This document shows, in pieces, positions 1-64,000 of a stretch of 64,000 nucleotides of DNA. Origin of the DNA: Streptomyces sp. Edi4 (lineage in GTDB: Bacteria; Actinomycetota; Actinomycetes; Streptomycetales; Streptomycetaceae); the NCBI RefSeq assembly GCF_040253615.1, contig NZ_JBEJGY010000004.1:1984001-2048000 (forward strand), given 5' to 3'. Each line of letters starts with the position of its first letter. Position 1 is the first letter of the stretch. Position numbers and translations under genes: made by a program. The notes under the pieces were generated by a model, which was not told the DNA's origin, searched no databases, and saw nothing but the letters and a program-made list of their open reading frames with translations.

Positions 1-257
1 TTGTCGCCGAGGGCCTGCTTGAAGGCGGCGCCGAGCGCGAGCGCGGTGTCCTCGATGGTGTGGTGGGTGTCGATGTGCAGATCGCCGTCGGTCTTGACCG
101 TGAGGTCGAACAGGCCGTGGCGGCCGAGCTGGTCGAGCATGTGGTCGTAGAAACCGACCCCGGTCGACACATCGACCTTTCCGCTGCCGTCGAGGTCGAT
201 CTCGACGAGGACGGACGTCTCCTTGGTGGTGCGTTCCACCCTGCCCACGCGGCTCAT
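1..257 (-). CDS. hisB: Imidazoleglycerol-phosphate dehydratase HisB (3' end outside window)
   Basis: The first 85 codons are present; the rest lies beyond the left edge. HisB dehydrates imidazoleglycerol phosphate to imidazoleacetol phosphate in histidine synthesis. The N-terminus contains the family segment with the metal-binding motif DTHHTIED and the earlier [10 protein letters not shown] stretch. The ATG (255-257) overlaps the hisC stop as ATGA, so the two genes are translationally coupled in a hisD-hisC-hisB operon. The visible motifs leave little doubt about identity. Confidence 0.96.
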
Positions 258-1366
258 GCGCTCTGCTCCTTCTTCAGTTGACGGACCGCGTCGAGGAACG
301 CGTCGTTCTCGGCCGGGGTGCCCGCGGTGACCCGCAGCCATCCCGGCACTCCGTTGTCCCGGACCAGGACGCCCCGGTCGAGGATCCGCTGCCAGACGGT
401 GTGGCTGTCGTCGAAGCGGCCGAACTGGACGAAGTTGGCGTCCGAATCGGTCACCTCGTAGCCGAGTCCGCGCAGCTCGGTGACGAGCCGGTCCCGCTCG
501 GTCTTCAGCTGCTCGACACAGCCGAGCAGGGTGTCGGTGTACTCGAGGGCCGCGAGCGCGGTCGCCTGGGTGACGGCCGACAGGTGGTAGGGAAGCCGTA
601 CGAGCTGCACGGCGTCGACCACGGCGGGGTGCGCGGCGAGATAGCCGACGCGCAGCCCGGCCGCGCCGAACGCCTTCGACATGGTGCGCGAGACCACCAG
701 GTTCGGGCGGCCCTCGATGAGCGGGAGCAGCGAGTCGCGGTGGCTGAACTCGACGTACGCCTCGTCCACGATCACCATCGACGGCTTCGCCGCCTGGGCC
801 GCCTCGTACAGCGCGAGGACCGTCTCGGCGGCCACCGCGGTGCCGGTGGGGTTGTTGGGCGAGGTGATGAAGACGACGTCCGGGCTGTGCTCGGCGATGG
901 CCCGCTCGGCCGCCGCGAGGTCGATGGTGAAGTCCTCGTTGCGCGGCCCCGGGATCCAGCCGGTGCCGGTGCCGCGCGCGATCAGGGCGTGCATCGAGTA
1001 GGACGGCTCGAAGCCGATCGCGGCGCGGCCGGGGCCGCCGAAGGTCTGGAGCAGCTGCTGGATGACCTCGTTGGAGCCGTTGGCCGCCCACACGTTCTCG
1101 ACCGCCACCGGGTACTTGCCGGTGCGGGTGAGGTAGGTCGCCAGCTCCGTACGCAGCTCCACCGCGTCGCGGTCGGGGTAGCGGTTGAGGTTCCTGGCCG
1201 CGTCGGCGACCCGCTCGGCGATCCGCGCCACCAGCGGCTCGGGCAGCGGGTAGGGGTTCTCGTTGGTGTTCAGCTGGACGGGGGTGTCCAACTGGGGCGC
1301 GCCGTAAGGGGACTTGCCGCGCAGCTCGTCCCGTACGGGGAGGTCGTCGATGCCGAAGCCGGTCAC
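254..1366 (-). CDS. hisC: Histidinol-phosphate aminotransferase
   Basis: A 370-aa fold-type I PLP aminotransferase that converts imidazoleacetol phosphate and glutamate to histidinol phosphate. Visible motifs are NTNENPYP near residue 33, the SPNNPTG loop at about 169-175, DEAYVEF at 201 and the PLP-lysine motif SRTMSK with Lys231. The GTG start at 1366 overlaps the hisD stop as GTGA, which fixes the start against longer upstream readings. It sits between hisD and hisB in one operon. A role with other aromatic keto acids cannot be excluded, but the operon context favours histidine. Confidence 0.96.
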
Positions 1367-2694
1367 TGTTGCGGCACCTTCCAGTCGAAGCGGGCCTTCA
1401 GAGCCGCGCCGTGCGCCGGCAGGTCCTCCGCCTCGGCCAGGGTCACCACGTGGTGGGTGACCTCGGCGAGCGCGTCGCGCGTGTAGTCGACGATGTGGAT
1501 GCCGCGCAGGAAGGACTGCACGGACAGGCCCGATGAGTGGCAGGCGCAGCCGCCGGTGGGCAGCACGTGGTTGGAGCCCGCGCAGTAGTCGCCGAGCGAG
1601 ACGGGGGCCCAGGGGCCGACGAAGATCGCGCCCGCGTTGGTGACCCGGTCGGCGACGGCGGCGGCGTCGGCGGTCTGGATCTCCAAGTGCTCGGCGCCGT
1701 ACGCGTCGACGACCTTGAGGCCGTCCTCGATGGAGCCGACCAGGACGATCGCGGACTGGCGTCCGGCGAGCGCCGGCTTGATCCGGTCCTCGATGTGCTT
1801 GGTCGCCGCGACCTGCGGCTCCAGCTCCTTCTCGACGGCCTCGGCGAGCGCGAGGGAGTCGGTGACCAGGACGGCGGCCGCGAGCGGGTCGTGCTCGGCC
1901 TGGCTGATCAGGTCGGCGGCGACGTGCACCGGGTCGGCGGTGTCGTCGGCGAGGACCGCGATCTCGGTCGGGCCCGCCTCGGTGTCGATGCCGATACGGC
2001 CGGTGAAGTAGCGCTTGGCTGCGGCGACCCAGACGTTGCCGGGGCCGGTCACCATGTTCGCGGGAGCGCATCCGTCGGGGCCCTCGGTGCCGTACGCGAA
2101 CATCGCGACGGCCTGGGCGCCGCCCACCGCGTACACCTCGTCGACGCCCAGCAGCGCGCAGGCCGCCAGGATCGTGGGGTGCGGAAGGCCGCCGAAGTCC
2201 GCCTGCGGCGGGGAGGCCAGCGCGATCGAGCCGACGCCCGCCTCCTGCGCCGGGACCACGTTCATGATCACGGAGGACGGGTACACCGAGCGGCCGCCCG
2301 GGGCGTACAGGCCCACGCGACCGACCGGCACCCACTTCTCGGTGACGGAGCCGCCGGGCACGACCTGGGTGGTGTGGGCGGTGCGGCGCTGGGCGCGGTG
2401 GACGGTCCTCGCGCGCCGGATCGACTCCTCCAGAGCGGCCCTGACCTGCGGGTCGAGGTGTTCCAGAGCGTCCTTGAGGGCTTCGGCGGGCACTCGGACC
2501 CGCTCCAGGCGCACGCCGTCGAACTTCTCCGCGTACTCGATCAGCGCCGCCGTGCCGCGATGACGCACGTCCTCGCAGATGGGCCGCACCTTCTCCAGGG
2601 CGGCTTCCACGTCGAACTCGGCACGGGGCAGCAGGTCGCGCAGGGCGCCGCCCTCGGGGAGGGCGGTGCCGCGCAGATCGATTCGGGAGATCAC
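1363..2694 (-). CDS. hisD: Histidinol dehydrogenase
   Basis: A 443-aa zinc- and NAD-dependent enzyme catalysing the last two oxidations from histidinol to histidine. Family stretches are clear: the GxxxPGG region ([15 protein letters not shown]), the SQAEHD metal/substrate motif, [10 protein letters not shown] and the C-terminal [10 protein letters not shown] chose GTG 2694 (protein begins [10 protein letters not shown]), matching the usual N-terminus; the reading frame stays open upstream to 2778 but that part does not look like HisD. It is the first gene of the his operon; the 134 bp before it is shared with the divergent gene at 2829. Confidence 0.96.
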
Positions 2695-2713
2695 ATGTCC
2701 AATTCTCTCAGAC

Positions 2714-2752
2714 TGCTCCGGAGCACTGGACGCCCGTATCAGTGGCTGATAC
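2714..2752. promoter_or_regulatory. Two palindromes in the hisD / 2829 divergent promoter region
   Basis: Two inverted repeats lie 20-60 bp upstream of the hisD start. The first is the 12-bp palindrome TGCTCCGGAGCA (2714-2725). The second is GTATCAG-TGG-CTGATAC (2736-2752), with 7-bp arms and a 3-bp spacer, the size of a dimeric repressor site. They lie in the only intergenic space serving both the his operon and the divergent gene. The regulator is unknown, and I could not assign confident -35/-10 boxes. Confidence 0.4.
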
Positions 2753-2828
2753 GCGCCCCGGCCGTCACCCCCTGTCACCCCTGGCCACTAGCGTTCCTCC
2801 TGTCAGGGTGGACGGCGAGGGGACGGCA

Positions 2829-4433
2829 GTGACCGAGGCACCCGATCCGGGGGAGGCACCGGACTGGCTCAGCCCGGCGGAGCTGGGCATGTGGGGGGCC
2901 TTCCGCAACGGCTCCACCTACGATCTGCGCAGCCGCAATCCGGTGCGCGACGACCCGTTCGCGGCGCGCGCGTGGGGTCCCGAGCGCAGTGTGCGGGCCA
3001 GGGTCGTGGCGCTGCTGCTGCTCAGCGGGCCGCCCGCGCTGCCGGGCCGGGTCGCCGCGCTCAAGCTGACCGGGGTGCAGATCACCGGCACGCTCAACCT
3101 GTCGGGCGGCACGATCACCCCCTACGTCGAGCTGAGCGGCTGCCGCTTCGAGAACGAACTCCTTCTCCCCGAGGCCCACTTCACCTCGGTACGCATGGTG
3201 AGCTGCGCCATTCCCCGGATCGAGGCGGCCCGCCTGAGCACCGAGGGCGATCTGCATCTGCCGCGCTGCCGCGTCGCCGCCGGCATCCGGCTGACCGACG
3301 CGCACATCGGCACCGATCTGCTGCTCAACCAGGCCGTGGTGCACGCCGACCGCAACGGCCGCTCCATCGCGGCGGACGGCCTGATGGTCGCCCAGGACCT
3401 CCAGGCCGATCTGATCGAGTCCTACGGCGAGGTGAGCCTGCGCGCCGCGAAGATCGGCGTGACGCTGAGCCTGCGCGGCAGCCGGCTGGTCAACCCGGAC
3501 GGACGGCGGGCCCTGAACGCGCCGCAGCTGATCGTCGAGCGCACCCTGTATCTGACCTCGGCGTCCGTCTACCCGAGCGGCAACCAGGCCGCCACCACAC
3601 CGCCGTACGGGACGAACTACACCAACACGCCCGTACGGGGGACCCTTATCCAGCCGTTCGAATGCCGGGGCGGTCTGCGTCTTGACGACGGCCGGTTCGG
3701 GGACGCGGTGGACCTGGCGCAGGCCCGGGTCCTGCTCAGCGAGACGCAGGAGCTGTCGCTGCGCCGCATCCAGACGCCGGAGCTGCGCTTCACCGGGCAG
3801 CGCTGTCAGCGCGGCAAGGTGGTGCTGTCCGGGGCGCGGGTCGTCAACCTGGTCGACATGGCGGACAGCTGGCCGGGCCCGGGCCACCTGACGATGAACG
3901 GCTTCGCCTACGAGAATCTGATCCCGATCGGCGCCTTCACGCTGGCCCAGCGCCTGGACTGGGTCACGGCGGCGACCCCGGAATACGGGCCCGAGCCCTA
4001 CGAACGGCTCGCGGGCGTGCTGCGCGCCAGCGGCGAGGACGCGGACGCCCGCGAGGTGCTCCTTGCCAAACAGCGCAGGCGCCGCGAGACGCTGCCGCTG
4101 GCCGGGAAGGCCTGGGGTGTGCTCCAGGATCTGACGGTGGCGTACGGCTACCGGCCGGGCCGGGCCGCGCTGTGGATGGCCGTCCTGTGGGCGGCCGGCA
4201 CCCTCGCGTTCTCGCACTACGACCCCCGGCCCATCAAAGCCGACGAGCACCCCGACTGGAACGCGGCGCTCTACGCCCTCGACCTCCTGATACCGGTGGT
4301 CAATCTGGGCCAGGACGGCTACTGGAAGCTGTCGGGCATCTGGCAGTGGGCGGCGGCCCTGCTGATCCTGCTCGGCTGGATCCTGGCCACCACCGTGGCG
4401 GCGGGCGCCTCGCGGCTGCTGCGCAGGGGCTGA
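2829..4433 (+). CDS. Beta-helix-like protein with two C-terminal membrane segments
   Basis: A 534-aa protein of unknown function. Residues from about 80 to 350 show repeating turns of the type I-x-G-x-L-x-L-x-G-x-x-I (for example ITGTLNLSGGTI and IGVTLSLRGSRL), as expected for a right-handed beta-helix resembling pentapeptide-repeat or bactofilin-like folds. The C-terminal part has two hydrophobic segments (around ALWMAVLWAAGTLAF and AAALLILLGWILATT), so the helix is probably membrane anchored. GTG 2829 is preceded by GAGGGGA. Streptomyces annotations often call this family an oxidoreductase, but I see no nucleotide-binding motif to support that. Confidence 0.8.
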   Translation: MTEAPDPGEAPDWLSPAELGMWGAFRNGSTYDLRSRNPVRDDPFAARAWGPERSVRARVVALLLLSGPPALPGRVAALKLTGVQITGTLNLSGGTITPYVELSGCRFENELLLPEAHFTSVRMVSCAIPRIEAARLSTEGDLHLPRCRVAAGIRLTDAHIGTDLLLNQAVVHADRNGRSIAADGLMVAQDLQADLIESYGEVSLRAAKIGVTLSLRGSRLVNPDGRRALNAPQLIVERTLYLTSASVYPSGNQAATTPPYGTNYTNTPVRGTLIQPFECRGGLRLDDGRFGDAVDLAQARVLLSETQELSLRRIQTPELRFTGQRCQRGKVVLSGARVVNLVDMADSWPGPGHLTMNGFAYENLIPIGAFTLAQRLDWVTAATPEYGPEPYERLAGVLRASGEDADAREVLLAKQRRRRETLPLAGKAWGVLQDLTVAYGYRPGRAALWMAVLWAAGTLAFSHYDPRPIKADEHPDWNAALYALDLLIPVVNLGQDGYWKLSGIWQWAAALLILLGWILATTVAAGASRLLRRG

Positions 4434-4582
4434 GGCGGGCCCGGGCGGGACCCGGGGCCGCCGCCGCGAAGAAGGCGCGGGGGGCGAATTTGCCGGGCCT
4501 TGACCCCGGGCCGTACAACCCTCACCACCGCTACGAAAGCTTCACAGCGGGCCCCTGGCGCCACCCTCACCTGCGGATTTCA

Positions 4583-5656
4583 ATGGTCCGCACCATGACA
4601 TTCGTATCCGCGCTGCTCCGCACCGCACGGCGGGCCAGGCATCTGCCCGGGCTCTCGGTTCCGTTCGAGCCGGGCGGGGCGCCGGCGCCGGCCGCCGGGC
4701 TGCCCGACAGCCGGGACGTGCTGCTCGACGCGCCCGACGACCGGCTCGCGCCCGCGCTGGTCTCGGCCGCGCTCGGCGAGTACGAGACGGCGGCGGCGCT
4801 CCTTGCCGCCACCCGCGAGCGGGCCGAGTGGGAGAACCGCGACCGCTACACCGTGCGGCTCGCGGCCTTCGCGGTGAGCCGGCCCGAGTGGCTGGCAGGC
4901 TGGCTCGCCGACGCGCCGCGCGACCCGGACGCGCTGCTCGTGAAGGCGGAGCTGGCGATCGTACGGGCGTGGGGCTCACCGGCGCGCGCCGAGCGGCTGC
5001 GGGACGTGGCCCCGCTGATCCACTCGGCGGCCGACGGCGACCCGGCCGACCCGGTGCCCTGGCGGATCGCGCTGGACCACGCCCGCGGCACGCACGCCTC
5101 GCACACCGTCTTCGAGGAACTGTGGGGCGAGGCCATCCGGCGCTCCTCGCACCACTACGGCTGCCATGTGGCCGCCCTCCAGTACCTCTCGGCCCAGTGG
5201 TACGGATCGCACCGCGAGTGCTTCGACTTCGCCGAGCGGGCCGCCGAGGACTCCCTGCCGGGCTCCTTGATCCGCGCGCTCCCGGCCCGCGCGGCGTTCG
5301 CGTACCTGGTGGGCGGGGGCGGCCCCAGCATCCCCCACGAGCGGATCGACGCGGCGGCCGATCTCGGCATCGAGCTGTCCGGCGCGTACGAGGCGGGCGA
5401 CCCCTGGCCGGCGGAGGTGCGCAACCTGCTGGCCTACGTCCTCGTCGTGCGCAGGCGCTGGCCCCGGGCCCTGGAGGAGTTCCGGCGCATCGGCCCGTAC
5501 GCGACCTCTTTCCCGTGGCTGCATCTGGCTGCGGATCCGCTCGGCCAGTTCCTGGAACTGCGCGAGTTCGTACGGGCCGAGGCCGCCGCGGGGCCGTCCT
5601 GGGGGCGGGAGCGCCAAAAGCCCGGACGCGCCCGGTCCGGCGGCCATTACGCTTGA
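4583..5656 (+). CDS. Conserved hypothetical helical protein
   Basis: About 357 aa from ATG 4583, or 353 aa from ATG 4595; both starts are in frame and neither has a strong ribosome site. The sequence is rich in Ala, Arg, Glu and Leu with alternating helical stretches (for example LVSAALGEYETAAALLAA and RALPARAAFAYLVGG), suggesting a TPR-like helical solenoid. I see no catalytic motif, signal peptide or membrane segment. Its TGA at 5654-5656 is six bases before the next GTG, so it is likely co-transcribed with the LON-domain gene. I do not recognise the family with confidence. Confidence 0.75.
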   Translation: MVRTMTFVSALLRTARRARHLPGLSVPFEPGGAPAPAAGLPDSRDVLLDAPDDRLAPALVSAALGEYETAAALLAATRERAEWENRDRYTVRLAAFAVSRPEWLAGWLADAPRDPDALLVKAELAIVRAWGSPARAERLRDVAPLIHSAADGDPADPVPWRIALDHARGTHASHTVFEELWGEAIRRSSHHYGCHVAALQYLSAQWYGSHRECFDFAERAAEDSLPGSLIRALPARAAFAYLVGGGGPSIPHERIDAAADLGIELSGAYEAGDPWPAEVRNLLAYVLVVRRRWPRALEEFRRIGPYATSFPWLHLAADPLGQFLELREFVRAEAAAGPSWGRERQKPGRARSGGHYA

Positions 5657-5661
5657 GCGTT

Positions 5662-6441
5662 GTGACCACCGCACGCCTCCCCCTCTTCCCGCTCAACTCG
5701 GTCCTGTTCCCCGGCCTCGTCCTGCCGCTGAACGTGTTCGAGGAGCGTTATCGCGCCATGATGCGCGATCTGCTGAAGACCGGCACCGACACCGCCGGCT
5801 CGCCCGGCTCCCCGGGCGGGGCCGGCGACGAGCCGCGCCGCTTCGCCGTCGTGGCGATCAGGGACGGCCGGGAGGTCGCGCCGACCGCGCCCGGCCTTCC
5901 CGACCAGACCGCGCGGCCCGAGAAGGGCGCGGCGGCCGGTTTCGGCGCCGACCCCGTCCAGGCCTTCCACCGGGTGGGCTGCGTCGCGGACGCGGCCACC
6001 ATCCGTGAGCGCCCGGACGGCAGCTTCGAGGTGCTGGCCACCGGCACGACCCGGATCCGCATCCTGTCGGTCGACGCGAGCGGGCCCTATCTGACGGCCG
6101 AGTACGAGGAGCTGGCGGAAGAACCGGGCGAGGAGGCGGGCGCGCTCGCCGAGGGCGTGCTGCGCGCGTTCCGCTCCTACCAGAAGCGGCTCGCGGGGGC
6201 CCGCGAGCGCTCGCTTGCCGGCACCGCCGACCTGCCGGACGAGCCCTCGGTGGTGTCCTATCTGGTCGCGGCCGCCGCCGTCCTGGACGTCCCCGCCAAG
6301 CAGCGTCTGCTCCAGGCGCCCGACACCGCGACCCGGCTGCGCGAGGAACTGCACCTGCTGCGCGCGGAGACCGCGGTCATCCGCCATCTGCCCTCGCTGC
6401 CCGCGGTGGATCTGACGCGGACCCCGACCAGCCCCAACTGA
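5662..6441 (+). CDS. LON substrate-binding-domain protein
   Basis: A 259-aa protein starting with the LON N-terminal signature ARLPLFPLNSVLFPGLVLPLNVFEERY, as in the substrate-recognition domain of Lon protease. There is no AAA+ or serine-lysine protease domain, so this is the stand-alone form common in actinobacteria. GTG 5662 is chosen; a TTG at 5653 overlapping the previous stop is possible. The function of solitary LON-domain proteins is unproven. An adaptor or chaperone role is inference only. Confidence 0.88.
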   Translation: MTTARLPLFPLNSVLFPGLVLPLNVFEERYRAMMRDLLKTGTDTAGSPGSPGGAGDEPRRFAVVAIRDGREVAPTAPGLPDQTARPEKGAAAGFGADPVQAFHRVGCVADAATIRERPDGSFEVLATGTTRIRILSVDASGPYLTAEYEELAEEPGEEAGALAEGVLRAFRSYQKRLAGARERSLAGTADLPDEPSVVSYLVAAAAVLDVPAKQRLLQAPDTATRLREELHLLRAETAVIRHLPSLPAVDLTRTPTSPN

Positions 6442-6458
6442 CCGGAAAGAGCGCCGCG

Positions 6459-6953
6459 TTGGCCAAGAAGAAGCAGCAGAGCGGGGGCACCCCCGCCACG
6501 GTGGCCCTGACGAAGGCGGGCACCGCGTTCACCGTCCACGCCTACGCCCACGACCCGGCGTCGCTCTCCTACGGCGAGGAGGCCGCGCGGGCGCTCGGGG
6601 TGGGCGCGGAGCGGGTGTTCAAGACGCTGGTGGCCGACGTGGACGGCGAGCTGACGGTGGCGGTGGTCCCGGTGGCCGGATCGCTCGACCTCAAGGCGCT
6701 GGCCTCGGCGGTCGGCGGCAAGCGCGCGACCATGGCCGACCCGGCCGCCGCCGAGCGCACCACCGGCTATGTGCGCGGCGGCATCTCCCCGCTCGGGCAG
6801 CGCAAGAAGCTGCCCACGGTCCTGGACGACTCGGCGTCCGCGCACGCCACGATCTGCGTGTCGGCGGGCCGGCGCGGCCTGGAGGTCGAGCTGGCCCCGG
6901 CGGATCTGGCGGCCCTCACGGGAGCGCTGCTCGCCCCGATCGGACGCGGCTAG
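6459..6953 (+). CDS. ybaK: Cys-tRNA(Pro)/prolyl-tRNA deacylase, YbaK/EbsC family
   Basis: A 164-aa single-domain editing enzyme that hydrolyses Cys mischarged on tRNA-Pro. The YbaK fold is recognisable from VFKTLVADVDGELTVAVVP, the DLKALASAVGGKRATMAD segment and the G-x-x-x-P-G/L-type loop YVRGGISPLGQRKKLPT. Start is TTG 6459 with GGAAAGAG upstream; the alternative is a longer unsupported frame. It lies 17 bp after the LON-domain gene in the same direction and may share its transcript. Length is typical for YbaK. Confidence 0.92.
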   Translation: MAKKKQQSGGTPATVALTKAGTAFTVHAYAHDPASLSYGEEAARALGVGAERVFKTLVADVDGELTVAVVPVAGSLDLKALASAVGGKRATMADPAAAERTTGYVRGGISPLGQRKKLPTVLDDSASAHATICVSAGRRGLEVELAPADLAALTGALLAPIGRG

Positions 6954-6995
6954 GCCGACCCTTGGCCCGGGCGTCTCAGAGGCCGGGGCGCCGGG

Positions 6996-7628
6996 TCACT
7001 GGCCGCCCGCGTCCAGCGGCGGCACCTGCCAGGCCGGCTCGGGGTCGCGGGGCCCGAACAGGGCCGTGAGGCCCAGATGGACGGCCATGGCGGCGATCGG
7101 CCAGGCGAGCAGGGCGCCCTTGGCGTCGAGTTTAAGCGGGGCGTCGAAGGTCACGCCCTTGCCGGCCGCCTTCGCCGCCGCGACCACGTCCTGGCTCGGA
7201 CCGAGCCAGATGCCGAGGCGCCAGGCGAGGACCGAGCCGAGCAGACTGCCGACCGCGAGCCCTGCGACCAGGGCGATGCCGCCCTTGCGGCGGAAGAGGA
7301 AGACCGCGGCGGCGCTCAGGGCGCCGAGTCCGAGGGCGAGCAGGATGAACGTTCCGTCCCCGCCGATCGCCTCCTCCCCCTCGGTGTCCTTGAGGAAGAC
7401 GGCCTTGTCGTCGGCGACGAGCGGCACCCGGGGGGCCAGCCACAGCCACAGCAGCCCGAGCACCACCCCGGCCACCGTCACCGCGAGGGCGACGAGCACC
7501 GCGTCCCGTACGTCCTTCTTCACGGCGGACGCCGCGCCGGCGGTTTCGGGGCGGGCGCCCCCGGCGGGGGTTGTCCACGGGTCGTTGCCCGGGGGCTGCT
7601 GATGGGGCGGTGTCAAAGGCGCGGTCAC
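6996..7628 (-). CDS. Integral membrane protein, possibly DUF2567 family
   Basis: A 210-aa protein with a hydrophilic Pro-rich N-terminus of about 45 residues and four predicted membrane segments (around VLVALAVTVAGVVLGLLWLWL, FILLALGLGALSAAAVFLF, GIALVAGLAVGSLLGSVLAW and LLAWPIAAMAVHLGLTALF). GTG 7628 gives a sensible N-terminus; the open frame beyond it is not coding-like. It converges on the ybaK gene. No catalytic motif is seen, so the assignment to DUF2567 is from memory of size and topology and is tentative. Confidence 0.75.
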   Translation of the reverse strand: MTAPLTPPHQQPPGNDPWTTPAGGARPETAGAASAVKKDVRDAVLVALAVTVAGVVLGLLWLWLAPRVPLVADDKAVFLKDTEGEEAIGGDGTFILLALGLGALSAAAVFLFRRKGGIALVAGLAVGSLLGSVLAWRLGIWLGPSQDVVAAAKAAGKGVTFDAPLKLDAKGALLAWPIAAMAVHLGLTALFGPRDPEPAWQVPPLDAGGQ

Positions 7629-7662
7629 CCTGCCATCGTGCCAGGCGTGTCTGTGCGCTGCC

Positions 7663-8508
7663 TCACCGGACCGCCGCCCGGCGGTAGGCCCACGCCGCCA
7701 CGGCCAGCGAGACGACACCCACGGCCGCGCAGACGCCGAGGTCGAGCCCGACCAGGGCCCAGTCGGGGCGCGCGTCGAAGCTTCGCGCGAAGGCCTCCAC
7801 GCCGTAGGTGGAGGGCAGCAGATCGCGGGCCCATGCGATGGGCGCGGGCATCCGGCCGGCCGGGAGCACGCCGAGCAGCAGCGCCGCCGACATCCCCAAC
7901 TGACCGAAGAGGGTGGCGAGTTCCTGGCGGGGCGCGAGCAGCCCGAGGGCCGCGCCGAGCCCGGAAAGGGCGGCGCCACAGAGCGGGATCACCGCGGCCA
8001 GGATCCACAGGTGCCCGAGCGGAAGCCCGAACAGCAGGCAGCCGAAGACGGCCGTGACGGCGGTGCCGGGCACGGTGAAGGAGGCGTAGGCGGCGGCCGT
8101 GCCGAGGACCACGGACGCGGGGGGCACGGGCAGCGTCGCGTAGTGGTCGAGGCCGCCGTCGGCCCGCAGACGGCCGAAGTACTGGGCGAGAAGGTTGAGC
8201 GCGACGAAGGCGACGACCAGGACGCTGGAGCCGGCGACCACCGCGCGGGCCTCGTCGCCGCCGTCCACCACGCCCCGCATCAGGATCATGATGCCGACGG
8301 ACTGGAACGTCGCGACGAAGAGCAGCGGGATGCGGGCGACCCTGGCCCGCGAGAGCTGGGCGCGGTAGACGGCGGCGAGGGCGGGCCCCAGGCGGGCGCG
8401 GGGGGCGAGCGGGGTGGCGTCGGTCGCCCCGGGGCGCTCGGCGGTCCCGCTCGCCGGGGCCCGGCCGCCGGCCGTCTCGACGGTGCTCTCCAGGGGAATG
8501 GCGCTCAC
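7663..8508 (-). CDS. ABC-2 type transporter permease
   Basis: A 281-aa membrane protein with about six hydrophobic segments after a 50-residue cytoplasmic N-terminus (ARVARIPLLFVATFQSVGIMILM through VGLDLGVCAAVGVVSLAVAAWAYR). Topology and size match ABC-2 permeases of drug or lipid exporters. GTG 8508 overlaps the upstream ATPase stop as GTGA, so the two form a coupled exporter pair. The transported substrate cannot be told from sequence. Confidence 0.9.
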   Translation of the reverse strand: MSAIPLESTVETAGGRAPASGTAERPGATDATPLAPRARLGPALAAVYRAQLSRARVARIPLLFVATFQSVGIMILMRGVVDGGDEARAVVAGSSVLVVAFVALNLLAQYFGRLRADGGLDHYATLPVPPASVVLGTAAAYASFTVPGTAVTAVFGCLLFGLPLGHLWILAAVIPLCGAALSGLGAALGLLAPRQELATLFGQLGMSAALLLGVLPAGRMPAPIAWARDLLPSTYGVEAFARSFDARPDWALVGLDLGVCAAVGVVSLAVAAWAYRRAAVR

Positions 8509-9512
8509 GCCTTCACCAGCCCTTCCGTGCGGCCGCCGAGGGCGAGGTAGACGTCTTCGAGGCTCGGCGTGGCCAGGGTGAAGTCGTCGAGGGCGGCGAA
8601 GGCGGGACCGCCGGTGACGGTGGCGACCGCGGCGCGGGCCCGCTCGGGGCTCAGCCGCAGCGTCCAGCGCCGGCCGGACTCCTGGGCCTCGGCGCGCAGC
8701 GCCGCGACCTCGGGGACCTCCACGGGGGCGCGGTCGCGCCACACGAGCTCGACCCGCACCTCGTCGGCGACGCGGGCCTTGAGCCCGGCGGGGGTGTCGC
8801 AGGCGATGACCCTGCCGCGCTCGATCACGGCGACCCGGTCGAGCACGGTCTCGGCCTCGATGACGTTGTGGGTGACGAGCACCACGCTCGCCCCGCGCTC
8901 GGCCCGGCGGCGGTCGACGGCGGCCCACACGGCGCGCCGGGCCACCGGGTCCATGCCGGTGGTGGGCTCGTCAAGGACCAGCAGGGGTCGCTCGCCGACG
9001 AGGGCGGTGGCGAAGCACGCCAGGCGCCGCTGGCCGCCGGAGAGTTTCTTGAGCGGGCGGGTGGCGATGTCGTCAAGGCCGAGTTCGGCCAGTACGGCGT
9101 CGCGTTCGGCGCGGGCCTCGCGCAGGGTGAGACCGCGCAGGCGGCCGGTGGTCTCGGCGGCGAGCGAGACGGTCAGCTCGTCCAGCGCGGTGGATTCCTG
9201 GCCGAGATAGGCGATGAGGCGCGCCGCCCGTTCGGGGTGGCGGACCAGGTCGTGCCCGAGCACGTCGACCGTCCCGGCGTCGGGCCGCATGAGCCCGGTC
9301 AGCTGGCGTACGAGTGTGGACTTGCCGGCGCCGTTGGGGCCGAGCAGCCCGAAGATCTCGCCGCGTCGCACCTCGAGGCTGACGCGGTCGGTGGCCCGGA
9401 CCTCGGGCGTACCGGGCGCACCTCGTCCGCCCCGCGTCGCGGGGTACGTCTTGACCAGGCCCCGCACCGCGAAAGCGGTGCCGGCCCGTGCCGCTGCTGT
9501 GCCGGTACTCAC
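8505..9512 (-). CDS. ABC transporter ATP-binding protein
   Basis: A 335-aa ATPase of the DrrA/CcmA-like exporter class. It has Walker A GPNGAGKST, the Q-loop YLGQES, the ABC signature LSGGQRR, Walker B LLVLDEPTTGMDP and the switch histidine in LVTHN. The C-terminal 90 residues form the extension usual in DrrA-type proteins. GTG 9512 is the start. It is coupled to the permease at 7663-8508 by a GTGA overlap. The pair probably exports a drug-like or lipid molecule, but nothing nearby identifies it. Confidence 0.94.
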   Translation of the reverse strand: MSTGTAAARAGTAFAVRGLVKTYPATRGGRGAPGTPEVRATDRVSLEVRRGEIFGLLGPNGAGKSTLVRQLTGLMRPDAGTVDVLGHDLVRHPERAARLIAYLGQESTALDELTVSLAAETTGRLRGLTLREARAERDAVLAELGLDDIATRPLKKLSGGQRRLACFATALVGERPLLVLDEPTTGMDPVARRAVWAAVDRRRAERGASVVLVTHNVIEAETVLDRVAVIERGRVIACDTPAGLKARVADEVRVELVWRDRAPVEVPEVAALRAEAQESGRRWTLRLSPERARAAVATVTGGPAFAALDDFTLATPSLEDVYLALGGRTEGLVKA

Positions 9513-9586
9513 GGGGAACGAGCCTAAGGGGTCCAGCGACCCGTCCCGCCCCGGGGGCGGCTTGGCGCGGTCCGGGGCGCGCGGGG

Positions 9587-10840
9587 CTACTCGCCGGCCG
9601 GCTGGTGCTCGGCGGCCGCCCGCACGTCGATCTCGCGCCAGAACCCGGCCCGGATCGCGTACCGGTCGTGCTCGTCGATCTGGTCGTCCTTGTGCGCGAG
9701 AAGGCCGAACCGGGCGGCGTAGCGCAGGAGTTCACCGTCGATGCGGTGCGGGATGCGCGGGTACATCGTGGACAGTTTCTGTACGTGCGTGGGCTCGGGG
9801 AGCCGTTCCATCCAGCGCCGGGCGAAGACCTGGCCCACTTCGTAGGGGTCGCCGCCGACGGTGGTGATGTCCTCCTCGCGATCCGCCCAGCGCTGTTCGG
9901 CGCTGGTGAGCTGCGCGAGCGTGGGCAGCGACGCGGTCTCGGGGGACTCGCCGAGCGCGGAGCCCGGGCGCTCCACCCAGCCCTTGTCGGAGGACCAGCG
10001 CAGGGTGGCGGAGGCGGGCGGGGCGGGCGCGGTGGCGGCGGCGCCGGGAGCACGCAGGGACGCCAGGTCCTTGGGGGTGGGTACGCCCTTGGCGCCGGCC
10101 GGGGCGGGCGCGGCGGCGCCGTTCTCGCCGGCGGCCTCGGCGGGGGCCGGGGCGCCCCGGCCGGCGGCGGCCTGGGCGGCTTCGGCGGCCCGCTCGGCGG
10201 AGGCGGCGAGCGCCGACTCGGGCAGGGGCGCGGAGAGGATGGCGGCGATCTCGGGGCGGGGCGCGGGGGCCGGGGCGCAGATGCCGGTGAGGTCTCTGGC
10301 GCGTACGGCCCGGGTGATCCAGGCGCGGTCGAGCACCCGGCGCTCGTCGGCCTCGGCGACCAGGTCCTCGGACTGGTTGTAGTCGCCGTCGGCGGCCTGC
10401 ACGGCCCACAGGTGCACGGCGACGCCGTGTTCCTTGGCGGACATCAGGCCCGGCAGCAGATCGCCGTCGCCGGTCACCAGGACCACGTCCGAGCAGGCGC
10501 GGTTGCGGGCGAGTTCGGTCAGCTCGGCGTGCATGGCGGCGTCGACGCCCTTCTGCGCCCAGCGCCCGTCGCTGCGGGTCAGGGCGCCCAGGCGCACCGT
10601 CACCCGGGACATCACCCGCAGGCGGCGGTGTTCGGGCTGGGGAACCCGGTCGGGGGCGCCGTCGAACCAGTAGATGCGCAGGAGCGGCTGCTGGGTGTCG
10701 GCCTCGGCGCGCTCGCGGAGCCCCTGGATCAGGGCGGCATGGTCGACGGTGATGCGGGAACGGGCCGGCTCTCCGGCGAGCAGACTCGCGGCGGCACCGA
10801 GCAGGTAACCGGCATCCACCAGGACGACGCAGCGGTCCAT
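9587..10840 (-). CDS. NYN-domain (PIN-like) putative RNase with C-terminal LOTUS/OST-HTH-like region
   Basis: A 417-aa protein. Residues 1-170 form an NYN domain: the acidic pattern VVLVDAGYLL, then KGVDAAMHAEL and SDVVLVTGDGDLLPGL supply the conserved Asp residues of this metal-dependent nuclease fold. A Pro/Ala-rich linker follows. The last 80 residues (GQVFARRWMERLP ... RIDGELLRYAARFGLL) resemble an OST-HTH/LOTUS RNA-binding module. ATG 10840 has GAGGGTGG upstream. It probably processes or surveils RNA; the target is unknown. Confidence 0.87.
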   Translation of the reverse strand: MDRCVVLVDAGYLLGAAASLLAGEPARSRITVDHAALIQGLRERAEADTQQPLLRIYWFDGAPDRVPQPEHRRLRVMSRVTVRLGALTRSDGRWAQKGVDAAMHAELTELARNRACSDVVLVTGDGDLLPGLMSAKEHGVAVHLWAVQAADGDYNQSEDLVAEADERRVLDRAWITRAVRARDLTGICAPAPAPRPEIAAILSAPLPESALAASAERAAEAAQAAAGRGAPAPAEAAGENGAAAPAPAGAKGVPTPKDLASLRAPGAAATAPAPPASATLRWSSDKGWVERPGSALGESPETASLPTLAQLTSAEQRWADREEDITTVGGDPYEVGQVFARRWMERLPEPTHVQKLSTMYPRIPHRIDGELLRYAARFGLLAHKDDQIDEHDRYAIRAGFWREIDVRAAAEHQPAGE

Positions 10841-11104
10841 GCGTTCCACCCTCTTTCGGGAACGGAAAAGCCGAGGAAAAAACACAGCGGGCGCGGGGTG
10901 CGGAAGATCACCGAGCGGACTTCGGGGTTTCCTTCGAGTCTGCCCGACCGCGCGAGGGTTGAGCACCGGAACTCGATCATCGGCGTGGCGGATTGGGGCG
11001 CCGCTCCCCCTCACGCACGGTAATGATCCGAAATGCGGCGTTTGTCCATCTGTGTGAGTCTGACAGCGGCCCTGGCCCCGAGTTCCCCCACAGGAGGCAG
11101 CACC

Positions 11105-11284
11105 ATGGCCAAGAACAAGAACCGCAAGTCGGGCAGTCAGCAGGACCGTTCCAGCGCCGCCGAGCGCGGCCAGGAGCAGGCGAAGTCGACCGCCTTCGAA
11201 ACCCAGGCCATGCCGCAGTCGCAGGGCCAGGGCAGCCCGGCGGATGTTGCCCGTAAGCACCAGCGCCGCTTCGGTCACAACTGA
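11105..11284 (+). CDS. Small conserved basic protein, 59 aa
   Basis: A 59-aa protein beginning MAKNKNRKSG, with an excellent AGGAGG site seven bases before ATG 11105. The N-terminus is Lys/Asn/Arg-rich, the middle is Gln/Ser-rich and the C-terminus ends in VARKHQRRFGHN. No membrane segment or known domain is visible. The composition suggests a disordered nucleic-acid-binding protein. It is followed 12 bp later by a strong terminator, so it is expressed as a short single-gene transcript. Function unknown. Confidence 0.82.
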   Translation: MAKNKNRKSGSQQDRSSAAERGQEQAKSTAFETQAMPQSQGQGSPADVARKHQRRFGHN

Positions 11285-11296
11285 CCGTCGTCTCAT

Positions 11297-11334
11297 GAGA
11301 AAGGGACGCACCCCTTGGGGTGCGTCCCTTTCTC
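11297..11334. terminator. Perfect 18-bp stem terminator between the 59-aa gene and dnaE
   Basis: Arms 11297-11314 and 11317-11334 are perfectly complementary around a TT centre, and each arm ends in a GAAAG/CTTTC run. The genes on both sides converge (59-aa gene on plus, dnaE on minus), so the hairpin probably stops transcription from both directions. Confidence 0.88.
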
Positions 11335-11355
11335 GTCCACGGGAGGGCCGCCGGC

Positions 11356-14300
11356 TCAGCCGGCCAGGCAGGACGGGCCGAGCAACACCTTCAGGTCACC
11401 GAAGAGGGCCGGATCGGGCTGGACCCGGTGCCGGTCGAGGCGCAGCACCGTGGTGGAGCGCGGGCCCTGGAGCTTGATCCGCACCTCGGTGTTGCCCTTG
11501 TGGTGGCCCAGGATCTCGCCGAGCCTGCTGACCATCGGCGGGGTGACCTTGACGGTGGGGATGGTCAGGACCACGGGGGCGTTGGTGCCCGCCGATGAGA
11601 GGTCGGGAACCATCAGCTCCATGGCGACCAGACGCGGGATGTCCTCGCGCTTGTCCAGGCGGCCCTTGACGAACACCACCGCGTCCTCGACGAGCTGGGT
11701 CGAGACCAGCTGGTAGGTCGCGGGGAAGAACATGCACTCGATGGAGCCGGCCAGGTCCTCCACGGTGGCGATCGCCCACGCGTTGCCCTGCTTGGTCATC
11801 TTGCGCTGGAGGCCGGAGATGATGCCGCCGATGGTGACGATCGAGCCGTCGGAGTAGTCTCCGCCGGTGAGCTGGCCGATGCCCGCGTCCGCCTTGTCGG
11901 ACAGGACGTGCTCCAGGCCGAAGAGCGGGTGGTCGGAGACGTACAGGCCGAGCATTTCGCGCTCCTGGGCCAGCAGGTAGGACTTCTCCCACTCCACGTC
12001 GCCGAACTCGACGTCGAGCCCGAAGCCCGGCTCGTCGGCGCCCTCGTCCATCCCGCCGAAGAGGTCGAACTGGCCCTCGGCCTCCTTGCGCTTGACCTGC
12101 ACCACGTTGTCGATCATGGGCTCGAACTGGGCGGTGAGGCCCTTGCGGGTGTGGCCCATCGTGTCGAAGGCGCCCGCCTTGATGAGCGATTCCGTGGTCC
12201 GCTTGTTGCAGGCGACCACCTCGACCTTGTCGAGGTAGTCGGGGAAGGAGCTGAACTTCCCCTTGGTCTTGCGCGAGCGGATGATCGACTCCACCACGTT
12301 GGTGCCGACGTTGCGGACGGCTTCCAGGCCGAAGAGGATCACGTCGTCGCCCTGGGCGGCGAAGTTGTGCACCGACTCGTTCACGTTCGGCGGGAGCACC
12401 TTGATGCCCATGCGCCGGCACTCGTTGAGGTAGACGGCCGACTTGTCCTTGTCGTCCTTGACCGAGGTGAGCAGCGCCGCCATGTACTCGGCGGGGTAGT
12501 TCGCCTTCAGGTACGCGGTCCAGTAGGTGACCAGGCCGTACGCCGAGGAGTGCGCCTTGTTGAACGCGTAGCCGGCGAACGGGACCAGCACGTCCCACAG
12601 GGCCTGGATCGCCGCGTCGGAGTAGCCGTTCTTGCGGGCGCCGGCCTGGAAGAGGACGAAGTTCTTCGCCAGCTCCTCGGGCTTCTTCTTGCCCATCACG
12701 CGGCGCAGGATGTCGGCCTCGCCCAGCGAGTAGCCGGCCACGATCTGGGCGGCCTTCTGGACCTGCTCCTGGTAGACGATGAGGCCGTAGGTCAGGCCCA
12801 GCGTCTCCTTGAGCGGCTCCTCAAGCTCCGGGTGGATCGGGGTGATCTCCTGGCGGCCGTTCTTGCGCTCGGCGTAGTTCGTGTGCGAGTTCATGCCCAT
12901 CGGGCCCGGCCGGTACAGGGCCGAGACGGCGGAGATGTCCTCGAAGTTGTCGGGCTGCATCTGGCGCAGCAGCGAGCGCATCGGGCCGCCGTCGAACTGG
13001 AAGACGCCGAGGGTGTCGCCGCGGCAGAGCAGTTCGAAGGTCTTGGGGTCGTCGAGCGGAAGCGACAGCATCTCCAGGTCGATGCCCTTGTTGGCCTTCA
13101 CCATCTTGACGGCGTCGTCCATGATGGTGAGGTTGCGCAGGCCAAGGAAGTCCATCTTCAGCAGGCCGAGCGATTCGCACTGCGGGTAGTCCCACTGCGT
13201 GATGGTCACGCCGTCGGTGTGCCGCACCCAGATCGGCGCGTGGTCGACGATGGGCTCGCTGGACATGATCACGCCGGCCGCGTGCACACCCATCTGCCGG
13301 ACCAGGCCCTCGACGCCCTTGGCGGTGTCGATGACCTTCTTGACGTCCGGCTCGTTCTCGTACATCCCCCGGATCTCGCCGGCCTCGCTGTAGCGCGGGT
13401 GCTTGGGGTCGGTGATGCCGGAGAGGTCGATGCCCTTGCCGAGGACGTCGGCGGGCATCGCCTTGGTGAGGCGGTCACCCATCGCGTACGGGTAGCCGAG
13501 GACCCGCGCGGAGTCCTTGATGGCGTTCTTCGCCTTGATCTTTCCGTAGGTGCCGATCATGGCGACCTTGTCGGAGCCGTACTTCTCCGTCACATACCTG
13601 ATCACCTCGACGCGCCTGCGCTCGTCGAAGTCGATGTCGACATCGGGCATGGAGACGCGCTCGGGGTTGAGGAACCGCTCGAAGATCAGCCCGTGGGTGA
13701 TGGGGTCGAGGTCGGTGATGCCCATCGCGTACGCGACGATCGAACCGGCCGCCGAACCGCGGCCGGGGCCCACCGCGATGCCGTTGTTCTTGGCCCACAT
13801 GATGAAGTCCGCGACGACCAGGAAGTATCCCGGGAACCCCATCTGGATGATGATGTCCATCTCGTACTCCGCCTGCTTCTGGCGGTCCTCGGGCACACCT
13901 CCCGGATAGCGCCGCTCCATGCCGACCCGGACTTCCTCCTGGAACCAGGTGACCTCGGTGTAGCCGTCCGGGATCTCGAACTTCGGCATGAGGTTCTTGG
14001 CCTCGAACATGCCGCTCGTGTCGATCTGCTCGGCGACGAGCAGGGTGTTGGCGCACCCCTGCTGCCAGGCGTCCGAGGAGTCGATGGCGTACATCTCGTC
14101 GGTGGACTTGAGGTAGTAGCCCGTGCCGTCGAAGCGGAAGCGGTCGGGGTCGGAGAGGTTCTTGCCGGTCTGGATGCACAGCAGCGCGTCGTGCGCGGTC
14201 GCCTCGTGGGCGTAGGTGTAGTGCGAGTCGTTGGTGACCAGCGGGGGGATGCCCAGCTTCTTGCCGATCTCCAACAGGCCGTCGCGGACCCGGCGCTCGA

Positions 14301-14901
14301 TCTCGATGCCGTGGTCCATCAGCTCCAGGAAGTACCGGCCCTCGCCGAAGATGTCCTTGTAGTCGGAGGCCGCCCGCAGCGCCTCGTCGAACTGACCGAG
14401 CCTGAGCCGGGTCTGGACCTCGCCGGAGGGACAGCCGGTGGAGGCGATCAGCCCCTCGGACCACTGCGAGATGGTCTCCTTGTCCATCCGGGGCCACTTC
14501 TGGAGCCAGCCCTCGGCGTAGGCGTCGGAGGAGAGCCGGAAGAGGTTGTGCAGACCGGTCTTGTTCGCCGCCCAGATCGTTTTGTGCGTGTAACCACCCG
14601 AACCGGACACATCGTCGCGCTTCTGGTGCGGCTGGCCCCACTGGATCTTGCGCTTGTTGCGCCGCGACTCGGGCGCCACGTACGCCTCGATGCCGATGAT
14701 CGGCGTGACGCCCGCCTTCTTCGCCGAATGGAAGAAGTCGTACGCCCCGTGGAGGTTGCCGTGGTCGGACATGGCGATGTGCGTCATGCCCATCTCGTTG
14801 CAGGCCTCGAACATGTCCTTGAGCCGCGCGGCACCGTCCAGCAGCGAGTACTGGGTGTGGACGTGAAGGTGCGTGAACGGTGTCTTGGACGTGCCAGTCA
14901 C
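11356..14901 (-). CDS. dnaE: DNA polymerase III alpha subunit
   Basis: The 1181-aa replicative polymerase DnaE1. It opens with the PHP domain (HLHVHTQYSLLDG, then MSDHGNLHG), continues with the C-family polymerase core containing the catalytic acidic motif PDVDIDFDERRR, the helix-hairpin-helix region (MGIKVLPPNVNES) and a C-terminal OB-fold segment (VTIGGIISGLQRKMTKQGNAWAI). GTG 14901 is chosen because GGAGG lies eight bases upstream; a TTG at 14922 is in frame but lies before that site. Length matches streptomycete DnaE. It is transcribed toward the bidirectional terminator at 11297-11334. Confidence 0.97.
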   Translation of the reverse strand: MTGTSKTPFTHLHVHTQYSLLDGAARLKDMFEACNEMGMTHIAMSDHGNLHGAYDFFHSAKKAGVTPIIGIEAYVAPESRRNKRKIQWGQPHQKRDDVSGSGGYTHKTIWAANKTGLHNLFRLSSDAYAEGWLQKWPRMDKETISQWSEGLIASTGCPSGEVQTRLRLGQFDEALRAASDYKDIFGEGRYFLELMDHGIEIERRVRDGLLEIGKKLGIPPLVTNDSHYTYAHEATAHDALLCIQTGKNLSDPDRFRFDGTGYYLKSTDEMYAIDSSDAWQQGCANTLLVAEQIDTSGMFEAKNLMPKFEIPDGYTEVTWFQEEVRVGMERRYPGGVPEDRQKQAEYEMDIIIQMGFPGYFLVVADFIMWAKNNGIAVGPGRGSAAGSIVAYAMGITDLDPITHGLIFERFLNPERVSMPDVDIDFDERRRVEVIRYVTEKYGSDKVAMIGTYGKIKAKNAIKDSARVLGYPYAMGDRLTKAMPADVLGKGIDLSGITDPKHPRYSEAGEIRGMYENEPDVKKVIDTAKGVEGLVRQMGVHAAGVIMSSEPIVDHAPIWVRHTDGVTITQWDYPQCESLGLLKMDFLGLRNLTIMDDAVKMVKANKGIDLEMLSLPLDDPKTFELLCRGDTLGVFQFDGGPMRSLLRQMQPDNFEDISAVSALYRPGPMGMNSHTNYAERKNGRQEITPIHPELEEPLKETLGLTYGLIVYQEQVQKAAQIVAGYSLGEADILRRVMGKKKPEELAKNFVLFQAGARKNGYSDAAIQALWDVLVPFAGYAFNKAHSSAYGLVTYWTAYLKANYPAEYMAALLTSVKDDKDKSAVYLNECRRMGIKVLPPNVNESVHNFAAQGDDVILFGLEAVRNVGTNVVESIIRSRKTKGKFSSFPDYLDKVEVVACNKRTTESLIKAGAFDTMGHTRKGLTAQFEPMIDNVVQVKRKEAEGQFDLFGGMDEGADEPGFGLDVEFGDVEWEKSYLLAQEREMLGLYVSDHPLFGLEHVLSDKADAGIGQLTGGDYSDGSIVTIGGIISGLQRKMTKQGNAWAIATVEDLAGSIECMFFPATYQLVSTQLVEDAVVFVKGRLDKREDIPRLVAMELMVPDLSSAGTNAPVVLTIPTVKVTPPMVSRLGEILGHHKGNTEVRIKLQGPRSTTVLRLDRHRVQPDPALFGDLKVLLGPSCLAG

Positions 14902-15174
14902 GGTTGGGGCCTCCAACGGCAAAGGGGGGTTCGCGAAGCGGGGGGACAGCCTCGGAGTCTACGTCGCCGCACCGACAGCCGAGGGGGAAGTGCGGCGCGC
15001 GGCTCCCCTGCGAGGCCGGCCGGCCGGGAGCGGCGGCGAGGATCGGTTGAGCGGACCTGCGGCCGGGCGCGCGGCGCGGGCACTTGGGGGTACGGTCGCG
15101 CGTTGGAAGGGGCACACCCCGTCCGGATCGTGTTGACCGTGATCAAGGCAGTACGCACCAGGAGGCACCCAGCG

Positions 15175-16503
15175 ATGTCGGTCCCGCAGCCCAGCGCGCA
15201 GGCGCGCGGCGAAGAGATACTCGCCGTTTTCGAGACCGCGTTCGGCCGACTCCTGGCCGCCGACCCGGCCGCCTTCCGGGTCAAGTTCCGCAAGATGGCG
15301 GCCTCCGCGTTCGCCTTCTACCGGGGCACGGCCTGCCTGTTCTACTCCGACCTGGAAAACGAGCGGCACGGCGGCCCCTACCTGGACGAGCGCACCGGCC
15401 GGGTCTGGATCCACGGCGACCTGCACGCCGAGAACTTCGGCACGTACATGGACGCCAACGGCCGGCTGATCTTCAACGTCAACGACTTCGACGAGGCGTA
15501 CGTGGGCCCCTTCACCTGGGACCTGAAGCGCCTGGCGGCCTCGCTTGCGCTGATCGGCTACACCAAGGCGCTCGGCGACGAGCAGATCACCGCCCTGGTG
15601 CGCACCTGCGCCACCGCCTACCGCGAGCGGATCCGCGCGCTGGCCTCGGGCGCCAAGGAGGACGAGGTCCCGCCCTTCACGCTGGACACGGCCGAGGGCC
15701 CCCTGCTCGGCGCGCTGCGCGACGCCCGCGCCCGCACCCGGTTCGCGCTGCTCGACTCGATGACCGAGATCCGCGACCACGAGCGCCGCTTCACCGAGGA
15801 CGACGGCTCGATCGAGCTGGACGCGGCGACCCGCTACAAGGTGCTCGCGGCCTTCGACGGCTATCTGGAGACGCTGCCCGAGGAGAGCCTGGTGCGCCCG
15901 GACTCCTACCGCGTCAAGGACGTCGTGGGGCGGCGCGGCATCGGGATCGGCTCGGCGGGCCTTCCCTCGTACAACATCCTGCTCGAAGGGCACAGCGACG
16001 CCCTGGAGAACGATGTGGTGATCTACATCAAGCAGGCTCAGACCCCGGCGGTCTCGCGGCACATCACGGACCCGGCGGTGCGCGGCTACTTCCAGCACGA
16101 GGGGCACCGCACGGTGATCTCGCAGCGCGCGCTCCAGGCCGCCGCCGACCCATGGCTGGGCTGGACCGAGCTGGACGGCGCGGGCCAGCTGGTCGCCGAG
16201 GTCTCGCCCTACGCGGTGGATCTGGACTGGTCCGACATCGACGACCCCGACGAGATCGCGGCGGTCGTCGCCGACCTCGGCCGGGCCACCGCCACCATGC
16301 ACGCCGCCGCCGACGACGAGAGCGGCCACTCCGAGCTCGTGCCGTTCTCCACCGAGCGGGCCATCGACGCGGCGATCGCCGCCGACGAGGCGGGCTTCGG
16401 CGATCTGCTCGTGGAGTTCGCGCACGCCTACGGGGCGCGGGCCAGGGCGGACCACCAGATCTTCGTCGACCTGTTCCGCAACGGCCGGATCCCGGGCCTG
16501 TAG
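15175..16503 (+). CDS. DUF2252 family protein
   Basis: A 442-aa protein of the DUF2252 family, with kinase-like elements: FYRGTACLFYSDL near the N-terminus, RVWIHGDLHAENFGTY resembling the HGDLHxxN catalytic loop of aminoglycoside-phosphotransferase folds, and FNVNDFDEAYVGPFTWDLKRLAASL resembling the metal-binding D-F-D motif. The substrate is unknown. ATG 15175 follows CAGGAGGCA. It is divergent from dnaE with 273 bp between. Phosphotransferase activity is inference from motifs. Confidence 0.92.
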   Translation: MSVPQPSAQARGEEILAVFETAFGRLLAADPAAFRVKFRKMAASAFAFYRGTACLFYSDLENERHGGPYLDERTGRVWIHGDLHAENFGTYMDANGRLIFNVNDFDEAYVGPFTWDLKRLAASLALIGYTKALGDEQITALVRTCATAYRERIRALASGAKEDEVPPFTLDTAEGPLLGALRDARARTRFALLDSMTEIRDHERRFTEDDGSIELDAATRYKVLAAFDGYLETLPEESLVRPDSYRVKDVVGRRGIGIGSAGLPSYNILLEGHSDALENDVVIYIKQAQTPAVSRHITDPAVRGYFQHEGHRTVISQRALQAAADPWLGWTELDGAGQLVAEVSPYAVDLDWSDIDDPDEIAAVVADLGRATATMHAAADDESGHSELVPFSTERAIDAAIAADEAGFGDLLVEFAHAYGARARADHQIFVDLFRNGRIPGL

Positions 16504-16629
16504 AGGGCCGCGCCGGGCGCTGTGCGGGGCGGGCGGCCGGGTCCGCGAGGGCCGGGCACGGACCGTCCCCACGGGTCTCACCGAACTCTTAGGTACGGCA
16601 TACGGCCCGGCATGGCACACTCACCCGCG

Positions 16630-17319
16630 ATGGACATATCAGGGACGCGGCTCAGAGCGGCACGCGCGGCGCTTTTCACGGCGCTCGTCGTGACGCTGTC
16701 CTCCGCGTCCCATGTGCTGCTCTCGCGCGTCCCGCTGCCGCTCTCCCTGGTGACCGGCGCGGCCTGCGCCGTCTTCTTCATCGCCTACGCGCTGGCCGGG
16801 CGCGAGCGCGGTTTCTGGGCGATCGCGGGCGCGCTCGTCCCACTCGAACTGGCCGCCGACACCCTCTTCACCACCGGCCAGCACGTCTGTTACGGACCCT
16901 CGGGCGGCCCCGTGGCGGGTGCGCTGCGCGCGGTCGGCGTCGACGTGCTGTGCGGGGGCGGAACGCTGGGCGGCGGGGCGCTGGGCGCGGTGCCCGCCCC
17001 GGCGAACGCGGCCGCGCTGCTGACCCACCCGGGCCCGGCCGTGCCCTGGCTGCTGCTCGCGGCCCATGTGTCCGTCGGGCTGCTCGCCGCCCTGTGGCTG
17101 CGCAGGGGCGAGGCGGCGCTCGCCCGGCTGCTGCGCGCGGTCGGCCACCACGCGTTCCGGCCGCTGCTGGTCGCGGCCGCCGTGGTGCGCGCCGCCTTCG
17201 ACGGCGCCCGCCCGGTCGCGCGCCCCGCGTACCATCGGCCCGGCCCCTCCCGCACCCGTTTCCTGGTGCACTCCGTGGCCCGAAGGGGACCGCCCCGCTG
17301 CCCGCTCGGCCTGGTCTGA
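16630..17319 (+). CDS. Conserved integral membrane protein
   Basis: About 229 aa from ATG 16630 (235 aa from ATG 16612). Four hydrophobic segments are visible: LFTALVVTLSSASHVLL, LVTGAACAVFFIAYALA, FWAIAGALVPLELAADTLF and VPWLLLAAHVSVGLLAALWL. The tail is short, basic and Pro/Arg-rich. The layout resembles small actinobacterial membrane proteins that precede thioredoxin-like proteins. The DsbA-like gene follows 50 bp downstream in the same direction. No functional motif is seen. Confidence 0.75.
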   Translation: MDISGTRLRAARAALFTALVVTLSSASHVLLSRVPLPLSLVTGAACAVFFIAYALAGRERGFWAIAGALVPLELAADTLFTTGQHVCYGPSGGPVAGALRAVGVDVLCGGGTLGGGALGAVPAPANAAALLTHPGPAVPWLLLAAHVSVGLLAALWLRRGEAALARLLRAVGHHAFRPLLVAAAVVRAAFDGARPVARPAYHRPGPSRTRFLVHSVARRGPPRCPLGLV

Positions 17320-17369
17320 GCACAGCAGCCCCCTCCCCCTTCCCCATCTGCCATCCGGAGAAAAAGATC

Positions 17370-18182
17370 ATGAGTACCCGCAACAGCCAGGCCAACAAGG
17401 CCGCCGCCCGCGAGCGGCTGCGAGCGGAGCGCGAGCGCGAGGCGAAGAAGGCCAAGACCCGCCGCCAGATCATCGTGGGTGTGTCCGTCGTCGCCGTCCT
17501 CGCCGTCGTGGGCGGCGGTGCCTACCTCATCAAGGAGGCCATGAAGCCCTCCGCGTGGGAGGCCGCCAAGGACAGGTCGCTGGTCAAGCCCGCCAACACC
17601 TCGGGCAAGGACGGCACGACCGTCGTCATCGGCAAGGCGGACGCGAAGAAGACCCTCGAAATGTACGAGGACCCGCGCTGCCCGATCTGCTCGCAGTTCG
17701 AGCAGATCGTCGGCCCGACGATCCGCAAGGACGTCGACGCCGGCAAGTACAAGATCCAGTTCATCGGCGCCACGTTCATCGACAACGGCAGCCCCGGCAC
17801 GGGCTCCAAGACCGCCCTGAGCGCGCTCGGCGCCGCCCTGAACGTCAGCCCCGACGCGTTCTTGGACTACAAGTCGGCGCTCTACTCGGCGAAGTACCAC
17901 CCCGAGGAGACCGACGACAAGTTCAAGAACCGCGACTATCTGATCCAGATCGCGGACACCGTGCCCGCGCTCAAGGGCAACGCGGCCTTCCAGAAGGCCG
18001 TGCAGGACGGCACCTACGACAAGTGGGCGCTGACCATGTCGGACAAGTTCAACAGCAGCGGCGTCCAGGGCACGCCCACGCTGAAGATGGACGGCAAGAA
18101 GATCACCGACGGCGCGTCGGACAACGCCCCGATGGACGCCGCGACGTACAGCTCGGCCATCGACAAGGCCCTCAAGAGCTGA
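17370..18182 (+). CDS. DsbA-family membrane-anchored thiol oxidoreductase
   Basis: A 270-aa protein with a basic cytoplasmic N-terminus (residues 1-32), one membrane anchor (IIVGVSVVAVLAVVGGGAYLI) and an extracytoplasmic thioredoxin_4 (DsbA-like) domain. The active site is DPRCPICSQF, a CPIC version of CxxC, and the cis-Pro loop is VQGTPTLKM. It probably oxidises or isomerises disulfides in exported proteins. ATG 17370 is preceded by CCGGAG. A terminator follows at 18222-18257. Confidence 0.92.
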   Translation: MSTRNSQANKAAARERLRAEREREAKKAKTRRQIIVGVSVVAVLAVVGGGAYLIKEAMKPSAWEAAKDRSLVKPANTSGKDGTTVVIGKADAKKTLEMYEDPRCPICSQFEQIVGPTIRKDVDAGKYKIQFIGATFIDNGSPGTGSKTALSALGAALNVSPDAFLDYKSALYSAKYHPEETDDKFKNRDYLIQIADTVPALKGNAAFQKAVQDGTYDKWALTMSDKFNSSGVQGTPTLKMDGKKITDGASDNAPMDAATYSSAIDKALKS

Positions 18183-18221
18183 CCGGCTGACCGGGCGGCT
18201 CTCGCACCGGGGCCGCGTGCG

Positions 18222-18257
18222 ACGGGCGGTAGGGACCCGGGGGTCCCTACCGCCCGT
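18222..18257. terminator. 17-bp perfect hairpin between convergent genes
   Basis: Arms 18222-18238 and 18241-18257 are exact reverse complements around GG. It lies between the DsbA-like gene (plus) and the dienelactone hydrolase gene (minus), so it can serve both. Confidence 0.85.
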
Positions 18258-18270
18258 TCAGGGCCCGGGG

Positions 18271-18846
18271 TTACGCGCCGAGGCTGTCGAGGAAGCCGAG
18301 CGCGGTGTGCCAGGTCTCCTCGGCGGCGGCCTCGTCGTAGTCCGCGAGGCCGGGGTCGGTGAACAGGTGCCCCGCGCCCGGGTAGCGGTAGATCTCCACG
18401 TCCGCGCCGGCCCGCCGCATCTGCAAGTACCAGGCGTTGAGCCAGTCCGCCGATTCGAACGGATCGGGGTCGGCCACGTGCAGCTGGACGGGCAGCTCGT
18501 CAACGGACGTGTTCTCGGCCATGTCGGACGTGCCGTGCAACAGCAGCAGCCCCCGGGCCTTCTCGTCCCCGAGCGCCAGGTTCTGCGCGATGGAGCCGCC
18601 GAGCGAGAACCCCGCGTACACGAGCCCTCGCTCGGAGTGCGGGGCGGCGGCCGCGATGGCCCGCTTCAGCAGCTCGTCCGTGCCGATCTCGTCCTTGACC
18701 TGCCTGCCCTCCTCGGCGCTCTCGGCGGTCCGGCCGTCGTACAGGTCGGGGACGTGCACCTCGTGCCCCGCGGCCCGCAGCCGCTCGGCCGCCTCCCGCA
18801 CGGCGGGACGCAGGCCGTAGACCGAATGGAAAAGCATGATGTTCAT
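18271..18846 (-). CDS. Dienelactone hydrolase family protein
   Basis: A 191-aa alpha/beta hydrolase. The nucleophile elbow is GFSLGGSIA, so the nucleophile is Ser rather than the Cys of classical dienelactone hydrolase. An Asp is offered by HVADPDPFE and the catalytic His by YPGAGHLFTDP. The N-terminus (MNIMLFHSVYGL) starts at ATG 18846. It is divergent from the MscS gene with only 30 bp between starts. The substrate is unknown; a small ester or lactone is likely. Confidence 0.9.
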   Translation of the reverse strand: MNIMLFHSVYGLRPAVREAAERLRAAGHEVHVPDLYDGRTAESAEEGRQVKDEIGTDELLKRAIAAAAPHSERGLVYAGFSLGGSIAQNLALGDEKARGLLLLHGTSDMAENTSVDELPVQLHVADPDPFESADWLNAWYLQMRRAGADVEIYRYPGAGHLFTDPGLADYDEAAAEETWHTALGFLDSLGA

Positions 18847-18876
18847 GAGGCCATCGTGCCAGTTACGGTCGAGGGC

Positions 18877-19953
18877 ATGGAGAACGTACTGCGTCCGTTG
18901 ATCGTCATCGGCGGCTCGGTCGTCCTCGCGCTCGTTGTGGGATGGCTGGCCGACCGACTGCTGCGCCGGGCCGACGCCCGGGACCGCGAGACCCCGCTGT
19001 GGGGTCTGCTGCGCCGCTGCCGCATACCGCTGAACGTCGTCATGCTCACCGCGATCCTGCGCGGGTCCTACGACCAGATCAAATGGCGCCCCGTCCAGGA
19101 GCACGACGCGGGTCTCGGCCGGTTCCTCACGCTGGTTCTGATCGGCGCGAGTTCCTGGCTCGTGGTGCGGATCGCGACGGCCGTCGTGGAGTCCTCCTAC
19201 ACCCGTTACGCCACCTCCACACGCGACCCCGCCCGGGTCCGCCGGGTCCGCACCCAGGTCACGCTGATCCAGCGCGTGGTGAGCGCCATCGTCATGGTGG
19301 TGGCGATCGCGGCGATGCTGCTCACCTTCCCCGCGATGCGGGCGGCGGGCGCGTCCCTGCTGGCCTCGGCGGGCATCGTGGGTGTCGTCGCCGGTGTGGC
19401 CGCCCAGTCCACCCTCGGCAACCTCTTCGCCGGGCTCCAGATCGCCTTCGGCGACGTGGTGCGGCTCGGCGACACAGTGGTGGTCGAGGGCGAGTGGGGC
19501 GTCGTCGAGGAGATCACGCTGACGTATCTCGCGGTGCGCACCTGGGACGAGCGCCGCCTGACCATGCCGGTGTCCTACTTCACCAGCAAGCCGTTCCAGA
19601 ACTGGTCGCGCGGCGGCGTGCAGATGACCGGCACCGTCTTCTTCCACCTGGACCACTCGGCGCCGATCCCCCTGATGCGCGAACAGCTCGCCGTGATCCT
19701 CAAGGAGTGCCCGGCCTGGGACGGCCGGGACTTCTCGCTCGCGGTCACCGACACGACACCGTCCACGATCCAGGTGCGCGCGGTCGTCACGGCCAAGGAC
19801 GCGGACGACATCTGGACGGTACGGGTCACCGTCCGCGAACAGCTGGTGGCGTGGCTGTACGAGGAGCACCCGTACGCGCTGCCGAGGATCACCACCCAGG
19901 ACCGGCCCTCAACTCCCCTGCCCAGTCCGGCGGTCGAGGACCGGCGGCCCTAG
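18877..19953 (+). CDS. MscS-type mechanosensitive ion channel
   Basis: A 358-aa membrane channel that releases solutes on hypo-osmotic shock. It has about four membrane segments; the pore-lining helix and beta domain match MscS closely (LLASAGIVGVVAGVAAQSTLGNLF, then AFGDVVRLGDTVVVEGEWGVVEEITL and the PVSYFTSKPFQNWSR segment). ATG 18877 is chosen; a GTG at 18856 is in frame. The C-terminus is cytoplasmic and Pro-rich. It converges on the antiporter gene 22 bp away. Confidence 0.93.
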   Translation: MENVLRPLIVIGGSVVLALVVGWLADRLLRRADARDRETPLWGLLRRCRIPLNVVMLTAILRGSYDQIKWRPVQEHDAGLGRFLTLVLIGASSWLVVRIATAVVESSYTRYATSTRDPARVRRVRTQVTLIQRVVSAIVMVVAIAAMLLTFPAMRAAGASLLASAGIVGVVAGVAAQSTLGNLFAGLQIAFGDVVRLGDTVVVEGEWGVVEEITLTYLAVRTWDERRLTMPVSYFTSKPFQNWSRGGVQMTGTVFFHLDHSAPIPLMREQLAVILKECPAWDGRDFSLAVTDTTPSTIQVRAVVTAKDADDIWTVRVTVREQLVAWLYEEHPYALPRITTQDRPSTPLPSPAVEDRRP

Positions 19954-19975
19954 CGCGGCTTCGGGGGCGGTCCGT

Positions 19976-21562
19976 TCACCGCAGGCTGCGGACGTCCAGC
20001 TGTCGCAGCACCCGGTCCACGATCTCCGGGTCGGCGCCCGGCTCGCTGCGCGCGGACAGCACCTCGTGGCGGGCCGCCGACATCATCTCGCGCTGGATGC
20101 GCTGCACGGCCCTGATCCGCTCCACCCGCTTCGCGTACGCGGAGCGGCGCTCCTCGTCGACCATGTCGGGGCTGATCCGCGCGCCGACGTCGTAGGCGCG
20201 CCGGTGCAGCTGCTCCATGACCTCCTCGGGCAGCTCCTCGACGTCCTGGATCTCCTTCAGACGCCGTTTCGCGGCCTTCGCGGCCCGGATCGCGAGGTCC
20301 CGCTCCAGGACCCGCTCGGCGTCCGTGTCGGCCCGTACGCCCAGCCGCCTGACCAGCCAGGGCAGGGTGAGGCCCTGGAAGACGAGGGTTGTCATGATCA
20401 CGGCGAAGGCGATGAAGATGATCTCGTCACGGCCGGGGAAGGGCGCGCCCGCGTCGGTCTTGAGCGGGATGGCGAGCGCGAGGGCGACCGAGGCCACGCC
20501 CCGCATGCCGGCCCACCACATGACGATGGTCTCGCGCCAGGACGTGGGGATCTCCTCGTCGTAGTCGCGTTTGTTGTGCAGCCGCTTGGCGAGCCAGGTC
20601 GCCGGGAGCAGCCACAGCAGCCGTACGCCCACGACGACGCCCACCACGGCCGCCGCCCAGCCGAACATGTGCGCCTGGCGGCCGGTGGCGGTGCCGAACA
20701 CGTTGTGCAGTTCGAGCCCGATCAGGCCGAAGGCGACGCCGGTCACCAGGGTGTCGACGATCTCCCAGAACGTGGCGCCGGCCAGCCTGCCCTGCACGTC
20801 GTCGGCGTCCATCGTGTGCTCGGCGAGGAACAGCGCCACGGTCAGGACCGCGAGGACCCCGGAGCCGCCGAACTCCTCGGCCAGGACGTAGCCCATGAAC
20901 GGGACCAGGAGGGTGAGACCGATCTGGAGCGTGGGGTCGCCGAGCAGACCCATCAGCTTGTTGGCGAGCCAGCCGAGCGCGAGACCCACGACGACGGCGA
21001 CCACGGCGGAGAGCACGAGCTTGCCCGCCGCCGACGCCCAGGAGAAGCTGCCGGTCACGGCCGCCGTGATCGCCACGTGATAGAGCACGATCGCGGTCAC
21101 GTCGTTGAACAGGCCCTCGCCCTCCAGGATCGACACCAGACGGCGCGGCAGCCCCAGCGAGCCGGCCACGGCCGTCGCGGCGACGGGGTCGGGCGGGGCG
21201 ACGAGCGCGCCGAGCGCGACCGCCGCGGCGATCGGCAGGCCCGGCACGATGGAGTTGGCGACGGCGGCGACGGCGGCCGTGGTGACGAAGACGAGGGCGA
21301 CGGCGAGCAGGAAGATCGGCCGGACGTTCGCGGTGAACTGCCGCCAGGAGGTGCGCTGCACGGACGCGTACAACAACGGCGGCAGCACCAGCGGCAGGAT
21401 GAACTCCGGCTCGATGGTCACGTTCGGCACGAACGGCAGCAGCGCCATGACGATGCCGCCGAGCGTCATGAGCACGGGCGCCGGCAGCCCAAGGCGTTCA
21501 CCCAGCGGGACCGTCACCACCGCGCCGAGAAGGAGCACGAGCAGCAGGGCGAGCTGGTCCAC
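19976..21562 (-). CDS. Na+/H+ antiporter, CPA1 family
   Basis: A 528-aa cation:proton antiporter with 12 or so membrane segments. The ion-binding region is LGALVAPPDPVAATAVAGSLGLP followed by ILEGEGLFNDVTAIVLY, which carries the conserved Asp residues of CPA1 exchangers. The last 140 residues are hydrophilic and helical, a cytoplasmic regulatory tail. GTG 21562 starts the protein directly at the first membrane helix (MDQLALLLVLLLGAVV). Confidence 0.94.
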   Translation of the reverse strand: MDQLALLLVLLLGAVVTVPLGERLGLPAPVLMTLGGIVMALLPFVPNVTIEPEFILPLVLPPLLYASVQRTSWRQFTANVRPIFLLAVALVFVTTAAVAAVANSIVPGLPIAAAVALGALVAPPDPVAATAVAGSLGLPRRLVSILEGEGLFNDVTAIVLYHVAITAAVTGSFSWASAAGKLVLSAVVAVVVGLALGWLANKLMGLLGDPTLQIGLTLLVPFMGYVLAEEFGGSGVLAVLTVALFLAEHTMDADDVQGRLAGATFWEIVDTLVTGVAFGLIGLELHNVFGTATGRQAHMFGWAAAVVGVVVGVRLLWLLPATWLAKRLHNKRDYDEEIPTSWRETIVMWWAGMRGVASVALALAIPLKTDAGAPFPGRDEIIFIAFAVIMTTLVFQGLTLPWLVRRLGVRADTDAERVLERDLAIRAAKAAKRRLKEIQDVEELPEEVMEQLHRRAYDVGARISPDMVDEERRSAYAKRVERIRAVQRIQREMMSAARHEVLSARSEPGADPEIVDRVLRQLDVRSLR

Positions 21563-21689
21563 GGGGTCCCCTCCGGGCGGTGCGGGCCTGGGCGGCCTTG
21601 ACGATCAAGACCTCAAGCGTGCCACGCAACCGGGCCGAACCGCCCATCGGGACCCAAAGGGGAGCGCGGGGCGGCGGTCGTCCGCCGTC

Positions 21690-22151
21690 TTAAGGAAGCG
21701 CCCGCCGCATCGCCCGGTGCGGGATGCCCGCGTCGGGGAACTCCTCGCCGTACGCCTCGTAGCCGAGCCGTTCGTAGAAGCCCAGCGCGTGCGTCTGCGC
21801 GTGCAGGTCCACCGCGCTCAGGCCGCACTCCACCGCTGCGTCCTCCAGGGCGCGCACCAGAGCGGCGCCGACGCCGAGGCCGCGCGCCTCCCGGGTGACG
21901 GCGAGGCGGCCGAGCGAGCCGATGCCGGGGCCGCCGGTCCTGGCCCGCGCCCCGGGACCGTACAGGAGCCGCCCGGTGCCGAGCGGACCGCCCGGGCCGA
22001 CGGCCAGGACGTGCAGCGCGATCGCGTCGTAGGCGTCGTACTCCACGTCCTCGGGGACGCGCTGCTCGACGACGAAGACCGCCCCGCGCACCGCGAAACA
22101 GGCCTCCACGTCGGCCGGGCCCTCGGCCCGGCGGACGGTGAAGGCCGTCAC
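21690..22151 (-). CDS. GNAT family N-acetyltransferase
   Basis: A 153-aa GNAT enzyme related to ElaA-type proteins. The acetyl-CoA loop is [13 protein letters not shown] (Q/RxxGxG/A form), preceded by IGSLGRLAV, and the C-terminus has the usual [18 protein letters not shown] 22151 overlaps the rluD stop as GTGA, so it is translationally coupled to rluD and belongs to the lspA-rluD operon. The acceptor substrate is unknown. Confidence 0.92.
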
Positions 22152-23089
22152 TCGCTCTCGGCCCGGATGGTGTCGAGGGCGTGCTGGAGATCGGCCGGGT
22201 AGACGCTCTCGAACTCGACCCACTGGCCGTCCGAGGGGTGCTCGAAGCCGAGCCTGACCGCGTGCAGCCACTGGCGGGTCAGCTTGAGGCGCTTGGCGAT
22301 CGTGGGGTCCGCGCCGTAGGTGAGGTCGCCGACGCAGGGGTGGCGGTGGGCCGACATGTGCACGCGGATCTGATGGGTACGGCCCGTCTCCAGCTTGATG
22401 TCGAGCAGGGAGGCGGCGCGGAAGGCCTCGATCAGGTCGTAGTGCGTGACGGACGGCTTGCCCTCGGCGGTCACGGCCCACTTGTAGTCGTGGTTGGGGT
22501 GGCGCCCGATCGGGGCGTCGATGGTGCCGCTCATCGGGTCCGGGTGGCCCTGGACCAGGGCGTGGTAGCGCTTGTCGACGACACGCTCGCGGAACTGTGC
22601 CTTCAGCGAGGTGTAGGCCCGCTCGGACTTCGCGACGACCATCAGTCCCGAGGTGCCGACGTCCAGGCGGTGCACGATGCCCTGGCGCTCGGCGGCGCCG
22701 GAGGTGGAGATGCGGTAGCCGGCGGCGGCGAGACCGCCGATGACGGTGGTGCCGGTCCAGCCGGGGCTCGGGTGGGCCGCGACGCCGACCGGCTTCATGA
22801 TCACGACGATGTCGTCGTCGTCGTGGACGATCTCCATGCCCTCGACGGGCTCGGCGACGATCTGCACCGGGGCGGCGGCCCCCGGCATCTCGACCTCCAG
22901 CCACGCCCCGCCGTGCACCCGCTCGGACTTGCCGACCACGGCGCCGTCGACCTGCACCTTCCCCGCCGCCGCGAGCTCGGCCGCCTTGGTACGGGAAAAC
23001 CCGAACATGCGGGAGATGGCGGCGTCGACGCGCTCGCCTTCGAGGCCGTCGGGAACGGGCAGGGTGCGGATCTCGGGAATCGTACTCAC
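22148..23089 (-). CDS. rluD: RluA-family 23S rRNA pseudouridine synthase
   Basis: A 313-aa enzyme. An N-terminal S4 RNA-binding domain ([28 protein letters not shown]) is followed by the RluA catalytic domain with the active-site motif [15 protein letters not shown], where the Asp is catalytic, and [12 protein letters not shown]. It modifies helix 69 or another 23S rRNA site. It is the middle gene of lspA-rluD-GNAT, a pairing common in bacteria. GTG 23089 gives the standard N-terminus. Confidence 0.94.
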
Positions 23090-23213
23090 CCGTCGAGTAT
23101 GCCTTGCCGCGCCGACAGCGCCCGCCGCGCGTCCGGTGGGCGGGCGGTGAGCGGGCTGCTTGGGAGCGGTGCGGCGAGGCGGCGGGCGGGCTCCGGGGCG
23201 GCTCCGGGCGGGC

Positions 23214-23792
23214 TCAGTCCTTGTGGACGGTGCCGTCCGGGTCCAGGCCCCGGAAGGAGAGGATCACGATGAGGATGCCGCCGCAGACGATCGCCGAGTC
23301 CGCGAGGTTGAAGACCGCGAAGTCCTTGGGGGCGATGAAGTCGACGACCTCGCCCTTGAACACGCCGGGCGAGCGGAAGATCCGGTCGGTGAGGTTGCCG
23401 AGCGCACCGCCGAGCAGCAGACCGAGGGCGATCGCCCAGGGCAGGCTGTAGAGCTTGCGCGCGAGGCGCGAGATCACCACGACCACGCCCGCCGCGATGA
23501 TCGTGAAGATCACCGTGAACGCCTCGCCGATCCCGAACGCGGCGCCCGCGTTCCTGATCGCGTTCAGTTGCAGCAGGTCGCCGACGATGCTGATCGGCTC
23601 GTGGTTTTCGAGCTTGGCCACCACGAGCGTCTTGCTGCCGAGGTCGAGGAGGTAGGCGACGACCGCCACCACGAACAGCACGGCGATCTTCCGCTTGCCC
23701 TTCGGCCGCTCGGAAGGGGCCTCCTGGCCGTCGGCCCCTTCGCCTTCCCCTTGCACATTCGGCGTACCGATGACGCGCTCCGCCTCTGCCAC
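23214..23792 (-). CDS. lspA: Lipoprotein signal peptidase II
   Basis: A 192-aa aspartic membrane protease that cleaves signal peptides from diacylglyceryl-prolipoproteins. It has a 33-residue hydrophilic N-terminus, then four membrane segments. The conserved motifs are [21 protein letters not shown] with the first catalytic Asp, and [20 protein letters not shown] with the second. GTG 23792 is the start. It heads the lspA-rluD-GNAT group and follows the DksA-like gene by 61 bp. Confidence 0.95.
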
Positions 23793-23853
23793 GTGAGTCC
23801 CTCAACCGCTAGGTGCCTGACTGAGCACGAGAGTACGGCACCCCTGTGCGGGA

Positions 23854-25086
23854 TCAGCCCCGCCGTTCCTGCTTCTGCTTGTCCTCCACGCACAGGGTGG
23901 CGCGCGGGAACGCCTGCATGCGGGCCTTGCCGATCGGCTTGCCGCAGACCTCGCAGTACCCGTAGGTGCCGGCGTCGAGCCGTTCCAGGGCGTGCTCGGA
24001 CTGCTCCAGGGTCTCGCGGGCGCGGGCGGCGAGCGCCATCTCGTGCTCGCGGGTGATGTTCTTGGTGCCGGTGTCGGCGTCGTCGTCGCCGGCCCCGTCG
24101 CCCGAGTCGCGCATCAGGCCCGCCAGCGCGGCCTGGGACGCCTCGATCTCGTCGCGCAGCCGCCGCACCTCGCCCGACAGCTCCTCGCGGGCCTCGGCGA
24201 CCTCCTCCGGCGTCCAGGGGTCCTCCCCCGGCCGGACCGGAAGCTCGCCAGGGGCGGCCGTGACGACGGCGCGGGCCGCCGGTACGGCCGACGCCTCGGC
24301 GGTACCGGCCGCGGTACCGGCCGCACTCTTCTTCGCAACCACCTTGTTGGCTCCCGTCTCTTGCGCGGCCGAAGCCGCCCCCTCGGCCGCGGTCGCGGCC
24401 TTCTTCGCACCCGTCCCGGCCGACTTCGGCGCCGGCGCCGACTTGCCGGTCGCCTTGTCGGACGCGGCCCGCGCCGTCCCGGTTGCCTCGCCCGGCCCGG
24501 ACTTCTTGGCCAAGCCGCCCTTCTTGCCGGCGGCCTCCTTGGCGGCGGTCTTCTTGGTGGCGGTCTTCTTGGTGGAGGTCTTCTTGGCGACCGTGCGCTT
24601 TCCCGCGCCGCGCTGGTCGTGCGCGTCGGCGTCGTGCGCGTCCGCGTCGTGCGGGCCGGCGTCGTGTGCCTGCGCGTCCTGCCCCTTCTCCTCGTGCCCC
24701 TTCTCCTCGTGCTCCTTCGCGCCGTGCCCCTTCGCGTGTGGCTCGGTCGCGACCCCCGTGTTCCTGGTGGCGGCCGTCTTCTTGGCGGGCGCCGCCGACT
24801 CGTGGGCGTCCGCCTCCGTGACGACCCCTGTGTTCCTGGCCCGGGCCGTCTTCTTGGCCGCGCCGCCCTTCTTCGCGGCGCCCTTCGCGGCTGTCGCCGT
24901 GTCCGCGCTCTTCTGCGCCGTCGTCTTCTTACCCGCGGCGCTCTTCTTGCCGACGGCGCTCTTCTTACCGTTGTCGTCCTGGTCCGCCTGGTCCGCCGAG
25001 CCCGTGGTGGCACCTGCGGCAGCACGTGTGGCACTGGCTTGCCCGGACGCCGTTGTGGTCTCTACGGCGGTCTTCTTCGCCACCAT
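23854..25086 (-). CDS. TraR/DksA-type zinc-finger protein with long histone-H1-like N-terminus
   Basis: A 410-aa protein. The C-terminal 120 residues are DksA/TraR-like: a coiled coil (EEVAEAREELSGEVRRLRDEIEASQ), then the finger YCEVCGKPIGKARM...LCVEDK. Three cysteines are present, but the fourth position is Asp. The first 280 residues are low complexity, with Lys/Ala repeats such as KKTATKKTAAKE like eukaryotic histone H1 or mycobacterial HU tails, and a His/Asp-rich stretch (AHDADAHDADAHD). ATG 25086 has AAGGGG upstream. It may bind RNA polymerase and DNA together; this is inference. Confidence 0.88.
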   Translation of the reverse strand: MVAKKTAVETTTASGQASATRAAAGATTGSADQADQDDNGKKSAVGKKSAAGKKTTAQKSADTATAAKGAAKKGGAAKKTARARNTGVVTEADAHESAAPAKKTAATRNTGVATEPHAKGHGAKEHEEKGHEEKGQDAQAHDAGPHDADAHDADAHDQRGAGKRTVAKKTSTKKTATKKTAAKEAAGKKGGLAKKSGPGEATGTARAASDKATGKSAPAPKSAGTGAKKAATAAEGAASAAQETGANKVVAKKSAAGTAAGTAEASAVPAARAVVTAAPGELPVRPGEDPWTPEEVAEAREELSGEVRRLRDEIEASQAALAGLMRDSGDGAGDDDADTGTKNITREHEMALAARARETLEQSEHALERLDAGTYGYCEVCGKPIGKARMQAFPRATLCVEDKQKQERRG

Positions 25087-25099
25087 GGCCGCGGCCCCT

Positions 25100-25112
25100 T
25101 CACATATTGTGA
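25100..25112. promoter_or_regulatory. Palindrome in the leader of the DksA-like gene
   Basis: The 13-bp inverted repeat TCACA-TAT-TGTGA lies directly upstream of the AAGGGG ribosome site of the DksA-like gene. It is an unusually AT-rich spot in GC-rich DNA. It could be an operator or part of a promoter. From here to about 25360 I see nothing else I can identify. Confidence 0.35.
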
Positions 25113-25439
25113 TCTTGCTCGCGAATCGTGCTGGGACGATAAATCGACTCCAGGCCCGCGGCAACGGGGCACGCCGCCGGTTCGCCCCGCCCCGGACCCG
25201 GCGGCGCGGCGAACCCTCATCGGTTGTGCCCAGCTCCCGGCCCCGTAATCCGCCGGACGGGCGGAGCGGGAGCTCGTGGACCGGCGTGTGGCCATTCGGG
25301 TCACGCGCCGCCCCCGCGCGGCCCCGCTCAAAACCTGTGAGCCTCCCCGCTCGCGGCCCCGTACACTGGGCCCAGCGAGAGGCGTGGACGGGACGAGTAG
25401 CGGCGTACGCAGCCAAGAGCGATCCGGGGACGGTGTGAG

Positions 25440-25625
25440 CCCGGAGGTGAGCGCGCGGTGAAGATCACCCCCGAGCCGCCGGAAGAACGACTCCGCGCAC
25501 GCGGCATGCGGCGGGGCGTCCAGTAGAACCGGCTTCGCGACCCAATGAGGGGGCGGTGTTCCTGCACACCGCCAAGGAGGGTGGTACCGCGGGAGCGCCC
25601 CACGTGGGCCCGCTCTCGTCCCTTC
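25440..25625 (+). promoter_or_regulatory. T-box riboswitch controlling ileS
   Basis: The T-box sequence AGGAGGGTGGTACCGCG is at 25575-25591. Just before it, GGCGGTG (25552-25558) and CACCGCC (25567-25573) form stem III. A possible S-turn AGTAGAA lies near 25532. In the short first stem an ATC isoleucine codon followed by A (25464-25467) fits the specifier. Uncharged tRNA-Ile should bind and turn on ileS. There is no T-run terminator, so control of translation is more likely, as described for actinobacterial ileS T-boxes. A weak -10 (TACACT, 25362-25367) may start the leader. Confidence 0.88.
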
Positions 25626-25662
25626 GACGGAGCCGCACGACGATCCGCCGGAGGATGAACGG

Positions 25663-28600
25663 ATGTCGCAGTACCGCCAGGTGCCCGCCCAGGTAGACCT
25701 GCCCGCCCTGGAGCACGCCGTGCTCGACTTCTGGGAGCAGTCCAAGGTCTTCGCCAAGAGCCTTCAGCAGTCCGAGGGCCGCCCCGAGTGGGTCTTCTAC
25801 GAGGGCCCGCCCACCGCCAACGGCATGCCGGGCGCCCACCACATCGAGGCCCGCGTCTTCAAGGACGTCTTCCCGCGCTTTCGCACGATGCGGGGCTACC
25901 ACGTGGCCCGCAAGGCCGGCTGGGACTGCCACGGCCTGCCCGTCGAGCTCGCGGTCGAAAAAGAGCTCGGCTTCACCGGCAAGAAGGACATCGAGGCGTA
26001 CGGCATCGCCGAGTTCAACGCCAAGTGCCGCGAATCCGTGACCCGCCACACCGACGCCTTCGCCGACCTGACGACCCGCATGGGCTACTGGGTCGACCTG
26101 GACGACGCCTACCGCACCATGGACCCGCAGTACGTCGAGTCCGTGTGGTGGTCCCTGAAGGAGATCTTCAACAAGGGCCTGCTCGTCCAGGACCACCGTG
26201 TCGCCCCCTGGTGCCCGCGCTGCGGCACCGGCCTCTCCGACCACGAGCTGGCGCAGGGCTACGAGACGGTCGTGGACCCCTCGGTCTTCGTCCGCTTCCC
26301 GCTCACCGGCGGCCCGCTCGCGGGCCGGGCGGCCCTCCTGGTGTGGACGACGACGCCGTGGACGCTGGTGTCCAACACGGCGGTCGCGGCCCACCCCGAG
26401 GTCACCTACGTCGTGGCTACCAACGGCGAGGAGAAGCTGGTCGTCGCCGAGCCGCTGCTCGCCAAGGCCCTCGGCGAGGGCTGGGAGGTCACCGGCGAGC
26501 GCTTCACCGGCGCCGAGATGGAGCGCTGGACCTACCAGCGTCCCTTCGAGCTCGTCGAGTTCCCCGCAGAGGCGCACTACGTCGTGAACGCCGAGTACGT
26601 CACGACCGAGGACGGTACGGGTCTGGTCCACCAGTCCCCCGCCTTCGGCGCCGACGACCTCGCGGTCTGCAAGGCGTACGGACTCCCGGTCGTGAACCCG
26701 GTCCGCCCCGACGGCACCTTCGAGCAGGACGTGCCGCTGGTCGGCGGCGTCTTCTTCAAGAAGGCCGACGAGAAGCTGACGGAGGACCTGAACGAGCGCG
26801 GCCTGCTCTTCCGCCATGTGCCCTACGAGCACAGCTACCCGCACTGCTGGCGCTGCCACACCGCGCTGCTGTACTACGCGCAGCCGTCCTGGTACATCCG
26901 CACCACCGCCGTCAAGGACGCGATGCTGCGGGAGAACGAGAAGACCAACTGGTTCCCCGAGTCGGTCAAGGAGGGCCGCTTCGGGGACTGGCTGAAGAAC
27001 AACATCGACTGGGCGCTCTCCCGCAACCGCTACTGGGGCACGCCGCTGCCCATCTGGCGCTGCGAGGACAACCACCTCACGTGCGTCGGCTCGCGCGCGG
27101 AGCTGACCGAGCTGACCGGCACCGACCAGTCCTCGCTCGACCCGCACCGCCCCTACATCGACGAGGTCACGTTCACCTGCACCGCCGAGGGCTGCGCGCT
27201 CGAAGCGGTACGGGTGCCCGAGGTCATCGACGCCTGGTACGACTCGGGTTCGATGCCGTTCGCGCAGTACGGCTACCCGCACCAGAACAAGGAGCTGTTC
27301 GAGTCCCGCTACCCGGCGCAGTTCATCTCCGAGGCCATCGACCAGACCCGTGGCTGGTTCTACACGCTGATGGCGGTCGGCACCCTGGTCTTCGACAAGT
27401 CCAGTTACGAGAACGTGGTGTGCCTGGGCCACATCCTCGCCGAGGACGGCCGCAAGATGTCCAAGCACCTGGGCAACACCCTGGACCCGATCCCGCTGAT
27501 GGACCAGCACGGGGCGGACGCGGTGCGCTGGTTCATGGCGGCCGGCGGCTCCCCGTGGGCCGCGCGCCGGGTCGGCCACGGCACCATCCAGGAGGTGGTG
27601 CGCAAGACGCTCCTGACGTACTGGAACACGGTCGCCTTCCAGGCGCTGTACGCCCGTACGTCCTCCTGGGCGCCGAGCGCGGCGGACCCGGCCCCGGCCG
27701 ACCGCACGGTCCTGGACCGCTGGCTGCTGAGTGAGCTCAACTCGCTGGTGGAGCAGGTCACTTCGGCCCTTGAGGCGTACGACACCCAGAAGGCGGGCAA
27801 GGCGCTCTCCTCCTTCGTCGACGACCTCTCCAACTGGTACGTACGCCGCTCGCGCCGCCGCTTCTGGCAGGGCGACAAGGCCGCGCTGCGCACCCTGCAC
27901 GACGTGGTCGAGACCGTCACGCGTCTGATGGCGCCGCTGACGCCGTTCATCACCGAGCGGGTCTGGCAGGACATGGTGGTGCCGGTGACCCCCAGCGCGC
28001 CGGAGTCCATCCACCTCGCGACCTGGCCGGAGGCGGACACCTCGGCGATCGACCCGGAGCTCTCGCGGCAGATGGCGCTCGTGCGCCGTCTTGTGGAGCT
28101 GGGCCGCGCCACCCGCGCGGAGTCCGGTGTCAAGACGCGCCAGCCGTTGTCGCGGGCCCTGATCGCCGTGGCGGGCTTCGACGCCCTCTCCCCCGAGCTG
28201 CACGCGCAGATCACGGAGGAGCTGAACGTGTCGTCGCTGGCCTCCCTGTCCGAGGTGGGCGGCTCGCTCGTCGACACCACGGCCAAGGCCAACTTCCGGG
28301 CCCTTGGCAAGCGTTTCGGCAAGGGCGTGCAGGACGTGGCCAAGGCCGTCGCCGCGGCCGACGCGGCGGCGCTCTCCGCCTCGCTGCGGGACACGGGCAC
28401 GGCGTCGGTCGAGGTGAACGGCGAGTCGGTGGCCCTCGCGCCCGACGAGGTCATCATCACCGAGACGCCGCGTGAGGGCTGGTCGGTGGCGTCCGACTCC
28501 GGCGCCACGGTCGCCCTCGACCTGGAGATCACCCCGGAGCTGCGGCTCGCGGGCCTGGCCCGGGACGCGATCCGGCTGATCCAGGAGGCGCGCAAGAACA

Positions 28601-28803
28601 GCGGGCTCGACGTGGCGGACCGGATCGCGGTGCGCTGGGAGTCCGCCGACCCGGAGGTCTCCTCGGCCCTGACGGCCCACGCCGACCTGATCGCCGACGA
28701 GGTCCTGGCGACGGACTACGCGGCCGGGGACGCCGACGACTCCTACGGCTCGCCCTTCACCGACGAGCCCCTGTCCCTGACGTTCCGCCTGCGCAAGGCG
28801 TAA
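25663..28803 (+). CDS. ileS: Isoleucyl-tRNA synthetase, eukaryote-like (IleRS2) type
   Basis: A 1046-aa class Ia synthetase charging tRNA-Ile. The HIGH-motif region reads PPTANGMPGAHHIEAR, so the catalytic signature is G57-A-H-H60 instead of HxGH. The KMSKS loop is K598-M-S-K-H. The CP1 editing domain (LVWTTTPWTLVSNTAVAAHP) lies between them and an anticodon-binding domain follows. Length and motifs place it in the eukaryote-like IleRS2 group, which is usually mupirocin resistant. ATG 25663 has GGAGG nine bases upstream. Expression is under the T-box at 25440-25625. Confidence 0.97.
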   Translation: MSQYRQVPAQVDLPALEHAVLDFWEQSKVFAKSLQQSEGRPEWVFYEGPPTANGMPGAHHIEARVFKDVFPRFRTMRGYHVARKAGWDCHGLPVELAVEKELGFTGKKDIEAYGIAEFNAKCRESVTRHTDAFADLTTRMGYWVDLDDAYRTMDPQYVESVWWSLKEIFNKGLLVQDHRVAPWCPRCGTGLSDHELAQGYETVVDPSVFVRFPLTGGPLAGRAALLVWTTTPWTLVSNTAVAAHPEVTYVVATNGEEKLVVAEPLLAKALGEGWEVTGERFTGAEMERWTYQRPFELVEFPAEAHYVVNAEYVTTEDGTGLVHQSPAFGADDLAVCKAYGLPVVNPVRPDGTFEQDVPLVGGVFFKKADEKLTEDLNERGLLFRHVPYEHSYPHCWRCHTALLYYAQPSWYIRTTAVKDAMLRENEKTNWFPESVKEGRFGDWLKNNIDWALSRNRYWGTPLPIWRCEDNHLTCVGSRAELTELTGTDQSSLDPHRPYIDEVTFTCTAEGCALEAVRVPEVIDAWYDSGSMPFAQYGYPHQNKELFESRYPAQFISEAIDQTRGWFYTLMAVGTLVFDKSSYENVVCLGHILAEDGRKMSKHLGNTLDPIPLMDQHGADAVRWFMAAGGSPWAARRVGHGTIQEVVRKTLLTYWNTVAFQALYARTSSWAPSAADPAPADRTVLDRWLLSELNSLVEQVTSALEAYDTQKAGKALSSFVDDLSNWYVRRSRRRFWQGDKAALRTLHDVVETVTRLMAPLTPFITERVWQDMVVPVTPSAPESIHLATWPEADTSAIDPELSRQMALVRRLVELGRATRAESGVKTRQPLSRALIAVAGFDALSPELHAQITEELNVSSLASLSEVGGSLVDTTAKANFRALGKRFGKGVQDVAKAVAAADAAALSASLRDTGTASVEVNGESVALAPDEVIITETPREGWSVASDSGATVALDLEITPELRLAGLARDAIRLIQEARKNSGLDVADRIAVRWESADPEVSSALTAHADLIADEVLATDYAAGDADDSYGSPFTDEPLSLTFRLRKA

Positions 28804-28814
28804 CGCCCCTTACG

Positions 28815-28853
28815 AGCGGCCCGCCCTTCCCCGACCGGGGGGGGTGGGCCGCT
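28815..28853 (+). terminator. ileS terminator
   Basis: An 11-bp stem (AGCGGCCCGCC paired with GGTGGGCCGCT, one G-T pair) begins 12 bp after the ileS stop and is followed by TTTC. Confidence 0.75.
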
Positions 28854-28963
28854 TTCGGCTACGCGGCCCCGGGCTCCCTGGGGATCCACCCCAGATCCGG
28901 GGAGTGGCCCCACCCCGCCCCTTCCCGCAACCCTCCGGGGTCATGAATGGGCCGAGGTCCAAA

Positions 28964-29090
28964 CCCTGGGGCTCCGCCCCAGACCCCGTCCGCGCCTTGA
29001 GGGCGCTTGTCCTCAAACGCCGGACAGGCTGAAGATGTCCGCGCCGACCGGCACCGAGTAGCCCAGGGGCGCGGGGAACCGCGCGAGAAG
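28964..29090 (-). repeat. Single inverted copy of the approximately 150-bp structured repeat
   Basis: Read on the minus strand, this segment has the same modules in the same order as the array at 53.1-54.0 kb: GCGCGGTTCCCCGCGC, then TGTCC-GGCGTTTGA-GGACA, then GCGCC-CTCAA-GGCGC, then GGGGTCTGGGGC-GGA-GCCCCAG. It lies between convergent ileS and divIVA. The rest of this 495-bp gap holds only the two terminators and unrecognised sequence (28854-28963 and 29091-29219). Confidence 0.8.
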
Positions 29091-29219
29091 CGAGCACGGT
29101 CCGCAGGCGACGCACATACCCCCGGAGGCCCTGCGGCTACCGCGCGGTGTCACAGCGGGAAGGGAAGGGGTGGGGAAGCGGGCCCGTCGCAGACGGCGAC
29201 TTCCCGGTGGAACGGCGAA

Positions 29220-29253
29220 GGGCCGGTACCGGGAACAATCCCGGTACCGGCCC
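29220..29253 (-). terminator. divIVA terminator
   Basis: Perfect 15-bp arms (29220-29234 and 29239-29253) with an ACAA loop, 46 bp downstream of the divIVA stop. The GGTACC-rich stem is unrelated to the nearby repeat. Confidence 0.82.
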
Positions 29254-29298
29254 CGCAGCCTGCCGACGGCTACGCGCGACGCACGCGCGTAGAGCCCG

Positions 29299-30513
29299 TC
29301 AGTTGTCGTCCTCGTCGATCAGGAAGCCACGCATCGGCGAGGGAGCCTGCTGCATCGGCGAGGGCCCCTGCGGCCGCACCGGCGCCATCGGCTGGGTCAT
29401 CGCCGGCGTCATCTGCTGCTGACCGCCGTAGGACGGCCCGCTCGGCATGGACTGCTGGCCGCCCATGGACGGCTGGCCACCCATCTGGTGCCCCATGGAA
29501 CCGGCACCGGCCGACGCCATGGACCCGCTCATCTGCGGAGCCGGCGGCAGCGAGGCCGTCGCCGGGGTGCGCGGCGGCGCGAGCGAGTCGTCGGCCTGCG
29601 TCTCCAGCTGGCGCAGCTGAGACTCCAGGTAGGACTTCAGACGCGTACGGTACTCGCGCTCGAAGCCCCGCAGGTCCTCGACCTTGCGCTCGAGGGTGGC
29701 GCGGGCGGACTCGAGGGAGCCCATCGCGACACGGTGCTTTTCCTGCGCGTCCCGCTCCAGGGCGTCCGCCTTGGCACGGGCGTCGCGCTCCAGGCCCTCC
29801 GCGCGGGACCGGGCCTCGCCGACGATCTTGTTGGCCTCGGAACGGGCCTCCGCGATCGCCTGGTCGGCGGTCTGCTGCGCGAGCGAGAGCACACGGGCGG
29901 CGCTGTCGCCACCGGGAGCCTGCGCCTGCTGGCCCATCTGGGGACCGTGGCCCATGGGGCCGCCCATCGGCTGGCCCATGGGGCCCTGGCCGAGCTGGTT
30001 CTGACCCATGGGGCCCTGACCCAGCTGGTTCTGGCCCATCTGGTTCTGGCCCATCTGGTTCTGGCCCATCGGACCCTGGCCCATGGGGCCCTGACCCATC
30101 GGACCCTGACCCATGGGGCCCTGGCCGTGCTGGCCGTGCTGGCCCTGCGGGCCGTGGCCACCGGGACCCGCAGGCAGCTGCGGCGCGCCGCTGGGCAGCT
30201 GGGGCGGACCCATCTGCGGCTGCTGCTGCTGCACCTGCGGCGGACCGGATATGGCGGCGGGAACGGGGGCACCCTGGCCTCGGCCGTCCTGCTGCTGCTC
30301 CGGCTTGCGCATGCCCTGCTGCTGCTGGTTCTGCGCGGCGGCGCGGGTGGCGGCGGCCAGCTTGGCGCGCAGATCCTCGTTCTCACGGAGCAGTCGGGTC
30401 AGCTCGGACTCGACTTCGTCGAGGAAGGCGTCAACCTCGTCCTCGTCATAGCCTTCTCGGAGGCGGACCGTCGTGAACTGCTTGTTCCGCACGTCCTCGG
30501 GGGTCAGCGGCAT
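29299..30513 (-). CDS. divIVA: Polar growth / cell division protein DivIVA (Wag31)
   Basis: A 404-aa protein that marks hyphal tips and recruits the cell-wall machinery. The N-terminal membrane-binding domain (PEDVRNKQFTTVRLREGYDEDEVDAFLDEV) is followed by a coiled coil, a Gln/Pro/Gly linker with ten tandem pentads (QGPMG, QNQMG or QNQLG, residues 131-180), a second coiled coil (ARVLSLAQQTADQAIAEARSEANKIVGEAR to about residue 310) and a Met/Gln/Pro-rich tail ending FLIDEDDN. ATG 30513. It is the last gene of the dcw block and is essential in Streptomyces. Confidence 0.96.
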   Translation of the reverse strand: MPLTPEDVRNKQFTTVRLREGYDEDEVDAFLDEVESELTRLLRENEDLRAKLAAATRAAAQNQQQQGMRKPEQQQDGRGQGAPVPAAISGPPQVQQQQPQMGPPQLPSGAPQLPAGPGGHGPQGQHGQHGQGPMGQGPMGQGPMGQGPMGQNQMGQNQMGQNQLGQGPMGQNQLGQGPMGQPMGGPMGHGPQMGQQAQAPGGDSAARVLSLAQQTADQAIAEARSEANKIVGEARSRAEGLERDARAKADALERDAQEKHRVAMGSLESARATLERKVEDLRGFEREYRTRLKSYLESQLRQLETQADDSLAPPRTPATASLPPAPQMSGSMASAGAGSMGHQMGGQPSMGGQQSMPSGPSYGGQQQMTPAMTQPMAPVRPQGPSPMQQAPSPMRGFLIDEDDN

Positions 30514-30562
30514 CTCTTCTTCACCTCTACGTAGTCGTCGGCAGTCGGCAGGACCGAATCGT

Positions 30563-30850
30563 TCACAACCTGACCTTCACGATGTTGATCAGGAGGAAGA
30601 CGATGATCATCAGAACGAAGAAGGACAGGTCGAGTGCCACGCCCCCGAGACGCAACGGCGGAATGAACCGCCGCAGAAGCTTGAGCGGTGGATCGGTGAC
30701 AGTGTAGGTGGCCTCAAGAACGACCACCATCGCCTTACCGGGTTGCCATGAACGGGCGAACTGGAAGACGTAGTCCATGACGAGCCGGAAGATCAGCACG
30801 GCGGAGAAGCACATCAGCGCGATGTAGATCACCTGTAGTGCGACGCCCAT
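30563..30850 (-). CDS. YggT family membrane protein
   Basis: A 95-aa protein with two membrane segments (VIYIALMCFSAVLIFRLVMDYVF and LDLSFFVLMIIVFLLINIV) flanking the conserved TDPPLKLLRRFIPPL loop typical of YggT. ATG 30850 is preceded by GGGGAGAGGG. It lies between sepF and divIVA, the normal actinobacterial position. Its role is not firmly known; an effect on division or osmotic balance is proposed for the family. Confidence 0.93.
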   Translation of the reverse strand: MGVALQVIYIALMCFSAVLIFRLVMDYVFQFARSWQPGKAMVVVLEATYTVTDPPLKLLRRFIPPLRLGGVALDLSFFVLMIIVFLLINIVKVRL

Positions 30851-30922
30851 CTCGCGCTTCCCTCTCCCCTTGCCTCAAAGCCCCGGCCTGGTGTCGGCCG
30901 GTTCGTTCCCGGTGTCGTGTTC

Positions 30923-31540
30923 TCAGCTCTGGTTGAAGAATCCGCCCTCTGCGATGCGGGCCTTGTCCTCCGCCGTGACATCGACGTTAGCAGGAGACAG
31001 CAGGAACACCTTCTGCGTCACGCGTTCAATGCTGCCGTGCAGGCCGAAGACGAGACCGGCGGCAAAGTCGACAAGTCGCTTCGCGTCGGTGTCGTCCATC
31101 TCGGTGAGATTCATGATCACCGGGGTGCCCTCGCGGAAGTGTTCCCCGATGGTACGGGCCTCGTTGTAGGTCCGCGGGTGCAGCGTGGTGATGCGGTACG
31201 GCTCCCGCTCGGACACGACCTTGGGCATGATCACCGGTGCGTTCTTCTCCAGGCTCGGGCGTTCAGGTGTGATGGACGCCACGGGTGCGATTCGCGCCGG
31301 TCGTCCGCTTTCTACCGATAGTTGAACCGGCTCTCTCGGCGCTGGAGGCTGAGTCGCACGTACCGGTTCGTCCCGTTCGTCCTGGAGCGGAACCTGGTGC
31401 GGGGGCTGATGCCGCCGACGGTCGCGCTCCGGTTCGGGCTCGGGTTCGAAATCGTCGTCGGGGTCGAACCCCCGGCCGTCGTACCCATCGTCCTCCACGA
31501 GGCCGAGGTAGACCGCCATCTTGCGCATCGCGCCGGCCAT
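30923..31540 (-). CDS. sepF: Cell division protein SepF
   Basis: A 205-aa FtsZ-binding protein that anchors the Z ring to the membrane. It has an N-terminal amphipathic helix ([18 protein letters not shown]), an acidic/basic disordered linker and the C-terminal SepF domain ([51 protein letters not shown]). ATG 31540 follows GGAGGAATCTGAGC. Actinobacteria lack FtsA and ZipA, so SepF is the main membrane tether here. Its place right after yggS is conserved. Confidence 0.96.
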
Positions 31541-31680
31541 GCTCAGATTCCTCCGCTCTGTGGTGGATCGCTCCTGTCGCCGAGTGGCAGCGTCATCAAG
31601 GGCCCACGATCCACGCGGTCTGCCCACCGAAGAGTGGGAATGACCATATTTTCTGCTGTGGTCCGACTTGCTTGGCGACG

Positions 31681-32400
31681 TTACCCGAGCCGGGGTCGGT
31701 CTCCGAGTACCGCCGTTCCGACGCGTACATGTGTCGCTCCGGCCGCGACGGCCTCTTCGAGGTCCGCACTCATCCCTGCTGACACCATGTTCGCAGCCGG
31801 ATGGTCCGCGCGCAGGCGGGATGAGAATTCCATCAGCCGCTCGAAAGCGGCCCGTTGCCGACCGGCGTACGCTCCGGCCAGCGGCGCCACCGTCATCAGA
31901 CCGTCGAGCCTGAGCCCGGGCGCCCCCGCGACAAGGTCCGCCAACTCCGCGACGGCGTCCGGGGCGACGCCCCCGCGCGCACCGCGCTCACCGGACTCCG
32001 CGTCGAGGGCCACCTGGATGAGGCAGCCGAGCTCACGTCCGGCCCGGACGGCCGCGGTGGAGAGCGAACCGACCAGCTTGCCCCGGTCGACCGACTGCAC
32101 CATATCGGCATAACTGGCCACAGAACGAACCTTGTTGGTCTGCAACTGACCCACGAAGTGCCAGGTCAGATCCAGATCGGCACAGGCCTCGGCCTTCGGG
32201 GCGGCGTCCTGGTCGCGGTTCTCGGCGACCTCGCGCACTCCGAGTTCGTGCAGCAGGCGCACATCGCTCGCCGGGTAGGTCTTGGTGACCACGATGAGGG
32301 TCACCTCCGCGCGCTCGCGCCCGGCCGAGGCGCACGCGGAGGCGATACGTTCCTCCACCTGAGCCAGGTTCCGGGCGAGTTCGCTCTTGCGATCCGTCAT
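31681..32400 (-). CDS. yggS: PLP homeostasis protein, YggS/PLPBP family
   Basis: A 239-aa single-domain alanine-racemase-like barrel that binds pyridoxal phosphate without known catalysis. The PLP lysine is in [29 protein letters not shown] and the C-terminal [28 protein letters not shown] are family hallmarks. ATG 32400 sits six bases after the pgeF stop. It lies between pgeF and sepF, the usual arrangement. Confidence 0.95.
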
Positions 32401-32406
32401 GAGTCG

Positions 32407-33135
32407 TCAGTCCAGCCAGACATATCCGGCGAGCCGGCCGGTGGCACGGTCGCGGCGGTAGGAGAAGTGGTCGGGCGATTCGAGGGTGCAGACGGAAGAG
32501 GCCTGCCGGTCGGTGACGCCGAGGGCGGCGAGCTGCGCGTGCACCGCGGCGGTGACGTCCACGGCCGGCGTGCCCCAACTGGTCTGGGACCAGGCGGCCG
32601 GCTCGACGGCGGCGACCTCGGCCCGCATCGGCTCGGGCACTTCGTAACAGCGTCCGCAGACGGCGGGCCCGGTGCGGGCCACGATCCTGGCCGGGTCGGC
32701 GCCGAGCGAGACCATCGCCTCGACCGCGGCGGGCACCACGCCCGCCACCATTCCGGGCCGCCCCGCGTGGGCGGCGCCCGCGACCCCGGCCACCGGGTCC
32801 GCGAGCAGGACCGGCACGCAGTCCGCGGTCAGCACCGCGAGCGGGGTCGCGCGACGGCCCGTCACCACCGCGTCGACGGCGGCCGGATCGCCGGGACCGA
32901 AGGGGCCGTCGACCACCGCGACCTCGCGCCCGTGGACCTGGTTCATCCAGACCACCCGGCCCGGGTCGAGCCCGAGCTTCCTGGCGGCGAGCCCACGGTT
33001 GGTCCGCACCGCCGCGGGGTCGTCGCCGACGGCGCCGCCGAGGTTGAGCTCTTCGTACGGAACGGCGCTCACCCCGCCCCACCGGTCGGTGAAGGCGAAG
33101 TGCGCGCCGCTCACAGTGCCCTGCTCTCGTATCAC
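32407..33135 (-). CDS. pgeF: Multicopper-type purine nucleoside phosphorylase / YfiH family (PgeF)
   Basis: A 242-aa protein of the YlmD/YfiH/LACC1 family. Conserved metal and active-site stretches are WMNQVHGREV (His), LTADCVPVLL (Cys), GAAHAGRPG (His) and GRCYEVPEPM. Members act as zinc purine nucleoside phosphorylases or edit peptidoglycan precursors. Start GTG 33135 is probable, but an internal GTG (protein VSGAHFAF) is also possible. It follows ftsZ by 45 bp, as in most actinobacteria. Confidence 0.9.
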   Translation of the reverse strand: MIREQGTVSGAHFAFTDRWGGVSAVPYEELNLGGAVGDDPAAVRTNRGLAARKLGLDPGRVVWMNQVHGREVAVVDGPFGPGDPAAVDAVVTGRRATPLAVLTADCVPVLLADPVAGVAGAAHAGRPGMVAGVVPAAVEAMVSLGADPARIVARTGPAVCGRCYEVPEPMRAEVAAVEPAAWSQTSWGTPAVDVTAAVHAQLAALGVTDRQASSVCTLESPDHFSYRRDRATGRLAGYVWLD

Positions 33136-33180
33136 TTCAAGGGATCGCTTCGAAAGGCCGCTTCGCTCACGCGAGCGCGC

Positions 33181-34386
33181 TCACTTGAGGAAGTCCGGCA
33201 CATCCAGTTCCTCGGCCTGGCTGTCCGGGTAGGGACGGGCCGTCGGGATGGCGGAGGGCGCCGGGGCCTCGTTGACCGGGGCGGGCTCGACCGGGGCGAC
33301 CGGGGCCGGGGGCTCCTCGCGGGTGGGCACCGCGCCGAGGCCGCCGAGCGGGCGGGACACCTCGGACGGCCGCGCGGGCGCGGGCTCGTCGCGCTTGGTG
33401 GAGGCGGCGCCGAGGACGGTGTCCCTGCGGGCCGGGGGCTGTCCGCCGTCGAAGCCGGCCGCGATGACGGTGACCCGTACCTCGTCGCCGAGCGCGTCGT
33501 CGATGACCGCGCCGAAGATGATGTTGGCCTCGGGGTGGGCGGCCTCGCTGACCAGCTGGGCGGCCTCGTTGATCTCGAACAGGCCGAGGTCGGAGCCGCC
33601 GGAGATGGAGAGCAGCACACCGCGGGCGCCGTCGATGGAGGCTTCGAGGAGCGGCGAGGAGATCGCCATCTCGGCGGCGGCCACCGCGCGGTCGTCGCCA
33701 CGGGCCGAGCCGATGCCCATGAGGGCCGAACCGGCTTCCGACATCACGGACTTGACGTCGGCGAAGTCGAGGTTGATGAGGCCCGGCGTGGTGATCAGGT
33801 CCGTGATGCCCTGGACACCGCTGAGCAGCACCTGGTCGGCGGACTTGAACGCGTCGAGCACGCTGACCTGGCGGTCCGAGATGGACAGCAGCCGGTCGTT
33901 GGGGATGACGATGAGGGTGTCGACCTCTTCGCGGAGCTCGGCGATGCCGTCCTCCGCCTGGTTCGCCCGGCGCCGGCCCTCGAAGGTGAACGGGCGGGTG
34001 ACCACACCGATCGTCAGGGCGCCCAGCGAGCGGGCGATGTTGGCGACGACGGGCGCGCCGCCGGTGCCGGTGCCGCCGCCCTCGCCGGCGGTGACGAAGA
34101 CCATGTCGGCCCCCTTGAGGACCTCCTCGATCTCCTCACGGTGGTCCTCTGCCGCCTTGCGTCCGACGGCCGGGTTGGCTCCGGCCCCGAGGCCGCGGGT
34201 GAGTTCACGGCCGACGTCGAGCTTGACGTCGGCGTCGCTCATCAACAGTGCTTGCGCGTCCGTGTTGATCGCGATGAACTCGACGCCCTTGAGACCGACC
34301 TCGATCATTCGGTTGATGGCATTGACACCACCGCCGCCGACACCGATGACCTTGATGACTGCGAGGTAGTTCTGCGGTGCTGCCAC
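33181..34386 (-). CDS. ftsZ: Cell division GTPase FtsZ
   Basis: A 401-aa tubulin homologue that assembles the Z ring and the sporulation ladders. The T1 region is [10 protein letters not shown] and the tubulin signature GGGTGTG is at residues 103-109. T7 loop: [11 protein letters not shown]. After a Pro/Ala-rich linker the C-terminal peptide DVPDFLK binds SepF. GTG 34386 ([10 protein letters not shown]) matches known streptomycete FtsZ; the frame extends 12 codons further but without support. A 277-bp leader with promoters precedes it. Confidence 0.98.
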
Positions 34387-34482
34387 GTCGAAGGCCTCTC
34401 GCCTCGAGTTACGGGTCGTCACTTCGCGGGTGGCGCGAGGCGACGACGAATGCCGATTGGGGCGGTCCGTATCGCCGACCCG

Positions 34483-34507
34483 AACCCTAACGCTGAAGTT
34501 TAGGGTT
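34483..34507 (-). promoter_or_regulatory. AACCCTAA / TTAGGGTT inverted repeat in the ftsZ leader
   Basis: Eight-bp perfect arms (34483-34490 and 34500-34507) around a nine-base AT-rich centre lie about 100 bp upstream of the ftsZ start and downstream of the predicted -10 at 34544. It could be an RNA hairpin in the ftsZ mRNA leader or an operator for developmental control. Confidence 0.5.
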
Positions 34508-34543
34508 ACCAGTGTGTCTGTTCGCTGGACTCTTCCGAACAGG

Positions 34544-34635
34544 ACACTAAGTCGACAAGTGGCGCACGTTCAACGAACACGCCGAACCTCCCGTTTTTCT
34601 TTTCACCCTATGTGATCACCCGTGTCGCTGACCAA
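34544..34635 (-). promoter_or_regulatory. Two candidate ftsZ promoters
   Basis: On the minus strand, TTGAAC (34568-34573) and TAGTGT (34544-34549) are separated by 18 bp. Further upstream TTGGTC (34630-34635) and TAGGGT (34605-34610) are 19 bp apart. Streptomyces ftsZ is known to be driven by several promoters, one raised during sporulation; which of these corresponds is not known. Confidence 0.55.
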
Positions 34636-34663
34636 CCAGGGTGCTGGCCAGCGCATATGTCCG

Positions 34664-35476
34664 TCAACTACCTGATACCGCCGGGGCGGTGGGGGCGCTC
34701 ACATCGAAGTGGACCGACTTGGGGCGGGCTTTCATCAACGCACTGAGGGTACGTCCCTTCAGCTCGCCCTCCTCCTCACTTCCCCACAGAACGCTCCGGC
34801 CGCCGGCCAGCTCAAGGGTGACGGAATCGTAGGAGGAAACGCGCACCGAGCGGGTCTCCTTGGCGACGGCTGGCGGGAGTTCACCCGTGACGCGCACGGC
34901 TTCCAGGACGAGCCGGTCGGCGCCGAAGCGGCGCACGCTCGGGGACTGGGAGGCCGTCAGTTCGAGCTGGGCGATGCCTGCCGGGGGCTGCGCGACCGTG
35001 GCGAAACGCACACCTTTCGCGTCCACTTCGTCGAACTTCGCCCCCTTCTTCATGACCAGGACCGGGCGCCGTTCGCTCACATGGAGAGCGATTGTGTGCG
35101 GCCATGACCGAGTGACCTCGACGGTGTCGACGCGGGGCAGCTTCTGCCGCAATCGCGTCTCAATCGCGCCCGTGTCGACGGAAATCAGCGGCGAGCCGAC
35201 CGGTACGGCGGCGACCGTTTCGACCTCACTGGGCGTCAGAACCCGGGTACCGGTGGTCTTCACCTGCTCCACGCGCAGCCAGCTCGATCCGTACAGGACC
35301 CAGACCAGTCCCGCTCCGGACAGGAGGAGAACGACGGTGAGCACGAGCAGTCCGCGCCGGCGGGGCAGCCGGAGCCGGCCGCCGCGCCGGGGACGGGGGC
35401 CGGGCCGATTGGACTTCGCCGACTTCGCCTTCGCGCTCGGTCCGCCACCGCGCTGAGCGGTCGCCCCTCCGGCCAC
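34664..35476 (-). CDS. ftsQ: Cell division protein FtsQ/DivIB
   Basis: A 270-aa bitopic division protein. A basic cytoplasmic N-terminus (about 42 residues) is followed by one membrane helix (LLVLTVVLLLSGAGLVWVLYG), the POTRA domain (WLRVEQVKTTGTRVLTPSEVETVAAV) and a beta domain. It links FtsL/FtsB-type proteins with the septal synthases. GTG 35476. It lies between murG and ftsZ; murC and ddl, which often sit here in other bacteria, are absent. Confidence 0.95.
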   Translation of the reverse strand: MAGGATAQRGGGPSAKAKSAKSNRPGPRPRRGGRLRLPRRRGLLVLTVVLLLSGAGLVWVLYGSSWLRVEQVKTTGTRVLTPSEVETVAAVPVGSPLISVDTGAIETRLRQKLPRVDTVEVTRSWPHTIALHVSERRPVLVMKKGAKFDEVDAKGVRFATVAQPPAGIAQLELTASQSPSVRRFGADRLVLEAVRVTGELPPAVAKETRSVRVSSYDSVTLELAGGRSVLWGSEEEGELKGRTLSALMKARPKSVHFDVSAPTAPAVSGS

Positions 35477-35499
35477 GGTCCCTGCCTTCCGTCAGTTGG

Positions 35500-36585
35500 T
35501 CAACGTCCCGCGATGGCCTCGTACACCATCTGCACGAGGAGCTGGTCCGCGTCGCGCCGCCCGAACTCGGCGGCGGAGCGCGACATCTCGTACAGCCGGT
35601 GCGGGTCGGCGAGCACCGGCAGGACGTTTCCCTGCACCCACTCGGGCGTGAGTTCGGCGTCGTCGACCAGGAGGCCGCCGCCGGCCTTGACCACCGGCTG
35701 GGCGTTCAGCCGCTGTTCGCCGTTGCCGATGGGCAACGGTACGTAGGCGGCGGGCAGCCCGACGGCGGAGAGTTCGGCGACGGTCATCGCGCCCGCGCGG
35801 CAGAGCATCATGTCGGCCGCGGCGTACGCGAGGTCCATCCGGTCCACGTACGGTACCGGGACGTAGGGCGGCATCCCGGGCATGTGCTCGACACGCGGCA
35901 GTTCGTTCTTCGGGCCGACCGCGTGCAGGATCTGGATGCCGGAGCGCTGGAGCACCGGGGCGATCTGCTGGATGACCTCGTTCAGGCGCCGGGCGCCCTG
36001 GGAGCCGCCGGAAACGAGCAGCGTCGGCAGGCCGGGGTCGAGGCCGAACGCGGCGCGCGCCTCGGGGCGGACCCGGGCACGGTCGAGGGTGGCGATCGAG
36101 TAGCGCAGCGGGATGCCGATGTAGCGGGAGTTGCGCAGCTTGCTGTCCGGGGTCGCGACGGCGACCCCTGCCGCGTACCGCGAGCCGATCTTGTTGGCCA
36201 GGCCCGGCCGCGCGTTGGCCTCGTGGACCACGATCGGCACCCCGAGCCGCTTGGCCGCCAGGTAGCCGGGCAGCGCCACATAGCCGCCGAAGCCGACCAC
36301 GCAGTCGGCCTTGGTGCGCTCCAGGATCTGCTCGGCGGCCTTGATGGTGCCGCGCAGCCGCCCGGGGACGGTGATCAGTTCGGGGGTGGGCCTGCGGGGC
36401 AGCGGGACGGCCGGGATGAGCGCGAGCTCATAGCCGCGTTCGGGCACGAGCCGGGTCTCCAGACCCTTCTCCGTGCCCAGTGCCGTGATCCCCACGGTGG
36501 GGTCCTGCCTGCGCAGGGCATCCGCGAGGGCGAGCGCGGGCTCGATGTGGCCGGCGGTCCCCCCACCGGCGAGTACGACATGCAC
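35500..36585 (-). CDS. murG: Undecaprenyl-PP-MurNAc-pentapeptide GlcNAc transferase
   Basis: A 361-aa GT28 glycosyltransferase that converts lipid I to lipid II on the inner membrane face. The first Gly-rich loop is VLAGGGTAGHIEPALALADAL, the second is LLVSGGSQGARRLNE, and the donor-binding region LCRAGAMTVAELSAVGLPAAYVPLP is typical. GTG 36585 follows the ftsW stop by six bases. Confidence 0.97.
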   Translation of the reverse strand: MHVVLAGGGTAGHIEPALALADALRRQDPTVGITALGTEKGLETRLVPERGYELALIPAVPLPRRPTPELITVPGRLRGTIKAAEQILERTKADCVVGFGGYVALPGYLAAKRLGVPIVVHEANARPGLANKIGSRYAAGVAVATPDSKLRNSRYIGIPLRYSIATLDRARVRPEARAAFGLDPGLPTLLVSGGSQGARRLNEVIQQIAPVLQRSGIQILHAVGPKNELPRVEHMPGMPPYVPVPYVDRMDLAYAAADMMLCRAGAMTVAELSAVGLPAAYVPLPIGNGEQRLNAQPVVKAGGGLLVDDAELTPEWVQGNVLPVLADPHRLYEMSRSAAEFGRRDADQLLVQMVYEAIAGR

Positions 36586-36591
36586 CGAAAT

Positions 36592-37980
36592 TCACCGCTC
36601 TCCGGACGGACGCTTCTTGACGCGCCGTCTCATCGACTTCCAACTCACCCGAGGCTGCCGCATGGCAAGCGCCGCCCGCGCCGCGGGGTCGTCCCGCGCG
36701 AACGCGATCAGCAGCCCCACGGCGAACATGGTCGGCAGCAGCGCGGACCCTCCGTAGGAGAACAGCGGGAGCGGGACACCGGCGATCGGCAGCAGGCCGA
36801 GCACCGCACCGATGTTGATCACGGCTTGGGCCACGATCCAGGTGGTCACACCTCCCGCGGCGTACCTCACGAAGGGGTCCTCCGTGCGTCCGGCCACGCG
36901 GATACCCGCATAGCCTAGAGCCGCGAAGAGGGCGACGACCGACAGCGTCCCCGCCAGACCCAGTTCCTCGCCGGTGACGGCGAAGATGAAGTCGGTGTGG
37001 GGCTCGGGGAGTTGGCCCCATTTCTCCACACTTGCCCCGAGGCCCGATCCGAACCATCCGCCCGAGGCGAGCGCGTAGATTCCGTGCACGGCCTGCCAGC
37101 ACTGGTCCTGCGGGCCCGGGTCGGTGGCGCCGATGCAGTTCAGCCGGCCCATCCGGTGCGGGCTGATCTTGATGAACAGGGCGGCGAGCGTGCCCGCGAC
37201 GGCCAGCACGCCCGCGAAGAGGCGGGTGGGGGCGCCGGCCAGCCACAGCAGCCCGAACAGGATCGCGGTCAGGATGATCGTGGTGCCCATGTCACCGCCG
37301 AGCATGATCAGTCCGAGCAGCAGGAAGGTGACCGGGACCAGCGGCACCAGCATGTGCTTCCACTCGGTGAGCAGCCGCTTGTCCTGCTTTCGCGAGAGCA
37401 GGTCGGCGCCCCACAGGAGCAGCGCGAGCTTGGCGAACTCGCTGGGCTGGAGCTGGAAGGGGCCGCCCAGATAGATCCAGTTCTGGTTGCCGTTGACCGA
37501 TTTCCCTATCCCGGGCACCTGCACCAGGATCAGCAGGAAGACCGTGCCGGCCAGTATCGGGTAGGCCAGCGCCCGGTGGAGCTTGGCGGGCATCCGGGCC
37601 GCGGCGATCATCAGGGCGCCGCCGATGAGAGCGGCGAGGAACTGCTTGCGGAAGAAGTACGAGCCCGGCAGCGACAGTTCGAGCGCCTTGATCATGGACG
37701 CGGAGTAGACCATGACGAGGCCGAGCACGGTGATGAGCAGGGCGCTGCCGAGGATCAGGTAGTACGCCGTCAGGGGCCGGTCCCAGGCCCTTCTGGCCTG
37801 CTCCACGAGGCGCCTTGGGCCTCGGGGGCCCGGGCGCCGGGGAGCGCCGGCGCCCTTGCGGGCGGCCGGCCTGCGCACGGGGTTCGCGGTGCGGCTGCGC
37901 AGGAGGAGCCCGGCGCGGGCGGGCAGCCCGCGCGCGCCCGCGCCCTCCTCGAAGAAGCCGCCAAGAACATCGGCCGCCAT
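36592..37980 (-). CDS. ftsW: Peptidoglycan polymerase FtsW (SEDS family)
   Basis: A 462-aa SEDS glycosyltransferase that polymerises lipid II at the septum with FtsI. After a basic N-terminus of about 70 residues come ten membrane helices. Family motifs include VMVYSAS, FQLQPSEFAKLALLLWGADLLSRK, GGDMGTT and the C-terminal VPLPLFSYGGSALLPTM. ATG 37980 has GGAGGGGA upstream; the longer open frame beyond it is murD antisense-type noise. It lies 59 bp after murD. Confidence 0.96.
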   Translation of the reverse strand: MAADVLGGFFEEGAGARGLPARAGLLLRSRTANPVRRPAARKGAGAPRRPGPRGPRRLVEQARRAWDRPLTAYYLILGSALLITVLGLVMVYSASMIKALELSLPGSYFFRKQFLAALIGGALMIAAARMPAKLHRALAYPILAGTVFLLILVQVPGIGKSVNGNQNWIYLGGPFQLQPSEFAKLALLLWGADLLSRKQDKRLLTEWKHMLVPLVPVTFLLLGLIMLGGDMGTTIILTAILFGLLWLAGAPTRLFAGVLAVAGTLAALFIKISPHRMGRLNCIGATDPGPQDQCWQAVHGIYALASGGWFGSGLGASVEKWGQLPEPHTDFIFAVTGEELGLAGTLSVVALFAALGYAGIRVAGRTEDPFVRYAAGGVTTWIVAQAVINIGAVLGLLPIAGVPLPLFSYGGSALLPTMFAVGLLIAFARDDPAARAALAMRQPRVSWKSMRRRVKKRPSGER

Positions 37981-38039
37981 GTGTGCTGTCCCCTCCGGTC
38001 GTGCCCGGCGCCGGCCGGTCCGTGGAACGGGTGGTCCGG

Positions 38040-39464
38040 CTAGGCGCGCCCTGCGGTGAGCTCGGCGACCGCTTCCGCGAAGGCTTCGCCGCGCTTGTTG
38101 TAGTTCGCGAACATGTCCATCGAGGCGCAGGCCGGAGCCAACAGGACGGTGTCCCCGGGCCGGGCGAGCGCCGCCGCCTCGCGCACCGCCGCCGACATCG
38201 CCCCAGTGTCGGTCCGGCCGAGGTCGACCACCGGGACCTCGGGCGCGTGTCGCGCCAGGGCTTCGGCGATCAGGTGGCGCTCGGCGCCGATCAGGACGAC
38301 ACCGCGCAGCCGCTTGGCCGAGCGCTGGACCAGCTCGTCGAAGGAGGCGCCCTTGGCGAGTCCCCCGGCGATCCAGACGATCGGGTCGTAGGAGGCCAAG
38401 GAGGCCTCGGCGGCGTGGGTGTTGGTGGCCTTGGAGTCGTCGATGTAGGCGACCTCGGCGACGTCGGCGACATGCTCGATGCGGTGCGCGTCGGGACGGA
38501 AGGCGCGCAGGCCGTCGCGTACCGCCTTGGGTTCGACGCCGAAGGCGCGCGCGAGGGCCGCCGCCGCCAGCGCGTTGGCGATGTTGTGCGGGGCCGGCGG
38601 GTTGACGTCGGCGACCTCGGCGAGCTCCTGGGCGTTCTTCTGCCGGTTGTGCACGAAGGCCCGGTCGACCAGGATGCCGTCGACCACGCCGAGCTGGGAG
38701 GGGCCGGGCGTGGCGAGGGTGAAGCCGATCGCGCGGCAGCCCTCCTCCACGTCGGCCTCGCGCACCAGGTGTTCGGTGGCCTTGTCTTCGGCGTTGTAGA
38801 CGCAGGCCACCGTGTTGCCCTCGTAGATACGGCCCTTGTCGGCGGCGTAGGCCTCCATGGAGCCGTGCCAGTCGAGGTGGTCGGGCGCCAGGTTGAGCAC
38901 GGCGGCGGAGTGGGCGCGCAGCGAGGGCGCCCAGTGCAGCTGGTAGCTGGAGAGCTCCACGGCCAGCACGTCGTACTCCTGCTCGCCGAGGACCACGTCC
39001 AGCAGTGAGACGCCGATGTTGCCGACGGCGGCGGTGCGCAGACCGGCCGCCTCCAGGATCGAGGCCAGCATCCGGGTGGTGGTGGTCTTGCCGTTGGTGC
39101 CCGTGACCGCGAGCCAGGGCGCGGGTGTGCGGCCGTCCAGATCGCGCAGGCGCCAGGCGAGCTCCACGTCTCCCCACACCGGCACGCCCGCCTCGGCGGC
39201 CGCGGCGAACAGCGGCTTGTCGGGCCGCCAGCCGGGCGTGGTGACGACGAGTTCGGTGCCCTCCGGCAGGGTGTCCCCGTCGCCGAGGCGCACGGTGATG
39301 CCCTGCGCCTCCAACTCCGCGGCCTGGTCGCGCGAGCGCTGGTCGGCGCCCTCGTTGACGGCGGTGACGATCGCGCCGAGTCCGCTGAGGACCCGGGCCA
39401 CCGGCATCCCGGAGACGCCGAGACCGGCGACCGTCACACGCTTGCCCTGCCAGGTGGTGCTCAC
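38040..39464 (-). CDS. murD: UDP-MurNAc-L-alanine:D-glutamate ligase
   Basis: A 474-aa Mur ligase adding D-Glu in the cytoplasm. N-terminal Rossmann motif VTVAGLGVSGMPVAR, ATP loop VTGTNGKTTTTRM, ELSSYQL and the C-terminal DDSKATNTHAA are all present. GTG 39464 overlaps the mraY stop as GTGA; ATG 39479 is also in frame and would add five residues (MGSRQ). It follows mraY directly. Confidence 0.96.
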   Translation of the reverse strand: MSTTWQGKRVTVAGLGVSGMPVARVLSGLGAIVTAVNEGADQRSRDQAAELEAQGITVRLGDGDTLPEGTELVVTTPGWRPDKPLFAAAAEAGVPVWGDVELAWRLRDLDGRTPAPWLAVTGTNGKTTTTRMLASILEAAGLRTAAVGNIGVSLLDVVLGEQEYDVLAVELSSYQLHWAPSLRAHSAAVLNLAPDHLDWHGSMEAYAADKGRIYEGNTVACVYNAEDKATEHLVREADVEEGCRAIGFTLATPGPSQLGVVDGILVDRAFVHNRQKNAQELAEVADVNPPAPHNIANALAAAALARAFGVEPKAVRDGLRAFRPDAHRIEHVADVAEVAYIDDSKATNTHAAEASLASYDPIVWIAGGLAKGASFDELVQRSAKRLRGVVLIGAERHLIAEALARHAPEVPVVDLGRTDTGAMSAAVREAAALARPGDTVLLAPACASMDMFANYNKRGEAFAEAVAELTAGRA

Positions 39465-40531
39465 TTGTCGGCTGCCCATCCCGCGTAGAAGAGTCCGAGT
39501 CCCACGATCACGCACATGCCCTGGATGATCCAGAACCGCACCACGACAAGGACTTCGGACCACCCCTTGAGTTCGAAGTGGTGCTGGAGCGGCGCCATGC
39601 GGAACACGCGCTTGCCGGTCATCTTGAACGAGCCGACCTGGATGACCACGGACATCGTGATCAGCACGAACAGACCGCCGAGCAGCGCGATCAGGAACTC
39701 CGTGCGGGAGCAGATCGCCAGGCCCGCGAGCGCCCCGCCGAGGGCGAGCGAGCCGGTGTCGCCCATGAAGATCTTGGCGGGCGAGGTGTTCCACCACAGG
39801 AAGCCGAAGCAGGAGCCCATCAGGGCGGAGGCGACGACCGCGAGGTCGAGCGGATCGCGCACTTCGAAGCAGGCGTTGGGGTTGGTCAGGGTCAGCGCGT
39901 TGGCGCAGGACTCCTGGAACTGCCACAGGCCGATGAAGGTGTACGCGCCGAAGACCATCACGGAGGCGCCGGTGGCCAGGCCGTCCAGACCGTCCGTCAG
40001 GTTCACGCCGTTCGACATGGCCAGGATCATGAACAGCGCCCAGACCACGAAGATGACCGGGCCCACCGACCAGCCGAAGTCGTTGATGAACGACAGCTTG
40101 GTGGAGGCGGGGGTGTTGCCGCGGTGGTCGGCGAACTGGAGGGCGAGCACCGCGAAGGCGATGCCGACGATCAGCTGGCCGGCCATCTTCGCCTTGGCCC
40201 GCAGGCCGAGCGAACGCTGCTTGACGATCTTGATGTAGTCGTCGAGGAAGCCGACCATGCCCATGCCGGCGGTCAGGAAGAGCACCAGCACGCCCGAGAA
40301 CGACGGCGGCTCACCGGTGATCACCTTGGTCAGCGCGTACGCGATCAGCGTGGCCAGGATGAAGGCGATGCCACCCATGGTGGGTGTGCCCTTCTTCCCG
40401 GCGTGGCCGCGCGGGCCGTCGTCACGGATGAACTGGCCGTAGCCCTTGCGGGCGAGCAGCTTGATGAGCAGCGGGGTGCCGACCAGGGTCAGGAAGAGAC
40501 CGATGGCTCCGGCGAAGAGGATCTGCCTCAT
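39461..40531 (-). CDS. mraY: Phospho-N-acetylmuramoyl-pentapeptide transferase
   Basis: A 356-aa ten-helix membrane enzyme making lipid I from UDP-MurNAc-pentapeptide and undecaprenyl phosphate. Catalytic motifs: GFLDDYIKI with the Asp pair, NGVNLTDGLDGLA, and FMGDTGSLALGG; the carrier-binding motif is PTMGG. ATG 40531 overlaps the murF stop as ATGA. Both overlaps argue for tight co-expression of murF, mraY and murD. Confidence 0.97.
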   Translation of the reverse strand: MRQILFAGAIGLFLTLVGTPLLIKLLARKGYGQFIRDDGPRGHAGKKGTPTMGGIAFILATLIAYALTKVITGEPPSFSGVLVLFLTAGMGMVGFLDDYIKIVKQRSLGLRAKAKMAGQLIVGIAFAVLALQFADHRGNTPASTKLSFINDFGWSVGPVIFVVWALFMILAMSNGVNLTDGLDGLATGASVMVFGAYTFIGLWQFQESCANALTLTNPNACFEVRDPLDLAVVASALMGSCFGFLWWNTSPAKIFMGDTGSLALGGALAGLAICSRTEFLIALLGGLFVLITMSVVIQVGSFKMTGKRVFRMAPLQHHFELKGWSEVLVVVRFWIIQGMCVIVGLGLFYAGWAADK

Positions 40532-41949
40532 CGGGCGGCGACCTCACCCTCGGCGGCGCCATCGAGCAGCGCGAGGGCCACCCGTTCCAGGCCGACCGAC
40601 CTGGACGCCTTCACCAGCACGACGTCTCCCGGCCGCAGTTCACTGCGCAACAGGTCGACGGCCGCCTGCGCGTCGGACACGTGCACCGACTCCTCACCCC
40701 ACGAACCCTCGTTGTATGCGCCCAGTCGCAGCCACGACGCCTCCCGGCCCCCGACCGCCACGAGCTTGCTGACGTTGAGCCGGACGGCGAGCCGTCCGAC
40801 CGCGTCGTGCTCGGCGAGCGACTCGTCACCCAGCTCGGCCATCGGACCGAGCACCGCCCACGTCCTTCCCCCCTCGGCCCGTGCGGCCTGGCCCATCGCC
40901 ACGAGCGCGCGCAGGGCGGCTCGCATGGACTCGGGGTTCGCGTTGTAGGCGTCGTTGACGATCGTCACACCGTCCGGACGCTCGGTGACCTCCATACGCC
41001 AGCGGGAGAGGGTGCCCGCCTCGGAGAGCGCGCGGGCGATCTCGTCTGCGGACATGCCCAGCTCATGGGCGACGGCGGCCGCGGCGAGCGCGTTCGACAC
41101 GTGGTGCTCACCGTACAGGCGCAACGTCACATCACCGCACCCGGAGGGTGCCTGAAGCCTGAAGGAAGGCTGTCCGGTGGCTGTGAGCCGGACATTCTCG
41201 GCCCGTACGTCGGCGTCCGCGGCCTCGCCGAAGAGCAGCACCCGCGCCTTGGTGCGGGACGCCATGGCCCGTACCAGCGGGTCGTCCGCGTTCAGGACGG
41301 CGCAGCCCGACGCGGGCAGCGACTCCACCAACTCGCCCTTGGCCAGGGCGATCTGCTCCTTGCCGCCGAACTCGCCGATGTGGGCGCTCCCGACGTTCAG
41401 GACCAGGCCGATGCTCGGCGGCGTCAGACTCGTGAGGTAGCGGATGTGGCCGACACCGCGCGCGCCCATCTCCAGGACCAGGTGCCTGGTTTCGGCCGTG
41501 GCGGTGAGCGCGGTCAGGGGCAGACCGATCTCGTTGTTGAGGGAGCCCGGCGTGAACACCGTCGGCGCGTGGCGCTGGAGCACCTGCGCGATCAGGTCCT
41601 TGGTGGACGTCTTGCCCGACGAGCCGGTGAGCGCGACGACTTCGGTGCCCAGGCGCTCCACGACGGCGCGGGCGAGCGCGCCGAGCGCGGCCTGCACGTC
41701 GTCGACGACGATCGCGGGCACGCCGACGGGACGGGCGGCGAGGACCGCGACCGCGCCCGCGTCGGTGGCGCGCCGCGCGTAGTCGTGGCCGTCGACGTTG
41801 TCACCCGCGAAGGCCACGAAGAGCGAACCGGCCGCCACCTGGCGGGAGTCGATGACGACGGGGCCGGTGACCGTGAGGGACGGATCCGGTATGTCGTGGG
41901 GCTGCCCGCCGACGATTGCGGCGATCTCGGCGAGGGAGAGGGCGATCAC
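40528..41949 (-). CDS. murF: UDP-MurNAc-tripeptide:D-Ala-D-Ala ligase
   Basis: A 473-aa Mur ligase that completes the pentapeptide. Visible motifs are DSRQVAAGSLFVAFAGDNVDGHDY, the ATP loop ALTGSSGKTSTKD, LNNEIGLPLT, and NDAYNANPESM. GTG 41949 (VIALSLAEIAAIVGG) gives the standard N-terminus and lies four bases after the murE stop. Confidence 0.96.
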   Translation of the reverse strand: MIALSLAEIAAIVGGQPHDIPDPSLTVTGPVVIDSRQVAAGSLFVAFAGDNVDGHDYARRATDAGAVAVLAARPVGVPAIVVDDVQAALGALARAVVERLGTEVVALTGSSGKTSTKDLIAQVLQRHAPTVFTPGSLNNEIGLPLTALTATAETRHLVLEMGARGVGHIRYLTSLTPPSIGLVLNVGSAHIGEFGGKEQIALAKGELVESLPASGCAVLNADDPLVRAMASRTKARVLLFGEAADADVRAENVRLTATGQPSFRLQAPSGCGDVTLRLYGEHHVSNALAAAAVAHELGMSADEIARALSEAGTLSRWRMEVTERPDGVTIVNDAYNANPESMRAALRALVAMGQAARAEGGRTWAVLGPMAELGDESLAEHDAVGRLAVRLNVSKLVAVGGREASWLRLGAYNEGSWGEESVHVSDAQAAVDLLRSELRPGDVVLVKASRSVGLERVALALLDGAAEGEVAAR

Positions 41950-41953
41950 AGCT

Positions 41954-43621
41954 TCATCCCTGACTTTTCTGGATGGCGGCGCGGAGCACCAGGCGGTCGT
42001 CGAAGGGGCGTACCACTCCGTGGATGTCCTGGCCCTGTTCATGGCCCTTGCCCGCGACGAGCACGGTGTCGCCGGGTTCGGCGCGGGCCACGGCCGAGGC
42101 GATGGCGGCGGCGCGGTCCTCGAAGACCTGGACCTCGCCGCGCTCGTGGGCGGGCACCTCCGCGGCGCCCGCCAGCATCGCGGCGAGGATGGCGAGGGGG
42201 TCCTCGGAGCGCGGGTTGTCGGAGGTCAGCACGGCGGTGTCGGCCAGGCGCGCGGCGGCCGCGCCCATCGGGCCCCGCTTCGTCGTGTCGCGGTCGCCGC
42301 CGCAGCCGAGCACGATGTGCAACTTGCCCTCGGTGACCTTGCGCAGCGAGCGCAGGACCGATTCGACGGCGTCCGTCTTGTGGGCGTAGTCGACGACGGC
42401 GAGGTAGGGCTGGCCCGCGTCGACGCGCTCCAGGCGGCCGGGCACGCCCGGTACGGCGGCCACGCCGTCGGCGGCCGTCTGCGGGTCGAGGCCCGCGACG
42501 GCGAGCGTGACGATGGCGGCGAGGGTGTTCGCCACGTTGAAGGGGCCCGGCAGCGGGGCGGTGGCCGAAATCCGCTGCCCGCCGGGAGCGACGACCGTGA
42601 AGGTGCTGCTGTCCTGGCTGACGCGGACGTCCTCGGCCCGCCAGTCGGCGTCGGGGTGGCCCTCGGCGGAGAACGTGGTGATGTCGATGCCCGCCTCCTT
42701 CACGAGCCTGCGCCCGTAGCCGTCGTCGAAGTTGACGACGCCCCGCTTGGCCCGCTGGGGGGTGAACAGCCGCGCCTTGGCCTGGAAGTAGTCCTCCATG
42801 TCGGAGTGGAATTCCATGTGCTCAGGGCTGAGGTTGTTGAAGACGGCGACGTCGAAGACGCAGCCGTCGACCCGGCCGAGCACCAGCGCGTGGCTGGAGA
42901 CCTCCATGGCGACCGAGTCGACGCCGCGCTCGCGCATGACCGCGAACAGCGCCTGGAGGTCGGTGGCCTCGGGGGTGGTGCGCTCGGACTTGATGCGCTC
43001 GTCGCCGATGCGCATCTCGACCGTGCCGATCAGGCCCGTGGCGTGCCCGGCGCCGCGCAGGCCGCCCTCGACGAGGTAGGCGGTCGTGGTCTTGCCCGAG
43101 GTCCCGGTGATGCCGAGCTGGAGCAGATCGCGGCCGGGGTGGCCGTAGATCTCGGCGGCGAGCTCGCCCATCCGGCCGCGCGGGTCGCCGGCGACCAGGA
43201 CCGGCAGACCCGTCGCGGCGGCGCGGTCGCGGCCGGCCGGGTCGGTGAGGATGGCGACGGCGCCCAGGCTCGCGGCCTGGGCCGCGAAGTCGGCGCCGTG
43301 GGTGTTGGCGCCCGGCAGCGCGGCGTAGAGGTCTCCGGGGCGTACCGACCGGGAGTCGTGCGTGATGCCGGTGACCTCCCCCGGTCCGGGGTCGCTCGTC
43401 CCCAGGCGCTCGGCCAGCGCGCCGAGCGGGGTCGGGCGGGCCTGTTCCGGTCGGGGCGCTCCCGGGTGCTGCGCGGGGACGTCCTTCGGGGCGGTTCGGT
43501 ACTGATCAGCGTGTGGCACGGCGGTGAGCGTACCGGGCGCATGGGCCGGGTCGCCAAAAGAGGGGGGCACGGCGTCCTGGGTCCCGTCCTGGTTCCCAGG
43601 GCCCTGGGTGATGGTTGTCAC
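41954..43621 (-). CDS. murE: UDP-MurNAc-dipeptide:diaminopimelate ligase
   Basis: A 555-aa Mur ligase adding diaminopimelate. The ATP loop TGTSGKTTT is at residues 172-180. The DNPR motif (SDNPRSEDP) marks specificity for DAP rather than lysine; streptomycetes use the LL isomer. Compared with typical MurE of about 490 residues, the first 60-65 residues are an extra Pro/Gln/Ala-rich segment. GTG 43621 lies 14 bp after ftsI; a shorter start inside this extension is possible. Confidence 0.94.
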   Translation of the reverse strand: MTTITQGPGNQDGTQDAVPPSFGDPAHAPGTLTAVPHADQYRTAPKDVPAQHPGAPRPEQARPTPLGALAERLGTSDPGPGEVTGITHDSRSVRPGDLYAALPGANTHGADFAAQAASLGAVAILTDPAGRDRAAATGLPVLVAGDPRGRMGELAAEIYGHPGRDLLQLGITGTSGKTTTAYLVEGGLRGAGHATGLIGTVEMRIGDERIKSERTTPEATDLQALFAVMRERGVDSVAMEVSSHALVLGRVDGCVFDVAVFNNLSPEHMEFHSDMEDYFQAKARLFTPQRAKRGVVNFDDGYGRRLVKEAGIDITTFSAEGHPDADWRAEDVRVSQDSSTFTVVAPGGQRISATAPLPGPFNVANTLAAIVTLAVAGLDPQTAADGVAAVPGVPGRLERVDAGQPYLAVVDYAHKTDAVESVLRSLRKVTEGKLHIVLGCGGDRDTTKRGPMGAAAARLADTAVLTSDNPRSEDPLAILAAMLAGAAEVPAHERGEVQVFEDRAAAIASAVARAEPGDTVLVAGKGHEQGQDIHGVVRPFDDRLVLRAAIQKSQG

Positions 43622-43635
43622 TGAGGCTTCCGGAT

Positions 43636-45570
43636 TCAGTCGTTGCCGCCGAAGGTGACGGGCAGGTTGGGCGCCTGTGCTCCGCTCGGCGGGATCTGGA
43701 GGGTCTTGAGGGCGAACTCCATGACCTGCTTGTAGATGGGTCCGCAGATCTGGCCGCCGAAGTAGCTGCCCTTGGTGGGGTTCTGGATGGCGCAGTAGAC
43801 GGTGATCCTGGGGTTGTCGGCGGGGGCGAAGCCCGCGAAGGAGGCGGTGTAGCCCTTGTAGGTGCCGGTCTTGGGGTCGACCCGGTTGGCGGTGCCGGTC
43901 TTGCCCGCGACCCGGTAGCCGGGGATGGCGGCCTTGGTTCCGGTGCCCTCGGCGTCGCCGACGACCGATTCGAGCATCTGGGCCAGCGTGTTGGCGGTCT
44001 TCTCGCTGATGACCCGGGTCTGCTTGGGCGCGGGCGCCGGCGTGAACCGCCCGTCGGGCCCCTTCGTGCCGCGCACCAGGGTCGGCTCGACGCGTACGCC
44101 GCCGTTGGCGATGGTCGAGTACACGGACGCCGCCTGCATCGCGTTGAGCGAGAGGCCCTGGCCGAAACGGACCGTGTACTGCTGCGAGCTGGACCACTTG
44201 CTCGCCGGGGCCAGGATGCCCGGGGTCTCGCCGGGAAAGCCGAGGCCGCTGGGCGAGCCGATGCCGAACTTGCGCAGGTAGGAGTAGAGGACGTTGTCGG
44301 CCTGCGCGTCGGTCTTGCCCAGCTGTTCGACAGCGAGGATGGTGCCGATGTTGCTGGACTTGGCGAGGACGCCGTTGAGCGTCAGGTTCCAGGTGGGGTG
44401 GTCGACGTCGTCCTTGAAGAGCCGGTCGCCGCGCTGGAGCCGGTTGGGCACCACCACATGGGTCTCGGGCGTGGCGACGCCCTCCTCCAGGACTGCGGCC
44501 ATGGACATGACCTTGGCCGTGGAGCCGGGTTCGAAGGCATCCTGGAGCGCCGCGTTGCCGAGGGAGGCCGCGCTCGCCTGGCTGATGTTGTTCGGGTCGA
44601 AGCCGGGCGCGTTCGCCATGGCCAGGACCTCGCCGGTGTCGGAGCGCTGCACTATGACGTACCCGCGGTCGGCATGGGACTCGGCGACCTGGTCCGAGAT
44701 CGCCTTCTGGGCCATCCACTGGATGTCCCGGTCGATGGTCAGCTCGACGTCGGAGCCGGGCACAGCGGGGGTCTCGTGGGTGCCGGCCGTGGGCACCCGG
44801 CGGCCGCCGGACTGGGCGTAGGAGATCTTGCCGTCGGTGCCGGCCAGCTCCTTGTTGAGGGACGATTCGAGGCCGCCGCCGCCCTTGCCTTCGGCGTTGA
44901 CGTACCCCAGTATCCCGGCGGCCAGGTCGCCGTTGGGGTACACCCGCTTGGTGCTGGACTCGTTGAGCACGCCGGCCAGCACGTTGGCGCCGGGGCCGCC
45001 CTTGGCGCGGTCGGTGGCCGCCTTCTCGGTGAAGACCTTCTTCAGGTCCTTGATCTGGTTCCAGACCTGCGGGGTCTGCCTGCGGGCGAGCACCACATAG
45101 CGGGTCTTGGGCGTCCTGAGCTTCTTGGCGAGCTCGGCCTGGCCCTTGCCGACCAGCGGCGCGAGCAGCGCGGCCGCCTGCTCGGGGGCGTCGGGGATCT
45201 TGGTGGCCTCGGGGGTGAAGAGGGTGGGGTCGGCGGTGATGTCGTAGGCGTCGACGCTGGTGGCGAGCGCGATACCGGCCCGGTCGGTGATCTGGCCGCG
45301 CTCGGCGGGCAGCGCGTAGCTGGCGTAGCGGTTCTTGTCGGCCTTGGCGGCGTACGCGCTGGCGTCGACGGCCTGGACCTGGAGCAGGCGTCCGACGAAG
45401 GCGAGCATGACCAGGGTGAGCCCGAGGCTGACCAGGCGGAGCCGGGGGCGGTGGCTGGACGGCTTGAACTTCTTGGCGGCCGGCCTGCGGGCCACCGGCC
45501 GGGGGCGGGGGCGGGGGTGGGGGCGGGCCGGCGCGGGCACCCGGCGGCGCGGGGGTTCCTTGGGGCTCAC
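43636..45570 (-). CDS. ftsI: Septal transpeptidase FtsI (PBP3)
   Basis: A 644-aa class B penicillin-binding protein that cross-links septal peptidoglycan. A basic Pro/Arg-rich cytoplasmic tail (residues 1-45) is followed by one membrane helix (LVSLGLTLVMLAFVGRLLQV), the dimerisation domain (RGQITDRAGIALA) and the transpeptidase domain with S350-T-A-K, S405-S-N and K557-T-G. GTG 45570 lies four bases after the ftsL stop. It works with FtsW. Confidence 0.96.
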   Translation of the reverse strand: MSPKEPPRRRVPAPARPHPRPRPRPVARRPAAKKFKPSSHRPRLRLVSLGLTLVMLAFVGRLLQVQAVDASAYAAKADKNRYASYALPAERGQITDRAGIALATSVDAYDITADPTLFTPEATKIPDAPEQAAALLAPLVGKGQAELAKKLRTPKTRYVVLARRQTPQVWNQIKDLKKVFTEKAATDRAKGGPGANVLAGVLNESSTKRVYPNGDLAAGILGYVNAEGKGGGGLESSLNKELAGTDGKISYAQSGGRRVPTAGTHETPAVPGSDVELTIDRDIQWMAQKAISDQVAESHADRGYVIVQRSDTGEVLAMANAPGFDPNNISQASAASLGNAALQDAFEPGSTAKVMSMAAVLEEGVATPETHVVVPNRLQRGDRLFKDDVDHPTWNLTLNGVLAKSSNIGTILAVEQLGKTDAQADNVLYSYLRKFGIGSPSGLGFPGETPGILAPASKWSSSQQYTVRFGQGLSLNAMQAASVYSTIANGGVRVEPTLVRGTKGPDGRFTPAPAPKQTRVISEKTANTLAQMLESVVGDAEGTGTKAAIPGYRVAGKTGTANRVDPKTGTYKGYTASFAGFAPADNPRITVYCAIQNPTKGSYFGGQICGPIYKQVMEFALKTLQIPPSGAQAPNLPVTFGGND

Positions 45571-45574
45571 TGCG

Positions 45575-46084
45575 TCACCTGCCGGGTGTCGGGGAGGGCG
45601 TGGCGGGCTTGCGGGGGCGCGCGGCCGGGGGGTGGCGGCGGGGCTGGCGCGCGGTGGCCTGGTTCTGCGCCACGGGCAGTGGGGACGGTTCGGCCGCTTC
45701 GGCGGCCGAGGGGTCACCGGCCGGGGCGGGGACGCCCTTGACGGTGCCGTCGGGGCCCAGGAAGACGGGGCTGCCGCCGGGGACCATGCCGAGGTCGCCG
45801 GCCCGGCGGGCGAGCGCGTCGGGGGCCGAGAGATCGTCCACGTCGCGCTGGAGCGCCTGCTGTTCGTCGGTGAGGTCGGTGGTCTGCCTGCGGTACTCAC
45901 TGAGCTTGAACGAGCCTTCGTTCAGGGCCGAGTTGAGCACCAGGAGCGTGATGAGACCGCCGCCGAGCAGCGCGACGACGAGGAGCACGAACGGGGTGCG
46001 GGCGGCGCTGTTGGCCCCCTGCGACGGCATCAGCCTGCCGAGCCGCGCGGCGGTGCCGCGCAGCTGCCTGGCCGGTTTGCTCAC
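45575..46084 (-). CDS. ftsL: FtsL-like septum protein
   Basis: A 169-aa bitopic protein. One membrane helix ([21 protein letters not shown]) is followed by a short coiled coil ([28 protein letters not shown]) and a long Pro/Ala/Arg-rich extracytoplasmic tail. Sequence similarity in FtsL proteins is low; position between rsmH and ftsI and this topology define it. GTG 46084 overlaps the rsmH stop as GTGA. Confidence 0.9.
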
Positions 46085-47031
46085 ACGTCCTCCCTGATCC
46101 GCTGGGCCCCTCGGAGCCGGGCGGGGGCCGCGCGCCGGTTCTCGGCGACCTCCTCCTCCGTGGGAAGTTCGGCGCCGCGGGTGAGGAGCTTCAGGCGCGG
46201 CTGGTAGCGCTCGGGGACCACCGGGAGCCCGGGCGGCGCGGTGTTGGCGGCGCCGGCCGCGAACACCTGCTTGACGATGCGGTCCTCCAGGGACTGGTAG
46301 GAGAGGACCACGACCCGGCCGCCCACCGCGACGGCCCCGACGGCGGCGGGGATCGCCCGTTCCACACTGGCGAGTTCGCCGTTGACCTCGATGCGCAGGG
46401 CCTGGAAGGTGCGCTTGGCGGGGTTGCCGCCGGTGCGCTTGGCGGCCTGCGGCAGCGCGTCGCGGATCAGCTCCACCAGCCGGGCGCTGTTGGTGAACGG
46501 TTCCTTCTCGCGCTCGCGGACGATCGCCGAGACGATCCGCTTGGCCTGCTTCTCCTCGCCGTACGCCCGCAGGATCCGCACGAGTTCACCGGGCGGGTAG
46601 GTGTTGAGCACTTCGGCGGCGCTCAGTCCCACCGACTGGTCCATCCGCATGTCCAGCGGTGCGTCCTGGGCGTAGGCGAAGCCGCGGTCGGCCTCGTCGA
46701 GCTGCATCGAGGAGACGCCGAGGTCGAACAGGACGCCCTGGACGCGCGGGACGCCGAGCCGTTCCAGCACGTCGGGGAGCTCGTCGTAGACGGCGTGCAC
46801 CAAGGTGGCGCGCTCTCCGAAGGGGGCCAGACGCTCGCCGGACAGGCGCAGGGCCTCCTTGTCGCGGTCCAGGGCGATCAGGCGCACATGGGGGAACTGG
46901 GTGAGCAGGGCCTCGCTGTGGCCGCCGAGGCCGAGGGTGCAGTCGACGACGACCGCTCCCGGCTCGGTCAGGGCAGGCGCCAACATGTCCAAGCATCGCT
47001 GGAGCATCACCGGGACGTGTCGCTGGCTCAA
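46081..47031 (-). CDS. rsmH: 16S rRNA (cytosine-1402-N4)-methyltransferase
   Basis: A 316-aa methyltransferase (formerly MraW) that modifies C1402 in the ribosomal P site. [13 protein letters not shown] begins the conserved core; SAM-binding motif is [16 protein letters not shown], followed by [22 protein letters not shown] and [17 protein letters not shown]. The start is probably TTG 47031 (protein M-SQRHVPVM) with GAGAGGG upstream. It is the first gene of the dcw operon. Confidence 0.93.
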
Positions 47032-47257
47032 AGCCGCCCTCTCAAGGATCCGGCACCGCCGCGCGTACGCCCCGGATCCCCGCTGCCCCGCCGACGGGGC
47101 GGACCGCTGGCGCCGGGAAAGGGGCGTCAGCCGACCGGAGGGCGGGAGGAGGCCGAGCCGTACGTGCGCCGCGCACGCGGGTGAACGTATGGTCCGGGAG
47201 GCCGTGCTTCCCGGAAGAATGGGGTCGCGCAAGGCGGGAGAGCGTGTGTCACGCCTC

Positions 47258-47297
47258 CCACTTCGCGCCACTTTAGTCCACTCGTCCCTTGGGTCAA
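47258..47297 (-). promoter_or_regulatory. dcw operon promoter with three AGTGG direct repeats (MraZ-box-like)
   Basis: On the minus strand, TTGACC (47292-47297) and TAAAGT (47270-47275) form a promoter with a 16-bp spacer. Overlapping the -10 are three copies of AGTGG (complement CCACT at 47258-47262, 47268-47272, 47278-47282) spaced exactly 10 bp apart. MraZ proteins bind such G-rich direct repeats in front of mraW in other bacteria. No mraZ gene lies in this window. The rest of 47032-47523 shows nothing else I can name. Confidence 0.6.
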
Positions 47298-47523
47298 TCA
47301 ACCCTCCAGCGCGCCGCCGGGCACTTTTTTCACTCGTCCGGGTGTGTCCCGATGAGGCCTGTGGGGTACCTCACAGATGCCCGAGTTGACGCTCTTTTTC
47401 CGGCCCCGGGACGCGACGGGGAGATCAACGGCGGCTACCGTCATATACATGTCGACTCCTGCGCACATACCGGCGGAGGCTCCTGCCCAGCGTCCGCACC
47501 TGACCCTCGAGAGCGGGGGTTCG

Positions 47524-48015
47524 GTGACCGACCGTCTGGTCGAGGCGAACCGCCACTACGCGGCCGCCTTCACCGACCCCGGCATGGACGCCCGTCCCGT
47601 CCTGCGGGTCGCCGTCGTGGCGTGCATGGACGCCCGGCTCGACCTGCACGCCGCCCTCGGTCTCGAACTCGGCGACTGCCACACCATCCGCAACGCGGGC
47701 GGCGTGGTCACCGACGACGTGATCCGGTCCCTCACCATCAGCCAGCGCGCGCTGGGCACCTCCAGCGTCATGCTGGTGCACCACACGGGCTGCGGCATGG
47801 AAACCCTCACCGAGGACTTCCGGCACGATCTGGAGGTCGAGGTGGGCCAGCGCCCGGTCTGGGCCGTCGAGTCGTTCCGCGACGCCGACCAGGACGTACG
47901 CCAGTCGATGCGGCGGGTGCGGACCTCTCCGTTCCTGTTGCACGTGGACGACGTCCGCGGCTTCGTCTTCGACGTGACCACGGGTCTTCTGCGGGAGATC
48001 GACCCCGCCGGCTGA
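47524..48015 (+). CDS. Beta-carbonic anhydrase
   Basis: A 163-aa enzyme interconverting CO2 and bicarbonate. Zinc ligands are C34 (ACMDAR, with the D36-R38 dyad), H87 and C90 (HHTGCG). Length and ligand spacing match the short mycobacterial type Rv1284. I chose GTG 47524 because the protein then begins VTDRLVEAN; an in-frame ATG at 47449 would add 25 unsupported residues. The gene is divergent from rsmH. Confidence 0.92.
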   Translation: MTDRLVEANRHYAAAFTDPGMDARPVLRVAVVACMDARLDLHAALGLELGDCHTIRNAGGVVTDDVIRSLTISQRALGTSSVMLVHHTGCGMETLTEDFRHDLEVEVGQRPVWAVESFRDADQDVRQSMRRVRTSPFLLHVDDVRGFVFDVTTGLLREIDPAG

Positions 48016-48037
48016 GCGGTCGGCGGCGGATTGAGGA

Positions 48038-48056
48038 CCGGCCCGGAAAGGGCCGG
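48038..48056 (+). terminator. Hairpin after carbonic anhydrase
   Basis: CCGGCCC-GGAAA-GGGCCGG, a 7-bp perfect stem 23 bp after the stop codon, in the expected place for a terminator, though no T-run follows. Confidence 0.65.
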
Positions 48057-48246
48057 ACGTAAATAGGGGGACAACTCACCATGAATCCCCCTCAGTTGTC
48101 CACAGGCGAGTGACACGGCGCGGCAACGGCAACAAGAATGCGGATGTGACATCGGTCCGAACCCTTCGGCCGTGGTGTCCGTATCTCGGGGTGGGCCGGG
48201 CCGTTCGCTGCGCGTCGGCCCGCAGGAAAGGGCCGAGGAGGGCCGG

Positions 48247-49286
<1,040 letters not shown>

Positions 49287-49287
<1 letters not shown>

Positions 49288-50682
49288 TGACGGCCGGGGC
49301 GCTCCCCGCGGAGTCCGCTGAGTCCGCCGAGCCCGCCGAGCCCGCCGACGACCGGGCCGGTGGCGGCCCGTTGACGGCCCTGACCGGCCTGACCACCCGT
49401 GGCCGCTCCTTCCTCGCGGCCGGCGTCGCGGCCGCGGTCTGCGCGTTCGTCCTGGGCCAGGAGGACCTGCTGCGGGTGGGGCTCCTGCTGGCCGCGCTGC
49501 CGCTGGTCTGCACGGTGGTGCTCTACCGCACCCGCTACCGCGTGGCAGGCAGCCGCCGACTCGACCCCGAGCGGGTCCCGGCCGGCTCCGAGGCCCGCGT
49601 CCAGCTGCGGATCGACAACGTCTCGCGGCTGCCCACCGGCCTGCTCATGCTCCAGGACCGGGTGCCCTACGTGCTCGGGCCGCGCCCGCGCTTCGTGCTC
49701 GACCGGGTCGAGGCGGGCGGCAGGCGCGAGGTCTCCTACCGGGTCCGCTCCGACCTGCGCGGCCGCTACCCGCTGGGGCCCCTGCAACTGCGGCTCAGCG
49801 ACCCGTTCGGGATGTGCGAGCTGAACCCGCGCCTTCAGCGCGTACGACACGCTCACCGTCATTCCGCGCACCGAACCCCTGCCACCGGTGCGCCTTTCGG
49901 GCGAGGCCTCGGGGTACGGCGACGGACGGCACCGCTCGCTCGCCCTGGCCGGCGAGGACGACATCATTCCGCGCGGCTACCGGCACGGCGACGACCTGCG
50001 CCGGGTGCACTGGCGCTCCACCGCGCGCTACGGCGAACTGATGGTGCGCCGCGAGGAGCAGCCGCAGCGGGCCCGGTGCACCGTGCTGCTCGACACCCGC
50101 GCCCTCGCCCATGTGGGCGCAGGCCCCGACTGCGCCTTCGAGTGGGCGGTCTCGGGCGCGGCCTCCGCCCTGACGCACATGCTGGAACGGGGCTTTTCCG
50201 TACGGCTCCTGACCGACACCGGCAGTTCGGTGCCCGGCGAGGGATCGGGCGGCTTCGCGGGCTCGGGCCAGGACTCATCGGAGGCGGCCGGCCTGCTGAT
50301 GGACACCCTCGCCGTCGTCGACCACTCCGACGGCGGCGGCCTCTCGCGCGCCTACGACGTGCTGCGCCGAGGCAACGAAGGGCTGCTCGTCGCCTTCTTC
50401 GGCGACCTCGACGAGGAGCAGGCGGCGATCGCGGCGAAGATGCGGCGGCGCAGCGGGGCCGCGGTCGCCTTCGTGCTCGACAGCGAGCTGTGGGCGCCCG
50501 GCGTCCAGGAACACGGACCCGTCGAGGAGCGCCTGCGGCTGCTGCGCGAGGCGGGGTGGACCGCGCTCCCGGTGCGGCCCGGCGCGCTGCTTGCGGACCT
50601 GTGGCGCCTGGCGGGCCAGGAACGTACCCATGCGAAGGCGGCGCCCGGTGGCGCGGCCGGCCCGGCGGGGGGATGGTCATGA
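49287..50682 (+). pseudogene. DUF58 protein gene with apparent +1 frameshift near 49829
   Basis: The protein reads normally in one frame to DPFGMCELN (about 49828), then must shift frame to continue as RAFSAYDTLTVIPRTEPLPPVRLSGEASGYG and the DUF58 core EDDIIPRGYRHGDDLRRVHWRSTARYGELMVRREEQ. Removing one C from the AACCCGCG run restores a full protein of about 464 aa with two N-terminal membrane helices. It sits between moxR and the transglutaminase gene (ATGA overlap at 50679-50682). A sequencing error is as likely as a true mutation. Confidence 0.82.
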
Positions 50683-53102
50683 GCGGGCGCGGACGGCTGG
50701 CGCTGTGCGCCTACGCGGCCACGGTCCTTTCGGCGTGCTCGATGCTGCCGCTGGTGGACCCGGCCGTCTGGCTCGTCCAGGCTGCCTTCCTGCTGGCGAT
50801 CGTCAGCGCGGTCGGCGCGCTGGCCCGGCGCGTGCCGCTGGCCCGGCCGCTCACCGTGCTCGCCCAGGCCGTCATGGCCCTGGTGACGCTGACCGTGGTG
50901 TTCGCCCGCCGGCAGGCGATCGGCGGGATACTGCCGGGCCCCGACGTCTTCGTCCAGCTCAACTCCCTGCTCCAGCAAGGGAGTTCGGACGTCGGGCAGT
51001 ACGCGATCCCGGCTCCCGCGACGCCGGGCATCCGGCTGATGATGGTCGGCGGGGTGCTGATCATCGGGCTCTGCGTGGACGCGCTCGCGGTGACGTTCCG
51101 CAGCGCCGCGCCGGCGGGTCTTCCGCTGCTCGCGCTGTACTCGGTGGCCGCGGGGCTCTCCGGGGGCGGCGCGAGCTGGCTCTGGTTCGTGCTCGCGGCC
51201 GCCGGCTATCTGCTGCTTCTGCTCGCCGAGGGACGCGACCGGCTCGCGCGGTGGGGGCGGGTCTTCAGCGGCGCGGCGCGCCCGCCGGGCCGGGCCCAGC
51301 AGGGCATGTTCGAGAACACGGCGCCGCTCGCCCCGGTCCGTACGGGACGGCGCATCGGGGTGCTCGCGCTCGGCATCGCGCTGGTGATCCCGGCGATGCT
51401 GCCCGCGCTGGACGGCGGACTGCTCAGCGGCGGCGACGGCCAGGGCGGTGACGGGGCCGGCGGGACCATCTCCGCGGTGAACCCACTGGTGTCGTTGCAG
51501 AACAGCCTGAACCAGCCCGAGGACCGCGAGGTCCTGCGGTACAACACCAACTCCCAGGACAGCGACGAGATGTATCTGCGGATCGTCGCGCTCGACGAGT
51601 TCGACGGAGCGTCCTGGAGGTCCTCCGAGCGGCACATCACGGACGTGCCCGATCCGCTGCCGCCGCCGGACGGGCTGAGCTCCGCGGTCGGCACGACCGA
51701 AGTCCAGACCAGCGTCTCGGCCGCCGGCTGGTACGCGCAGAGCTGGCTGCCGATGCCCTTCCCCGCGACCCAGGTGAAGATCAAGGGTGACTGGCGGTTC
51801 GAGCCGGTGGGCCGCACCCTTGTGGGCGACCGCAAGCAGACGACCCGGGGCGCGCGGTACACGGTCGCCAGTCTTCTGGTGCGGCCGACCGCGACGCAGC
51901 TGGCCCAGGCGCCCACGCCGCCCTTGGCCCTGCTCGATGAGTACACGCGCGTCCCGGACTCGCTGCCCTCGGTGGTCGGCGCCACCGCGCGGCGGGTCAC
52001 CGCGGGCGCGGCCAACAACTACGAGAAGGCCGTCAAGCTCCAGGACTGGTTCTCCACCGGCGGCGGCTTCACCTACAACACGCATGTAGCGTCGGGCAGC
52101 GGTACCGAGGCGATCGCCAACTTCCTCAAGGAGAAGGAGGGGTTCTGCGTCCACTTCTCCTTCGCGATGGCCGCGATGGCACGCACCCTTGGGATTCCCG
52201 CCCGGGTCGCGGTCGGCTTCACTCCCGGTGAACCGCGCTCTGACGGCACGATGTCGGTGGGCCTGCGCGACGCGCACGCCTGGCCCGAGCTGTACTTCCA
52301 GGGCGTGGGCTGGACGCGTTTCGAGCCGACGCCCACGCGGGGCAGCGCCCCCGACTACACCCGGAGCCAGGCTCCTGCGGACAGCCCGAGCAGTCCGGCC
52401 CAGCCGGCCAGGAGCCCTTCCGCCGAGCCGTCGGCGGCGCCGTCCGTCGCCGACTCCTGCCCGCCCGGCGCGCGGCGCCTCGGGGACTGCGGCGCCACTG
52501 CGGCGGCGGGTGTCGCGGGCCCCACGGACAGCGGGCCCTCGGCCCCGGCCCTGATCGGTACGGTCCTGGGCGTGGCCGCGCTGCTCGTCCTGCCGCTGCT
52601 GCCGCTGCTGTGGCGCGCGCGGGTGCGGGCCCGCAGGCTCGGCTCCGGGGGCCGCACCCCGGCCGACGCCGTGGCCCATACGCTGGCCGCCTGGCAGGAG
52701 ATCACCGACACGGCCTGGGACTACGGCATCCTGCCCGACGATTCGCTGACGCCCCGCAAGGCGGCGGTACGGGTCATTCTGCTGGGCCATCTGGACGGCG
52801 CGGCGGCGGCGTCCGTCCACCGGGCGGCGGGGGCGGTCGAGCGTGTGCTGTACGCCCCCGACCCGCAGCCGACCCCCGGGCTCGTGGACGACGTGACCCG
52901 CGTGCGGGCGGCCCTGCGCGGACAGGCATCCCGGCTAGGGACCCTCCGGGCCGTCCTGGCCCCGCGCTCAGCCGTCCGGGTGATCTGGTCGGTGTCGCGC
53001 CACTGGACCCGCCTGAGCACAACCCTGGCCCACCACGCGAACCGGCTACGACCGACCCCGTCCCTCCGCTGGCCCCGATCGCGCAGTTCCCCGCGCCCCT
53101 GA
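50679..53102 (+). CDS. Transglutaminase-like membrane protein (TgpA/DUF3488 type)
   Basis: An 807-aa protein with about six N-terminal membrane helices, a large extracytoplasmic transglutaminase-like domain (Cys490 in EGFCVHFSFAMAAMARTLGIPARVAVGF, His533 in LRDAHAWPELYF), then WTRFEPTPTRG where many relatives have FDPT, a Pro/Ser linker, one more membrane helix and a cytoplasmic DUF4129-like tail. ATG 50679 overlaps the DUF58 stop. The last residues (SSPRP) and the stop codon lie inside the first partial repeat of the downstream array. A wall or protein cross-linking role is plausible but unproven. Confidence 0.9.
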   Translation: MSGRGRLALCAYAATVLSACSMLPLVDPAVWLVQAAFLLAIVSAVGALARRVPLARPLTVLAQAVMALVTLTVVFARRQAIGGILPGPDVFVQLNSLLQQGSSDVGQYAIPAPATPGIRLMMVGGVLIIGLCVDALAVTFRSAAPAGLPLLALYSVAAGLSGGGASWLWFVLAAAGYLLLLLAEGRDRLARWGRVFSGAARPPGRAQQGMFENTAPLAPVRTGRRIGVLALGIALVIPAMLPALDGGLLSGGDGQGGDGAGGTISAVNPLVSLQNSLNQPEDREVLRYNTNSQDSDEMYLRIVALDEFDGASWRSSERHITDVPDPLPPPDGLSSAVGTTEVQTSVSAAGWYAQSWLPMPFPATQVKIKGDWRFEPVGRTLVGDRKQTTRGARYTVASLLVRPTATQLAQAPTPPLALLDEYTRVPDSLPSVVGATARRVTAGAANNYEKAVKLQDWFSTGGGFTYNTHVASGSGTEAIANFLKEKEGFCVHFSFAMAAMARTLGIPARVAVGFTPGEPRSDGTMSVGLRDAHAWPELYFQGVGWTRFEPTPTRGSAPDYTRSQAPADSPSSPAQPARSPSAEPSAAPSVADSCPPGARRLGDCGATAAAGVAGPTDSGPSAPALIGTVLGVAALLVLPLLPLLWRARVRARRLGSGGRTPADAVAHTLAAWQEITDTAWDYGILPDDSLTPRKAAVRVILLGHLDGAAAASVHRAAGAVERVLYAPDPQPTPGLVDDVTRVRAALRGQASRLGTLRAVLAPRSAVRVIWSVSRHWTRLSTTLAHHANRLRPTPSLRWPRSRSSPRP

Positions 53103-53985
53103 CGGGGCCCCCGGGCCCCTCCAGGGACGGCTTTCGGGTGCCGACCGTGCCGGGCTGGGCGCGCAGTTCCCCGCGCCGCTTGGCGGGGCCGGTGCTGGCC
53201 CGCATTGGCAACCTCAGCCCGTCCGGCGTTTGAGGACGAGCGCCCTTCAGGCGCGAACGGGGTCTGGGGCGCAGCCCCAGGGACCCCGGCTGCGGACCGT
53301 ACGTGGCTGATCGCACAGTTCCCCGCGCCCCTGGCGGGATCGGTGCCGGCCCACATGGACATCCCCAGCCCGTCCGGCGTTTGAGGACGAGGCCGTTCAG
53401 GCCGGACGGGGTCTGGGGCGCAGCCCCAGGGACCCCGGGTGCCGACCGTACGTGGCGGGACGCGCAGTTCCCCGCGCCCCTGGCGGGATCGGTGCCGGCC
53501 CACATGGACATCCCCAGCCCGTCCGGCGATTGAGGACGAGCGCCCTTCAAGCGCGAACGGGGTCTGGGGCGCAGCCCCAGGGACCCCGGGTGCCGACCGT
53601 ACGTGGCTGAGCGCGCAGTTCCCCGCGCCCCTGGGCAGGGTCCGTGCTGGCCCGCATGGGCATAGTCAGCCCGTCCGGCGTTTGAGGACGAGGCCGTTCA
53701 GGCCGAACGGGGTCTGGGGCGCAGCCCCAGGGACCCCGGGTGCCGACCGTACGTGGCGGGACGCGCAGTTCCCCGCGCCCCTGGCGGGATCGGTGCCGGC
53801 CCACATGGACATCCCCAGCCCGTCCGGCGATTGAGGACGAGGCCCTTCAGGCCGAACGGGGTCTGGGGCGCAGCCCCAGGGAGCTCGAGTGCCGACCGTG
53901 CGTGGCGGGGCGCGCAGTTCCCCGCGCCCCTGGCAGGGCTGGTGCCCACCCGCATGGACATGGGCCCGGGCGACCCCGTACAGGG
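53073..53985 (+). repeat. Tandem array of approximately 150-bp structured repeats (five full, two partial)
   Basis: The module GCGCAGTTCCCCGCGC recurs at 53161, 53313 (with ACAG), 53462, 53613, 53763 and 53912, giving periods of 149-152 bp; partial units lie at 53073-53160 and 53912-53985. Each full unit holds, in order, that module, CGTCC-GGCGTTTGA-GGACG (GGCGATTGA in some), a GCGCC- or GGCC-stem hairpin, and CTGGGGC-GCA-GCCCCAG. Open frames on both strands cross the array but are by-products of the repeat. One inverted copy is at 28964-29090. Confidence 0.92.
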
Positions 53986-54025
53986 CTGAGGGGCGGCCGC
54001 CTCCTCGGAGGTGACCGCCCCTCAG
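53986..54025. terminator. Terminator between repeat array and DUF3040 gene
   Basis: Perfect 11-bp outer arms (53986-53996 and 54015-54025) enclose a smaller CCTC/GAGG hairpin. It lies 22 bp past the stop of the minus-strand DUF3040 gene and could also end transcription coming out of the repeat array. Confidence 0.78.
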
Positions 54026-54047
54026 TGCAGGTCAGGACGGGGCGGGG

Positions 54048-54431
54048 CTAGCGCCCCTCGTCGCGGCGCCGCTGCCACCGCTGCTCAATCCGGTCCATCA
54101 TGGACCTCCGCTGCCGAGCCTGCCGCACCGCACCGGAACCCCGGGCCTGTTCACCGGGCCGCGGCGCCTTGCGCCAGCCGGTCACCGCGAGTACCGCACA
54201 TCCGAGCATGACGAGGAACCCCACCACACTGATCCAGATCTGCTGCGCGACCATTCCTGCCATGAGGAGCGCGATACCCACCAGGAAGCCGGCGACCGCC
54301 TGGTAGACCCGTCGCCGGGTGTACGTACGCAGCCCGCTTCCCTCAAGCGCTGTCGCGAACTTGGGATCTTCGGCGTACAGCGCTCGCTCCATCTGCTCGA
54401 GCATGCGCTGCTCGTGCTCCGAGAGCGGCAC
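54048..54431 (-). CDS. DUF3040 membrane protein
   Basis: A 127-aa actinobacterial DUF3040 protein. It starts with the family signature MPLSEHEQRMLEQMERALYAEDPKFA, followed by two membrane segments (YQAVAGFLVGIALLMAGMVA and ISVVGFLVMLGCAVLAVTGW) and a basic tail. GTG 54431. DUF3040 genes are near-universal in actinobacteria, often close to the dcw region, but their function is unknown. Confidence 0.93.
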   Translation of the reverse strand: MPLSEHEQRMLEQMERALYAEDPKFATALEGSGLRTYTRRRVYQAVAGFLVGIALLMAGMVAQQIWISVVGFLVMLGCAVLAVTGWRKAPRPGEQARGSGAVRQARQRRSMMDRIEQRWQRRRDEGR

Positions 54432-54687
54432 GGAGTCCTCCTACTCGTCGGTCGCGGGGGGCGACCGGATGCGGCCCCTTCAGGATAGGCAGGGAATCGC
54501 CCCCGTGAAACCCGCCCTCTACGCCAATTCGCCACCCGGGCCGCCACGGCGGTTCGGCTGTGGAGATTCAATTCCCCAAGAGTCGATCCGTCATGCCGGA
54601 CGGTGTCCCCCGATCATACGGGGCAAAGCCGCCGATCGGGGGGCCTGTGGCGTACTGCATGCGGGACAGCGCCCCTGATCAGCCCGC

Positions 54688-54706
54688 CCGGGGCGGCCCG
54701 CCCCGG
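54688..54706 (-). terminator. GC hairpin after the methyltransferase gene
   Basis: CCGGGGCGG and CCGCCCCGG flank a single C, immediately downstream of the methyltransferase stop at 54708. The rest of 54432-54687 shows no gene. Confidence 0.5.
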
Positions 54707-54707
54707 C

Positions 54708-55466
54708 TCAGCCGCGCTTCTCGCCCAGTACGTGCAGCTGGGTGGCGACGGCGTGGAAGGCGGGCAGCTCGGCGGCCGCGGCCTCCAGCTTGAGCAGCGC
54801 GTCGAGGGCGCCCGGCTCGGTGTCCACCAGGACGCCCGGGACCAGGTCCGCGAAGACCCGCACCCCGTGCACCGCCCCCGCCGTGGCCCCCGCGTCGCCG
54901 ACGAGCGCGGTCAGCTGCTCGGCCGTGAACCGGTGCGGGACCGGGTCGCCCGCGCCCCAGCGCCCCGCCGGGTCGGACAGCGCGTGCCGGGCCTCGGTGA
55001 AGTGCCCGGCGAGCGCGCGCGAGAGCACCGCGCCGCCGAGGCCCGCCGCGAGCAGGCTGAGCGCGCCGTGCGGACGCAGCGCGTCCACCGCGTTGCGCAC
55101 GCCTTCCGCCGGGTCCTCGACGTACTCCAGGACGCCGTGGCACAGCACCGCGTCATAGCCGCCGCGCTCGACCACGTCGAAGAGGCCGAGCACGTCGCCC
55201 TGGACGCCCTGGACCCGCTCGGCCACCCCGGCCTCGGCGGCCCTGCGCTCCAGGGCGAACAGCGCGTTGGGGCTGGGGTCGACCACGGTGACGCGGTGGC
55301 CGAGCGTGGCCAGCGGCACCGCGAAGTTGCCGGAGCCACCACCGGTGTCCAGGACGTCGAGCGCCTCGCGTCCGGTCGCCTCGACCTGGCGGTCGAGCGC
55401 TTCCTTCAAGACCTCCCAGACCACGGCGGTACGAAGGGAGGCGCGGGGGCGCATGGGGTCCGACAC
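54708..55466 (-). CDS. SAM-dependent methyltransferase (SmtA/CmoM-like)
   Basis: A 252-aa class I methyltransferase. Motif I is LDVLDTGGGSGNFAVPLA, the acidic ribose-binding end of beta2 is VTVVDPSPNAL, and motif IV is YDAVLCHGVLEYVEDP. The C-terminal part (HRFTAEQLTALVGDAGATAGAVHGVRVFADLVPG) resembles CmoM/SmtA, which act on tRNA wobble bases, but substrate assignment is uncertain. GTG 55466. Confidence 0.88.
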   Translation of the reverse strand: MSDPMRPRASLRTAVVWEVLKEALDRQVEATGREALDVLDTGGGSGNFAVPLATLGHRVTVVDPSPNALFALERRAAEAGVAERVQGVQGDVLGLFDVVERGGYDAVLCHGVLEYVEDPAEGVRNAVDALRPHGALSLLAAGLGGAVLSRALAGHFTEARHALSDPAGRWGAGDPVPHRFTAEQLTALVGDAGATAGAVHGVRVFADLVPGVLVDTEPGALDALLKLEAAAAELPAFHAVATQLHVLGEKRG

Positions 55467-55610
55467 GGCAGTTGACTCCTCGGCGCGGTGCCGCCGCGGA
55501 CGCGGCGTGGGAACGGGAAGGGTGAAGCCCCGTCCACCCTATTGCCTTCCCCGCCCACCCCTGATCAGCCGCCACCCCGCCGGGGATGGCGGAACCTCGC
55601 CCCGCTCCCC

Positions 55611-56165
55611 CTACCCTCGCGCCTCCCCCCGCGCATCCCGCTCGCGCGCCCTGGGCTGGGGCAGTACGGGCTGAAGGACCAGCAGGCGTTCGACCAGGCG
55701 GAGGAACATCGCCGCGTCACGCAGCAGATCGTCGGCGTCCCGGGTGGTGGCCGCGCCCTGGATGCCGGCCTCGGCGCGGGCCCGCCGCTCGGCCCCGGAG
55801 GCGAACAGCGCGCTCCACTCCGTCAGTTCGGGCGCTATCTCCGGCAGCACTTCCCAGGCGCTGCGGATGCGCCGGCGCTGGCGCGGGCCGGCCTCGGGGC
55901 GCCCGCGCGCGGCGAGGACGGCGGCGGCGGTGCGCAGGGCGGCCAGATGGGCCGTGGCGTACCGCTCGTTGGGGGCGTCGAGGCGGGCCGCCTCGTCCAG
56001 GCCGCCGCGTGCCTGGGCGAGCAGATCGAGGGCGGCTGGCGGTGCGCCCGCCCGCCGCAGGACGGGGTGGACATCGCTCGCGGGACCGCCCGCGGGACCG
56101 TTCAGTGAGGGGACAGGGCTGCTTGCGCGGCGCCGGGGTACAGCTGCTGCGTGGGAGCTGGCCAT
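55611..56165 (-). CDS. SAV_6107 family HEPN-domain protein
   Basis: A 184-aa helical protein. Its core (ALDLLAQARGGLDEAARLDAPNERYATAHLAALRTAAAVLAARGRP) fits the actinobacterial HEPN family named after SAV_6107, a gene from the same region of the S. avermitilis chromosome. Some HEPN proteins are RNases with an RxxxxH motif; I do not see a clear one here. ATG 56165 has AGGAGG upstream. No partner nucleotidyltransferase lies next to it. Confidence 0.82.
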   Translation of the reverse strand: MASSHAAAVPRRRASSPVPSLNGPAGGPASDVHPVLRRAGAPPAALDLLAQARGGLDEAARLDAPNERYATAHLAALRTAAAVLAARGRPEAGPRQRRRIRSAWEVLPEIAPELTEWSALFASGAERRARAEAGIQGAATTRDADDLLRDAAMFLRLVERLLVLQPVLPQPRARERDARGEARG

Positions 56166-56266
56166 GACGAACCTCCTGTCGTCGAGTGACGGCGCTGTGG
56201 CCGTATGTGCCCATGGTGAGGGGCACCACTGACAATTACCCCCGAATCCCCCTCTGACCTGCTGCT

Positions 56267-56313
56267 TTGCCCCACTCGGCAGGTGCGGCTATCTTTTGTA
56301 CTGACCAGTCAGT
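56267..56313 (+). promoter_or_regulatory. Promoter with TetR-type operator before the ATPase/YhgE/TetR operon
   Basis: TTGCCC (56267-56272) and TATCTT (56290-56295) form a promoter with a 17-bp spacer. The inverted repeat ACTGAC-CA-GTCAGT (56300-56313) lies where the transcript should start, ideal for repression. It resembles TetR-family operators. The TetR gene at the end of this operon is the likely regulator, making a negative feedback loop. Confidence 0.7.
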
Positions 56314-56372
56314 TCAAAAGTGGACCGGCGGATCCGGTCCGGGGGACGCGAGCAGGGGGGAATCGGGAGAGC

Positions 56373-57152
56373 ATGGACAGCCCGCAATCGGAAGTGACCG
56401 GCGCGGCGATACGCGCCGAGGGCTTCGGGCTCAAGGGACCACGCGGCTGGGTCTTCAGGGGCGTGAGCGTCGGCGCGGCCCCCGGCTCGCTCGTCGCGGT
56501 CACCGGCCCCTCCGGCTCCGGCCGCACCTGCCTGCTGCTCGCCCTCACCGGCCGGATGAAGCCCGCCGAGGGCTGGGCCCGGGTGGACGAGCACCAACTG
56601 CCCCGCGCAATGGCCGCCGTGCGGCGGATCAGCGCGCTCGCCCAGGTACCCGGGGTCAGCGAACTCGACCCCGCCCTGACCGTCGCCGAGCACCTGCGCG
56701 AGCGCGTGATGCTCAAGCGCCGCTACGACGGCTCGGTCCGCGCGCTCCTGCGCTCCCCCGCCCGCCGCCGGGCCGAGGCCAAAACCCTGATCGACCAGGC
56801 GCTCGCCGGCGCGGGGCTCGACCTCGCCGCCCTGCCCAAGCGCGAGCGCACCGCCGTACGCGACCTGGAACGGCTCGAAGCGCTGCGGCTCACGGTGGCA
56901 CTCGCGCTGATCCAGCGGCCCCGCCTGCTCGCGGTGGACGACACCGACATGAAGCTCGCGGACGGCGAACGCGCCGCCGCCTGGGCACTGCTGCGCTCCC
57001 TCGCGGACGCCGGCACCACGGTTCTCGCGGTGTGCGCCGAGGCGCCGGCCGGGGCCGACACCACCGTGACGACGACAGAAGCCGGCGCCGAGGACGGGGC
57101 CACGAGCGAAAAGGGGGCGGCCGATGCGTGCGCCACGACTGGCAGCGCTTGA
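56373..57152 (+). CDS. Degenerate ABC-type ATP-binding protein
   Basis: A 259-aa P-loop protein with the outline of an ABC ATPase but altered catalytic parts. The Walker A is GPSGSGRT, with Arg51 in place of Lys. The ABC signature LSGGQ is replaced by DLERLEALR (about 164-172). Walker B ends in D189-D190 where Glu is usual. ATG 56373 has GGGAGAG upstream. It overlaps the YhgE/Pip gene by 29 bp. It may bind but not hydrolyse ATP, or act as a structural partner. Confidence 0.82.
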   Translation: MDSPQSEVTGAAIRAEGFGLKGPRGWVFRGVSVGAAPGSLVAVTGPSGSGRTCLLLALTGRMKPAEGWARVDEHQLPRAMAAVRRISALAQVPGVSELDPALTVAEHLRERVMLKRRYDGSVRALLRSPARRRAEAKTLIDQALAGAGLDLAALPKRERTAVRDLERLEALRLTVALALIQRPRLLAVDDTDMKLADGERAAAWALLRSLADAGTTVLAVCAEAPAGADTTVTTTEAGAEDGATSEKGAADACATTGSA

Positions 57153-59208
57153 GCTGAAACGGTTCGGCCGCGGGAAGCTGCCGCGTGCCGCCCTGGTCGC
57201 GCTGCTCCTGCTGCCGCTCCTGTACGGCGCGCTGTACCTGTGCTCGTTCTGGGACCCCTACGGCCGCCTCGACAAGATCCCGGTGGCCCTGGTCAACGAC
57301 GACAGGGGCGCCGACGCCGCCGGGCAGCAGCTCCACGCGGGCGACGACCTCAGCGCGAAGCTGCGCGAGAGCAAGACCTTCGAGTGGCACGAGGTCAGTG
57401 ACGCGCAGGCGCGCGAGGGCCTGGAGAAGGGCACGTACTACCTGTCCCTGACGATGCCGGCCGACTTCAGCAAGAGGATCGCGTCCAGCTCCGGGGACTC
57501 CCCCGAGACGGGCGCGCTCCAGGTGCGGACCAACGACGCCAACAACTACATCGTCGGCTCGATCTCCCGCTCGGTCTTCTCCGAGGTGCGCGCCGCCGCC
57601 TCGTCCAAGGCGTCGCGGTCCTTCCTCGACAAGATCTTCATCTCGTTCGGCGACCTCCACGACTCCACGGAGAAGGCCGCCGAGGGCGCGGGCGACCTCA
57701 AGGACGGGCTCGACAAGGCCAAGGACGGCTCCAAGCAGCTGGCCGACAAGCTCAAGGACGCCAAGGACGGCAGCGGCAAGCTGGCTGGCGGCGTCTCCGA
57801 ACTCGACACCGGCGCGGGCAAGCTGGCGAGCGGCGCCCAGCAGGTCGCCGACGGCACCCAGAAACTCGCCGACCAGGTCAACGGCGTGGCCGGGCAGGTA
57901 CGTCCGTACCTCAAGGACAACGGCAAGGCGGTCGGCGACGCGGCGAAGCTCCTCGCGGACTCGATCCAGCCGGTACGCGACCAGCTCACCCACATCATCG
58001 ACCTCGCGCCCGCCGCGGCGGCCGGCACGCGCAAGGCCTCCCAGGACCTGGACGCCCTCTATCAGCAGCTCTGTGTGGACACCTCCACCGAGGGCCAGGT
58101 GTGCCCGAAGCTGAAGGACGCCAAGAAGGCGATGGCCACCGGCGCCACCCTTACCGAGGACGTCACCAACCTTGTCAAGGACCAGGGGGGTGATTTCAAG
58201 AAGCTGGACAAGAACCTCGAAGACCTCCAGACCAAGGCCAGGGACCTGACCGCGAAGGCGCCGCACCTCTCGGGCGACCTGGAAAAGCAGGTCGCCGACA
58301 TCAACAAGCTCAACAAGGGCGCGCACGACGTCGCCAAGGGTGCGGGCGACATCCACACGGGCCTCAGCCGCGCCAAGACCGGCTCCACCGACCTCGACAA
58401 GGGCATCGGCAAACTGGAACAGGGCGCGGGCGCGCTCGACGGCGGCATCATCAAGCTCTCCGACGGCTCGGTCCAGCTCTCCAACGGCCTGCACGACGGC
58501 GTCGGCAAGATCCCCGACTACGACAAGCAGCAGCGCGACCAGCGCACCGAGGTGATGGCCGACCCGGTCAAGCTGGCCTCCCAGGCGATGCACAAGGCGC
58601 CCAACTACGGCACCGGCTTCGCCCCGTACTTCATCCCGCTCTCCCTGTGGGTGGGCGCGATGGTCGCGTACATGCTGATCCAGCCGCTCAACCGGCGCGC
58701 CCTGGCCGCCGGCGCGTCGGCCTGGCGGATCGCGTTCGCCGCGTGGCTGCCGGTGGCGGCGATCGGCCTGCTCCAGGTCGCGGCGCTGATGTCGGTGCTG
58801 CACTTCGGGCTGGGGCTCGAGATGCGGCGCACCGCCGGAACGCTGGGCTATCTGGCGCTGACGTCCTGCTGCTTCGCGGCGATCGTGCAGTGGCTGAACG
58901 CCAAGTTCGGCGCGGCCGGGCGCATCCTGGTGCTCGCCGTCCTGATGCTCCAGCTGACGTCGGCGGGCGGCACCTATCCCGTCCAGACCAGCCCGGCCTT
59001 CTTCAACGCCATCCACCCCTATCTGCCCATGAGTTACGTCGTGGACGGCCTGCGCCGGCTGATCACGGGCGGCGACCTGGGAGTGGTGTGGCAGGGCTGC
59101 GCGGTCCTTGCGGCGTTCACCGTCGGCGCCCTCGCGCTGACCGCGCTGTCGGCCCGGCAGAAGCAGGTGTGGACGCTGGATCGGCTGCACCCCGAGCTGA
59201 GCCTGTGA
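57124..59208 (+). CDS. YhgE/Pip family membrane protein
   Basis: A 694-aa protein of the YhgE/phage-infection-protein family. One membrane helix near the N-terminus (AALVALLLLPLLYGALYLCSFW) is followed by a large extracellular region with many repeats of the D-G-x-x-x-L-A/K-x-G type (such as AKDGSGKLAGGVSELDTGAGKLASG), forming coiled coils, and about five C-terminal membrane helices (YFIPLSLWVGAMVAYMLI onward). The family fold is ABC-2-like. The function is unknown; relatives are phage receptors or envelope exporters. Confidence 0.92.
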   Translation: MRAPRLAALELKRFGRGKLPRAALVALLLLPLLYGALYLCSFWDPYGRLDKIPVALVNDDRGADAAGQQLHAGDDLSAKLRESKTFEWHEVSDAQAREGLEKGTYYLSLTMPADFSKRIASSSGDSPETGALQVRTNDANNYIVGSISRSVFSEVRAAASSKASRSFLDKIFISFGDLHDSTEKAAEGAGDLKDGLDKAKDGSKQLADKLKDAKDGSGKLAGGVSELDTGAGKLASGAQQVADGTQKLADQVNGVAGQVRPYLKDNGKAVGDAAKLLADSIQPVRDQLTHIIDLAPAAAAGTRKASQDLDALYQQLCVDTSTEGQVCPKLKDAKKAMATGATLTEDVTNLVKDQGGDFKKLDKNLEDLQTKARDLTAKAPHLSGDLEKQVADINKLNKGAHDVAKGAGDIHTGLSRAKTGSTDLDKGIGKLEQGAGALDGGIIKLSDGSVQLSNGLHDGVGKIPDYDKQQRDQRTEVMADPVKLASQAMHKAPNYGTGFAPYFIPLSLWVGAMVAYMLIQPLNRRALAAGASAWRIAFAAWLPVAAIGLLQVAALMSVLHFGLGLEMRRTAGTLGYLALTSCCFAAIVQWLNAKFGAAGRILVLAVLMLQLTSAGGTYPVQTSPAFFNAIHPYLPMSYVVDGLRRLITGGDLGVVWQGCAVLAAFTVGALALTALSARQKQVWTLDRLHPELSL

Positions 59209-59219
59209 GAATCGACGCC

Positions 59220-59828
59220 ATGGAGAGCAGCAGCACCAGACGGCAGGCGACCCGGCAGAAGCTCTACGAGGCCGCCGTGACGCTCATCGCCGAGCAGGGC
59301 TTCTCGGCCACCACGGTCGACGAGATCGCGGAGCGGGCCGGCGTCGCCAAGGGCACGGTCTACTACAACTTCAAGAGCAAGACCGAGCTCTTCGAGGAGC
59401 TGCTGCGCCATGGCGTGGGTCTGCTGACCGCCTCCTTGCAGGCGGCCGCGGACGAGACCGCCGAGCGCGGCGGCACCGGGATCGAGGCCCTGGACGCGAT
59501 GATCCGGGCCGGTCTTGACTTCATCCACCGCTATCCGGCCTTCACCCAGCTCTACGTCGCCGAGCTGTGGCGCACCAACCGCGCCTGGCAGTCCACCCTG
59601 CTTGTGGTGCGCCAGGAGGCGGTGGCCGTGGTGGAGCGGGTGCTGCGGGACGCGGTGGCGGCGGGCGAGCTGAGCGAGGAGATCGACATTCCGCTCACGG
59701 CGGCGGCGCTGGTGGGGATGGTCCTGGTGGCCGCGCTCGACTGGCAGGCCTTCCAGAGCGAGCGCTCCCTGGACGACGTCCACGCGGCGCTCTCCCGGCT
59801 GCTGCACGGCCGGGTGGGCGGGCGCTAG
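59220..59828 (+). CDS. TetR family transcriptional regulator
   Basis: A 202-aa regulator. The N-terminal HTH (KLYEAAVTLIAEQGFSATTVDEIAERAGVAKGTVYYNFKSK) is a textbook TetR domain; the C-terminal part is a ligand-binding helical domain. ATG 59220 is chosen as the likely conserved start; a GTG at 59205 overlaps the YhgE stop (GTGA) and is also in frame. It probably represses its own operon through the ACTGAC-CA-GTCAGT site at 56300-56313. Confidence 0.93.
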   Translation: MESSSTRRQATRQKLYEAAVTLIAEQGFSATTVDEIAERAGVAKGTVYYNFKSKTELFEELLRHGVGLLTASLQAAADETAERGGTGIEALDAMIRAGLDFIHRYPAFTQLYVAELWRTNRAWQSTLLVVRQEAVAVVERVLRDAVAAGELSEEIDIPLTAAALVGMVLVAALDWQAFQSERSLDDVHAALSRLLHGRVGGR

Positions 59829-59849
59829 CCGGGCCCGGTCACGACAGCA

Positions 59850-59894
59850 CGCCGGCCGGCGCGGTCCAATCCCCCTGGACCGCGCCGGCCGGCG
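59850..59894 (+). terminator. 19-bp stem terminator after tetR
   Basis: Perfectly complementary arms 59850-59868 and 59876-59894 around ATCCCCC, followed by CTCTTCTC. It ends the ATPase/YhgE/TetR operon. The remainder of the 305-bp gap to the DUF4126 gene shows only the possible promoter near 60121. Confidence 0.88.
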
Positions 59895-60133
59895 CTCTTC
59901 TCGCGTGTTCCCCCGGGTCTCCCCCGACCCCGTCACATCCGGGGAGCCGCGCCGGTTCCGCCGCCCCGTGCCGGCGGTACCGGCGCCGCGCCCCTTCCAT
60001 GGCCTCCACTTTCCCGTCCCCACAGGTGAAAGCCCATCCGTGCGGGTACTCATCTGGCCATCTAGGTACGGATACTCAGACCTGGGCGCACGGCCTCATT
60101 CCGCGCGGCCCGCGACTGGCTACGATCTGGGAC

Positions 60134-60751
60134 GTGTCCGTACTCCCCCTCGTCTTCACCAGCGGCTGGGCGAGCGGGGTCAACGCGTACGCGGTGGTCC
60201 TGCTGCTCGGCATCTTCGGCGCCACCGGACTCACCGACGAGGTGCCCGAGGCGCTCCAGCGGCCCGATGTCCTGATCGTGGCCGGCGTTCTCTTCCTCTG
60301 TGAGGCGGTCGCGGACAAGATCCCGTACGTGGACTCGGTCTGGGACTCCGTGCACACGGTGATCCGGCCGATCGCGGGCGCGGTCGTCGGCGCGCTGCTC
60401 GCCGGCCACAACGGTTCGCTGCCGGATCTCGCGGCCGGGGCGGTCGGCGGTTCGACGGCGCTGATGAGCCATCTGGTCAAGGCCGGGACGCGGATGGCGG
60501 TGAACACCTCGCCCGAGCCGTTCAGCAACATCGCGCTGAGCACGGCCGAGGACCTGGGCGTCGCCGGGCTCATCGTTTTCGCGCTCTTCCATCCGCTCGC
60601 GGCGGCGGTGATCGCGGGCACGCTGCTCGTGCTCGGGGTCGTGATACTGGTCGTGCTGTGGCGCCAGATCCGCCGTTTTCGGCGGCGCAGGGCGCAGCGC
60701 CGGGAGGAGAAGCGGCTGGCCTCGGCCGGGGTGGCGCGGCCGCCCGAGTGA
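60134..60751 (+). CDS. DUF4126 membrane protein
   Basis: A 205-aa protein with about five membrane segments and the family pattern FTSGWASGVNAYAVVLLLGIFG and KIPYVDSVWDSVHTVIRPIAGA. The C-terminus is strongly basic. GTG 60134 has no ribosome site; TACGAT, a possible -10, lies eight bases upstream (60121-60126), so the mRNA may be leaderless. Function unknown. Confidence 0.9.
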   Translation: MSVLPLVFTSGWASGVNAYAVVLLLGIFGATGLTDEVPEALQRPDVLIVAGVLFLCEAVADKIPYVDSVWDSVHTVIRPIAGAVVGALLAGHNGSLPDLAAGAVGGSTALMSHLVKAGTRMAVNTSPEPFSNIALSTAEDLGVAGLIVFALFHPLAAAVIAGTLLVLGVVILVVLWRQIRRFRRRRAQRREEKRLASAGVARPPE

Positions 60752-60782
60752 GGTGTCAGTGGCGGCGGATAAAGTCGCTGAC

Positions 60783-62294
60783 ATGGCACGGATTGCGGTG
60801 ATCGGCGCCGGTGCGGGCGCCATGGCGGCTGCTGCCCGGCTGGCCGTGGCAGGCCACCGGGTGACGGTGTACGAGCGCTCGTCGACGTACGGCGGCGCGC
60901 TGGGGCGCTTCGAGCGGGACGGGTTCGTCTTCGACACCGGCCCCGCTCTGCTGCGGCTGCCCGCCGTCTACCGCGACCTGTTCGTGAAGACCGGCAAGGA
61001 GCCGCTGGAGAGCCGCGTCGAGCTCGCCCCGGTGGACCCGGCCTCGCGCCATGTTTTCGCCGACGGCAGCGAGGTCTCGCTGCCCAACGCATCGCGCGCG
61101 GGCGTGATCTCCGCCCTCGACGACGCCCTGGGCGCCGGCGCGGGCGAGCGGTGGGGCGCCTTTCTCGGGCGCGCGAGGGAGACCTGGGACCGCACGCGCC
61201 GTCCGCTCCTGGAAGAGCCTCTGTGGCCCAACTGGCAGGTGCTGGCCCGCGAGCCCTACCCCGCGCTCAAGCAGCGCCGCCTGCTCAGGCCGCCCCGCCA
61301 GGCCGCCACCCTGCACGAGATCGCCGTCCAGGAGCTGGGCGGCGGGCGGCTCGGCGCGCTCTTGGAGAGCTACGCCCTCGAGTACGGCCTGGATCCGGCA
61401 TCGGTCCCGGCCGCCGCGGCCGTGCTGCCGTACATGGAGCACGCCTTCGGCAGCTGGTATGTGCGCGGCGGCATGCGGGAGTTGGCGCGCGCGATGTATG
61501 AGCGCTGTCTGGCCCGGAAGGTCACGTTCGTCTTCGACGCCGAGGTGACCCTGATCAGGGAGAAGGACGGCCACGTGGCGGGCGTGGAGCTCGCCGACGG
61601 CACGGTCGTGGCGGCGGACCGTGTGGTGTGCGGCGCCGATCCGCGCGGGCTGCGACGGATGCTGCCGGGGCGCAAGGTGTGGGAGACGGGCAGGGTCTGC
61701 CCCGACGAGGCGGCCCGGCCGAGCCGGTTCACCGTGCTGCTCGCGCTGCGCGGCGCACGGCCCGAGGGCACGGCGCACCGCACGGTGGTCCACTCGCCGG
61801 ACGCGGCGGCCGAGGCCCGCGCGGCCTTCACGGGCCCGGGCGCGGGGGCGCCCACGGTCACGGTGCTGCGCCCCGACGACCCGGCGGTGCGGCCGGACGA
61901 CGACCACGAGGCGGTGACCCTGACGGCGACGGTCGCCCCGCACGGCCCGGTCGACTGGACCGAGAAAGCCCTGATCGCGCGGTACACGGACGAGCTGATC
62001 ACCGCCGCCGCGCGGGCCGTGCCCGGGCTGCGGGAGCGGCTGCTGTGGCAGGAGGTGCGCACCCCGGTGCGGGTGGCGGAGGCGACCGGCGCGGAGGGTG
62101 GTTCGGTGCCCGCGCCCTCGCTGGCCGGCGCCCGCGCCGCGCTGCTGCACCCCGCCAACTCCACGGCCCTGCCGGGCCTGCACCTGGCCGGTGGCTGGGC
62201 GCACCCCGGCGGCGGGCTCGCGCACGCCGGGATGTCGGGCGCGCTGGTGGCCGGCCTGATCGTCGAGGGGGAGGACTTCCGGGGCTCCCAGTGA
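60783..62294 (+). CDS. CrtI-like phytoene dehydrogenase-family FAD oxidoreductase
   Basis: A 503-aa flavoprotein. The N-terminal dinucleotide-binding loop is IAVIGAGAGAMAAAARLAVAGHRVTVYERSSTYGG and the C-terminal FAD motif is GLHLAGGWAHPGGGLAHAGMSGALVA. It is related to carotenoid desaturases and isomerases, but no other carotenoid gene is nearby, so the substrate is open. ATG 60783 is chosen over GTG 60753; TAAAGT (60770-60775) lies just upstream, suggesting a leaderless transcript. Confidence 0.9.
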   Translation: MARIAVIGAGAGAMAAAARLAVAGHRVTVYERSSTYGGALGRFERDGFVFDTGPALLRLPAVYRDLFVKTGKEPLESRVELAPVDPASRHVFADGSEVSLPNASRAGVISALDDALGAGAGERWGAFLGRARETWDRTRRPLLEEPLWPNWQVLAREPYPALKQRRLLRPPRQAATLHEIAVQELGGGRLGALLESYALEYGLDPASVPAAAAVLPYMEHAFGSWYVRGGMRELARAMYERCLARKVTFVFDAEVTLIREKDGHVAGVELADGTVVAADRVVCGADPRGLRRMLPGRKVWETGRVCPDEAARPSRFTVLLALRGARPEGTAHRTVVHSPDAAAEARAAFTGPGAGAPTVTVLRPDDPAVRPDDDHEAVTLTATVAPHGPVDWTEKALIARYTDELITAAARAVPGLRERLLWQEVRTPVRVAEATGAEGGSVPAPSLAGARAALLHPANSTALPGLHLAGGWAHPGGGLAHAGMSGALVAGLIVEGEDFRGSQ

Positions 62295-62330
62295 GCCCCG
62301 GCTTTCGCCCCCGAGCCGTGGGGAGCCGGG

Positions 62331-63275
62331 CTAGTACCGGTAGTTCTGCTGCTGCTCGAGCCGGTAGGACGCATCCGGGTGGACCGGGGGCGCGTCCGGG
62401 GGGACCTGGGCGTTCGGGTGGACCGGAGCGTTCGGGTCGTACGGCTGGTTCAGGTGGTGGGGGTCGTACGGCTGCTGGGGCTGCTGCTCGTAGGGGGCGT
62501 ACGCCTGCTCACCCTCGCGCTGCTGAGGCACCCAGACGCCGCCGGGCGGGGTGTCCGTGCCGTACTGCGCGGCCGACGGGTCGGCGTAGGGCTGCTGCCG
62601 GCCGCCGAAGCTGTCGTAGGCGTCGTGGTTGTCGTGGCCGCCGTAGGAGCCGCCGCCGCTGCCGATGTACGGGTCGGAGTAGGCGGCGTACTGCTGCCGG
62701 TCCGCGCCGTTCTCGTCGTACTGCGGGGCGTAGGGGTCGGCGTAGGGCTGCTGCGGGTCGTACGCGCCGTAGGGGGCGTGCGCCGGCGCTTCGGGGTGCT
62801 GGGCGGGGGTGTAGATGCCGTACTGGCCGGTCTCGTCGGGCAGGGGCTGCGGCTCGTAGACCGCGTCGCCGTGGGGCGCCTGGCCCTCGTGGTCAGGGGC
62901 GAGGGGGGCGGCGGCGTCCGTCTCGCCCGCGCCCTCGTACTGGAGGTCGCTGACCTCCAGGACCGGCTCCGCCGGGCGCGCGCCCTTGCGGGCGGCCCTG
63001 CGACGGCGGCTCGCGCCCGGCCTGCCGCCCAGCGCCCAGCCCGTCGAGAAGCCCTTGCGGAAGGAGAGCGTGACGTACGTCTGGCCGACGGCGAAGGTGA
63101 GCACGCCCAGGACGATCACGAGGACCGACGACAGCAGGACGCCGAGGACCACGCCGAGGAATCCGGTGAAGGCCAGCAGCCGCCAGCGCAGGCGCGCCTT
63201 GTACTGGAGCAGCACCTCCCCCAGCAGCCACAGCGCGACGATCGCGAACGCGATGTAGAGGACCGTCCAGCCCAT
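62331..63275 (-). CDS. Membrane protein with QPY-rich tail
   Basis: A 314-aa protein. Three hydrophobic segments occupy the first 75 residues (WTVLYIAFAIVALWLLGEVLL, RLLAFTGFLGVVLGVLL, LVIVLGVLTFAVGQTYV); the remaining 230 residues are hydrophilic and full of Gln, Pro, Tyr and Asp (QQPYADPYAPQY, QPQQPYDPHH). ATG 63275 follows GAGGGG. The disordered tail may bind partners in the cytoplasm. It converges on the CrtI-like gene; the 36-bp gap holds an imperfect hairpin. Confidence 0.83.
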   Translation of the reverse strand: MGWTVLYIAFAIVALWLLGEVLLQYKARLRWRLLAFTGFLGVVLGVLLSSVLVIVLGVLTFAVGQTYVTLSFRKGFSTGWALGGRPGASRRRRAARKGARPAEPVLEVSDLQYEGAGETDAAAPLAPDHEGQAPHGDAVYEPQPLPDETGQYGIYTPAQHPEAPAHAPYGAYDPQQPYADPYAPQYDENGADRQQYAAYSDPYIGSGGGSYGGHDNHDAYDSFGGRQQPYADPSAAQYGTDTPPGGVWVPQQREGEQAYAPYEQQPQQPYDPHHLNQPYDPNAPVHPNAQVPPDAPPVHPDASYRLEQQQNYRY

Positions 63276-63336
63276 GTACGCCCCTCTTCTCCTGCCCCGG
63301 GTGCGGCTGTCCCCCGACCCGGGTACCGGTTTCCGG

Positions 63337-64000
63337 CTACGCCTGCTGGTGCAGGCCGAGATTCTCGTAGATTTCGAGCGTCGCCGTGGAGTTGTTGAGG
63401 GTAATGAAGTGCAACCCGGGTACGCCATCGGCGAGCAGCCGCGAGCAGAACTCGGTGGCGAACTCGATGCCCATGGAGCGTACAGCGGCCGGGTCGTCCT
63501 TGGCCGCCAGCATCCGGTCCCGAAGGGCGTCCGGGAAGACCGCGGTGCTCAGTTGGGGCAGACGCTCCAACTGCTTCACACTGGTCACGGGCATGACCTC
63601 GGGGATGATCGGGGTCTCGCAGCCGGCCGCCGCGACCCGGTCGCGCAGCCGTGCGTAGTTCGCCGGCTCGAAGAACATCTGCGTGATGGCGTAATCGGCG
63701 CCGGCGCGGCACTTGTCCACGAAGTTGCGGATGTCGGAGTCCCAGTCGGTGGAGCGGGGGTGCATCTCGGGGAAGGCCGCGACGCCGACGCAGAAGTCGC
63801 CCGACTCCCGGATGAGCGAGACCAGTTCGGCCGCGTACGTCACACCTTGGGGGTGTTTGACCCACTCGCCCATGGGGTCACCCTTCGGGTCGCCGCGCAC
63901 CGCGAGGATGTTGCGGATCCCCGCGTCGGCGTACTGGCCCACCGTGTGGCGCAGTTCGGCGATCGAGTGCCCGACGGCGGTGAGGTGGGCGACCGGCGTA
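63337..64000 (-). CDS. metF: Methylenetetrahydrofolate reductase (5' end outside window)
   Basis: The C-terminal 220 codons of MetF, which reduces 5,10-methylene-THF to 5-methyl-THF for methionine synthesis. Characteristic stretches are [57 protein letters not shown] and [17 protein letters not shown]. The start lies to the right of position 64000. The visible part is intact. Confidence 0.96.

Follow-up and report, generated by a model that had tools for sequence, protein, structure and literature searches.

Streptomyces sp. Edi4 carries three AGTGG direct repeats in the predicted promoter of rsmH at the head of its dcw operon, and these are best explained as a fossil operator of MraZ, of which the half overlapping the promoter was kept, probably as core promoter sequence (probability about two in three). 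The repeats are homologous and syntenic to the MraZ boxes that precede mraZ in related actinomycetes, MraZ itself is absent, and the box has decayed unevenly across Streptomyces. Few bacterial regulators are as conserved as MraZ, and Streptomyces divides mostly at sporulation. A MraZ box without MraZ is a natural experiment which separates MraZ bases from promoter bases within an operator, and the retained box allows a direct test of whether the head promoter of dcw in Streptomyces is unregulated or controlled by a replacement. Neither the loss of mraZ in Streptomyces nor a retained box was described in the papers open to searching, a body from which most subscription papers are excluded.

The triple repeat and the rsmH promoter

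The window, i.e. the whole 64,000-nt stretch of DNA analysed, contained AGTGGACTAAAGTGGCGCGAAGTGG on the minus strand (47282-47258), which read AGTGG-N5-AGTGG-N5-AGTGG with zero mismatches and so had the minimum of three GTGG-type direct repeats, at a 10-bp period, that marks a MraZ box (47258-47282). Its units were AGTGGACTAA, AGTGGCGCGA and AGTGGGAGGC. On the same strand, TTGACC (-35 element, 47292-47297) and TAAAGT (-10 element, 47270-47275), separated by 16 nt, formed the only sigma-70-like promoter in 47030-47460, and no such promoter appeared in 50 shuffles. Repeat 1 (47278-47282, minus strand) was located in the spacer between the two elements and gave GTGGAC together with the following AC, repeat 2 (47268-47272, minus strand) overlapped the last bases of the -10 element, and repeat 3 (47258-47262, minus strand) fell at the predicted transcription start. 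Three AGTGG units at 10-bp spacing over the -10 element of an rsmH promoter, as the initial annotation had described them, were thus confirmed exactly, the promoter being a predicted one. TTGACC-16-TAAAGT would be a housekeeping-type promoter with the old operator inside, and we infer that rsmH transcription starts at about 47263.

The promoter (47297-47270) stood before rsmH (mraW; 46081-47031, minus strand, TTG start at 47031), the first gene of the dcw operon here, whose product matched PF01795 (E 8.5e-111), with an ftsI-type PBP gene downstream. A beta-carbonic anhydrase gene (PF00484; 47452-48015, plus strand, with an inferred start position) was divergent from it. Neither a mapped start nor a regulator of Streptomyces rsmH was found in the literature searched.

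The exact triple pattern occurred once in the 8.3-Mb genome. A second exact copy, sought genome-wide as the sign of a regulon, was not found, and near-matches (one with 1 mismatch and ten with 2) were about as frequent as those of a reversed-pattern control. The identical 25-mer was present in 19 of 296 Streptomyces genomes, the form with three AGTGG units being uncommon.

MraZ boxes and rsmH leaders of related actinomycetes

Before mraZ in Catenulispora, Actinoplanes, Kribbella, Jiangella, Kibdelosporangium, Nanopelagicales and others, GTGG-type repeats spanned the -10 element at 10-bp intervals. The neutral anchor GTGG..TA...T was present within 250 bp upstream of mraZ in 54 of 56 loci of mraZ-bearing actinomycetes; in these 54, a further GTGG was found one unit downstream in all, two units downstream in 31 and one unit upstream in 37. 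The triple score was above all 60 shuffles in 54 of the 56 loci.

Three mraZ-bearing loci of the same family, G446, G493 and L174 ('Streptomyces sp. DvalAA-14'), contained TTGACCG...GTGGAGTAAAGTGGCGCGAAGTGG, then mraZ (TIGR00242, 132 bits in G446), a leader of mraW-RNA type and rsmH. The window had the same gene order with mraZ missing, and its box sequence was nearly the same. The mraZ promoters of G446, G493, L174 and L176 (Streptomycetaceae and Catenulisporaceae) were homologous to that of the window in promoter and box and in the same register, with similar flanks, but in these loci mraZ was intact. From a reading of the upstream sequence, the beta-carbonic anhydrase gene was also located upstream of the box in G493 (locus L061), which further resembled the window in the leader before rsmH. 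The proposal that the repeats are a MraZ box is therefore borne out by descent, since sequence, 10-bp period, promoter register and neighbourhood are common to the mraZ boxes of relatives. One difference was observed in the units: G at unit position 6 was 91-97% conserved in mraZ-bearing actinomycetes, whose full unit is GTGGnG, while only repeat 2 of the window kept it (GTGGCG), repeat 1 being GTGGAC and repeat 3 GTGGGA.

Downstream of the box in the window, about 88 nt of unrecognised sequence were followed by a 66-nt leader match and then by rsmH. This mraW-RNA-like block (47104-47169, minus strand) was homologous to the segment between the mraZ stop and rsmH of mraZ-bearing relatives, with 83% identity over 66 nt to the segment after the mraZ stop in L061 (blastn, E 5e-16). 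No mraZ coding remnant was detectable between box and rsmH. The layout and the homology together indicate that mraZ once stood between operator and leader and has been removed. The mraW RNA (RF01746) was called in L061 and L183; the window leader reached a sub-threshold 16.5 bits against RF01746 in a short-range search, and an Rfam search at E 0.5 over 46500-47700 gave no match.

The leader contained a hairpin at 47100-47137 (minus strand), in which 7 of 16 consensus pairs were changed on both sides in at least one Streptomyces sequence, and CUCGGCCUCCUCCCGC within 47100-47169 was invariant across the Streptomyces alignment. A CCUCCU in the leader could pair with a Shine-Dalgarno sequence, which, if true, would suit a leader controlling its own 16S rRNA methyltransferase.

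Loss of mraZ in Streptomyces and its relatives

A survey of the class found mraZ in 91 of 95 genera (189 of 216 genomes); such complete genomes as were listed without the gene belonged to the Streptomyces group. The strong MraZ matches in the order all came from genera other than Streptomyces, and mraZ was not found in about 275 sampled Streptomyces. The initial annotation was right that no mraZ adjoins rsmH in the window, where the locus contained none. Because no cognate MraZ was found in the Edi4 genome either, the site was classed as a former (orphan) MraZ box and not as a working one.

Kitasatospora and Streptacidiphilus (L172, L173, L167 and L166) also had no mraZ next to rsmH. In an RsmH tree, which is built on a single protein and has mostly weak inner branches, these two genera grouped together (99/98) outside the group of Streptomyces and mraZ-bearing genera (96/93). 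From this topology at least two losses of mraZ follow, and the line of Kitasatospora and Streptacidiphilus appears to have lost the gene separately from Streptomyces. The fates after the loss differed, since Streptacidiphilus retained GTGGAGTAGAGTGACG, while the rsmH promoters of Kitasatospora were without GTGG units; GTGG is thus not needed for rsmH transcription in general.

Uneven decay of the box across Streptomyces

Changes were counted by parsimony on a tree of rsmH coding sequences for 133 non-redundant Streptomyces promoters, and the comparison set was made of 33 in-register mraZ-bearing loci, their register being partly chosen by repeat score. The GTGG of repeat 1 was kept in 122 of the 133 Streptomyces loci against 33 of 33 in the comparison set. 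The full GTGG of repeat 2 was found in 20 of 133 against 33 of 33; GTG was kept in most Streptomyces, but A had replaced G as the fourth base in 81% of them, with 14 changes at this site. For repeat 3, GTGG was present in 28 of 133 loci against 30 of 33, the latter value being inflated by the choice of register (31 of 54 with the neutral anchor). Position 6 of the unit in repeat 1 was G in 97% of mraZ-bearing loci and C in 99% of Streptomyces, and C at positions 6 and 15 was newly fixed in Streptomyces.

Site by site, GTGGAC had 1, 0, 1, 2, 2 and 1 changes, TAAAGT had 0-6 per site with its T, A, G and T positions invariant, and the G, A and last C of TTGACC never changed in 129-133 Streptomyces loci. 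The leading A of repeat 1 was free (22 changes, neighbouring spacer positions having mostly 14-32), the GTGG of repeat 3 had 7-13 changes per site, and the downstream flank had about 35 per site. Positions 14, 22, 23 and 24, MraZ-specific bases with 0 changes in the in-register mraZ-bearing loci, had 14, 13, 12 and 8 in Streptomyces. Free variation of the repeats among relatives, which the initial annotation had named as a refutation, was thus seen in part: repeat 3, the fourth base of repeat 2 and the A of repeat 1 vary, but GTGGAC-TAAAGT-G.CG, which overlaps the promoter, barely changes. With tight constraint on the promoter-overlapping half and a loosening elsewhere, the box is not evolving as an operator.

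Two groups departed from this pattern. Loci of the S. griseus type (L128, L130, L137, L138 and others) had the original TTGATTGA about ten bases too far upstream and TCGATC at the -35 position, and repeat 3 is now GTTACC in this group. A clade like S. katrae (type of L125, L133 and L144) had TTGCAC or GTGCAC in place of GTGGAC and was the chief case in which repeat 1 escaped the constraint.

Explanations of the retained box

In the ancestor, MraZ would have occupied the GTGG units, spaced by one helical turn, as a multimeric ring that obstructed RNA polymerase at the overlapping promoter and so repressed mraZ-rsmH and the downstream genes. In the Streptomyces line mraZ was lost from between the promoter and the rsmH leader, which left an operator without its repressor, and the promoter would now run without MraZ. 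Selection has retained the half GTGGAC-TAAAGT-GnCG, most likely as core promoter sequence. The upstream repeat, repeat 3 and two single bases, the sixth of repeat 1 and the fourth of repeat 2, would be free to decay, and the Edi4 genome belongs to the minority in which they have not yet done so.

Several observations fit a core promoter less well. GTGGAC at -18 to -13 is outside the classical hexamers and yet almost invariant, with no obvious reason in promoter selection, and the almost invariant CG at -4/-3 is likewise beyond the consensus hexamers. The C newly fixed at positions 6 and 15 looks like new constraint and not only like leftover sequence, and the rsmH promoters of Kitasatospora have no GTGG. 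Most simply, GTGGAC and CG would have been absorbed into the core promoter; alternatively, they would now be read by another protein.

Such a takeover is rather unlikely; after the loss of mraZ, a different oligomeric DNA-binding protein would have adopted the surviving repeats, chiefly GTGGAC-N4-GTG, as an operator specific to dcw in Streptomyces. It would account for why GTGGAC in the spacer and C15-G16 past the -10 element, the two newly fixed bases among them, are so strongly constrained, and for acholeplasmas a comparable exchange of MraZ for a non-orthologous protein was proposed (PMC5138195). However, the repeat character was not kept: repeat 3 is gone in about 80% of loci, repeat 2 has a different fourth base in about 80%, and one Streptomyces clade has TTGCAC for GTGGAC. 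With one mismatch allowed, the genome still contained the 13-mer GTGGACTAAAGTG at this site only, which would make the protein a regulator of a single site; this argues against a regulon, not against a dedicated regulator. That the orphan operator still works as a switch, on which an unrelated oligomeric regulator dedicated to dcw sets division-gene expression through the GTGGAC/GTG repeats, is slightly less likely again. If true, it would control the division genes in hyphae that grow long without dividing.

It is quite improbable that the response regulator MtrA controls Streptomyces dcw directly through the box region. Two points speak for MtrA: in Dietzia it acts as a repressor bound to the mraZ promoter (PMC9602371), and in most Streptomyces repeat 2 is GTGAC, matching the half-site GTnAC (PMC5650626, PMC13189361). 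The Streptomyces MtrA site, as the latter two papers describe it, consists of two half-sites, GTnACC-N5-GTnAC, with an 11-bp period, and no such pair was present in 47258-47297, where the window has 10-bp spacing, GTGGC instead of GTGAC and no second half-site in register. The same accounts, as far as accessible, do not name rsmH or dcw for Streptomyces MtrA.

A live box served by an unlinked MraZ, as the initial annotation had suggested, has very little chance of being right. The sequence and spacing of the repeats fit MraZ, and the genome did give a weak match to PF02381 (20 bits, where the cut-off is 23), but this was the C-terminal tail of an ABC-transporter ATPase, a single AbrB-like stretch and not the two tandem domains of the MraZ protein of about 140-160 aa, so that it belonged to neither PF02381 nor TIGR00242. 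The weak PF02381 matches inspected in other Streptomyces, Kitasatospora and Streptacidiphilus were tails of the same type, and the PF02381 search revealed no other MraZ candidate in this 99.99% complete genome. With mraZ missing also from the sampled Streptomyces, the suggestion is refuted as far as the assembly and the PF02381 model reach. This ATPase of Streptomycetaceae (L001:34-1620, with equivalents in L062, L063 and L257-L262) carried one AbrB/MraZ-like segment at its end, LDRAGRLQLPAEYTxAL..., a source of false MraZ matches that could be a degenerate half-domain for dimerisation or DNA binding.

The MerR-like BldC, a head-to-tail oligomer on direct repeats, does bind repeats about one turn apart in Streptomyces promoters (PMC5859096), but it is scarcely credible as the protein that binds this box and was rejected by motif, since its unit is an AT-rich AATTXXXX(C) repeated about every 9 bp (PMC5859096), while the GTGG units are rich in G, recur every 10 bp and are also those that precede mraZ in relatives. 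WhiA was set aside: a GACAC is present downstream of the box, in the start region, but the sequence there changes within the genus as fast as the flank does, and the WhiA paper gave an ftsW-specific site inside dcw and did not mention mraW or rsmH. Chance repetition in G-rich DNA has practically no probability: about one such triple per 64-kb window would be expected at 3 mismatches, but the one here has none and is unique in the genome, its score (15/15, the best in the 420-bp upstream region) exceeded the maximum of 13 in 1000 dinucleotide shuffles, and place and sequence are homologous to the mraZ operators of relatives, in a position common to mraZ promoters across the class, so a chance origin was ruled out.

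Comparison with known MraZ systems

MraZ is a dcw operon repressor which binds direct repeats at the head promoter (PMC5282649, PMC8475190). The boxes of E. coli (PMC8475190) and Mollicutes are three GTGG-type direct repeats, one per helical turn, over the dcw head promoter, and the same arrangement was found here. For the Mollicutes site, (AAAGTGKN3)3 (PMC5282649), repeat 2 with its flank, AAAGTGGCGC, was an exact fit. Unlike these systems, Streptomyces sp. Edi4 has mraZ neither in the operon nor in the genome, and the box is decaying across the genus. A parallel is found in acholeplasmas, where MraZ was lost, as in Streptomyces, from an otherwise kept dcw operon (PMC5138195). There, replacement by a non-orthologous protein was proposed and the available part of the report describes no retained MraZ box, whereas in Streptomyces sp. 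Edi4 the box has been retained.
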